IMG/VR virus record: IMGVR_UViG_3300009527_000143
Coordinates: 1 to 34,147 of that record
From: a virus
Direction: 5' to 3' (one strand)
Length of the DNA: 34,147 nt
The notes beneath the pieces are model-generated. The model did not search any database, had not been told where the DNA came from, and worked only from the letters and a program-made list of their open reading frames with translations. This document shows positions 1 through 34,147 of this stretch, one piece after another (position 1 is the stretch's first letter; each line of letters begins with the position of its first letter). The translations under genes and the position numbers were made by a program.

Positions 1-112
1 ACGCAGCAGTGACTGTGCTTACTTTATTTCTTAGTGCAGTTGTTTCTGATAATTCGTCAGAAACTGCATCAACAATGTTATCAATAATATCTTGAGTAGC
101 TTGTGTGGGCAT
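1..112 (-). CDS. Partial unknown protein, N-terminus only
   Basis: An open frame starts at ATG 112-110 and runs off the left edge, giving 37 residues beginning MPTQATQDIIDNIV. It is rich in Asp, Glu and Thr, with no recognisable motif in the visible part. It starts seven bases beyond the TAA of the 121-414 gene, so it is the next gene of the same leftward cluster. The start is supported only by this spacing and the unbroken frame. I do not recognise the family. Confidence 0.6.
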   Translation of the reverse strand, partial: MPTQATQDIIDNIVDAVSDELSETTALRNKVSTVTAA

Positions 113-120
113 TAAATTAC

Positions 121-414
121 TTAGTAATCCTCTTCATCCGAAGAATCGTCTACATCATCTAATTCTTCTTTTTCATTTTGAATAATTTCTACAAGTTCCT
201 CTAGAAATTGCATAACATCATCATCTTCTTTTTTATTTTTAGGCAATACTTCCTGCAATTCTTCAAAAATATCATCATCTGCCGTGATGCTATCATCTTC
301 CTGTAATTGCTTTGCACGTTTAGCGAGTTTGGAAATAGTTGAATTGCTGAGAGGAATGTCATTTTCCTCTACTAGATTCTCGATAATGGTATTGAATGTG
401 AGATAATCGCTCAT
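121..414 (-). CDS. Small acidic protein of unknown function
   Basis: A 97-residue protein with a very acidic C-terminal half ending DDVDDSSDEEDY. There is no signal peptide or membrane segment. The N-terminal 35 residues could form a small helical domain and the middle is Lys/Asp/Glu rich. It lies downstream of the 3D-domain lipoprotein gene, separated by about 70 bases that contain a TTGACA-like hexamer on the minus strand, so it may have its own promoter. Acidic tails of this kind occur in phage DNA mimics and in many small early proteins. I see nothing that decides between these, so function is unknown. Confidence 0.7.
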   Translation of the reverse strand: MSDYLTFNTIIENLVEENDIPLSNSTISKLAKRAKQLQEDDSITADDDIFEELQEVLPKNKKEDDDVMQFLEELVEIIQNEKEELDDVDDSSDEEDY

Positions 415-483
415 AATTTATAGTTGTTATTTAAGTCAAAAGTTATTTTTTAATACAATATTGAATGCATATTTGTGATTTTG

Positions 484-981
484 TCAAGTAGACGAATCAT
501 GCCTATTAACTATTCGTTGATACATACTTCTACAATGACGATATTTAACTCGGTCTTTTAGAATATTTGCACTTTTCTCGAAACTTCCTAGACTTACAAC
601 TTCTACAGAATCGAAATATTTGACTCCCCACTGATTCATTTCTTTTCTAGTCTCTGTATATATGTCTACAATTGGACGACCGTCTCTGGATTTATCTACT
701 AATGCAGAACCATAATCTTTAACAGTATACTTAGAATCACCTATTTTAAGAACAGTATCTACTGGAAAGATACTCCAATCTGTAGCAATAACTCCTTTTT
801 TCAAAGTTGAACCAGTGGCAGTCTTTTTACCATACTTCAAATGATCTTTTTCATTTGAAGTATATGCTGTTGTCGCAATATCAATTTTTTTAGATTTTTG
901 AAACACTGTCATTTTAGGTCTTGTTCCTTGACAAGAACAGCCTAACATTAACAAAACAAAAATCAGAAAATATCGGTTCAT
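484..981 (-). CDS. 3D-domain (double-psi beta-barrel) lipoprotein
   Basis: The sequence begins with a short basic N-terminus, a hydrophobic stretch and Cys15 in the context LMLGC, resembling a lipoprotein signal peptide. The rest matches the 3D domain, named for three aspartates, which also forms the C-terminal part of MltA-type lytic transglycosylases. Visible landmarks are TAYTS, a TATG segment, then Asp68 (IATDW), Asp89 (VKDYG) and Asp106 (VDIYT), followed by WGVKYFDSVEV. I prefer ATG 981 over ATG 999 because the latter overlaps the stop of the upstream gene; neither has a clear Shine-Dalgarno site. A membrane-anchored 3D protein in a phage suggests a role at the peptidoglycan, in lysis or entry. 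That role is inferred from the family. Confidence 0.75.
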   Translation of the reverse strand: MNRYFLIFVLLMLGCSCQGTRPKMTVFQKSKKIDIATTAYTSNEKDHLKYGKKTATGSTLKKGVIATDWSIFPVDTVLKIGDSKYTVKDYGSALVDKSRDGRPIVDIYTETRKEMNQWGVKYFDSVEVVSLGSFEKSANILKDRVKYRHCRSMYQRIVNRHDSST

Positions 982-988
982 AAATTTA

Positions 989-1492
989 TTATTGCTCATT
1001 TTTCAGTAATTTATAATTCAAAAAATCACTCTTAACTATATCATCATCAACACCATTGAGGTCATAATACTCCAATTTAAGATGTTTTTTAATTACATCT
1101 TTCATACTATCATATTCTTCTTCCATAATCATTTTATATTCCCCATCTGTTGTTCTATAGATAGAATTATCCATAACCCATTCTTTAGACTGAAAATCTA
1201 AATTTGAATGACAAATCTCAACATCTTCTAATTTATGTATTCCATATTTCCTAACATCTTTACTGGCAGTGTTGTTATAAAAATAATCACTGTATAACTG
1301 TGCAAAATTTACATCTGGTAATTCAATAACTGCGCGTTTTCCTGAGAATCGAGTATATCCTCCATAATCTCTCATAAAAGGCTGTCCGCCATCTGCCATA
1401 ATATATTGGTTTCCTTCGCCGTATGATCGGAAATCATAACGTGCTACAGAAAAAACGCAATGAGTATCATTTATACTAGCTATTAATTTCAT
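989..1492 (-). CDS. Unknown protein, 167 residues
   Basis: A soluble, tyrosine- and aspartate-rich protein with no signal peptide or membrane segment. The N-terminal half has alternating hydrophobic and polar residues (MKLIASINDTHCVFSVARYDF) that look like beta strands. The C-terminal third is charged and probably helical. It sits between the 76-residue gene (its stop is one base upstream of this ATG) and the 3D lipoprotein, so it is co-transcribed with the UV endonuclease. I do not recognise a family. Confidence 0.75.
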   Translation of the reverse strand: MKLIASINDTHCVFSVARYDFRSYGEGNQYIMADGGQPFMRDYGGYTRFSGKRAVIELPDVNFAQLYSDYFYNNTASKDVRKYGIHKLEDVEICHSNLDFQSKEWVMDNSIYRTTDGEYKMIMEEEYDSMKDVIKKHLKLEYYDLNGVDDDIVKSDFLNYKLLKNEQ

Positions 1493-1493
1493 T

Positions 1494-1724
1494 TTAATCT
1501 ATATCTAAATTTAGTGAGTTTATCAATTCCTCATCTATAATATCATCGAATTTTTCTCCTGTCAAGCATCTACTAAAAAAATCGCCAAATTGTAGAGGAC
1601 TCATTTTTCGTAATTTTTCATATCGTAGATAGCCCAATAGTGCCTGATCCTTCGTCACTCGTTCCGTAATACGGGACAGACCTCCAGATTTAATATGTTC
1701 AGCTAATAATTGAGAATAAATCAT
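1494..1724 (-). CDS. Small unknown protein coupled to the UV endonuclease
   Basis: A 76-residue, probably all-helical protein. Its ATG overlaps the TGA stop of the UV endonuclease gene in an ATGA arrangement, so translation is likely coupled. The middle carries a KLRKMSPLQFGDFFSR segment and the C-terminus is acidic. There is no metal-binding motif or membrane segment. Co-translation suggests related timing of expression but not necessarily related function. Confidence 0.75.
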   Translation of the reverse strand: MIYSQLLAEHIKSGGLSRITERVTKDQALLGYLRYEKLRKMSPLQFGDFFSRCLTGEKFDDIIDEELINSLNLDID

Positions 1725-2608
1725 TTTTTATTGAGTAGTTCTAGTGCTTTGATTGCATAATCTTTATACTTCAGTTCTACATCAAAGTCAACTGGAAGAT
1801 CATAATTTTCTGGAACAAATGTAGGGGCGTCAGCATGATTTCTGCTATTATTAACGGATTCAGAGTGATGAAAAATTGGAATACATCCATTCCATGTCTG
1901 ATAAAATTGCATAAAAATATCCTTGTCGCTTATAGAACTAGGAAAACATTTATTATGCAAATTATCAAAACATAGAGGTATGTTTATATTTTTATCCAAT
2001 AATTCTTGATGAAGTTTTATAAGTCCTTCACAGTTCCAATACCTGCCTTTGTCATTATTTTCCACGGTTAATCTAGTTTTGACAGAATTGTCTAATAGAT
2101 GATAATTTTTTATGAAGCGTTCTACTACAGCTTCACGTTCAATAGAACTAGTATAAATGTGGGTGTTAATTGGTGTATAATAATTTCTAGGAAGTCCTAG
2201 AGTATCCAACAACCATCCATGCCAATTAAGCTCAGTAATAGTATTCTCAACTACTGTTTCATTATCACTTTCAAGAACACAAAATTGACCCGGATGCATT
2301 GATATTCTAATGCCAGTCTGAGCAATAGTGGCTCTACATGAATCTATATATGGTATAATTTCGGATATGCCTTGAATTTGAGTCTTTGGGTGCAGATACA
2401 GCGGCATGAGTGAACTACTAATACGCAATCCCCATTTATTGCTTGCACAATATTTAATAGTTTCATTTAAAACACTGAAATTATGTTTATATACCTCCAA
2501 AATATCCTTTGTAGTTTTTTTACCATCAACTACACTTTTATAAGTGATTGTTCGGTATTTCCTTTTAGACGGAAGGTTATTAGCTATGCAGCAGAGGTTG
2601 TATGACAT
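1721..2608 (-). CDS. UV-damage endonuclease (UVDE/UvsE family)
   Basis: A 295-residue TIM-barrel nuclease that, in its family, nicks DNA 5' of UV photoproducts to start excision repair. The conserved barrel elements are visible in order: WGLRISSSLMP (residues 59-69), SMHPGQF with His105, NTHIY with His150, TVENND with Glu183, CFDNLH with Asp215 and His218, FHHSES with His247/His248, and VELKYKDYA with Glu278. These agree with the metal-ligand set of bacterial UVDE, and the length is normal. A promoter-like pair (TTGACG, 16-base spacer, TATCAT) ends six bases before the ATG. It heads the leftward cluster at 1-2608. A phage-borne photorepair enzyme suggests a sunlit aquatic habitat, which is inference. 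Confidence 0.92.
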   Translation of the reverse strand: MSYNLCCIANNLPSKRKYRTITYKSVVDGKKTTKDILEVYKHNFSVLNETIKYCASNKWGLRISSSLMPLYLHPKTQIQGISEIIPYIDSCRATIAQTGIRISMHPGQFCVLESDNETVVENTITELNWHGWLLDTLGLPRNYYTPINTHIYTSSIEREAVVERFIKNYHLLDNSVKTRLTVENNDKGRYWNCEGLIKLHQELLDKNINIPLCFDNLHNKCFPSSISDKDIFMQFYQTWNGCIPIFHHSESVNNSRNHADAPTFVPENYDLPVDFDVELKYKDYAIKALELLNKK

Positions 2609-2614
2609 ATTACG

Positions 2615-2642
2615 ATGATACTATACCTATCACTTTCGTCAA
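2615..2642 (-). promoter_or_regulatory. Sigma70-like promoter of the UV-endonuclease cluster
   Basis: On the minus strand TTGACG (2642-2637), a 16-base spacer and TATCAT (2620-2615) are followed by only six bases before ATG 2608. The start of transcription would fall at or beside the start codon, predicting a leaderless or nearly leaderless mRNA. Confidence 0.55.
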
Positions 2643-2732
2643 TGACTAAATAAATAAAACATGGCTTATTAGAATTATTAAAAAAATATTTCCAAATGCC
2701 GTGTAATAAGGTAGAGATAGATTGTTAAAAAA

Positions 2733-2785
2733 AAAAATAAAATATTGTAGCTGATAACGCGCATCAGCTACAATATTTTATTTTT
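2733..2785 (-). terminator. Strong hairpin terminator between cassette and UV cluster
   Basis: A perfect 23-base inverted repeat (arms 2733-2755 and 2763-2785, 7-base loop). A-rich sequence precedes the left arm, so leftward transcripts end in a long U run. It lies 14 bases beyond the stop of the DUF1501 gene and would end the leftward cassette transcript. A shorter T run on the other side could also serve rightward transcription. Confidence 0.8.
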
Positions 2786-2798
2786 ACGACAGTATATA

Positions 2799-4094
2799 TC
2801 AACTAATCAATTCTAAAATAGGTTTTACACCATTTCCTACCGTAAATGGACGATTAGGAGCAGAACTATCTGGCGGACTTGTCCAAACCAAATCATGCTT
2901 TATTCCTAAAAGATGCGCTATTGTTGAATTTAGCTCATTAACTGTTACAGGTCTTTCTGTCACCTTTTCCGCAAATTCATCAGTTTTCCCAATAACTCTT
3001 CCTCCAATTCCGCATCCACCAACCATAGCAGAAAATGCTGATACATAGTGATCTCTACCATTGTTAGCATTATAAGGAGATAGTTCAGCTCCATCTCGGT
3101 ATATCGGTGTCCTCCCGAATTCGGTTTCTACCACAATCAGAGTTTCGTTTATTTTTCCACTAGCCACCAAATCAGAAAAAAGAGCGTCCAATCCTCTATC
3201 TAGAATAGTGGACCTAGTCAAAAAGTTATCAGCCAATTCTACGTGATGGTCCCATCCGCCAAGCCCTACTTCCACTACTGATACGCCATTTTCAACCAAT
3301 CTCCTAGCAAGTAGAAGCCCCTGTCCAAAAGTCTCCATTCCATACCTCTCTCTCGTTTCTTTACTCTCTTTATTAAGGTCAAAAACTTCCAAATCTTTAC
3401 TCTGCAAAGTCTTCAGAGTTTCATCATATAGGGTGGAATATGCCGCAGTAGCAGGATTTCCAAATTTCTTATTGAACACTCCGTTTAAAGATTTCAATAA
3501 TTCTATTCTATCAAATAAATCATCCTTAGTAGTCAACATTTTACTAAACCGCAGTCCTTCATTAGGATTAACCACCGGAAGAGGAGTGAATGACGTATTC
3601 AAATAACCATGCGCCGGATGTTCTGAAGGAGTAGTAATTAATACAGTATCCGGTAAAGTAGGATGATTTTTACCTTTTATAAATGAGCGTATTGGGCCTA
3701 TTGATGGGTGATTTATTAGAGCAGATTTTTGATAAGAAGTCTTCAATTGATATGTAGCAGATTCATGTGCTCCACTTTTTCCAGTCATAGAACGTATCAA
3801 TGAAAAGTGTTCTGCATGTTTTGATAAATTTCTAAAATAATCTGATACATATAATCCGGGAACTTTAGTTGATATTATTTTAGTGTCACCAGAAACTTTA
3901 TAATTTTCTTTCGGATCAAAACTATCAATATGACTCATTCCTCCCCCAAGAGTTATAATAATAGCATTTTTGGCTTTTCCAAAATTACTATTATGTCCCT
4001 GTGCATAAGAACAATTTGATCCTAAAACGGATACACCCAATGTGGAAAATGCTAATTTCTCCACAAACACTCTTCTTGAAATATCGTCATTCAT
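2799..4094 (-). CDS. DUF1501 family protein with twin-arginine signal
   Basis: A 431-residue member of DUF1501, a family related to the alkaline phosphatase/sulfatase superfamily and very abundant in planctomycetes and verrucomicrobia. Residues 5-10 read SRRVFV, followed by a hydrophobic stretch and SYAQG, a plausible Tat export signal as usual for this family. Landmarks are GGGMSHIDSFDPK (about 50-62), GWDHH (280-284), TEFGRTP (324-330), GRDHY (346-350) and GKTDEF (369-374). I chose ATG 4094 because the upstream TTG extension would add residues ahead of the Tat motif. It is the last gene of the cassette. Biochemical function of the family is unsettled; an extracytoplasmic role is expected. 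Confidence 0.9.
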   Translation of the reverse strand: MNDDISRRVFVEKLAFSTLGVSVLGSNCSYAQGHNSNFGKAKNAIIITLGGGMSHIDSFDPKENYKVSGDTKIISTKVPGLYVSDYFRNLSKHAEHFSLIRSMTGKSGAHESATYQLKTSYQKSALINHPSIGPIRSFIKGKNHPTLPDTVLITTPSEHPAHGYLNTSFTPLPVVNPNEGLRFSKMLTTKDDLFDRIELLKSLNGVFNKKFGNPATAAYSTLYDETLKTLQSKDLEVFDLNKESKETRERYGMETFGQGLLLARRLVENGVSVVEVGLGGWDHHVELADNFLTRSTILDRGLDALFSDLVASGKINETLIVVETEFGRTPIYRDGAELSPYNANNGRDHYVSAFSAMVGGCGIGGRVIGKTDEFAEKVTERPVTVNELNSTIAHLLGIKHDLVWTSPPDSSAPNRPFTVGNGVKPILELIS

Positions 4095-4123
4095 ATTGTT
4101 ATTTAATTTTATATCGTAGCTAA

Positions 4124-4468
4124 TCAATAATTCGTGTCAATCTCTGCAAGGGAAGTAGCTTTCCGCTCAACTAAGTTACTTTTATAATGCGCAGGACAAA
4201 GACCTCCCCATCCTTTTGCAGAGATATTGTCAGAGTGTTTGCATTTGTATGCATTCAATGGCTCCCATACAGGAGTGCATCCATCCGTGCGTGGAATAGG
4301 TTCTTGCCTTGATCCGCATCGTTCACATATTGCATAGCTAGATTTGTCATCATAGTGTTCAGTTTTCCACTCATGTCCGCGCAATAAACATAGGAGCTTC
4401 TGATAAGCACGTTCACAACTAATCGCTCCAAAAAATCCTAGAGAAACCTTAGCTATAATTTGATTCAT
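4124..4468 (-). CDS. Small zinc-ribbon-like protein inside the PVC cassette
   Basis: A 114-residue protein from ATG 4468 (a TTG at 4498 would overlap the upstream stop). After a moderately hydrophobic N-terminus there is a LLRGHEW segment followed by ICERCGS, a spacing reminiscent of the phage DUF1660 zinc-finger proteins. More Cys/His follow (DGC, YKCKH, GLCPAHY), so it probably binds one or two zinc ions. It lies between the DUF1549/DUF1553 and DUF1501 genes, 26 bases after the former and about 30 before the latter. In bacteria those two genes are often directly adjacent, so this middle gene is unusual. Function unknown. Confidence 0.7.
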   Translation of the reverse strand: MNQIIAKVSLGFFGAISCERAYQKLLCLLRGHEWKTEHYDDKSSYAICERCGSRQEPIPRTDGCTPVWEPLNAYKCKHSDNISAKGWGGLCPAHYKSNLVERKATSLAEIDTNY

Positions 4469-4494
4469 ATTTTTATGTAGTTTTTTAGAATATA

Positions 4495-6231
4495 TCAATG
4501 CTTAAACAGAAATTCATTACTGTTTAGAAGTATCCACACCAATTCATCAGGATGTTTATTTGACATATTACTCTTCTCAAAAAGAGTAGCAGGTCTTCCC
4601 ATCATAGTCAAGAATATTTCTTCTCTATTTTTATGTTGCATGACACTACTTTTTTTATCTGTTATCAGTTTTATGAGCGGAGAATTCATGATAACCAATA
4701 GTTGCGTCACTGTGCCGTTTTGATTGCTACTGTCCAACAACATGCGGTCACTTGCACCAAATTCCTTCAAAAATAGTCCCAAAAACCCATTATTGCCTTT
4801 ATAATTGAAGCACGCTCTAACCAAGTCAATACCATTATATTTCAAAAATTTATCTGACAATTCTTTTTCCCACAAATTTATTTTATCTATTTTTGTAGTA
4901 AGAAAAGAAACATCAACTCTATCTGTCAAAAAATCAATATTAACTACATCATTGTAACTAGATAGGTCAACTTTAGAGTAATTAGGGTCATCTAATATCA
5001 TAGTCATAATACTGTCCCATAATTGGTATGAAGTCATTCTGCGTACAGCAACTCCACTGAATACAAAATCGTCCATACTACCATTATATGCCGGACGAGA
5101 ATAATAATCAGAATCGCAAATATGATGTATAAGTCTTTTTATAGAATATTTGTTATTTCTAAAATAACTACCTAGATATTCTATAAAAAGTCTATTCTTG
5201 GCATTTGCAGTATCCACATCAGTAGGGTTTTGTGGATAATATAAATTAATTCCGGTCAAATTTTGAAAAATTCTATTTGCAATTACATTTTGAAAATCCT
5301 CATGCTGGACCACCCATTCTGCAAATAATTTCCTACGATTATCCGGTTCTCCCGCACTTTTAGAGTCCAAAGTTTTTGGGACAACTACGCTATTTGGAGA
5401 AGCATTATTATATTGATAATCAAATGGATACTTCAGTAATCGAGTCTTGTCAGTAAAAACATTAATGGTATTTGCCGACAATAATTGTCTGGCAGAATTT
5501 TGATATCTTTGACGCAGTCTCAATCTTTCTAAATCGGTTAATTTAGATGAATTGGATGATAATTCAGTAGAAGTTCCGAACTCATCATTGACTCTTTTCA
5601 TAATTTCCCGATATTCTGGAACAATTTTTCTATTAGTATTGTTCATATATGCGGCCAGTTCGTAAAATTGCTGTTGTGTATATTCCGAAAACGGATCATC
5701 GTGGCATTGGCAACAACTGATATCCTTTCCTATAAAAATTTTAGTAGAAAGTGCTAAGTTATCTAACGACATACCATCGTCTCTCAACAAATAACCAGTT
5801 GCCCCATTGACCATCGGAGAACCTTCCGAGTTCAATAATGACTTAACAAATTCATCGTAACTAACATCATTTTTCAAAAAATCTCTTATATATTGCACAT
5901 AAGAATATGCCCGTAATTGTATATTATCAGAAAGTTTTTCCGGCCTTATTCTAAGAATATCAGCAAATACATTATAAAAATTATTAACATAGTCTTCAGA
6001 ATTTAGCAAAGATACTATTAGCTTAGATTTTTTATTAGCATCATTGCTCTCAGTGTAATTTAATATTTCCTCTTTATTTGGAATTCTTCCGGCCACATCT
6101 ATATATAATCTACGTATAAACGTATATTCATCCACCTTTGCGGCAATATTTGGAGGTAGATTTTTATCTAATTCATTTGCATATAAAAATGATATTGTAG
6201 ATAATAGTATTGATAAAAATATTTGTTTCAT
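4495..6231 (-). CDS. Exported DUF1549/DUF1553 protein (PSCyt2-PSD1 type)
   Basis: A 578-residue protein. Residues 1-18 look like a signal peptide ending near LYAN. The DUF1549 part includes DEYTFIRRLYIDVAGRIPN (34-52) and CCQCHDDPF, in which Cys173-Cys176-His177 form a CxxCH motif, the form normally conserved in this family. The DUF1553 part starts near NRRKLFAEWV (about 298) and runs to the C-terminus. Bacterial homologues are usually longer with extra N-terminal cytochrome or concanavalin-like domains, so this is a compact version. Neighbouring DUF1501 is its usual genomic partner. The family is typical of PVC bacteria; its reaction is not established. It was probably captured from a host and acts outside the cytoplasm. 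Confidence 0.88.
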   Translation of the reverse strand: MKQIFLSILLSTISFLYANELDKNLPPNIAAKVDEYTFIRRLYIDVAGRIPNKEEILNYTESNDANKKSKLIVSLLNSEDYVNNFYNVFADILRIRPEKLSDNIQLRAYSYVQYIRDFLKNDVSYDEFVKSLLNSEGSPMVNGATGYLLRDDGMSLDNLALSTKIFIGKDISCCQCHDDPFSEYTQQQFYELAAYMNNTNRKIVPEYREIMKRVNDEFGTSTELSSNSSKLTDLERLRLRQRYQNSARQLLSANTINVFTDKTRLLKYPFDYQYNNASPNSVVVPKTLDSKSAGEPDNRRKLFAEWVVQHEDFQNVIANRIFQNLTGINLYYPQNPTDVDTANAKNRLFIEYLGSYFRNNKYSIKRLIHHICDSDYYSRPAYNGSMDDFVFSGVAVRRMTSYQLWDSIMTMILDDPNYSKVDLSSYNDVVNIDFLTDRVDVSFLTTKIDKINLWEKELSDKFLKYNGIDLVRACFNYKGNNGFLGLFLKEFGASDRMLLDSSNQNGTVTQLLVIMNSPLIKLITDKKSSVMQHKNREEIFLTMMGRPATLFEKSNMSNKHPDELVWILLNSNEFLFKH

Positions 6232-6258
6232 AGTTTAAAATTTATTCCAAGTATTTAC

Positions 6259-6287
6259 ACTATAGCACATACTGCCATAAAAATCAA
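6259..6287 (-). promoter_or_regulatory. Promoter of the PVC-type cassette
   Basis: On the minus strand TTGATT (6287-6282), a 17-base spacer and TATAGT (6264-6259) precede the DUF1549/DUF1553 start by 27 bases. This gives the cassette its own promoter with a normal leader of about 20 bases, unlike the leaderless layout at several phage genes. The -35 hexamer overlaps the outer end of the 6283-6331 hairpin. Confidence 0.6.
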
Positions 6288-6331
6288 CATAAAAACCTAA
6301 ACTATAATATAGTTTAGGTTTTTATGTTGAT
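6283..6331 (-). terminator. Long perfect hairpin upstream of the cassette
   Basis: A perfect 23-base inverted repeat (arms 6283-6305 and 6309-6331) with a 3-base loop. It contains T/A-rich segments on both sides, so it could end transcripts coming leftward from the TnpB region before the cassette promoter. It mirrors the 2733-2785 hairpin at the other end of the cassette. Confidence 0.7.
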
Positions 6332-6424
6332 ACAGTATTAGCAGCAATGCACTATACAATCATCAAGAGACGAGCAAATTGCGATAGGAGAGCATTCTGC
6401 AATGTCATATTCTACTGGCGCAGT

Positions 6425-6685
6425 TCATTCTTTACCTCCTTCGTCCACGATTTCCTGTCGGATTTTGTCCGTGATGTTAGCGTCAAGAAGGGCACGCCAT
6501 TGGTTGATCGTAATGCCGTGGCTCGCATCATTGATGCCGTGGTAGCTTAGATATATTGATCCGTCATTGCGTTGATCAAATCTCAGGATGCACTCTCCCG
6601 GCCAGTTGTCTGGAATACCACGAGCAACCTCCAAAAACGGCGCTAACAATCCCGTTCTTTTAAACTTACAAAAATCTAAAGTCAT
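6425..6685 (-). CDS. Small unknown protein in a G+C-rich patch
   Basis: An 86-residue protein without signal or membrane segment, containing GIPDNWPGECILRFDQ and GITINQWRALLDANIT, which look like a compact alpha/beta domain. Its ATG overlaps the TGA of the TnpB remnant (ATGA). Sample 60-base lines inside it are about 45-55% G+C, far above most of the window, and the change begins within the first twenty codons. The N-terminus may therefore be a junction product with the TnpB element. No family recognised. Confidence 0.6.
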   Translation of the reverse strand: MTLDFCKFKRTGLLAPFLEVARGIPDNWPGECILRFDQRNDGSIYLSYHGINDASHGITINQWRALLDANITDKIRQEIVDEGGKE

Positions 6686-7520
6686 CTTTTTAAGATATAA
6701 ACTCTTGATTTTTTGTTAAATTCCTGCTTCACGGACGGGCTTAAAGAAATCGCTTTCTCTGAACTCCCATCTCCACAGGCTTGAATTTCGAGGGAACTCC
6801 CCGTATAAATTTGTTTTAGATTCAAACTCGCATTTAAATCTCTATCTATTTTCATATCACATATCTTACATTCAAACACTCTATCTGTCAACTTCAAATC
6901 TGAATTTTTCCATCCGCAACGGCTACAAGTCTTGCTAGAAGGAAAGAAAGTATCCGCGAAAATAACTTTCCTATCATTCCATTTAACTTTGTATTCAATC
7001 TGCCGACGAAATTCAAACAATCCAACGTCACTGATAACTTGTGCCAAACAATGATTTTTCATCATATTACTCACCTTCAAGTCTTCTAAAACTATAACAT
7101 TGGCTTTCTGTATAATTTCCGAAGTTACTTTATGTAAACAATCTTTACGAATGTTTGATATACGATAATGTAATTTTGCTAATTTTTGTTTTGCTTTTCC
7201 ATAGTTTTTACTTCCTTTTTTCTTTTTGCTTAATTGTTTTTGTTTGCGTTTTAATCTCTTGAGATTATTCTTTAATGCTTTAGGATTTTCATAGGTCGTT
7301 CTATCTGAACAAGTAGCTAAAGTTTTGATTCCCAAATCAATTCCAACAACATCATTCTTAGCGTCAGAATGCTCTTTATCGGGGCTTCTACTTGAACTGA
7401 TACAAACCACTTGCCAGCACGTTTAGAGACTGTAGCGGACAGTATTTTACAATCAGTAGGAATATAATCTAAAAGTGAAAATATTTTAACTTTCTTTAGA
7501 TATTTTAGATTATCGGGCAA
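6682..7520 (-). pseudogene. tnpB: TnpB remnant, N-terminally truncated and frameshifted
   Basis: TnpB is the RNA-guided RuvC nuclease of IS200/IS605-type elements. Two frames together cover roughly its C-terminal two thirds. Upstream frame 7520-7385 reads ILSATVSKRAGKWFVSVQVE; downstream frame continues with VVGIDLGIKTLA (RuvC-I Asp), VIVLEDLKVSNM (RuvC-II Glu), the four-Cys zinc finger CSRCGW and CKIC, and IDRDLNASLNL (RuvC-III Asp). The tail ACGDGSS ... VKQE is typical of the family. The frames join at a run of four C (minus strand, 7384-7381): one extra C restores a continuous protein. The N-terminal helix-turn-helix and recognition region is absent; a TGA near 7529 closes the frame. No TnpA gene is visible. 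Confidence 0.88.
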
Positions 7521-7855
7521 CTGTTGTCAACCCCGCAGCAAGTTGCCTCGGTATCTTTCCTTGATTTTTGAGGTTTATTCATGGCAGTCGCTGGGTCTGT
7601 GAACTGCACAAAACGGGCTCGCGGTATGTATCCGTATCGCTCATGACAGTATGGCATGGGCATGATGTATCGGACATATAGCATGTTGTCATCCCACGGC
7701 AGATCAACACTCTCGGCGAGAACCACACAGACGCAGATTTCGCCGTCCCATGTAGAAAACTTACCATATTTTCCGACCAAATCTGAACAACTCGGAGCAA
7801 GGGTGTTGCAACCATCAGAAGGCAGCACATCTGTCATATCAATAGTATTTTTCAT
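7505..7855 (-). CDS. Unknown cysteine-rich protein in a G+C-rich patch
   Basis: A 116-residue protein with about seven cysteines and aromatic-rich beta-like segments (GKYGKFSTWDGEICVCVVLA, MLYVRYIMPMPYCHERYGY). Base composition is near 47% G+C in a sampled line, matching the 6425-6685 gene and unlike the rest. Its last codons and TAA overlap the first codons of the TnpB remnant, so the original C-terminus may have been replaced at the insertion junction. An alternative frame at 7579-7830 is a shadow. No family recognised. Confidence 0.6.
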   Translation of the reverse strand: MKNTIDMTDVLPSDGCNTLAPSCSDLVGKYGKFSTWDGEICVCVVLAESVDLPWDDNMLYVRYIMPMPYCHERYGYIPRARFVQFTDPATAMNKPQKSRKDTEATCCGVDNSCPII

Positions 7856-7905
7856 TTGGGTGTCATTTTCTTCAGTTACTCACTCGCCAACCTTTCGTAG
7901 ATGGA

Positions 7906-9177
7906 CTATTTTGCAACAGAAATTGGGTCAATTAGAAGGTCTTTAGCAGCCTTCAATCCAATCATATTCATTATGTCAATTCCAGCATTTCCTGAAGAAT
8001 TTGATTCGTTATCATTTCCAAACATAATATTGGGGGTCAATGATACTTTTGCATTACCTATCGCATCTGCCCAGAATTTCTGAGTCTCAACGTATGCAGA
8101 AAGTTTTTTCTCCAAAGCACCATCAGCTTCCATCACCAACTTTCGGGATTCCGCATCAGCACGTCCCTTTTCTATCACTGCCTGAGCATCTAGCTTTGCG
8201 GTTTCTAGAGAAAGGGTGGCAACTTCTTGCTTCTGTTTTGCCTCAGTAACCGCTACTTGTTTTAGTTTCTCGGATTCAATAGTTGCTTTTGCAAGTTCTA
8301 CATTGGCAGAAGCTTCGGCAGTGGCTTTATCTGCCAATCCTTTTTGTTCAGCGGTGATTTTATCCTGCTCTGCCTTTTTTGCTTCTGCAATAGCAGTCTG
8401 AACTTTGATAGTCGCATCTAACTGTGCCTGAATCTGAGCATCCACCTTGTCATCATAGTCAATGCTGTTTATATTGAGAGACTGAACTACTAGACCGAAT
8501 TTCTGAAATGGGCTTTTTGTAGAAATGTCGGGCTTACCATCCTGAGTAGTTCTAATTTTAATCTTAGTAATAGTTCGCTCAAATCCTAATCCGTCCTTTT
8601 CTTTAGTTAGAGAGCCATCCGTAGAAAATACTCCATCAACTAATTGTTTTTGAATATATTCAAAAAGTAGTCCTCTGGAAGACGAATACGATTCAGTTGA
8701 CGACATAAGAGAACCTGTATTGAATATACACATCTGTAAAAATGAACGAATCAATCTCTGGTCAACTGCCTCTGGCGTAAGATATTGACTATGCAACTGC
8801 TTTATTTGCTCAATATCTGCGGAAAGTTCGTAATTAATCACTCCACTGATCCTAGCGGTTCCAGAATCATTGAACCGAATTTCAATAGACTCATCACTAT
8901 TAGAACCTTGATCGTCGTACTTACTAAAGCTGAATGTTCCAGCCCTATTATAATGAACCGGAGTTCCAAATCCCTGCCAATGCCATCCGGGACTATCATA
9001 AACTTCCACCATTCCAGAGGGCTTGGTAATCACCAGAACCTGACTGGCATTATTACTTTCGACCAAATTAGGCCCAATCACAAGTCCAGCAATTGCACAA
9101 ATTGCTCCAATAATCGTATTTCTTACTTTTGTCATGTTATTTACTTTTGTCATGTTATTATTAATATTACTTCTCAT
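7906..9177 (-). CDS. SPFH/Band-7 (prohibitin/flotillin-like) membrane protein
   Basis: A 423-residue protein from ATG 9177. A single N-terminal membrane helix (NTIIGAICAIAGLVIGPNL) is followed by a Band-7 domain starting VLVITKPSGMVEVYDSPGWHW and running to about residue 240. Then comes a long Ala/Lys/Glu-rich coiled coil (roughly 245-370) and a polar tail. SPFH proteins form large oligomeric rings or cages on membranes. Relatives occur in many large T4-like phages, where their role is unproven. The start region carries a tandem duplication of the ATG context, so three in-frame ATGs (9177, 9153, 9135) are available. The promoter-like pair at 9192-9220 supports a start near 9177. Confidence 0.85.
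   Translation of the reverse strand: MRSNINNNMTKVNNMTKVRNTIIGAICAIAGLVIGPNLVESNNASQVLVITKPSGMVEVYDSPGWHWQGFGTPVHYNRAGTFSFSKYDDQGSNSDESIEIRFNDSGTARISGVINYELSADIEQIKQLHSQYLTPEAVDQRLIRSFLQMCIFNTGSLMSSTESYSSSRGLLFEYIQKQLVDGVFSTDGSLTKEKDGLGFERTITKIKIRTTQDGKPDISTKSPFQKFGLVVQSLNINSIDYDDKVDAQIQAQLDATIKVQTAIAEAKKAEQDKITAEQKGLADKATAEASANVELAKATIESEKLKQVAVTEAKQKQEVATLSLETAKLDAQAVIEKGRADAESRKLVMEADGALEKKLSAYVETQKFWADAIGNAKVSLTPNIMFGNDNESNSSGNAGIDIMNMIGLKAAKDLLIDPISVAK
9126..9161. repeat. 18-base tandem duplication at the SPFH gene start
   Basis: The unit tacttttgtcatgttatt occurs twice in a row (9126-9143, 9144-9161). On the coding strand each copy carries AATAACATGACAAAAGTA, so the duplication repeats six codons and supplies an additional ATG. 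Confidence 0.97.
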
Positions 9178-9191
9178 ATATGCTGCACCGA

Positions 9192-9220
9192 ACTCTATCA
9201 CTATCTAACCACTAAGTCAA
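9192..9220 (-). promoter_or_regulatory. Possible promoter of the SPFH gene
   Basis: On the minus strand TTGACT (9220-9215), a 17-base spacer and TAGAGT (9197-9192) precede ATG 9177 by 14 bases. The -35 match is good and the -10 match is moderate. Confidence 0.4.
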
Positions 9221-9233
9221 ATTAATTTGCATG

Positions 9234-9374
9234 TTATTTATCATCAAGCGATTTATCATCAAGCGATTTGCAATCAGTATCTTTCATATAAGAGAAATGC
9301 CTAGCATATATCCAATTAGTAATGAATACTAATGAAATAAGAATAAGTGCTACTGTTATTGTAGTTAATATCAT
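9234..9374 (-). CDS. Tiny single-span membrane protein (46 residues)
   Basis: ATG 9374 to TAA 9236-9234 encodes a 46-residue protein: a hydrophobic helix (ILTTITVALILISLVFITNW) followed by a basic YAR and a soluble tail ending in the repeated KSLDDKSLDDK. The tail repeat results from a 15-base tandem duplication. The layout (short N-terminus, one membrane helix, charged tail) is common for phage holins, spanin parts and host-membrane effectors; nothing decides among them. It follows a second tiny membrane gene by 14 bases in the same direction. Confidence 0.65.
   Translation of the reverse strand: MILTTITVALILISLVFITNWIYARHFSYMKDTDCKSLDDKSLDDK
9236..9269. repeat. 15-base tandem duplication
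   Basis: The unit atttatcatcaagcg is present twice in tandem (9236-9250 and 9251-9265) with four further bases continuing the period. It duplicates five codons (SLDDK-type) near the C-terminus of the 46-residue membrane protein. Confidence 0.97.
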
Positions 9375-9388
9375 ATATAGGTTTGTAA

Positions 9389-9514
9389 TTATTTCTTACT
9401 ATTAATTTTGTAATTCAGTTTCTTGAGAAACGTATTAGGATTGTCTATATATTGTCTGTAATCCAATATGAACAGCATTATGGTCGTTAGTAGTAGTGAT
9501 GTGAGTATTAACAT
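9389..9514 (-). CDS. Tiny membrane protein (41 residues from ATG)
   Basis: ATG 9514 to TAA 9391-9389 encodes a hydrophobic helix (LILTSLLLTTIMLFILDY) and a basic tail (FLKKLNYKINSKK). The same frame stays open upstream for 50 codons, back to the TAA of the preceding gene at 9665, with plausible helical sequence (LEKLQNFLILFLEQ) but no ATG, GTG or TTG. The protein may therefore be longer with an unusual start. It precedes the 46-residue membrane gene, so the two form a small membrane-protein pair. Confidence 0.5.
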   Translation of the reverse strand: MLILTSLLLTTIMLFILDYRQYIDNPNTFLKKLNYKINSKK

Positions 9515-9664
9515 GTATGAGTATTTTAATTGATATATTTCTCTACTATTTTGTTCTAAAAATAATATCAGAAAATTCTGTAATTTTTCTAATGTCTGAT
9601 ATAAGACGCATAATAAAGGGCTTTTTATCCGTCCTTTTTTAACAATTCTATATATGAAAATAAG

Positions 9665-9871
9665 TTATTCATAAATTTTAAGAAACGTGCCATCCCAATC
9701 AGAAAATCCACACTGGAAATTTCCTCCCATTTTAAGTTGTTTACAGAATCTTCCTGAAAAAAGTGTTTCTTCAACCAACACCTCAATCCATTCTTGTGTA
9801 TCGTCTTTTCTATAGGACCATCGTCCGGCAGCATTAGGAGCTTTATTCATATTAAATTGAGTGGTATTCAT
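9665..9871 (-). CDS. Small unknown protein, 68 residues
   Basis: ATG 9871 lies nine bases beyond the TAA of the nucleotidyltransferase-like gene. The sequence includes SYRKDDTQEWIEVLVEE and CGFSDWDGTFLKIYE, resembling a small beta-rich domain with several Trp. The competing frame at 9625-9834 lacks this character and is judged a shadow. No family recognised. Confidence 0.6.
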   Translation of the reverse strand: MNTTQFNMNKAPNAAGRWSYRKDDTQEWIEVLVEETLFSGRFCKQLKMGGNFQCGFSDWDGTFLKIYE

Positions 9872-9880
9872 TAAATTAAT

Positions 9881-10921
9881 TTATAGTTCTGCTTTCAATT
9901 TAATGAACTCGTTTTTTATGTCAGACATATCCATAGAAATAATGTCATCATTAGAAAATTTGTCCTTAAACTTAGCAACCATGTTTCCTATCAATTTACC
10001 ATTATCTTTCCCATTGTCAAGAGAAAACCATTCTTTTATCAACATTCCATTAACTTTGCTCTTAACTAAAACTCGCTCTTTATATTGTCGTCTGCAATTA
10101 TTGATTCTTTCAGGAATACCTGATTTAGGAAATATCTTACACCATTTTGGAAGATAATAAGGCTTAGATTCAAAATGATACTTCTTATACTTCCATGAAT
10201 TTTGTTCGCACCATTCTACAAATCCTGCATACATAGGACGTTTACGATTGCGAGTTTTATTAATATGGTTCAGGTTCTCAAACTTAAATATGTCAGGATC
10301 AAAATATCTAGATTCTGCTATCCAACAGTAAACATCCTCTTGAGTATCAAATCCGTCGGACCATCTATTAACATCATATCCCAACACGTTCAATATAAAT
10401 CTCCAATTTTTAGAAACTATAATTTCTTCTAAAACATGATCATTATCGGACCATCGAAGTGAAGGATTAAATAAAGACTCTCTGACATAATATTTTAATC
10501 CTTCGTGACTTAATACTAATCCTAATTTATGAGCAGTTCTTCCTACTAAATTAGATAAATCTCCCCACGAAGTAAAATGATATGTAGTATGAAAATACTC
10601 ACTAGGAACACACGTAGCATCGACTTGAAACCCGTTTACTGGGAAAGAAATAACATTTGTGTTTATGTGCGGATTAGCTATTCCGAACTGTTCATATATA
10701 ACAGACAAAATATTCGATTTTTGACCAGAAAAATTATCGACTCCTATAATAATATCCAAATCACCATGAGATTCTTTCAATCTAAGAGAAGGAGCAGATA
10801 ATACTGAGTTGTGAGTGTTGTTTACAAAAGTATTCACGACCATATTTTTCATAGCCGCATACTCTGCATTGCACAGCCTTTTCTCTGGCAAATTCCATTT
10901 TGATAAAAGTTTTCCTCCCAT
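9881..10921 (-). CDS. Nucleotidyltransferase-like protein (Pol-beta fold)
   Basis: A 346-residue protein. SHGDLDIIIG (about 51-60) fits the core of Pol-beta-type nucleotidyltransferases: a helix ending in a small residue, then Asp-x-Asp on a strand. A further candidate Asp lies in GFQVDATCV near residue 100. The C-terminal 150 residues are basic and Trp/Tyr rich (KKYHFESKPYYLPKWCK), suggesting nucleic-acid binding. The substrate cannot be read from sequence: terminal RNA/DNA nucleotidyl transfer or protein nucleotidylation are both possible. A TTGACA hexamer sits upstream. The family call rests on the DxD context alone. Confidence 0.6.
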   Translation of the reverse strand: MGGKLLSKWNLPEKRLCNAEYAAMKNMVVNTFVNNTHNSVLSAPSLRLKESHGDLDIIIGVDNFSGQKSNILSVIYEQFGIANPHINTNVISFPVNGFQVDATCVPSEYFHTTYHFTSWGDLSNLVGRTAHKLGLVLSHEGLKYYVRESLFNPSLRWSDNDHVLEEIIVSKNWRFILNVLGYDVNRWSDGFDTQEDVYCWIAESRYFDPDIFKFENLNHINKTRNRKRPMYAGFVEWCEQNSWKYKKYHFESKPYYLPKWCKIFPKSGIPERINNCRRQYKERVLVKSKVNGMLIKEWFSLDNGKDNGKLIGNMVAKFKDKFSNDDIISMDMSDIKNEFIKLKAEL

Positions 10922-10930
10922 AATAATAGT

Positions 10931-10958
10931 ATGTTACTACCTAATAAATGAATGTCAA
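10931..10958 (-). promoter_or_regulatory. Possible promoter of the nucleotidyltransferase-like gene
   Basis: On the minus strand TTGACA (10958-10953), a 16-base spacer and TAACAT (10936-10931) precede ATG 10921 by nine bases. A perfect -35 with a moderate -10; the predicted leader would be only a few bases. Confidence 0.45.
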
Positions 10959-10961
10959 ATT

Positions 10962-11648
10962 TTACTTCAATCTTTCTAAACAAATATCGTAGTATTCTTT
11001 TTCTTTTTCAATACCAATAAATTGACGATTTAGATTTTTAGCTGCAAGCAGCGTTGTTCCTGAGCCTGCACAGTTATCTAAAATTAGATCATTTTCATTA
11101 GAATAAGTCTTTATTAAATACTCGCACAATAAAAGAGGTTTTTGAGTTGGATGAAGTTTTCCATTACGATTTGGGACAACTTTAAAATCTAATACCGAGC
11201 TTGGCTGAACAAAATCAGGGTCATACTTCTTTTTAACTTTGTTTAATTTTATGTGGTTAGAGTCTCCACAATAATGGTCATAATTATAACATGCCTTACC
11301 GATACCTACTCGCTCCTTCATAATTGGATTATATGTAGGCTGTTCACGGTAAAAAATCAGAATATCCTCATGATATTTCATTGGCCTGTATTTTGCCGAT
11401 GACATGCCAGTTGGAACATTCTTATTCCAAACCAAGGGATATTTGAAATTCTTTCTATTGGAACATATTAAATCTGTAGTAAATGGCTGGCTAGCAAATA
11501 AAGCAACAGCAGCATTAGATTTGCAAATTCTATCATATTGTTCCCACAGTTTATCAAATGGAATAACTGTATCCCACGCACATGCTGTTGTTCCATATGG
11601 TAAATCACAAATAATAGCATCAATACTATTGTCTGAAATATTCTTCAT
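10962..11648 (-). CDS. DNA methyltransferase (beta-class N6-adenine/N4-cytosine type)
   Basis: Catalytic motif IV is DLPYG (residues 14-18) and the S-adenosylmethionine motif LDNCAGSGTTLLAA lies near the C-terminus, the motif order of beta-class methyltransferases. HPTQKPLLLCEYLIKTYS precedes it as usual. From ATG 11648 the protein has 228 residues but lacks the usual start strand: that segment (IWHGDCLEL) is present just upstream in the same frame, behind a TAA at 11678-11676. Further upstream ATG 11693, overlapping the previous gene's stop, is in the same frame and would be the natural start. The gene thus looks 5'-disrupted or uses a non-standard start. No restriction partner is adjacent, so anti-restriction or regulatory marking is likely. 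Confidence 0.85.
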   Translation of the reverse strand: MKNISDNSIDAIICDLPYGTTACAWDTVIPFDKLWEQYDRICKSNAAVALFASQPFTTDLICSNRKNFKYPLVWNKNVPTGMSSAKYRPMKYHEDILIFYREQPTYNPIMKERVGIGKACYNYDHYCGDSNHIKLNKVKKKYDPDFVQPSSVLDFKVVPNRNGKLHPTQKPLLLCEYLIKTYSNENDLILDNCAGSGTTLLAAKNLNRQFIGIEKEKEYYDICLERLK

Positions 11649-11682
11649 CAGTTCTAAGCAATCACCATGCCAAATTTATTGT

Positions 11683-12084
11683 CTATGACTCATACTTATT
11701 TTTTAATCGTATATATTCTTTAATTTCACGTTCATTTCGCTCAATCTCAACTTCTCTATCCCATGCGGATTTATGTATATTCCATTCATCTATTGCTTTT
11801 TCATATTCAGCCATTTTTTCTAAAAAGATTTTCATCTTTTCTTCATATTCTGGATTTAAAACTTGATTACTTTGATACTTCGTCAAAAAGTATCCACCAG
11901 TGAAACAGTCCTTTTCTATATAGTATAGTCCTACCAGATCAGTTAAATCTACTGCAATATATTTATCTACAGGTATCCTAGGTTCTAAGACTTCGGTTCT
12001 TGTTATAAACTTTATAGGTTCTCTAGGAGGTTGAGGCGGCGAAAGAGGTGAAAATCCCTCTGGATAATATTTTAGTTTGGGCAT
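11683..12084 (-). CDS. Coiled-coil protein of unknown function
   Basis: ATG 12084 lies four bases beyond the clamp-loader stop and gives 133 residues. A proline-rich N-terminus (SPLSPPQPPREPI) leads into a small beta-rich part (YIAVDLTDLVGLYYIEKD) and then a long charged helix, residues about 80-133, rich in Glu/Lys and likely a coiled coil. Its end overlaps the apparent original start of the methyltransferase gene by 11 bases. Position directly after a clamp-loader gene recalls the gp62 slot of T4, but size and sequence give no support for a gp62 homologue. Confidence 0.7.
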   Translation of the reverse strand: MPKLKYYPEGFSPLSPPQPPREPIKFITRTEVLEPRIPVDKYIAVDLTDLVGLYYIEKDCFTGGYFLTKYQSNQVLNPEYEEKMKIFLEKMAEYEKAIDEWNIHKSAWDREVEIERNEREIKEYIRLKNKYES

Positions 12085-12088
12085 AATA

Positions 12089-12994
12089 TCAATTTTTAAT
12101 AAGTTTAGTAAGCAATCCACCCGAAAAATTCAATTCTCGATCTAATACAAAAGAATGTCTATACATATATTCAGCTATATTAGAGCACGCCTCTATATCC
12201 TCATCAAGGATTGCAAAATCAAATAAATTTCTCATAAGAACATGATAATCAGAACCAAATTCTTTCTCGTTCTGATATACAAAAGTTCTTAGCGCTAAGA
12301 AACTATCTGTTTTAGTCATTTCCCATATTTTTTTAGCAAAATTTATTGAAGATTCAGTTTCAATAGGAGCTACAAGAAATCCTGTCTTGCAGTATTTCTG
12401 TAATTCATTGAGAACTTTCCGTAAATCAGGAAAATGCTTTGAAATTAGGCTTCTTATAAAGGTCAAATTTTCTTTAAGACCTTGAATTTTTTCTTCTTTC
12501 AGAACAAAAGAAACTCTCTTTTTATATGCATCTAAGTCTGGCTGAAATCTAAAAGTTTGGCATCTTGATGCAATAGCATCAATAATACGATGTTCATAAT
12601 TAGCAGTTAAAATAAATCTCGCAGTATCTAAATGCTGTTCCATCACTTCTCGTAAAGCACACTGTGCAGCATTTGTAAAATTATCAAACTCTGACAAAAT
12701 AACCAATTTCCTTTCACCATTACCGAGTAATGATTGGCTTGAGAGGAAATTTTCAATTTCATACCTCACTGTATCAATACCATTATTTGATGATGCATTG
12801 ATGTATAGAGTGGTGTATGGAGCAAACTTATCTCGCAAGTAGTAAGCAAGAGTATTTTTCCCTGTCCCCGGTCCTCCTAAAAATAGATAATTATTTTCAA
12901 TACCATTAATATTAGAAAAGTATGAGCGATTTTCTATGCTCATAACCATATCATCCAATGATTTAGGTCTATATTTTTCAGTCCAGATTTCCAT
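12089..12994 (-). CDS. Clamp-loader ATPase subunit, T4 gp44/RFC-small-like
   Basis: A 301-residue AAA+ protein close to T4 gp44 in size. It opens with WTEKYRPKSLDDMV, the RFC-box start of clamp loaders. The nucleotide loop is GGPGTGKNT (40-48) and Walker B is KLVILSEFDN (96-105), followed by sensor-1 LTANYE and the SRC arginine-finger motif IASRCQTF (141-148). Family function is loading the sliding clamp on DNA. Two key positions are unusual: Asn47 replaces the Walker-A Thr/Ser after Lys46, and Ser101 replaces the first acidic residue of the Walker-B DExD. Both normally coordinate magnesium, so ATP hydrolysis may be altered. Confidence 0.88.
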   Translation of the reverse strand: MEIWTEKYRPKSLDDMVMSIENRSYFSNINGIENNYLFLGGPGTGKNTLAYYLRDKFAPYTTLYINASSNNGIDTVRYEIENFLSSQSLLGNGERKLVILSEFDNFTNAAQCALREVMEQHLDTARFILTANYEHRIIDAIASRCQTFRFQPDLDAYKKRVSFVLKEEKIQGLKENLTFIRSLISKHFPDLRKVLNELQKYCKTGFLVAPIETESSINFAKKIWEMTKTDSFLALRTFVYQNEKEFGSDYHVLMRNLFDFAILDEDIEACSNIAEYMYRHSFVLDRELNFSGGLLTKLIKN

Positions 12995-13020
12995 GAGAAA
13001 ATCTACACCAAAGTTCAGAA

Positions 13021-13245
13021 CTACGCAAGTTCATTCAGAACTTTTTTGCCGATAGCATCTTGTATAGACTGCTTAGAATTTATAGATTTTACAATCTTAC
13101 CATCATATTGATGAATGTCTATGACATTCTTATCCGTAAGAACGACAATATCTTCTTTTCCAGCATAGTCATACAGGCTATCGCCATTATCTGCAATGTA
13201 TTTATACATATACAGTTTTCCTTTGTTAATAGAGTATTTTTTCAC
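13021..13245 (-). CDS. Small unknown protein with GTG start
   Basis: GTG 13245 lies two bases beyond the TAA of the upstream 57-residue gene, giving 74 residues beginning VKKYSINKGKLYMY. An upstream TTG at 13278 would overlap that gene extensively and is less likely. The sequence alternates strands and turns (YKYIADNGDSLYDYAGKEDIVVLTD) and ends with a helix. No known motif. It precedes the clamp loader by 26 bases and is probably co-expressed with it. Confidence 0.65.
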   Translation of the reverse strand: MKKYSINKGKLYMYKYIADNGDSLYDYAGKEDIVVLTDKNVIDIHQYDGKIVKSINSKQSIQDAIGKKVLNELA

Positions 13246-13247
13246 AG

Positions 13248-13421
13248 TTATCCAAGAATAAGTTGATTTCCCTTCCAATCTCCGGTGTTCGTTTCCACTG
13301 CCACTGCACCTTCAGTGCTAGCCTTTTTGAGGAATTTCTGCGCTTCTTCAGCAGACACATATACAGTCTTGCCATTTATAGTAACTGGCACTTTATTTTC
13401 AGTAAGATTATTATTTTTCAC
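13248..13421 (-). CDS. Small unknown protein, 57 residues, GTG start
   Basis: GTG 13421 to TAA 13250-13248 encodes a 57-residue protein beginning MKNNNLTENKVPVTINGK. The middle reads VYVSAEEAQKFLKKAS, like a strand followed by a helix. It heads the leftward cluster that includes the clamp loader, and both it and the next gene start GTGAAA. A promoter-like pair lies upstream at 13448-13476. No family recognised. Confidence 0.65.
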   Translation of the reverse strand: MKNNNLTENKVPVTINGKTVYVSAEEAQKFLKKASTEGAVAVETNTGDWKGNQLILG

Positions 13422-13447
13422 GATAAACTATTTAGTAATAGTTACAT

Positions 13448-13476
13448 ACTGTAACCTATCTAATCTGGCAATTCAA
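13448..13476 (-). promoter_or_regulatory. Promoter for the leftward replication cluster
   Basis: On the minus strand TTGAAT (13476-13471), a 17-base spacer and TACAGT (13453-13448) lie 26 bases before GTG 13421. An overlapping alternative, TTGCCA with TATGTA, is shifted by a few bases. The 106-base gap 13422-13527 is a divergent promoter region. Confidence 0.45.
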
Positions 13477-13493
13477 CTATTTTCATCATAGAG

Positions 13494-13522
13494 TTGCATT
13501 CTGAGGCAGAGTGTATTACTGT
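13494..13522 (+). promoter_or_regulatory. Candidate leaderless promoter of the FEN nuclease gene
   Basis: TTGCAT (13494-13499), a 17-base spacer and TACTGT (13517-13522) end five bases before ATG 13528. Hexamer matches are weak, but spacing to the start codon repeats the pattern at other cluster-leading genes. Confidence 0.35.
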
Positions 13523-13527
13523 GGAAC

Positions 13528-14367
13528 ATGAATACTAAAAAATATACCAACATCATAATAGACGGTAATAACACTATCTGTCGCGCATTTTATGTGAAGC
13601 AGAAAAATGATGATGAAACTGTTCTATTACAATTTTTAAGAATGCTGAAAAAAATTCAAATGGATTATGGTAAATCTAAAATTTATATTACTTGGGACAT
13701 ACCTGCTGCAAAGAAAGAATCTTTTAGAAAAAATCTATGTGCCTACAAAGCAACTCGCGAGGTTACTGACAGCACGAAAAGAATCCACCAACTAATACCG
13801 CGAGCACGCACATTATGCGCTCACTTAGGACTTCATGAGGTCTTGCCATACTCTTTAGAAGCAGATGACGTAATATACTACCTCAGTAGGAATATGAAAA
13901 ATAATTTAATCATCACTGCGGACCATGACCTCCTCCAAGCAGTAGATGCTGATAATGACGTAATTATCGCAACCACAGGTATTTTAGTCAATGCAGAGAA
14001 CTTTGAACAAATAAAGGGGGTTCCTATTGATAAGTATGTTCTTTTCAAATCTGTATTAGGTGATAAATCCGATAATGTTATTGGGCTAAGTGGATATGGA
14101 GCAGTAAAAGCAAAAAATTTATGTCTAACAGAAAATGCCACTAACTCTCTAAACCAAGAGCAGAATGATATTATAGAGAACAATAAAAAAATAGTAGATC
14201 TACAATGGGCATATGATAATTTCCTAGAAGAGCACACATTTTATGAAAAACAATTACTGTCTCCCAGCATTTTTGACAAAGAATTTTTGAAGAAATATCT
14301 ATCAGAGAACAACCTAAAAATAGAAGCTAGAAACATTGAAGATTATGCAAAACTTTTCAAACAATAA
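13528..14367 (+). CDS. 5'-3' exonuclease / flap endonuclease (FEN/PIN-like)
   Basis: A 279-residue nuclease with the two-metal acidic set of the polymerase-I 5' nuclease/T4 RNase H superfamily: IIIDGNNTICRAFY with Asp12, YKATR (73-77) in the helical arch, LEADDVI with Glu111-Asp113-Asp114, TADHDLLQ with Asp132 and Asp134, and LGDKSDNVIGLSGYG with Asp179 and Asp182 preceding a helix-hairpin-helix. It would remove RNA primers and 5' flaps during replication. It leads a rightward cluster and its last codons overlap the start of the phosphatase gene. Confidence 0.9.
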   Translation: MNTKKYTNIIIDGNNTICRAFYVKQKNDDETVLLQFLRMLKKIQMDYGKSKIYITWDIPAAKKESFRKNLCAYKATREVTDSTKRIHQLIPRARTLCAHLGLHEVLPYSLEADDVIYYLSRNMKNNLIITADHDLLQAVDADNDVIIATTGILVNAENFEQIKGVPIDKYVLFKSVLGDKSDNVIGLSGYGAVKAKNLCLTENATNSLNQEQNDIIENNKKIVDLQWAYDNFLEEHTFYEKQLLSPSIFDKEFLKKYLSENNLKIEARNIEDYAKLFKQ

Positions 14368-15037
14368 AAAATCATTCATAGTATCGGATGTACACGGATG
14401 CGGCAAAGAACTTAAAGATCTTATAAATTTACTAGACTATCCTGAAGAATATGAATTTTTTTCTCTAGGTGATAATTTTGACAGAGCATTTGAAGGCGTT
14501 TCGGTGTGGGAAACTTTGCACCAATACCGATTTAGATGTATTATGGGAAATCATGAAAATAAAATTAAAAATTTCTTAGACAAAAAAATAACAAGCGTCC
14601 CAAAACATTACGCATATTTTATAAAAGAATTTACTAAAAAATACCCTATATCACTACTCCGAAACTTTGTAAACGAATTACCTTGTCTAATATCTCATAA
14701 AGGAAATATTCTTGTCCATGCAGGAGTAGATGTTGATATGCCTTTTTTAGAAAACTTTTCCCTTAATGTTTATGGAACACGCGGAAAGAAACGATGGCAG
14801 GACGAATATAAAAACAATAATCTAGTAATATATGGTCATGAAAGTGTTCATGACTGTATTATAGAAAACAACACAGTATGTATAGATACAGGGGCATGTC
14901 ATGGTAGAAAGCTCACAGGATTAATATTAGATGAGGATGGTAATTTTGAAAAAATACTCCAAATTCAGTCCAATGACTATTTTTCTACTATGAAAAACTT
15001 GGCCATACCTTTAAGTAAATTGGATGAATGTCAATAA
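14345..15037 (+). CDS. Metallophosphatase (lambda-PP/Ser-Thr phosphatase type)
   Basis: A 230-residue calcineurin-like phosphoesterase. The metal motifs appear in order: SDVHGC (14-19), LGDNFDR (41-47), MGNHENK (67-73), LVHAGVD near 124 and YGHESVHD near 160. The set is complete, so it should be active. Family members, such as lambda phosphatase, remove phosphate from proteins or small molecules and some act on nucleotides; the substrate is not deducible. ATG 14345 lies inside the end of the FEN gene. Its stop overlaps the next start by 14 bases. Confidence 0.85.
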   Translation: MQNFSNNKKSFIVSDVHGCGKELKDLINLLDYPEEYEFFSLGDNFDRAFEGVSVWETLHQYRFRCIMGNHENKIKNFLDKKITSVPKHYAYFIKEFTKKYPISLLRNFVNELPCLISHKGNILVHAGVDVDMPFLENFSLNVYGTRGKKRWQDEYKNNNLVIYGHESVHDCIIENNTVCIDTGACHGRKLTGLILDEDGNFEKILQIQSNDYFSTMKNLAIPLSKLDECQ

Positions 15038-15458
15038 AAAAATTCTAATAACATGTATGTATGCGGCTGTTATTGCAGCAGTATCACACTGTCTAACATA
15101 TATAGTAGTAGAAATACCCTTCTGGAGCATCTACACATTGTGCTTTTTGTTCCCAATAGCTGCAAATGCTTTTTATGAAAAAATAGAAAACTCTCTCATA
15201 TTAAAGAAAACATTGGACGAATATAATAAAAAACCTTACAGAAATTATGAAGTAGAACTAGAGTGTCAACACTGCACGAAGGTCAGTCCAATAAATATGA
15301 CACTAGACGATAGCGAATACTCTTGTAAACACTGCGGTAATAGAAATTTAATACATACGCATTTTTCGGTTTTTGCAATATCTGAAACATTAAAAAGTGA
15401 AACTGTTCAACAAAAATTTGATAGACTAGCAGATATAGAAAAAAATGAGCAATTTTAA
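15024..15458 (+). CDS. Membrane protein with cytoplasmic zinc ribbon
   Basis: A 144-residue protein with two hydrophobic helices at the N-terminus (about 7-29 and 32-48) and a soluble part carrying a CQHC ... CKHC pair spaced like a zinc ribbon (about 88-113). No enzymatic motif is visible. It overlaps the phosphatase stop and the next start, so is translated as part of this cluster. It could tether a partner or nucleic acid to the membrane; that is speculation. Family not recognised. Confidence 0.7.
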   Translation: MNVNKKILITCMYAAVIAAVSHCLTYIVVEIPFWSIYTLCFLFPIAANAFYEKIENSLILKKTLDEYNKKPYRNYEVELECQHCTKVSPINMTLDDSEYSCKHCGNRNLIHTHFSVFAISETLKSETVQQKFDRLADIEKNEQF

Positions 15459-15873
15459 GCCTGATATAATAGATTCTCTGAAGAGAAAGGGATTATTATA
15501 CGAAACCTCATCCAAGACCTTTACTAAAGGACCGGAACCTGAAGTAATAGTAGACTATTCTAAAATAGTAGAAGTTCTTCAAAAAGAATATGCGGAAAAA
15601 ATAAAAGGTATGGAAAAAACTATGCTAAATTTTTCTGCAAATAGCACTCTATTAGCATCTAATTCATTTGAGAGCGATAAAATTTTCTCAAATCTCAACA
15701 CTCTTCTAGCTGCATCCATAAAAATTATACATTCTGAGCTTGACATTTCTGAACTTGAGACTACTATACAAAAATCCTCAAAAGATATATATGAGAAAAC
15801 AAAGAAAGATCCAAAAAATAACTTGTTAATCATACCTATACTTGTAGGGACTTTACTTAATTTATTAAAATAA
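15445..15873 (+). CDS. Unknown protein, 142 residues
   Basis: Begins MSNFKPDIIDSLKRKGLLYE, then a charged helical middle and a C-terminal hydrophobic segment (NNLLIIPILVGTLLNLLK) that could be a membrane-associated helix. The ATG overlaps the previous gene's end by 14 bases. No conserved motif recognised. Confidence 0.7.
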   Translation: MSNFKPDIIDSLKRKGLLYETSSKTFTKGPEPEVIVDYSKIVEVLQKEYAEKIKGMEKTMLNFSANSTLLASNSFESDKIFSNLNTLLAASIKIIHSELDISELETTIQKSSKDIYEKTKKDPKNNLLIIPILVGTLLNLLK

Positions 15874-15874
15874 C

Positions 15875-16414
15875 ATGGAAAACAAACCAGAAAACCCAAA
15901 AGAAAGTGATGAGGTCATCTCAGAAACAGTAAAAAAAACCAAATCAGTTAAAAGACAAAAGACAGATATTGAAAATTTACCAAAAGTAAATCGAACTATA
16001 CCATGCGCATACTGCGAGACTGATAAAATCTTAAATCCTCACCAATATGAAAAAAGAATAGCTTATTTCGGAAACCATGATGCAGTGTTGCGACATTTCA
16101 AATGTCAAGAATGTGAAACTTCTGAAAACGAGAATCCATTCTCTTTTAATCTAAGACACTCTCAAATAGCATTTCAATTAGCCAATGAACTCAAATCTTG
16201 TTTTGAGAGATTTAATGTCAGTGGCAATGCTCTAGTTATTCAAAGCGAAGTAGCTAGTATTCTTTCTAAAAACGGAATATCTGCAAAAAATCATAGTTTT
16301 GTAATGAAAGATAATAAGGCACAGAGCCTAAAAATAAATTTTCCCTTTATTGGTGACGTTTTAATCAGTCCTCTTGAATTTCGTAAAGACAAAAAAGTGG
16401 AGGTAATTTCTTAA
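15875..16414 (+). CDS. Zinc-finger protein of unknown function
   Basis: A 179-residue protein. A Lys/Glu-rich disordered N-terminus (1-40) is followed by IPCAYCETDK and FKCQECETSE, two CxxC pairs about 30 residues apart that should form one zinc site. The rest is predicted alpha/beta without a known signature. The gene's TAA shares one base with the next ATG (TAATG). It may act in transcription or recombination, but there is no direct evidence. Confidence 0.7.
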   Translation: MENKPENPKESDEVISETVKKTKSVKRQKTDIENLPKVNRTIPCAYCETDKILNPHQYEKRIAYFGNHDAVLRHFKCQECETSENENPFSFNLRHSQIAFQLANELKSCFERFNVSGNALVIQSEVASILSKNGISAKNHSFVMKDNKAQSLKINFPFIGDVLISPLEFRKDKKVEVIS

Positions 16415-16686
16415 TGAAAACTGCTAAAGAAATGGATAATATAGAGCTTACAAAGTGGTTTGCTCTTATGAATGCTCTAAAATATGTAAATCTAGGCGAA
16501 GATATATATGATCAAAAAATTGACGCCATTAATGCACATGAGGGTATTTGCAAATATGTAGAATCTGTATCTGGAGATATGCTAACATATCTAAGAGAAT
16601 GGGGCGGAGTTCCGTACAAATACAGTTTAGACTCTTCTGATGAAGAGTCTAAACAAATTGATGAACTTGATTTAGCTTATTATTAG
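16414..16686 (+). CDS. Small unknown protein containing a hairpin in its 3' end
   Basis: A 90-residue acidic, helical protein. A GGAGG sequence about 11 bases before the ATG is one of the few Shine-Dalgarno-like sites seen here, although it lies in the preceding coding region. Its 3' end carries a 13-base perfect hairpin (16625-16654) and overlaps the stop of the convergent tail tube gene by four bases. No family recognised. Confidence 0.7.
   Translation: MKTAKEMDNIELTKWFALMNALKYVNLGEDIYDQKIDAINAHEGICKYVESVSGDMLTYLREWGGVPYKYSLDSSDEESKQIDELDLAYY
16625..16654. terminator. Hairpin inside a coding region at a convergent junction
   Basis: Arms 16625-16637 and 16642-16654 are perfectly complementary with loop TGAT. 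It lies about 30 bases before the convergent stops at 16683-16686. The flanks are A/T rich but lack a long T run, so termination is plausible rather than certain. Confidence 0.45.
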
Positions 16687-17339
16687 ACGGTAATATTTTT
16701 ACCTACACAAGACTGTAAACCTGACGCTATCTGTGCATCAAATGATGAATAGATAGCGTCTAATCTATTATCTTGAATGCTAACTAGTGATTCATTAATT
16801 GAAATGGGTTCCCATCTCTGAATATGAAATACAAAGTCAAAATCTACCATTGCAGTATCTTCTTGATTATATTGAACTGCACCGACACTTACAGGGAACA
16901 TGCCAATCAAACGGTAGCCTCTACTAACGTCACAGTTTTGACCGACAAGCATGTAATCTACATAAGTGCTTTGACACGGAACTTTACCAATTCCACAAGA
17001 ACTATCTGGATTAGCTAAATCAAATATCCATCTCTCCAAAGCATTTCTAAGAAGAAAATCAGATGGCATTCTTATTGACCAAGTTTGCTCATTTTCAAAT
17101 TCAATCTGTCCGGGCATAGTCAACGGAAAAGCCTGATACTTATAGTCTATCTTGGCCACTCCTACTTTAGGGACACTAGCTGTTTTAATGTAGACTCTGC
17201 CTTCCAAATCAATGAGTTCTTTTTTAACGTAATCTGGCACTCCAGCAATATCAAGGACGTGCAGATGGTGGGATAACGAAAATCCGTGCTGTTGAAAAAC
17301 TTGCACAGCATTTCTTACTGAATAATTATTAAGTGCCAT
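16683..17339 (-). CDS. Tail tube protein, T4 gp19-like
   Basis: A 218-residue structural protein. The features match T4 gp19: an early KTASVPKVGVAKIDYKYQ segment with PGQIEFENEQTWSIRMPSD, then LERWIFDL, a long loop, YMLVGQ, and the conserved end YRLIGMFPVSVGAVQYNQ followed by FDFVFHIQRWEPI. It would polymerise into the tube of a contractile tail, which identifies the phage as a myovirus. The last 35 residues extend beyond the usual end. It stands alone on the minus strand between rightward clusters, with a T4-late-like GATAAATA six bases before its ATG. Confidence 0.85.
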   Translation of the reverse strand: MALNNYSVRNAVQVFQQHGFSLSHHLHVLDIAGVPDYVKKELIDLEGRVYIKTASVPKVGVAKIDYKYQAFPLTMPGQIEFENEQTWSIRMPSDFLLRNALERWIFDLANPDSSCGIGKVPCQSTYVDYMLVGQNCDVSRGYRLIGMFPVSVGAVQYNQEDTAMVDFDFVFHIQRWEPISINESLVSIQDNRLDAIYSSFDAQIASGLQSCVGKNITV

Positions 17340-17345
17340 ATTGTT

Positions 17346-17353
17346 TATTTATC
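17346..17353 (-). promoter_or_regulatory. T4-late-promoter-like box before the tail tube gene
   Basis: GATAAATA (minus strand) matches seven of eight positions of the T4 late promoter TATAAATA and ends six bases before ATG 17339. A similar TAAATA core lies before two other structural genes. Confidence 0.45.
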
Positions 17354-17360
17354 ATTAAAT

Positions 17361-17389
17361 TTGACAAAAAAACTTTATCAGGTTATATA
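17361..17389 (+). promoter_or_regulatory. Strong sigma70-like promoter, probably leaderless
   Basis: A perfect TTGACA (17361-17366), exactly 17 bases, and TATATA (17384-17389) are followed by only five bases before ATG 17395. The expected start of transcription coincides with the start codon. Confidence 0.7.
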
Positions 17390-17394
17390 CATAA

Positions 17395-18135
17395 ATGAAG
17401 CCTACCTTATTTGTTGAAAAGGACTTATTTTGGGAAGAAATTTATCAACCAGATTACACATCAATCATATCTAAATATTTTGAGGTAAAGGATGTTCCTC
17501 AATCGCTATTTTCAAAACCTCAAAGAATACGATGTTCCTTAAATAAAGCAGTAAGTTTAGGACTGCGTAACTTACTAGATTTTACAGACTATTCTTCATG
17601 GCTACCATTTTTACGAAATTATTCCCTGAATAAAAATATAGAATATCGAGATCTTAATTGGTTAGGAAATTATGCACCATCAGATTATTTTCCAAAATTT
17701 ATTAGACCTAATAATGGCAGAAAAACATTTGCTGGACAGGTGTTCAATCATGACAAATTTTTAGAAGAATATAATTATCTTACAAAAAATCTGAATATTG
17801 AAGAAAACCTTTTATGTGTAGTAAACGAACCTATAAACCGTATTAGTAGAGAATATAGAACTATTTTTATAGACAACCAATTTGTGAGCGGTTGCCAATA
17901 CATGACAGATGAGACTTTAGATGTTTCCCCATTTCTCCCAGACCACGTTAGGGATTTTTCTATAGAAATATCAAAACATCCATTTTTCATCAATAAATTT
18001 GATTTTGTAATTGACATTTGTGAAGTTGGAGCTAATTTGTTTCTACTTGAACTGAATAGCTTTATCTGTAGTAGCTTTTATGCATGTGATTTAGATAGAA
18101 TTTTTAGCAAAATGTCCAACACATCAAATGAATAA
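17395..18135 (+). CDS. ATP-grasp protein, R2K-clade-like (DUF4343 type)
   Basis: A 246-residue protein. The C-terminal pattern FDFVIDICEVGANLFLLELN with Asp and Glu/Asn on successive strands, followed by SSFYACD, is the magnesium-binding end of R2K-clade ATP-grasp enzymes found in phages. The central REYRTIFIDNQFVSGCQY strand-turn-strand is also typical. ATP-grasp enzymes ligate a carboxylate to an amine; R2K members are proposed to modify peptides or proteins. The gene heads the rightward cluster and overlaps the next gene by eight bases. Confidence 0.7.
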   Translation: MKPTLFVEKDLFWEEIYQPDYTSIISKYFEVKDVPQSLFSKPQRIRCSLNKAVSLGLRNLLDFTDYSSWLPFLRNYSLNKNIEYRDLNWLGNYAPSDYFPKFIRPNNGRKTFAGQVFNHDKFLEEYNYLTKNLNIEENLLCVVNEPINRISREYRTIFIDNQFVSGCQYMTDETLDVSPFLPDHVRDFSIEISKHPFFINKFDFVIDICEVGANLFLLELNSFICSSFYACDLDRIFSKMSNTSNE

Positions 18136-18934
18136 CAAATATATAATCATCGGCTCTGCCGCAGCCAAATATTGGAATCCTAACTACAGAGAACCGATGG
18201 ATTTAGATATTCTATGTCATCCAGAAATACAAGAAAATATTAAACTATCAAATCAACCTTATAGGGAAAAACGTATTGAATGTTCGTGGTATGGACCTTC
18301 ATCACAATACATTCTAGACAATACGGATATTATGTATGCGTCAGAAGAAACGCTTTATACGATAAAAGCTGCACAGCTTAAATTTGATGTATTTTGGGAC
18401 AAAACTGCAAATGATGTGATAGATTATCAGCGACGAGGCATTAGGCTCAATCAAGAACTTTTCAATCTTCTTATAAAAGACTTTACAGAATTCCACGGTA
18501 AACGATGGGCAAATCTTAAAGGAAAGGATAATCAGACATTTTTTCAAGATGCAGTAACAAGAAAATATGTACATGATACTATTCATGATGCGGTAGCATA
18601 CTATGATAGGCCACTTTATGAAAAAATCTTAACTGGCAAAGGAGTAGAATGTGATGTAAATCTCATCTATGACCTTCCAGAAGAAGATCAAATTCGACTT
18701 GCGAAAGAAGAAATTTTTGTGACAGCATTGGAAAGATTCTTAATTCCAAAGGACTTCAAGTTTTCACAAAATAGAGCATACTGGTTATCTCTTAAAAAAT
18801 TCATAACTACTATGTCCAGTGGTAAAATGTCTAAATTTCTCATTGACAACTTCTCAAAACTGTCGTATAATGCAGATGATTACGTTACAACATTCAGACA
18901 AAACGAACATAAACTAAAACTAGAAAAAACATAA
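18128..18934 (+). CDS. Nucleotidyltransferase-like phage protein
   Basis: A 268-residue protein. The start YIIIGSAAAKYWNP followed by MDLDILCHPE resembles the GS-x-DxD core of minimal nucleotidyltransferases and of a phage family seen in T4-like genomes. The middle is helical with HGKRWANLKGKD and Tyr/His-rich HDTIHDAVAYYDRPLYE. It is translationally coupled to the ATP-grasp gene, so the two may act on one substrate. Whether it is catalytically active is unclear: a third carboxylate was not located with confidence. Confidence 0.6.
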   Translation: MNNKYIIIGSAAAKYWNPNYREPMDLDILCHPEIQENIKLSNQPYREKRIECSWYGPSSQYILDNTDIMYASEETLYTIKAAQLKFDVFWDKTANDVIDYQRRGIRLNQELFNLLIKDFTEFHGKRWANLKGKDNQTFFQDAVTRKYVHDTIHDAVAYYDRPLYEKILTGKGVECDVNLIYDLPEEDQIRLAKEEIFVTALERFLIPKDFKFSQNRAYWLSLKKFITTMSSGKMSKFLIDNFSKLSYNADDYVTTFRQNEHKLKLEKT

Positions 18935-18938
18935 ACAT

Positions 18939-19301
18939 ATGACATTAGACCAAATTAAAACCGAACTAAACGCACCACAAGTTGGAAAAATCCCTAATTA
19001 TACAGATCCTACTAAAATTGAACTTATTAAAAAATACAGTGGTATTGAACTTCTAAAATATTTGGGAAACTTCCAAGTAGGCGATTATCACTTTAAATAC
19101 GAAGATAGTTTTGGAGGAGAAGGAAATGGAGATGACTACTGGATCGTATTTTCTCTACATAAAGAAGAAGAAGAAACCTTAAAAAGGTTTTATCAAGTTC
19201 CCGGATGGTATGCAAGTCACTGTGGCGGAGAACTTGAAATATCAAATATATTTGAAGTCAAACCTTTACAAAAAACTATTACTGTTTGGACAGAGGTATA
19301 A
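18939..19301 (+). CDS. Unknown protein, 120 residues
   Basis: A single-domain protein with FEDS-like acidic strands (YHFKYEDSFGGEGNGDDYWIV) and GWYASHCGGELEISNIFEVKP. It looks like a compact beta-rich domain. It follows the nucleotidyltransferase-like gene by four bases. No known family was recognised. Confidence 0.7.
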   Translation: MTLDQIKTELNAPQVGKIPNYTDPTKIELIKKYSGIELLKYLGNFQVGDYHFKYEDSFGGEGNGDDYWIVFSLHKEEEETLKRFYQVPGWYASHCGGELEISNIFEVKPLQKTITVWTEV

Positions 19302-19341
19302 CTTCTGAACTATCTATAACATAGATACGATACCCACTGGC

Positions 19342-20199
19342 ATGACAAACTCTATAAATAAATCTTCACAACATAAATCTTCTGCACTAATTCGCGTATG
19401 TAATGTATGTGAAAATGTCAATGCAATAAACCTTGACGCATCATCAAAAAATGAGCAAGATATGCAAGAAGCCCACCACACGGTGAAACTTGTGACGCGA
19501 GAGGAAGCTAAGGAATCATGGAAGATTGCGGGTCAATGTGACCATACTACACTTATCAAATCACTCCGCTCTCAACTTGCTGAGAAAAACAGCAATACAA
19601 CCAATAATATTATTTTCTTTTTGAAGGGAGAATTTTCTCAATGGTATGGAGGTTATAAAAACCATAACGATATTGGAGGATTCATCTGTGATGCGTATGA
19701 ATTGGCCAAATATACTGATAATGTTACTCAATATATAAGAAATTTTGCCAAAATTGAAGAAAATTATGAACTACGATTTAATTGTTGTGAACAAGCAATG
19801 ATGTTTATCAAAGCTATTCATTTTTCAGACTTTGAGACTGCTAAAAAAATAATGCAAACAGAAAATCCTAGAGAACAAAAAAATCTAGGCAGACAAGTTA
19901 AAGATTTTGTGGCTGAAAAATGGGACCGTATAAAACTTAAAGTAGTAATCACTATAAATGAGTACAAATTTTCACAAAATCCTACATTGAAGAAAATGCT
20001 AATAGACTCATATCCGCTCATATTAGCAGAAGCTAATCCAGTAGATCCTGTTTGGGGAATAGGTTTAGCTGAAAATGATGAAGCTGCCAGCGATATTAAA
20101 TTGTGGAAAGGTGAAAATTTGTTAGGAGTTGCACTCATGTCTGTTAGAGATAAATTGGTAGTTTCTAATTATTGCGGGATAAGTCTAAGATTTATATAA
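19342..20199 (+). CDS. NADAR domain protein with N-terminal Cys-rich extension
   Basis: A 285-residue protein. Residues about 90-285 match NADAR (YbiA/DUF1768): FLKGEFSQWY, CCEQAMMFIKAIHF (148-161), AKKIMQTENPREQKNLGR (167-184), KFSQNPTLKKML and DPVWGIGL (235-242). NADAR proteins cleave N-glycosidic bonds of ADP-ribose-linked or riboflavin-precursor substrates; members paired with DarT1 remove ADP-ribose from DNA guanine. The first 90 residues are an extra part with CNVC (20-23) and a later C-x-H, possibly a zinc site. A phage copy without a DarT gene suggests reversal of host DNA ADP-ribosylation. This role is inferred. Confidence 0.85.
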   Translation: MTNSINKSSQHKSSALIRVCNVCENVNAINLDASSKNEQDMQEAHHTVKLVTREEAKESWKIAGQCDHTTLIKSLRSQLAEKNSNTTNNIIFFLKGEFSQWYGGYKNHNDIGGFICDAYELAKYTDNVTQYIRNFAKIEENYELRFNCCEQAMMFIKAIHFSDFETAKKIMQTENPREQKNLGRQVKDFVAEKWDRIKLKVVITINEYKFSQNPTLKKMLIDSYPLILAEANPVDPVWGIGLAENDEAASDIKLWKGENLLGVALMSVRDKLVVSNYCGISLRFI

Positions 20200-20208
20200 A
20201 TAAAAATT

Positions 20209-20445
20209 ATGGAGAAGGTCAGCCAATCAGTTCTTTATGTATGTGTTGCAACTTGTATAATATTTTTCAACAATGGTTGTTGGAAAACTATAGAAAAAAT
20301 AACAGACAAGTATTATGAAAGACCGTCTGCTCCTGTTAACAAAAATATCCTAGATATGCCGTTTCTGATACCTATTCCACAGCCACAGAATCATAATTCT
20401 GAAGAAAAAGATACAAAATCCTCAGATGAAAACATATTTCTATAA
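20209..20445 (+). CDS. Small possible lipoprotein
   Basis: A 78-residue protein with a hydrophobic N-terminus (SVLYVCVATCIIFF) followed by NNGC and a polar, Pro/Asn/Lys-rich remainder. The NNGC context is a poor lipobox, so it may be either a lipoprotein or a one-span membrane protein. A short proline-rich exported protein could be an outer spanin, but no partner inner spanin is seen. Its end overlaps the nuclease start by 20 bases. Confidence 0.6.
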   Translation: MEKVSQSVLYVCVATCIIFFNNGCWKTIEKITDKYYERPSAPVNKNILDMPFLIPIPQPQNHNSEEKDTKSSDENIFL

Positions 20446-20782
20446 ATGTAAAATAGTAAAAGTAGTTGATGGCGATACTGTAGATGCTTCTATAGATTTA
20501 GGATTTTCTATATCTGTTAAAAAAAGAATCCGTCTTGCTAGAATAAATGCTGCTGAGAAAAATTCTGACATTCCTAGTGAACAAGAAGATTCTAAAAAAG
20601 CCATAACACGTTTGTCTGAACTATGCAATGAATCTAGTGATTGGTTTTTAGACAGTCTATCAGTCGATCCTTATGGAAGAATAATAGGCGAACTATATCG
20701 TAGTTCAAATAATAAACCTATTGAAACATCTTTATCCACAATCTTATTGAATGAATCCTTAGTAAAGAGATATCCAAAATGA
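20426..20782 (+). CDS. Thermonuclease-like (SNase) nuclease
   Basis: A 118-residue OB-fold nuclease domain of the staphylococcal nuclease family. The calcium/active-site set is visible: VVDGDTVD (13-20), RIRLARINAAE with Arg36 and Glu44, and DPYGRIIGELY with Arg85. The length matches a single SNase domain with no signal peptide, so it acts in the cytoplasm, possibly on host DNA or in phage DNA metabolism. Confidence 0.82.
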   Translation: MKTYFYKCKIVKVVDGDTVDASIDLGFSISVKKRIRLARINAAEKNSDIPSEQEDSKKAITRLSELCNESSDWFLDSLSVDPYGRIIGELYRSSNNKPIETSLSTILLNESLVKRYPK

Positions 20783-20785
20783 TGT

Positions 20786-20793
20786 TCTAAATA
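20786..20793 (+). promoter_or_regulatory. T4-late-promoter-like box before the giant virion gene
   Basis: TCTAAATA matches seven of eight positions of the T4 late promoter and ends six bases before ATG 20800, the same distance as at the tail tube gene. Confidence 0.4.
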
Positions 20794-20799
20794 ATACTA

Positions 20800-23700
20800 A
20801 TGATTCTAGATCGTGTAGAAAAACTTGCATCCTTTCCTTATGAACACATAGGAGTTTTTGTAAATCCTAATGTTGAGCCACAAGCCAATATTAGAATGGG
20901 TATTAAGGTTCGTTCTAATGATTGGGAATATAATCGTCCCAACCTAAAATGGACAGCAGATTCATGGAAAAGAGCAGGTGAAGTATCTGAATTATTAAAT
21001 TCACCAACACTATCATCTTACTACGATACGGACCTCACTGGTGAATACTTTCAAACAGGAACACATATTGATCTACCGGATACATTTCCTCTTTTTTATG
21101 AAACATTTGAAATACCCAATCATCACCTAATACTTCAATTTAGAGCAGGGGCATCTGCATTAAGTGTATTCCCCGAAGCTCCCTATCCTAAAATATCCTC
21201 GCTAGGTAATAATATTATTACAGTGTCTGGATGCAAACTCCCTCTAACAGGATTAGAGGGAGATTTATCTATTTCTGAATTTAGAAGAGATTATGTAAAT
21301 CCCGATGATTTAGAAGAATTAGATTTATGTAATATCTACGCACATACACATAATTACACTGGACCATCTGGCACAGTATATCAGATGTGGGATGATTTTT
21401 ACCTATCTCCTAGTAGAGAAAGCTATGTGATTCAAACACAGGCCAATAACTCTCCTACGAGAGTTATAAACAATAAAATCTTAACTAATCAGAAAATAAT
21501 ACCTGAGACTTTTTCATTAACCTTTCCAGTGTCATGTGCTAGTGCAGAATTACCATTCATATATACTGCATCATATTGGAAAACACAAAATGTAGCCTCT
21601 GTTCAATATCACTTTTTAACTGGTGGTGATGTAGAAGAATTTGGCCAAATATTAAACCAAGCTACGCTCAGTAATCCGGGAAAGATACATGCAATAGATT
21701 TAAAGAACGGTTTTTTCGTTCCTAAAGGAGGAGAGATAATTGCTTCTTACCAAGTATCCTCATTACCTTATATAGAATCTACCAATCCTGCTCTTTTTGT
21801 GCATGGGGTAAGTGCAGCTTCTTCAAACAACTTCTTTACTATTTCTTCTCAAGAATCACCCTATTTTTATAATTACAAATTTTATACAAATTATGATGAT
21901 AATTCTATTCAAGATACTGATGCCTTTACTATTCATTATCATCCAGAAATAAACATCGAACAAAATGAGTCTTCATCAGTAAATGCCAGTATAACTATGA
22001 TAGATAACTTCTATCAGACTGAACTCAGTATTGATGACCCATCAAGTAAAATAAAATGGAAATATTCTGAAGAAATACATGATCCTAGCTTATCAGCAAT
22101 GGATTTAGGCACTGGTCAGATATATACCGAAAATCAATGGATGCCTGCTAGTGCTGAAGTTAAGTTTTTCGGAGACGGAAGAGCAAACCGTTACTTGTTA
22201 ACCCCTACAGTGTCAAGTTTTCAAGACGATATTTGGTATCCTGATGATTTCTCATTTATTCTCAATAAAGAAAATGCTGATATAAATTTACAAGCATCAT
22301 CTACTGGACCTAATTTTACTATTGTAAATGCTAATATTTTTCCTAATTTTGATTCTACTAAATTAGTAAAATGGAATGTCGAGCCTGCCGACAATATTAG
22401 ACTATATCATAACTTCGGAGAACTGCAACTAGAAAATGATGGAATATCTATCATTCCAGAAATTGCAAACGAATTTCAAATAAATGAAACAGTAAGTGCT
22501 AACAGTCTATCTATTATTGTTGATAATCTAGGCGTATTACCTACTAAAATAAGTCTGTCTTCTGAAGAATATGAAACTTCCGCCTTTACTATCTGGTATC
22601 CGGTAAAAGAATCTTTTGACAATTTACGTTTGCAGCTTAGTGCTGAAACAGATGATTATCATAGAGTTCAAGAAATAGCGTTATCTGCATTTTACGTTAA
22701 GAATGAAATGCTCTATCCTGCCCCGGAATCAGGTAGCATATTATGGAAAGAAACTAATAATGACCCTAGAGGAGAGTCAGAATTATACACCAAAGATTAT
22801 GAAACAAGAATCTTTGAAAATGCTTCATATCCTCTCATAAAAAAAACCTCTGTCATAAATTCCAAAATAGACATGGATGAAGCAACTTCTTCTCCTAGAA
22901 ATATCGTCTATTTATACAAAGCACTCTGCAATGGTCAAAAACCTAATAGTGATGAGACCTACTCTATAGAAGACGGCATTAGCATCTCTCTGAGGCAATA
23001 TCCAGCAAACGTAGGAATAACCGCATCACTGACTTCATCAAATGGAGACGTATTCACCACAGATTCTATAAGCAACTATATTGTAAATGATTCTTCTGTT
23101 ACTGTCAGTGCTGAAGCAATTACCGCAGATTTTAGAAGTATTACTGAACTAGTATGGAATATAGAAGGAATCACTAGCACTGGGCCGACCGCAGAATTTA
23201 CGCTAGCAGGTTCATCAATTTGTTTCGATATTTCTGCGCTCAGTGCTGCTCCAGTGAACACTAATTTTGGTGAATATCATTTCAGTGATAGTTATTGCTT
23301 ATATAAAATAGGAACAAATTATCCTGAAATGGACTATATTGCCTTTCCTAAAAATATGTATTTTCCCCTTCGCGCATTGGGCATAGACGATGATAGTAGC
23401 TACCTATTCTCAGAAGGACTGACGGGATTAAACGGATGCATTAATACTGTCGAAATTTCAGCAACTGAAGGATTTGACAAATATGAATATTTTGTAGGTG
23501 ACGTATCTGCATTATCTAACAGCCATACAATAATCCTCACTGCTAACAATGATGGTCCAGTCGTAGTCAACGGATACAACAACATTTTCCCCAAAGAAAA
23601 TTCACTATCAGTATATAATAGCATATCATCCGATAACACTACATATCTCAAAGAAGATTACTTGAACATCGAGATAACCGCATTTCCTACAACCCTGACA

Positions 23701-26025
23701 TTGACTGATACTTTATTCAATGTCAGAGACAACGATTCTGCATCATTCTTTATTGATACATCATTCTCTGGGATAGAGACTCTCAACGAATATAAAATAG
23801 CAGTAAGTGGTGATGGATATATAAATTATTCAGATATAGTAAGCTCTGATGTTATAGATGGACGTGTGCAATTCTATACTGATGCGGATCGTTTTCCCAG
23901 CATCAAAAGAAACACATATAATTTATTGAATATAGCATTAGTAGGAAATATTCATAAAAAAGTAGATGGAAGTTCTTGCTCATATTCTCAAGTTTTTTCA
24001 ACAAATTGGATTCCTGTAACAGCTTTTGATGGACCAGACCTAGAATTGTTCTATCCTCGCAATATTTTTACAACAGGTGAAACTGTTAGCGCAATCAATG
24101 TTACTCAAGAATTTCCTAATAGCTACACCAACTTCATTTTTGATGATGGCAATGGTAATATTACTTCAGGCTATTCTTATCAAGACACTATTACTGCATC
24201 ATATAACACTGATGGAATATATTCTCAATCTCTAACAGGTATAGGACCAGAGAGTTCTGCATCCTATACTTGGGAAGACGTAATAGTAATAAAATCTAGC
24301 TTTGAGGAATATGATGCTACAGTAGACCGCATTTTCCCAGAAGATGTTAAATTACCTAATTCGTGCAAAGACATAGAAATACTACCTAATAGTTGGCAAT
24401 GGAAAGAGAATGTCAATTCTTCTATATCTTCTGTTATGAAAAATATTTCAAGTTTAACAAGTGATTGTTTCTCTTGGTCAATCAACAATCCCAAACATAA
24501 TATAGGTTACATACTAGAAGACCGTGGAAATTTACGCTGGAAATATACTAATAATTTTGCCACAGAAAATACATTACTGTCCAATTACATAGGATTTATA
24601 GAAATAGATAACAACCTACTATTTTTCACTAAAGATAAAATAAAAGTAGTAAAAAATGACTATAAATTAACCACAATAAAAACCTTCACCAAAATAACAG
24701 ATGGTGAAAAATTCAATAATATTAAATCAATGTGCTATATTCCAGAAACTAATAAATTACTAGTAGTTGATGGGAACAATATCTACGTATTTGATTATTC
24801 GACTACTAATATTTCGCTCACACATTATTGGGGAGGAGAGGGAACTGTCACCAGTAAATCTGAAATCAATAATCCGACAGACAGCATATCTCTTAATGGC
24901 AATATTTATATAACTGATTCTGATAGTAATAATATTAAGATATACAACAAATATCTGAACTGGATTGATAGTTTATCTTATGTCGGCTGGTCAGAAAATA
25001 ATAAACCTGTCTCTACTGCTATTATGGATGGTAAATATTATGTCATCACTACCAATGGAGATATTGATATTTTTGAAACTTCTACTAAAGCTCATATTAA
25101 GAGTATTAAATCAGTGATAGGAATTAAAATAAGAAAAAATCCTGATAGCGAAGATTTCTTACAAATAATTTCTGACGGTTTTATATATAATTTAGACAGC
25201 AATGGTAAAATATATTCAAAGTGGCAATGTGGTAGTGCTAAAGAACTAATTTTTCAAAATAAAGAGATTTTTATTCTTACAGACAAAACATTAGAAAAAT
25301 ATATAAACTACATTGAATCAGGAAGTGTATTAACCTCAGAGCCGACTTTTGCGGACTTAAATAGCTTCAATATAGTCCAAGACGAATTTAACAGTTCATT
25401 TGTTTGGAACGATGTATTTGTCAAACTACATCAAAATTGCTTAGCACTGCATGAACAGATATCTAAAAAATTCACAACATATCTTGATGAAAATGAAAAC
25501 TTCCATCATTATTCTGTAGAGCCTATAACATTAGATGAAATTCATATATTAGAACCAATGCAGTTGCTAGGTAATAATGAAATTGTTTCATGGGAAACTA
25601 TTAACCGCAATTTTTCTATAATTTGCGGTAACTTAGAAAAATTACGTAAAATGGTGGACGTCAGAATATCTAGAACAGATTCATCATTTTGTTGGACATG
25701 GAAAAATCTAAGGATAGATAATAGTCAAAATCTTTCTTCTAATAAAAGACCGTATTCATTCGTAGAAATAGACTCCGAGGCACTAACTCATAGCTCAGAA
25801 CTATCTTCACTTTCTTGGAAAGATGCTAGAAACACTGGATGCGGATATGAGAGTAATCATATGCCAATTTGCTGGACTTGGGAAAATATGTCATGTAATT
25901 GTATTTGGCCAGTGTCATGGGATCAAATGGAATGTGATGAATACCTACATAAGACATGGGAAGAATTAGAAGAAAGTTGTTGTGCTGTTCCTGTTAAAAG
26001 ATTTGACAACTGCATAGAAAAATAA
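20800..26025 (+). CDS. Giant virion protein, probable tail fibre or baseplate protein
   Basis: A 1741-residue protein without signal peptide or membrane helix. The first ~1200 residues are Ser/Thr/Asn-rich beta sequence with Ig/PKD-like stretches (for example NSYTNFIFDDGNGNITSGYS). Residues about 1265-1515 look like a beta propeller of NHL/WD type, with repeats such as NNIYVFDYSTTN and NIYITDSDSNNIKIYN. The C-terminus carries repeated Ser-x-x-Trp-x-x-hydrophobic motifs: VSWETI, CWTWKNL, LSWKDA, CWTWENM, VSWDQM, KTWEEL, and ends Cys-rich. It is the last gene of the rightward cluster, followed by a hairpin terminator. Likely late-expressed and involved in host recognition; the exact position in the particle is unknown. 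Confidence 0.7.
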   Translation: MILDRVEKLASFPYEHIGVFVNPNVEPQANIRMGIKVRSNDWEYNRPNLKWTADSWKRAGEVSELLNSPTLSSYYDTDLTGEYFQTGTHIDLPDTFPLFYETFEIPNHHLILQFRAGASALSVFPEAPYPKISSLGNNIITVSGCKLPLTGLEGDLSISEFRRDYVNPDDLEELDLCNIYAHTHNYTGPSGTVYQMWDDFYLSPSRESYVIQTQANNSPTRVINNKILTNQKIIPETFSLTFPVSCASAELPFIYTASYWKTQNVASVQYHFLTGGDVEEFGQILNQATLSNPGKIHAIDLKNGFFVPKGGEIIASYQVSSLPYIESTNPALFVHGVSAASSNNFFTISSQESPYFYNYKFYTNYDDNSIQDTDAFTIHYHPEINIEQNESSSVNASITMIDNFYQTELSIDDPSSKIKWKYSEEIHDPSLSAMDLGTGQIYTENQWMPASAEVKFFGDGRANRYLLTPTVSSFQDDIWYPDDFSFILNKENADINLQASSTGPNFTIVNANIFPNFDSTKLVKWNVEPADNIRLYHNFGELQLENDGISIIPEIANEFQINETVSANSLSIIVDNLGVLPTKISLSSEEYETSAFTIWYPVKESFDNLRLQLSAETDDYHRVQEIALSAFYVKNEMLYPAPESGSILWKETNNDPRGESELYTKDYETRIFENASYPLIKKTSVINSKIDMDEATSSPRNIVYLYKALCNGQKPNSDETYSIEDGISISLRQYPANVGITASLTSSNGDVFTTDSISNYIVNDSSVTVSAEAITADFRSITELVWNIEGITSTGPTAEFTLAGSSICFDISALSAAPVNTNFGEYHFSDSYCLYKIGTNYPEMDYIAFPKNMYFPLRALGIDDDSSYLFSEGLTGLNGCINTVEISATEGFDKYEYFVGDVSALSNSHTIILTANNDGPVVVNGYNNIFPKENSLSVYNSISSDNTTYLKEDYLNIEITAFPTTLTLTDTLFNVRDNDSASFFIDTSFSGIETLNEYKIAVSGDGYINYSDIVSSDVIDGRVQFYTDADRFPSIKRNTYNLLNIALVGNIHKKVDGSSCSYSQVFSTNWIPVTAFDGPDLELFYPRNIFTTGETVSAINVTQEFPNSYTNFIFDDGNGNITSGYSYQDTITASYNTDGIYSQSLTGIGPESSASYTWEDVIVIKSSFEEYDATVDRIFPEDVKLPNSCKDIEILPNSWQWKENVNSSISSVMKNISSLTSDCFSWSINNPKHNIGYILEDRGNLRWKYTNNFATENTLLSNYIGFIEIDNNLLFFTKDKIKVVKNDYKLTTIKTFTKITDGEKFNNIKSMCYIPETNKLLVVDGNNIYVFDYSTTNISLTHYWGGEGTVTSKSEINNPTDSISLNGNIYITDSDSNNIKIYNKYLNWIDSLSYVGWSENNKPVSTAIMDGKYYVITTNGDIDIFETSTKAHIKSIKSVIGIKIRKNPDSEDFLQIISDGFIYNLDSNGKIYSKWQCGSAKELIFQNKEIFILTDKTLEKYINYIESGSVLTSEPTFADLNSFNIVQDEFNSSFVWNDVFVKLHQNCLALHEQISKKFTTYLDENENFHHYSVEPITLDEIHILEPMQLLGNNEIVSWETINRNFSIICGNLEKLRKMVDVRISRTDSSFCWTWKNLRIDNSQNLSSNKRPYSFVEIDSEALTHSSELSSLSWKDARNTGCGYESNHMPICWTWENMSCNCIWPVSWDQMECDEYLHKTWEELEESCCAVPVKRFDNCIEK

Positions 26026-26028
26026 AAA

Positions 26029-26063
26029 AAGTCCATGACAATTAGATTAATTGTCATGGACTT
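26029..26063. terminator. Bidirectional hairpin terminator
   Basis: Perfect 16-base arms (26029-26044, 26048-26063) with a 3-base loop. An A run precedes the left arm and TTATT follows the right arm. It lies between the convergent giant gene (stop 26025) and the MYG1-like gene (stop 26089) and can serve both. Confidence 0.85.
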
Positions 26064-26088
26064 ATTACCATAATCTACTAATTAATGT

Positions 26089-26931
26089 TCACATCGCATC
26101 TATTATTTTTCTATAATCACCTGTAAATCCTATTAAAAATCCGCTCTGATGAACAAAATAAACTCCTTCGCAATTTTTAGCATTAAGAAAATTTAATTCA
26201 CCTTTTCGGACTAATCTAAAATTATCAACAGAATTTCGATAATCTCTGTTGTATATAATATCAACAGAATTATCATTCTCATAGTGCTTCATAGCAAGGA
26301 CAGACAATTGTTCAAATTCATCTTTATTAAAGACAGTATAGTCAATTACTTTATATTCATTATAAACACTAATATTACTCGCATTATTGAGAATTTCTAA
26401 GGTTTTCTCATATTTGTCATGATTGGCAATTATACTGTAACCAATTCCTATCATAACTCCATATAAATAATCACCGTGTTCTACTGTGCTCCTAGAAGAA
26501 AATATTTGTATCATATAATCTTGAATAGGATTTGATATATCATCAATAGATGCAGTAGAATTTATACTTTTCATCGCTGCCACTGGTCCACAATGGTCAA
26601 AAGTCTCAACAAATGAAATCCATGGAAGAGACTTATAATTTCGCATCCCATAATACTCCAAAACCTGAGTAAAGGCACAGACCTTACCTCCAGTAATTTG
26701 ATGGTGGTCAAAATTTTTATTTTCTGGCTCATGTCTTCTTCCGAAGTCAATTACAAATGCATTAGGATCATCTAATTGTTCTTCTGAAGGATGAGATTGT
26801 CTCAATACTTTAGGAACCAGACCATCATAATTACATTTAGCTAATACTACACAACATGCTAGAAAATCATCTAAATGCGCAGTTTTATCATGAGTAACTA
26901 TGTTAATGTCGTATATACTTTTAGTTTTCAT
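26089..26931 (-). CDS. MYG1-like DHH-type phosphoesterase (UPF0160)
   Basis: A 280-residue protein with the metal motifs of the MYG1/UPF0160 family, a branch of DHH phosphoesterases: VTHDKTAHLDDFLACCV (12-28), AFVIDFGRRHEPENKNFDHH (58-77) with the DHH, and ETFDHCGP near 112. Human MYG1 is an RNA exonuclease; bacterial and phage members are little studied. The protein is somewhat shorter than eukaryotic MYG1. It is the last gene of the leftward NAD-related cluster but is separated from NAMPT by a terminator-like hairpin. Its A-T-rich upstream TATATT lies five bases before the ATG. Confidence 0.75.
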   Translation of the reverse strand: MKTKSIYDINIVTHDKTAHLDDFLACCVVLAKCNYDGLVPKVLRQSHPSEEQLDDPNAFVIDFGRRHEPENKNFDHHQITGGKVCAFTQVLEYYGMRNYKSLPWISFVETFDHCGPVAAMKSINSTASIDDISNPIQDYMIQIFSSRSTVEHGDYLYGVMIGIGYSIIANHDKYEKTLEILNNASNISVYNEYKVIDYTVFNKDEFEQLSVLAMKHYENDNSVDIIYNRDYRNSVDNFRLVRKGELNFLNAKNCEGVYFVHQSGFLIGFTGDYRKIIDAM

Positions 26932-26958
26932 TATTCAATATATTTGATTTATCACTAT

Positions 26959-26992
26959 AAAAGGACGTTCTGCCTATGCAGAACGTCCTTTT
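26959..26992. terminator. Hairpin terminator after the NAMPT-like gene
   Basis: Perfect 15-base arms (26959-26973, 26978-26992) with loop CTAT, starting AAAA and ending TTTT. Located 13 bases beyond the NAMPT-like stop and upstream of the MYG1-like gene. It would reduce leftward read-through. Confidence 0.8.
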
Positions 26993-27004
26993 ATTCATTA
27001 CCAT

Positions 27005-28495
27005 CTATTCATTATTAGTCAATCTCTTTCTAATATCGGAAAGAGTCCAATCTTTGACAAGAACACCGTCTTCAAAAACAGGTTTCAATTCACCACCAGA
27101 TTCTTCTTCCCATGAACACTGATCTTTCAGAACATATTCATTATTAATTCTATCAACACGAAGAAGACCTTTAGCAGATTTTTTTGTTCCAGAATCAGTA
27201 ATAGGATCTTTGAACATCTCTCTAAATTCCCCATTTACTATTCCGGCAGTGGCTTTACATGCCCAAGAAAGAGTATCTCTAGTTATGCCATATAAATATG
27301 CGCCACTACCAATTCCGAAAAAACAGGTATTTGCTGCAAAACCCATTTCTTCTAACTTGGAAAGTATTTTATCCAACATTGGCATAGAAATAGCCTCACC
27401 ATACAATAGTCCGATAGATGGATGCAATTCTTTATAACCTTTACTATTAACACTTCCTCCAAAAATTTCCCATAGCAATTGAACACACCCTTTGTTTTGA
27501 GGACTTCCGATTGGTTCGTCTGGATCTCCACAAATAATCTCTAAAGGTGTCTTAGGTGATGAGTCTGGACGAATGACCACTTTTCCATTTCTATGAATAA
27601 TACTATCTTTGAGTCGTGGAAGATAATCAGTAATAACCTGCCACAAATTCCAAGTGTCACTAACTAATGATAAAATCCCTTCTGGGAATGTTTCAGTAAT
27701 CCATTTCTGATAATTCTGAAATTCATTCTCCTTTTTTCCAGCACATACACAAGCATGTTCGTTAGCAATAACTCCACCACCGATATACTCTTTTTCGGAA
27801 TCAGCATTATAATAATCCTCTAAAAAATCAATAGCAGGAATATTGTCAGTTCCAGTCAGACTTAGCAAGTGTCCAGCACCTGACATACAAGCATCTTGCA
27901 TAGACCTATTTCCTCTAAGTTGAAAATCGTGAAGGCTGTAGTTTACAAAGGACGTATCATCACAAGTCTTTCTAGCATGTTTCACGGAAATGAGCTTATA
28001 TCGTCTAGCTAACGTGGCACTAGTAGACGCAGACCACACTAGATTTGATACAGCATCCTCAATATAATTTACTAACCAAAAATAACCTTTCTTAGTTTCT
28101 CTGATAGTTAAGAATGGCACTCCAGCATTGATACATTCACCTTCTGGAATAGCCTTAATAAGAATAGGCAAATAACCTAAATCATGCAGATCTTCAATAT
28201 GCTTAGTATCCACAATATTTTTACCTAGTGAAGTATCCATGCGGCGTTTATATTTTTTAATAACCGCATCTTTAGGTTTACTAAAAAATTCAGCGTTCCA
28301 AAGATCAATGAGGAAATATTTTATCATGTATTGCAATCCAAAAACTACAATTTTGTCATCAATACCATCAACCTTCGGAAGATACTTTGTTGAACGCGGG
28401 GTGAAATTCTCGTATAGAAGTTCAGTGCCTTCTTCATGGAATTTAATTCGATTAGTCTTATAGAAGTCTACTGCATGTAGTGGATTTAGTTTCAT
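27005..28495 (-). CDS. Nicotinamide phosphoribosyltransferase-like enzyme (NAMPT/Namat)
   Basis: A 496-residue protein, near the 491 of human NAMPT. Visible landmarks: N-terminal HAVDFYKTNR, YSLHDFQLRGNRSMQDA, IANEHACVCAGKKENEF with the expected catalytic His, SLVSDTWNLWQVI, VVIRPDSSPKTPLEI, FGIGSGAYLYGITRDTLSWACKAT and KDPITDSGTKKSAKG. NAMPT joins nicotinamide to PRPP to make NMN. In the phage NARP1 pathway a homologue joins nicotinamide to ADP-ribose-pyrophosphate to make NAD+ directly. Both need a PRPP-synthetase-like partner, which is encoded at 30123-31055. ATG 28495 is chosen because the TTG extension has no homology. Confidence 0.92.
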   Translation of the reverse strand: MKLNPLHAVDFYKTNRIKFHEEGTELLYENFTPRSTKYLPKVDGIDDKIVVFGLQYMIKYFLIDLWNAEFFSKPKDAVIKKYKRRMDTSLGKNIVDTKHIEDLHDLGYLPILIKAIPEGECINAGVPFLTIRETKKGYFWLVNYIEDAVSNLVWSASTSATLARRYKLISVKHARKTCDDTSFVNYSLHDFQLRGNRSMQDACMSGAGHLLSLTGTDNIPAIDFLEDYYNADSEKEYIGGGVIANEHACVCAGKKENEFQNYQKWITETFPEGILSLVSDTWNLWQVITDYLPRLKDSIIHRNGKVVIRPDSSPKTPLEIICGDPDEPIGSPQNKGCVQLLWEIFGGSVNSKGYKELHPSIGLLYGEAISMPMLDKILSKLEEMGFAANTCFFGIGSGAYLYGITRDTLSWACKATAGIVNGEFREMFKDPITDSGTKKSAKGLLRVDRINNEYVLKDQCSWEEESGGELKPVFEDGVLVKDWTLSDIRKRLTNNE

Positions 28496-28527
28496 AGAGT
28501 CATATATTAGCACATAGAGCACCAATG

Positions 28528-28944
28528 TCAATCTGTTTCTTTAAGATTTATATCATCCACCAATCTTCTCAGAGTTTCATAAGCAGATGCAAGACCTGCT
28601 CTATCATCTAATAGTATATTGTAGTAAATTTTACCACAATTACCATATGGTAGCGGAAATGGATTTTGATTAATTGCTGAAGGAATTATATTAAGTTCAT
28701 CTTTCCAATAATCAAGAATAGTCTTCCATCGTTCTTGACGGCTAGCAGTATAAACCACAATATAAAAACCTAATCTATGGCATTCTTGAATAAGACCTAT
28801 TACATCAGAATGATCATGACCGCGTTTATGAAAATCATATACAGTATCATCATGATCTACGGCAATTATAATTTTTTTATGTTTTTGATATTCCGCATAT
28901 AACCTATCAAAAGCAACATCAGAATTTAGATAATTATTTTTCAT
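28528..28944 (-). CDS. HAD-superfamily phosphatase
   Basis: A 138-residue minimal HAD hydrolase. Motif I is AVDHDDTVYD with nucleophile Asp30 and acid Asp32; motif II is VVYTASRQER; the end YYNILLDDRAGL supplies the acidic motif. A cap domain is absent, as in small polynucleotide or sugar phosphatases. It lies in the cluster with the NAMPT-like and PRPP-synthetase-like genes, so a nucleotide-sugar or NAD-related substrate is conceivable. The substrate is not deducible. Confidence 0.8.
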   Translation of the reverse strand: MKNNYLNSDVAFDRLYAEYQKHKKIIIAVDHDDTVYDFHKRGHDHSDVIGLIQECHRLGFYIVVYTASRQERWKTILDYWKDELNIIPSAINQNPFPLPYGNCGKIYYNILLDDRAGLASAYETLRRLVDDINLKETD

Positions 28945-28945
28945 A

Positions 28946-29638
28946 TTAACACCAATAAGAATAAATCATAGGTCGTAGAGAGTATACAGTAAGCGAGTCT
29001 TTGAAAACATTTGCGGCCCTACAAAATAATCTTATGTTATAGGGAATTTCTGGAATCACATCATTTTTCCATTCATCCACAGACATACCGAATTTAGAGG
29101 CTTGCTCCTCAGCACATTCAGACGCCCAGCGATCAATAGGATAGCATTTTACAAAACTGCCATTCTTTCTATTCACATACCTCATGTAAGGATATATACC
29201 ATTAGCAACTCCATCAGTTTCTATCATAGTTACACTATCTTTCTCGCTACCTAATAGATAATAATCCAAAGTATCATTGAATCTATACCAATCTTTATGA
29301 AAGCAATCTACAAATACCATAGGACCACTTTCCTGTTCCGAGAGATAACCGGAAAATTTCAAAACATCAGATACATATATGTCATTTATAGATTCTTCAT
29401 TATTTTTATACCATCCAACTTTATCTATTTTTGCCTTAAAATGTATGATTTCAAACCAATCTGAACATGATGGATTATTTTCGTTTGAAGAAAAATCTAG
29501 TGCATTTATTTCTCTCATTTGAGGAAGATAATCTTTATTGTATAAAGATTCCCAAAAATCTTCTGAAAACCTAGAATCTTTTTCATATTCAACATCAGTT
29601 AAACCATATCCCATCGCTACATGTATTCTATTTCCCAT
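28946..29638 (-). CDS. Unknown protein, 230 residues
   Basis: A soluble Tyr/Trp-rich protein with MGNRIHVAMGYGLTDVEYE at the start and FRFND-like acidic-aromatic stretches. There is no signal peptide, membrane segment or catalytic motif I can name. It sits between YqeY (stop four bases upstream of this ATG) and the HAD gene (one base after this stop). Similar small aromatic-rich proteins are common in large phages. No family assigned. Confidence 0.7.
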   Translation of the reverse strand: MGNRIHVAMGYGLTDVEYEKDSRFSEDFWESLYNKDYLPQMREINALDFSSNENNPSCSDWFEIIHFKAKIDKVGWYKNNEESINDIYVSDVLKFSGYLSEQESGPMVFVDCFHKDWYRFNDTLDYYLLGSEKDSVTMIETDGVANGIYPYMRYVNRKNGSFVKCYPIDRWASECAEEQASKFGMSVDEWKNDVIPEIPYNIRLFCRAANVFKDSLTVYSLRPMIYSYWC

Positions 29639-29642
29639 AATT

Positions 29643-30101
29643 TTATTGCAATTTGTTCAATCTATCAGATACCAACTTTGAAATAATTTTACCATCTGCC
29701 TTTCCATCAGACCAAGTTGAAACTTCTTTAATTATTTTTCCCATTTCTTTTTTAGAAACATTAGGAATCTGCAATATAACTTCATCTATTTTAAGATTCA
29801 ACTGTTCTTCCGTCAATTCTTCGGGGACATATTGACCCAAATATTCAGCTTCTAGAATCTCCTTTGTAGCCAAATCTGGCCTACCTGCATTCGTATATAC
29901 AACAGAAGTATCTTTTCTTAGTGAGATTTGCTTTCTTACCAAACTAATAACCTCACCATCAGTCAATGGCTTAGAAAGATTGCCGTTTTTCTTTAGTGTC
30001 AAATTATTAATCTCAGTTATTAGGTTTCGCAGAACATTCTTACGAACAGTCTGATCATTTTTCATCGCATAAATTAAGTCATTTTTTATTCTAGTCTGCA
30101 T
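29643..30101 (-). CDS. yqeY: GatB/YqeY family protein
   Basis: A 152-residue protein matching the YqeY family in length and pattern: early DLIYAMKNDQTVRKNVLRNL, then LTDGEVISLVRKQISLRKDT, LATKEILEAEYLGQYVPEEL, and the end VSKKEMGKIIKEVS ... GKADGKIISKLV. YqeY resembles the tail domain of the GatB amidotransferase and may bind tRNA; its physiological role is unclear. A phage copy between NAD-related genes is unusual. Confidence 0.85.
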   Translation of the reverse strand: MQTRIKNDLIYAMKNDQTVRKNVLRNLITEINNLTLKKNGNLSKPLTDGEVISLVRKQISLRKDTSVVYTNAGRPDLATKEILEAEYLGQYVPEELTEEQLNLKIDEVILQIPNVSKKEMGKIIKEVSTWSDGKADGKIISKLVSDRLNKLQ

Positions 30102-30122
30102 AATATTTGTTTTATATTAAAA

Positions 30123-31055
30123 TTATCTATTGTTACTCAGTAAATTTTGAATAGAGATATTTGTTATGATTCCTTTGTCATTATATCCATTCATATTCCA
30201 TTTTCTACTATCAGTAGTATATATTTGGTCTATACCTGCATTTTTCAAATGGTTCAAATTAGCAACTCCTTCAAAATGAGATACCGCAAGAACAATTTTT
30301 CCAGCATTTTTAAGTTTCAATGCTGCGGATATTCCCATAAATGTTCCGCCATAAGACGCAATATCATCAAATATATAACAATTTTTTCCTTCTAAATCGT
30401 CTGCATAGACAATCGTTTCTAAAATTTTGCCAGTAGACAAATCTCTATTTTTATCACAGCGTATCAATTCAATATTATTCGCATGACTAATTCTAATACA
30501 TTTTTTATTAGCTCCTGCATCTGGTGAAATAATAAAGGAATTTTCACAATTAGCATCTTCTATAGTCAATACCTGTTTTGAAAATTGTAAATTAGAAACA
30601 ACTCTTGCATTATTTAGCAGCGCAGGAACCACATCGCTATGCGGGTCCAATACAACTACTTCAGAAAAATTCATACTATTGACCAAATCTGCATAAACCT
30701 TAGCAGTCAGTGATTCACCAGTATTACATACTCGGTCCTGTCTTGCCGCAGGAAAATATGGAATATACAAAGTTCCTAGTTTTATGTTGTTATTGGAACT
30801 AATAAGTGCTCTCTTGACAGCATCTACTGCCTGTAAAAGCAACATAAAAGAAGTATCGCCATAATACACATAATTTACATTTATAGAACAATGTTCATTA
30901 CCTTTCATAATAACATGCTCTCTGACTCTATCTGTAATATCTATAGTTATTCCTTGTTCGCCGCCCGGAAAGAACCAAGAATTATACGGAATTTCTAAAT
31001 AATTCTCACTAAAATATATTTTAATTGAACCTTCGTTTACAAATGTATCATTCAT
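30123..31055 (-). CDS. PRPP-synthetase-like enzyme (Prs or ADP-ribose-pyrophosphate synthetase)
   Basis: A 310-residue protein with the phosphoribosyl pyrophosphokinase layout: YIPYFPAARQDRV (98-110), VVLDPHSDVVPALL (134-147), SPDAGANKK (177-185) and the ribose-phosphate loop IFDDIASYGGTFMG (228-241). Canonical enzymes convert ribose-5-phosphate and ATP to PRPP. In NARP1 a related enzyme pyrophosphorylates ADP-ribose instead. The divergence of the ATP-site segment and the NAMPT-like gene in the same cluster make either activity possible. It leads the leftward cluster under a TTGACA/TATCAT promoter. Confidence 0.88.
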   Translation of the reverse strand: MNDTFVNEGSIKIYFSENYLEIPYNSWFFPGGEQGITIDITDRVREHVIMKGNEHCSINVNYVYYGDTSFMLLLQAVDAVKRALISSNNNIKLGTLYIPYFPAARQDRVCNTGESLTAKVYADLVNSMNFSEVVVLDPHSDVVPALLNNARVVSNLQFSKQVLTIEDANCENSFIISPDAGANKKCIRISHANNIELIRCDKNRDLSTGKILETIVYADDLEGKNCYIFDDIASYGGTFMGISAALKLKNAGKIVLAVSHFEGVANLNHLKNAGIDQIYTTDSRKWNMNGYNDKGIITNISIQNLLSNNR

Positions 31056-31060
31056 TCAGT

Positions 31061-31089
31061 ATGATAATCTGTTTCTACAACATTGTCAA
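31061..31089 (-). promoter_or_regulatory. Strong leaderless promoter of the NAD-related cluster
   Basis: On the minus strand a perfect TTGACA (31089-31084), 17 bases, and TATCAT (31066-31061) end five bases before ATG 31055. Its -35 overlaps that of the opposing promoter. Confidence 0.7.
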
Positions 31090-31111
31090 GCTGTTTTATA
31101 TCAATTAAATA
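31083..31111 (+). promoter_or_regulatory. Divergent promoter of the structural cluster
   Basis: TTGTCA (31083-31088), 17 bases, and TAAATA (31106-31111) end seven bases before ATG 31119. The TAAATA may instead be the core of a T4-late-like box (ATTAAATA). The -35 overlaps the one used leftward, in the partial palindrome TTGTCAA. Confidence 0.55.
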
Positions 31112-31118
31112 CTGAATA

Positions 31119-31796
31119 ATGAAATATACTTGCAAAACAGATGACTGTGATTTTGTCTATCCTATACTAGAGGGCGAAAATATAGGAGACTCATTGACTA
31201 GCATAAATTACAATTTTAGACAATTAGACATACAATTATGCAACATGGAAGATGATTTAGAAAACAACTTCCGTCCAGTTCAATTATCATTTGATGAAAA
31301 TTCAGAAAAATGGAAATCTGCTATAGATACATTCAGTGAACTGTCATCATGTCTCATAGAGAGTGCATCCAAAGTTCAGGAAATGAGCAGTTTTTGGTTA
31401 AAACCTATTACTATGGTTTATCCCTTCCCATTTTCTCCCAATACTAATATTTCTACTATTAAAGCATGGCTCGACGAAAACTTTCCTGTGCAAGGTGGTG
31501 AATGTTTCAATTATATTACAGGTCAACAACTTTATATTTTTTCTCCAGAATATTTTACAATAAATCGAAAAATAACAGGAAACAAAGGAGTAGGAAAACA
31601 ATCTGTCGTATTCAAATATACATGTTTTTGTATTGGAAGGGCAGAATATTCAAACCAAATTTCTAAAACGGTAGACTGTGGAGAAGTAAACCTAGAACTC
31701 AATGTGCCGGACCAATATATCAACAAATTTGTAGGCGTTAAATTTGAAGTATTGCCCAATCTACAATGGAGCACTGGAGAAGTTATATATGAGTAG
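31119..31796 (+). CDS. Probable virion protein, 225 residues
   Basis: A protein of mixed helical N-terminal half and beta-rich C-terminal half. The segment EKWKSAIDTFSELSS followed by FWLKPITMVYPFPF and STIKAWLDENF resembles AWRSNFQDLSS, YWLPNIGILYVKPF and DIEKWLDSNF in the next gene, so the two share a module. The end (VELNV-type strands, VKFEVLPNLQWSTGEVIY) looks like a beta-sandwich. A T4-late-like core before the ATG and location beside fibre genes suggest a structural role. No established family recognised. Confidence 0.65.
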   Translation: MKYTCKTDDCDFVYPILEGENIGDSLTSINYNFRQLDIQLCNMEDDLENNFRPVQLSFDENSEKWKSAIDTFSELSSCLIESASKVQEMSSFWLKPITMVYPFPFSPNTNISTIKAWLDENFPVQGGECFNYITGQQLYIFSPEYFTINRKITGNKGVGKQSVVFKYTCFCIGRAEYSNQISKTVDCGEVNLELNVPDQYINKFVGVKFEVLPNLQWSTGEVIYE

Positions 31797-33531
31797 TAGT
31801 AATATCAAGGAACAAGACCGATATTCTGCTATCGGAAACTTACAAAAAACAGTGAACTCTAATATGCAAGAGTTTAATGTAAGGACGTGTGATGTAGATA
31901 AAAATATTGATGCTTGGCGTTCTAATTTTCAAGATCTTTCTAGTCTAATACCTAAATTAGAAAGTTTCGCTAGTAGTTTTCAAGAAACTTCAGCTTTTTT
32001 AAAATCTGCATCAGATATAGTTTATAATTTTGAAAATTATTGGCTACCTAACATTGGTATTTTATATGTAAAGCCGTTTAGCGTAATAGCCAATTACCAA
32101 GACATAGAAAAATGGTTAGATTCTAATTTTATAGACGTTTTCCATAAAAATCAAATATTATCAGTAAATTTTGCAGTTCACAGCTATGATCCTACTATTC
32201 TCAACGGAACACCTATACAAAACATAACTACAGAGACACTAGATTCTCTTGCCATTTCATATCAATTAACCGCGACAGAAATAAAGGACTTTGTAGTAAA
32301 GGACAATCTTGTAAATTCAATAATATCTATAATAAATTCTATATTCAATAGAATTAAGATCGGAATGACTGTTAAAAATAACAATGATTTGTTTGATATA
32401 TACTCTAAAATAACCTCATTCCGTGGAATACTAAATACCACTCAATTCATAATAGATCAAGAAAATCTAAAAGTAATATATTCTCTACTCAATCAGTATG
32501 CTCTAATACATCCTGTTTATACAGATTATGCGAATAGAGGAGCTAAGCAAATACCAGAATTAATAATTTCTAAATTTGATCTAAAAAATATATACACCCA
32601 TTATTTTCATTCTTTCTGTTTCAAACAAAATTCCGATAAAAAATGGAAATACCTGCCTGATTGCTATAAAGAAAATTGTAAAAATCAGCCTTGTGATGAT
32701 TGCTATGATGCTCTTGATGTAAACGATTACTATGAAAATAGTGACTGTGTTTTAGGAACAAAATTTGTTTTAAGAGAATGTGCCAATGTCGTCAAAAACC
32801 CAACTCTTCATTATTTCAATATTAGTGAAAAATTCACTATACCTACTGGAGGAGTATTGGCAAAAATAAAGGCATGGGGAAGTCGTGGAGGAGGTGATTA
32901 TTCTCCAGAAGCATATAATGATCCAAGAACTTATGGAGGTGGTGGTGGATACTCTTACGGAGAATTTGAAGTTTCAGAAAACCAAGTATATTCTGTAGAA
33001 GTAGCAAAATTTGGAGGTAAGGGCATAATCAACGTAATAACGTCAGGAGGAGGATTATGCGGCGTTTTCTCAGGACAGTCTTCTGTGGACATTTATTCAT
33101 TCAACAGAGCACTCTTGATTGCCGGAGGAGGTGGAGGAGCACTTGCCAGTGAAACGGGGACTGTTAATTCAGGAAACACTCAATTTGCAAATGGCTTGCC
33201 GGGAAATTCCACAGATCCTAATATTTCAGGAGGAAGTGCCAGTATGGAAGGCATCAAAGGAACAGGCTCAAATCTTTCTAATGATATAGAAAGAGCTGCT
33301 GGCGGTGGAGGATATCGCGGGGGAACACGCACAATTGCTAGTAATGGAACTATTGCTAAAGGCGGAACAGGCTATGTTCACAGTGATGCCGCTAATCCAA
33401 TAATAACGGCTGGGGCAGGAATTGTTACGGCTAATAATGCAGAATTACTATCAACTAGCCAACTAATTAATAAAGACATAGGAGGGGTTGTAATAGAAAT
33501 TCACTATGACACCAATTTCATTTTAGATTAA
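31789..33531 (+). CDS. Fibre-like virion protein with glycine-rich C-terminal domain
   Basis: From ATG 31789 (overlapping the previous TAG by eight bases) the protein has 580 residues. Residues 1-130 share a module with the 225-residue neighbour. A Cys-rich hinge (CYKENCKNQPCDDCYDA, near 300) is followed by a domain from about 350 rich in glycine runs: GSRGGGDY, TYGGGGGYSYG, LIAGGGGGA, AAGGGGYRGG. Such glycine-rich sheets or polyglycine helices occur in phage adhesins and cell-surface glycine-rich proteins. Likely a receptor-binding fibre or its tip. The receptor is unknown. Confidence 0.7.
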   Translation: MSSSNIKEQDRYSAIGNLQKTVNSNMQEFNVRTCDVDKNIDAWRSNFQDLSSLIPKLESFASSFQETSAFLKSASDIVYNFENYWLPNIGILYVKPFSVIANYQDIEKWLDSNFIDVFHKNQILSVNFAVHSYDPTILNGTPIQNITTETLDSLAISYQLTATEIKDFVVKDNLVNSIISIINSIFNRIKIGMTVKNNNDLFDIYSKITSFRGILNTTQFIIDQENLKVIYSLLNQYALIHPVYTDYANRGAKQIPELIISKFDLKNIYTHYFHSFCFKQNSDKKWKYLPDCYKENCKNQPCDDCYDALDVNDYYENSDCVLGTKFVLRECANVVKNPTLHYFNISEKFTIPTGGVLAKIKAWGSRGGGDYSPEAYNDPRTYGGGGGYSYGEFEVSENQVYSVEVAKFGGKGIINVITSGGGLCGVFSGQSSVDIYSFNRALLIAGGGGGALASETGTVNSGNTQFANGLPGNSTDPNISGGSASMEGIKGTGSNLSNDIERAAGGGGYRGGTRTIASNGTIAKGGTGYVHSDAANPIITAGAGIVTANNAELLSTSQLINKDIGGVVIEIHYDTNFILD

Positions 33532-33536
33532 AATTT

Positions 33537-34147
33537 ATGTATATCACAGGTAATAAAGATTTTGAACAGTTTTTAGGAAAATATGTTATAGTCGAGATAG
33601 ACGGTAAGAAGAAAAAGTTCTTCGTAGAACAATTTAACCCATCAGAAGAATATGACGATCCTACCTACATTTTCAGTAACCAATACAATGTATTCGGTTT
33701 AGCTACCACACAAAGCTGCGAAAATTGTCAAAATGTATTTGGTATAACAAACTTCAGTCCTATTTTTAAAAATGTAGAACTAGGTGAGCCCTTTAGTATC
33801 CAAGTCAATACTATTGGAAATGAAGATCTTGTTTATTTTTGGTATAAAGACAATGTATTACTGGCAAATTCATCAAGTTCATTAGAGATATTGGACTCAG
33901 AATTGAGCGATTCTGGAACCTATTGGGTAGTGGTATCTGGGGAGTGTAATGTGATTACTAGTCCTAGTGCAGATGTGATAGTAGCATCACCTACAACTAC
34001 TACATCAACTACTGAAACCGGACTTCCTACCTTTCCCCCACCAACTACAACAGAGGAACCTACTACAACTACAACAGAGGAACCTACAACTACAACTACA
34101 ACAGAGGAACCTACAACTACAACTACAACAGAGGAACCTACAACTAC
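33537..34147 (+). CDS. Partial protein with Ig-like domain and Thr/Glu/Pro repeats
   Basis: ATG 33537 starts five bases after the previous stop, and the frame runs off the right edge (about 203 residues visible). Residues 1-75 hold an unknown N-terminal part with CENC. Residues about 80-145 fit an immunoglobulin-like fold: VELGEPFSIQV, VYFWYKDNVLL, LEILDSELSDSGTYWVVVSG. Then follows a Ser/Thr/Pro linker and tandem EEP-Thr repeats. Ig-like domains decorate many phage virion proteins and bind carbohydrates weakly. The low-complexity stretch resembles a mucin-like stalk. Confidence 0.7.
   Translation, partial: MYITGNKDFEQFLGKYVIVEIDGKKKKFFVEQFNPSEEYDDPTYIFSNQYNVFGLATTQSCENCQNVFGITNFSPIFKNVELGEPFSIQVNTIGNEDLVYFWYKDNVLLANSSSSLEILDSELSDSGTYWVVVSGECNVITSPSADVIVASPTTTTSTTETGLPTFPPPTTTEEPTTTTTEEPTTTTTTEEPTTTTTTEEPTT
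34029..34147 (+). repeat. Tandem Glu-Glu-Pro-Thr(5-6) coding repeat
   Basis: GAGGAACCT followed by ACA/ACT codons recurs with starts at 34053, 34077, 34104 and 34131, that is one 24-base and then two 27-base periods, and continues to the window edge. The array encodes EEPTTTTT/TTTTTT units. Confidence 0.95.

Follow-up and report, generated by a model that had tools for sequence, protein, structure and literature searches.

A DUF1549/DUF1553-DUF1501 gene pair of probable Verrucomicrobiota origin in a lineage of T4-like phages

Genes for a DUF1549/DUF1553 (PSCyt2/PSD1) protein and a DUF1501 protein, both of families characteristic of PVC bacteria, are carried as a pair by a lineage of uncultured phages. 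The window, which is the whole stretch of 34,147 nucleotides of IMG/VR record IMGVR_UViG_3300009527_000143 that was analysed, contains one copy of the pair. The two genes recur in the same order and at a shared locus, which lies downstream of a gp44-like clamp loader gene, in no fewer than eight further distinct phage contigs of IMG/VR. Taken together, it is very probable that a single event brought the whole operon from a Verrucomicrobiota bacterium into the lineage, with vertical descent thereafter, that the pair has been kept by purifying selection, and that it is accessory to these genomes.

Gene content and phage setting

The minus strand of the window encodes the DUF1549/DUF1553 protein, a small DUF1660 protein, and the DUF1501 protein between positions 2799 and 6231 (Table 1). 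The 578-aa protein matches both PF07583 (DUF1549; 2.6e-31, 109.6 bits, curated Pfam cut-off 29.8) and PF07587 (DUF1553; 2.2e-15, 57.2 bits, cut-off 28.5). The DUF1501 protein matches PF07394 with residues 41 to 403 (1e-82, 278.8 bits, curated cut-off 27; profile positions 1 to 368 of 390), and its translation most likely begins at the ATG at 4094 rather than at the TTG at 4127. These matches and the motifs described below bear out the preliminary description, which had named a DUF1549/DUF1553 protein with CxxCH and a DUF1501 protein with a Tat signal. The small zinc-ribbon gene of that description does lie between the two and also matches a phage-type family (phrog_2670, 2.6e-6), but it is an insertion found only in the window and is absent from this position in the other phages. 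Of the three-gene order that had been proposed as a search target in phages, only the order of the two large genes recurs, and the recurring unit is thus the pair.

Table 1 Features of the DUF1549/DUF1553-DUF1501 locus in the window
Position	Strand	Feature	Basis
2733..2785		23-nt-arm perfect hairpin with a T-run after it (minus strand); intrinsic terminator 3' of DUF1501	Inverted-repeat search
2799..4094	-	DUF1501 protein, 431 aa, twin-arginine N-terminus (DISRRVFVEKL)	Pfam PF07394, AlphaFold model
4100..4105	-	TAAATA exactly 11 nt before the DUF1501 ATG; lineage-wide start-site element, late-promoter-like	Enrichment
4124..4468	-	DUF1660 small Cys-rich (zinc-ribbon-like) protein, 114 aa	PF07874, 1.6e-6, over cut-off
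4495..6231	-	DUF1549/DUF1553 (PSCyt2-PSD1) protein, 578 aa, Sec-type signal peptide	Pfam, alignment, residue comparison
6250..6257	-	TAAATACT, 26 nt before the DUF1549 ATG	Comparison with relatives
6259..6287	-	Sigma-70-like promoter match TTGATT-17-TATAGT, 9/12, weak	Motif scan
6283..6331		24-nt-arm perfect hairpin ahead of DUF1549; terminator for the gene cluster before it	Inverted-repeat search
12089..12994	-	gp44-like clamp loader, syntenic anchor upstream of the pair in the lineage	Profile match, phage relatives

The phage setting of the window is confirmed by the clamp loader, a gp19-like tail tube, NAMPT, and PRPP synthetase. The phages are called T4-like on the basis of the clamp loader, the tail tube, and a 5'-3' exonuclease; no convincing match to the Gp23 major capsid profile was found in any of the contigs. 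The two large proteins had no PHROG match and no tblastn match in 50,697 cultured phage records, so their assignment to a known phage family was rejected. A scan of viral sequences with the single DUF1501 protein also matched nothing, and alignment queries were needed to find the relatives. PADLOC returned no defence-gene match, and a defence reading was rejected on this basis.

Origin, descent, and hosts

In a concatenated tree, the phage copies group together (100/100), and this group lies within a clade of 26 rows (99/99) whose remaining members are Verrucomicrobiota except for one planctomycete. The separate gene trees agree, which answers the question, raised in the preliminary description, of whether the phage copies are monophyletic. 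Because they form one clade in the separate and concatenated trees and are nested in Verrucomicrobiota, a single capture of the operon is indicated. In nearly all of the closest bacterial relatives, the two genes are likewise adjacent and in this order. The earlier claim that neighbouring PVC hallmark families occur in a phage holds.

The phage pair resembles the PVC bacterial pairs in families, order, strand, export signals, conserved residues, and CxxCH, and differs in its phage locus and in sequence. The phage copy has diverged (about 47% identity), and DUF1549/DUF1553 is shortened to about 575 aa, compared with about 610 to 1020 aa in bacteria. The phage genomes have one or two DUF1501 copies, whereas PVC genomes have about 100 (at least 95 matches in each of three PVC genomes examined). 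Values of dN/dS for the pair are 0.06 to 0.14, similar to the phage's own genes at 0.13 to 0.14, consistent with purifying selection. In one related phage (L101) the clamp loader is followed by fam12 with no pair between them, a clean absence at the locus; because of this absence the pair is considered accessory, as expected of a moron. The two large genes have GC contents of 0.37 and 0.32, which are unremarkable beside the 0.33 of the window. A chimeric contig or a recent insertion is rejected by the eight other syntenic contigs, the single phage clade, and the GC content, and these contigs likewise exclude the possibility that the genes belong to one bacterium with no phage relatives. The pair is not a chimera, and it is not a moron peculiar to one phage.

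A second DUF1501 gene is present in three of the phages, and its products are 61% to 66% identical to Verrucomicrobiota proteins and at most 59% identical to those of Planctomycetota. Because of this similarity, the hosts are probably Verrucomicrobiota, an assignment drawn from gene origin. The pair resembles other phage-borne accessory or auxiliary metabolic genes in being apparently host-derived, accessory, kept by selection, and located beside metabolic cargo. It differs from the usual ones as a two-protein exported module that is absent from PHROGs and from sequenced cultured phages.

Transcription signals at the locus

The preliminary description had placed perfect hairpins at both ends of the cassette, and they are present exactly there; no other perfect inverted repeat in the window is as long as these two. 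On the minus strand, each reads as an intrinsic terminator. Terminator-like hairpins also occur 3' of DUF1501 at the same place in most of the seven relatives examined. None of these seven has an upstream hairpin comparable to that of the window or a convincing sigma-70-like promoter, and the cassette does not appear to be, in general, the self-contained moron that its insulated layout had suggested. The promoter proposed for it does exist as a match, but sites of equal or better quality number 41 in 6.1 kb compared with 27.6 (sd 4.2) in shuffles; the match is no better than chance and is by itself weak evidence. Over 299 gene starts, TAAATA occurs 61 times near and 7 times far from the start, and TAAGTA 19 times and once, respectively. 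The relatives have TAAGTAT 16 to 18 nt before their DUF1549 ATG. These positions support the view that expression of the pair is tied to the phage's own start-site element.

Export, conserved residues, and possible roles in infection

Phage rows of the DUF1549/DUF1553 alignment have signal-peptide-like N-termini by inspection, and the RR motif is present in all phage and bacterial rows of the DUF1501 alignment. The Sec and Tat signals support the conclusion that both proteins leave the cytoplasm, in agreement with the preliminary description. A module of this kind could organise membranes or compartments. Kamneva et al. 2012, as cited in PMC4452313 and PMC4960237, tied the DUF1501 module to PVC species with intracellular membranes, and the window has an SPFH/Band_7 gene upstream of the pair. 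However, the link as cited is a correlation of presence and absence, and the SPFH gene is missing from the other contigs, making a role in the internal-membrane biology of PVC cells quite improbable.

The AlphaFold model of DUF1501 (pLDDT 87.6) aligns over 238 to 289 residues with many chains of the alkaline phosphatase (AP) superfamily (Z 18 to 20; about 20 for PafA/NPP), and weak sequence similarity to LtaS and sulfatases is also present. On this predicted structure, DUF1501 has an AP-superfamily fold. Residues H55, D57, D60, K62, H110, D282, H284, E325, D348, and H349 are kept. The protein departs from the superfamily (PafA, NPP, sulfatases, LtaS) in that neither the usual first Asp nor the Ser/Thr nucleophile is invariant; the candidate nucleophile positions 104 and 107 vary, and the H/D/E residues are kept. 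No CxPxR formylglycine motif occurs in any of 66 DUF1501 rows, and SxPxR strings occur in only 8 of them, that of the window (SAPNR) lying near the C-terminus. Membership in the type I (formylglycine) sulfatases was rejected, as the motif is absent at the active-site position, and the earlier idea of passage through sulfated polysaccharide is short of a key feature. An AP fold would suit an envelope or glycan hydrolase carried on the virion and used at adsorption, but Sec and Tat signals are unexpected on virion proteins and the neighbours of the pair are replication genes, not a tail-fibre cluster; this role is very improbable. Bacterial DUF1800-DUF1501 pairs of Proteobacteria also join a Tat-exported DUF1501 protein to a second gene in a predicted operon, with a different Pfam partner family, and have been transferred with chitin synthase genes in some species (PMC5122149).

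In DUF1549/DUF1553, the CxxCH motif (residues 173 to 177) is present as C173-x-x-C176-H177 in all nine phage rows, as expected of a c-type cytochrome in an exported protein. Fold search gave no cytochrome-like match, and the whole protein had no meaningful match in the PDB (Foldseek E above 0.1; best Z 5). A weak sequence hint of phycobilisome-linker domains was also observed. The window protein reads CCQCHDDPF, and nearly all bacterial relatives read CAQCHDHPF. Position 179 is Asp in 9/9 phage copies compared with His in 40/40 bacterial relatives; CAQCHDDPF occurs once in 195 Verrucomicrobiota genomes, and CAQCHDHPF 16 times in six PVC genomes. Since one bacterial DUF1549 also has Asp, CAQCHDD was rejected as exclusive to phages. 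The activity of the phage protein may differ from that of the host's because Asp replaces the near-invariant second His of CAQCHDH. This substitution, with the shortening of the protein, would also suit a decoy or poison subunit that joins complexes of host paralogues and disables or redirects them. Retention of CxxCH itself and of a DUF1501 partner with conserved residues, and the Asp in a bacterial copy, make this improbable.

The reading that we tentatively favour, at somewhat less than an even chance, is that a phage-encoded copy is exported late in infection and remodels the envelope or the surface glycans of the host. This phage-made version of an exported host module would act in the periplasm or at the outer surface, where DUF1501 as an AP-fold metallohydrolase would work with DUF1549/DUF1553 as a CxxCH scaffold or redox partner. 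Surface glycans or phosphate or sulfate esters of the infected cell's envelope would be altered, which could serve progeny release or limit superinfection, and possibly release nutrients. To our knowledge, no substrate, enzymatic activity, or heme attachment has been described for either family, and we know of no tail depolymerase or exclusion precedent with DUF1501 or DUF1549/DUF1553.

The pair could instead be an auxiliary metabolic module that supplements host catabolism (phosphate, sulfate, or sugar from an extracellular polymer, or periplasmic electron transfer by way of the CxxCH protein) and so fuels replication, with no role in surface competition. PSCyt-type genes of freshwater Verrucomicrobia cluster with sulfatases and carbohydrate-binding proteins, some with carbohydrate-binding modules (PMC5615132), an observation that speaks for the favoured reading as well. 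The number of DUF1501 genes in candidate host-like genomes and the abundance of NAMPT, PRPP synthetase, and adenylosuccinate synthetase in these phages are in keeping with such a supplement. However, a host with about 100 paralogues hardly needs another for bulk catabolism, and the phage copy, being diverged and shortened, is no near-duplicate of a host gene; we regard this explanation as rather unlikely.

Few genes of planctomycetes and verrucomicrobia are as numerous and as poorly understood as the DUF1501 and PSCyt/PSD genes, and according to the literature nothing is known of their function (PMC5615132). Retention of the captured pair by purifying selection suggests that the module is important during infection, and the phages provide a compact version for study. 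A PVC hallmark is also a phage gene set, and as a host marker the pair ties an uncultured T4-like lineage to Verrucomicrobiota. Few phages of this phylum are known to us. It is conceivable, though we would not yet call it probable, that a clade of T4-like Verrucomicrobiota phages domesticated a PVC exported module as a conserved infection-stage weapon on the host envelope, with a phage-specific change beside the heme-type motif. If so, the phage pair would be a minimal version of a module present many times over in PVC genomes, and would offer a route to its function.

Recurrence of the pair in a phage lineage

The window is an IMG/VR virus record of 34,147 bases. Outside the cassette, it is phage: it encodes a gp44-like clamp loader, a T4-type 5'-3' exonuclease, a tail tube protein, NAMPT, and a PRPP synthetase, and the clamp loader and tail tube match T4-like phages, including cyanophages, in tblastn searches. 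The DUF1549/1553 and DUF1501 proteins have no match in PHROGs or among 50,697 phage records. IMG/VR scans, first using the window protein and later alignments of phage copies, yielded eight more distinct copies of the locus besides near-duplicate contigs. In every contig spanning the locus, the two genes share a strand, DUF1549/1553 coming first and DUF1501 after it. The phage-borne version of this PVC module is real and was previously uncatalogued.

In lineage contigs the pair is found downstream of the clamp loader. Close to it is a block, also present in the window, made up of tail tube, exonuclease, and four or five small genes specific to the lineage. The window departs only partly: between clamp loader and pair it has ~6 kb of additional genes, encoding SPFH, a methyltransferase, and a broken TnpB, and the order is otherwise retained. 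The related contig L101 shares the block, and its clamp loader, 46% identical to that of the window, is directly followed by the next gene in common, with no pair in between; a profile search of the whole record found neither domain, and both are also missing from L100. Because these contigs lack the pair, its accessory status is well supported; it is a cassette that occupies a fixed site.

Several neighboring features were also recorded. The SPFH/Band_7 stretch has raised GC (0.40-0.43), and its gene is not common to other lineage contigs. The TnpB (IS200/IS605, RNA-guided endonuclease) match beside the cassette is confined to the C-terminal half, with the preceding part in a different frame and the N-terminus overrun by 7505-7855; it is a pseudogene. 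In L003 and L007, a ~300-aa reading frame splits the clamp loader gene and, with its flanking pieces, looks like an intein or homing endonuclease. The 1,741-aa and 1,706-aa proteins at corresponding places in two phages of the lineage are probably structural, and the Ig-like protein, whose TTTEEPTTT repeat continues past the contig end, is likely a surface or adhesion protein. The 3D-domain protein also occurs in related phages (fam61).

Features of the window and of related IMG/VR phage contigs (L numbers)
Feature	Location	Strand	Pfam
DUF1549/DUF1553 protein, 578 aa	4495-6231	minus	above cut-off
DUF1660 protein, 114 aa	4124-4468	minus	above cut-off
DUF1501 protein, 431 aa	2799-4094	minus	above cut-off
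TnpB remnant	6682-7520	minus	
SPFH/Band_7 protein	7906-9201	minus	
Lipoprotein-like 3D-domain protein	484-999	minus	under cut-off
1,741-aa protein	20800-26025		no match
1,706-aa protein	L136:3468-8588		no match
Ig-like domain protein	33537-34145		
TAAATA/TAAGTA element	e.g. 16683-17339; L008, L009, L136		
Second DUF1501 paralogue	L006:2839-4092; L007:4266-5516; L008:7681-8937		
Interrupted clamp loader	L003:1288-3587; L007:7680-9956		

Signals for expression

Across 299 lineage gene starts, the per-position frequency at 9-20 nt before the ATG is 22 times that at 27-60 nt for TAAATA and 27 times for TAAGTA. The commonest spacing is TAAATA exactly 11 nt upstream (35 cases), as at DUF1501 in the window, and DUF1549 genes checked in other phages have TAAGTAT 16-18 nt before the start. 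The element resembles either a T4-late-type promoter that would leave very short leaders or a signal for translation; late promoters producing near-leaderless mRNAs are possible. On these placements, the pair appears to be wired into phage expression rather than driven by an independent bacterial promoter. The promoter match in the preliminary description proved unremarkable (41 sites equal or better versus 27.6 expected in 6.1 kb). The two hairpins it flagged are present and perfect (23 and 24 bp), the longest such hairpins across the window, and each resembles an intrinsic terminator when read on the minus strand.

Origin of the pair

The closest bacterial relatives are 37-43% identical to the window protein and nearly all belong to Verrucomicrobiota and Planctomycetota, with the same gene order in nearly all. 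The preliminary description had asked whether phage copies form one clade, and they do in the DUF1501 and DUF1549/1553 trees (SH-aLRT 100 in each) and in the concatenated tree (100/100). In the latter, they nest in a clade of 26 rows (99/99), all Verrucomicrobiota except for one planctomycete, and adjoin Verrucomicrobiaceae/Prosthecobacter sequences at 86/80, which leaves their precise sister uncertain. The AT-rich phage rows raise concerns about long branches and compositional bias; agreement of both single-gene trees with the concatenation argues against an artefact, to which the exact sister group is still exposed. Phylogeny thereby gives good support to one capture of the pair, from Verrucomicrobiota. 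Its conservation in the phage lineage is well supported; dN/dS is 0.06-0.14 between near phage pairs, similar to the 0.13-0.14 seen for these phages' own protease and exonuclease.

A second, different DUF1501 lies just upstream of the clamp loader in L006, L007, and L008, without a DUF1549 partner. Among 195 sampled Verrucomicrobiota genomes, five encode proteins 61-66% identical to it and a sixth encodes one at 55%; the best identity in 199 Planctomycetota genomes is 59%. On these identities, it is a separate acquisition, probably later than the pair, and the hosts, judged from gene origin, are most likely Verrucomicrobiota. A PPC-domain gene comes next after some of the matching Verrucomicrobiota genes.

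Protein features and predicted role

The DUF1501 structure model (pLDDT 87.6) aligns with alkaline-phosphatase-superfamily enzymes (Z 18-20). Conserved H55, D57, D60, K62, H110, D282, H284, E325, D348, and H349 are retained in phage DUF1501, with E325 replaced by D in one copy. The twin-arginine motif is retained in all DUF1501 rows of the alignment, in which the sulfatase formylglycine motif was not found. No solved structure matches the DUF1549/1553 model (pLDDT 88.3) by fold. All DUF1549/1553 rows retain CxxCH; two residues past it, the phage proteins have Asp in place of the His of 40/40 bacterial relatives. Exact pattern searches found the His form 16 times in six PVC genomes and the Asp form once in 195 Verrucomicrobiota genomes, in a true DUF1549.

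The module is strongly expanded in the host phyla, with at least 95 DUF1501 matches in each of three genomes. It has been tied to a saccharide-degrading life style, with its function unknown (PMC5615132), and, in two further papers, to compartmentalised species (PMC4960237, PMC4452313). Given the fold, the retained residues and motifs, the host expansion, and this published context, we favour a predicted exported module of an enzyme and its partner, which would act on the infected cell by altering its surface or periplasm.
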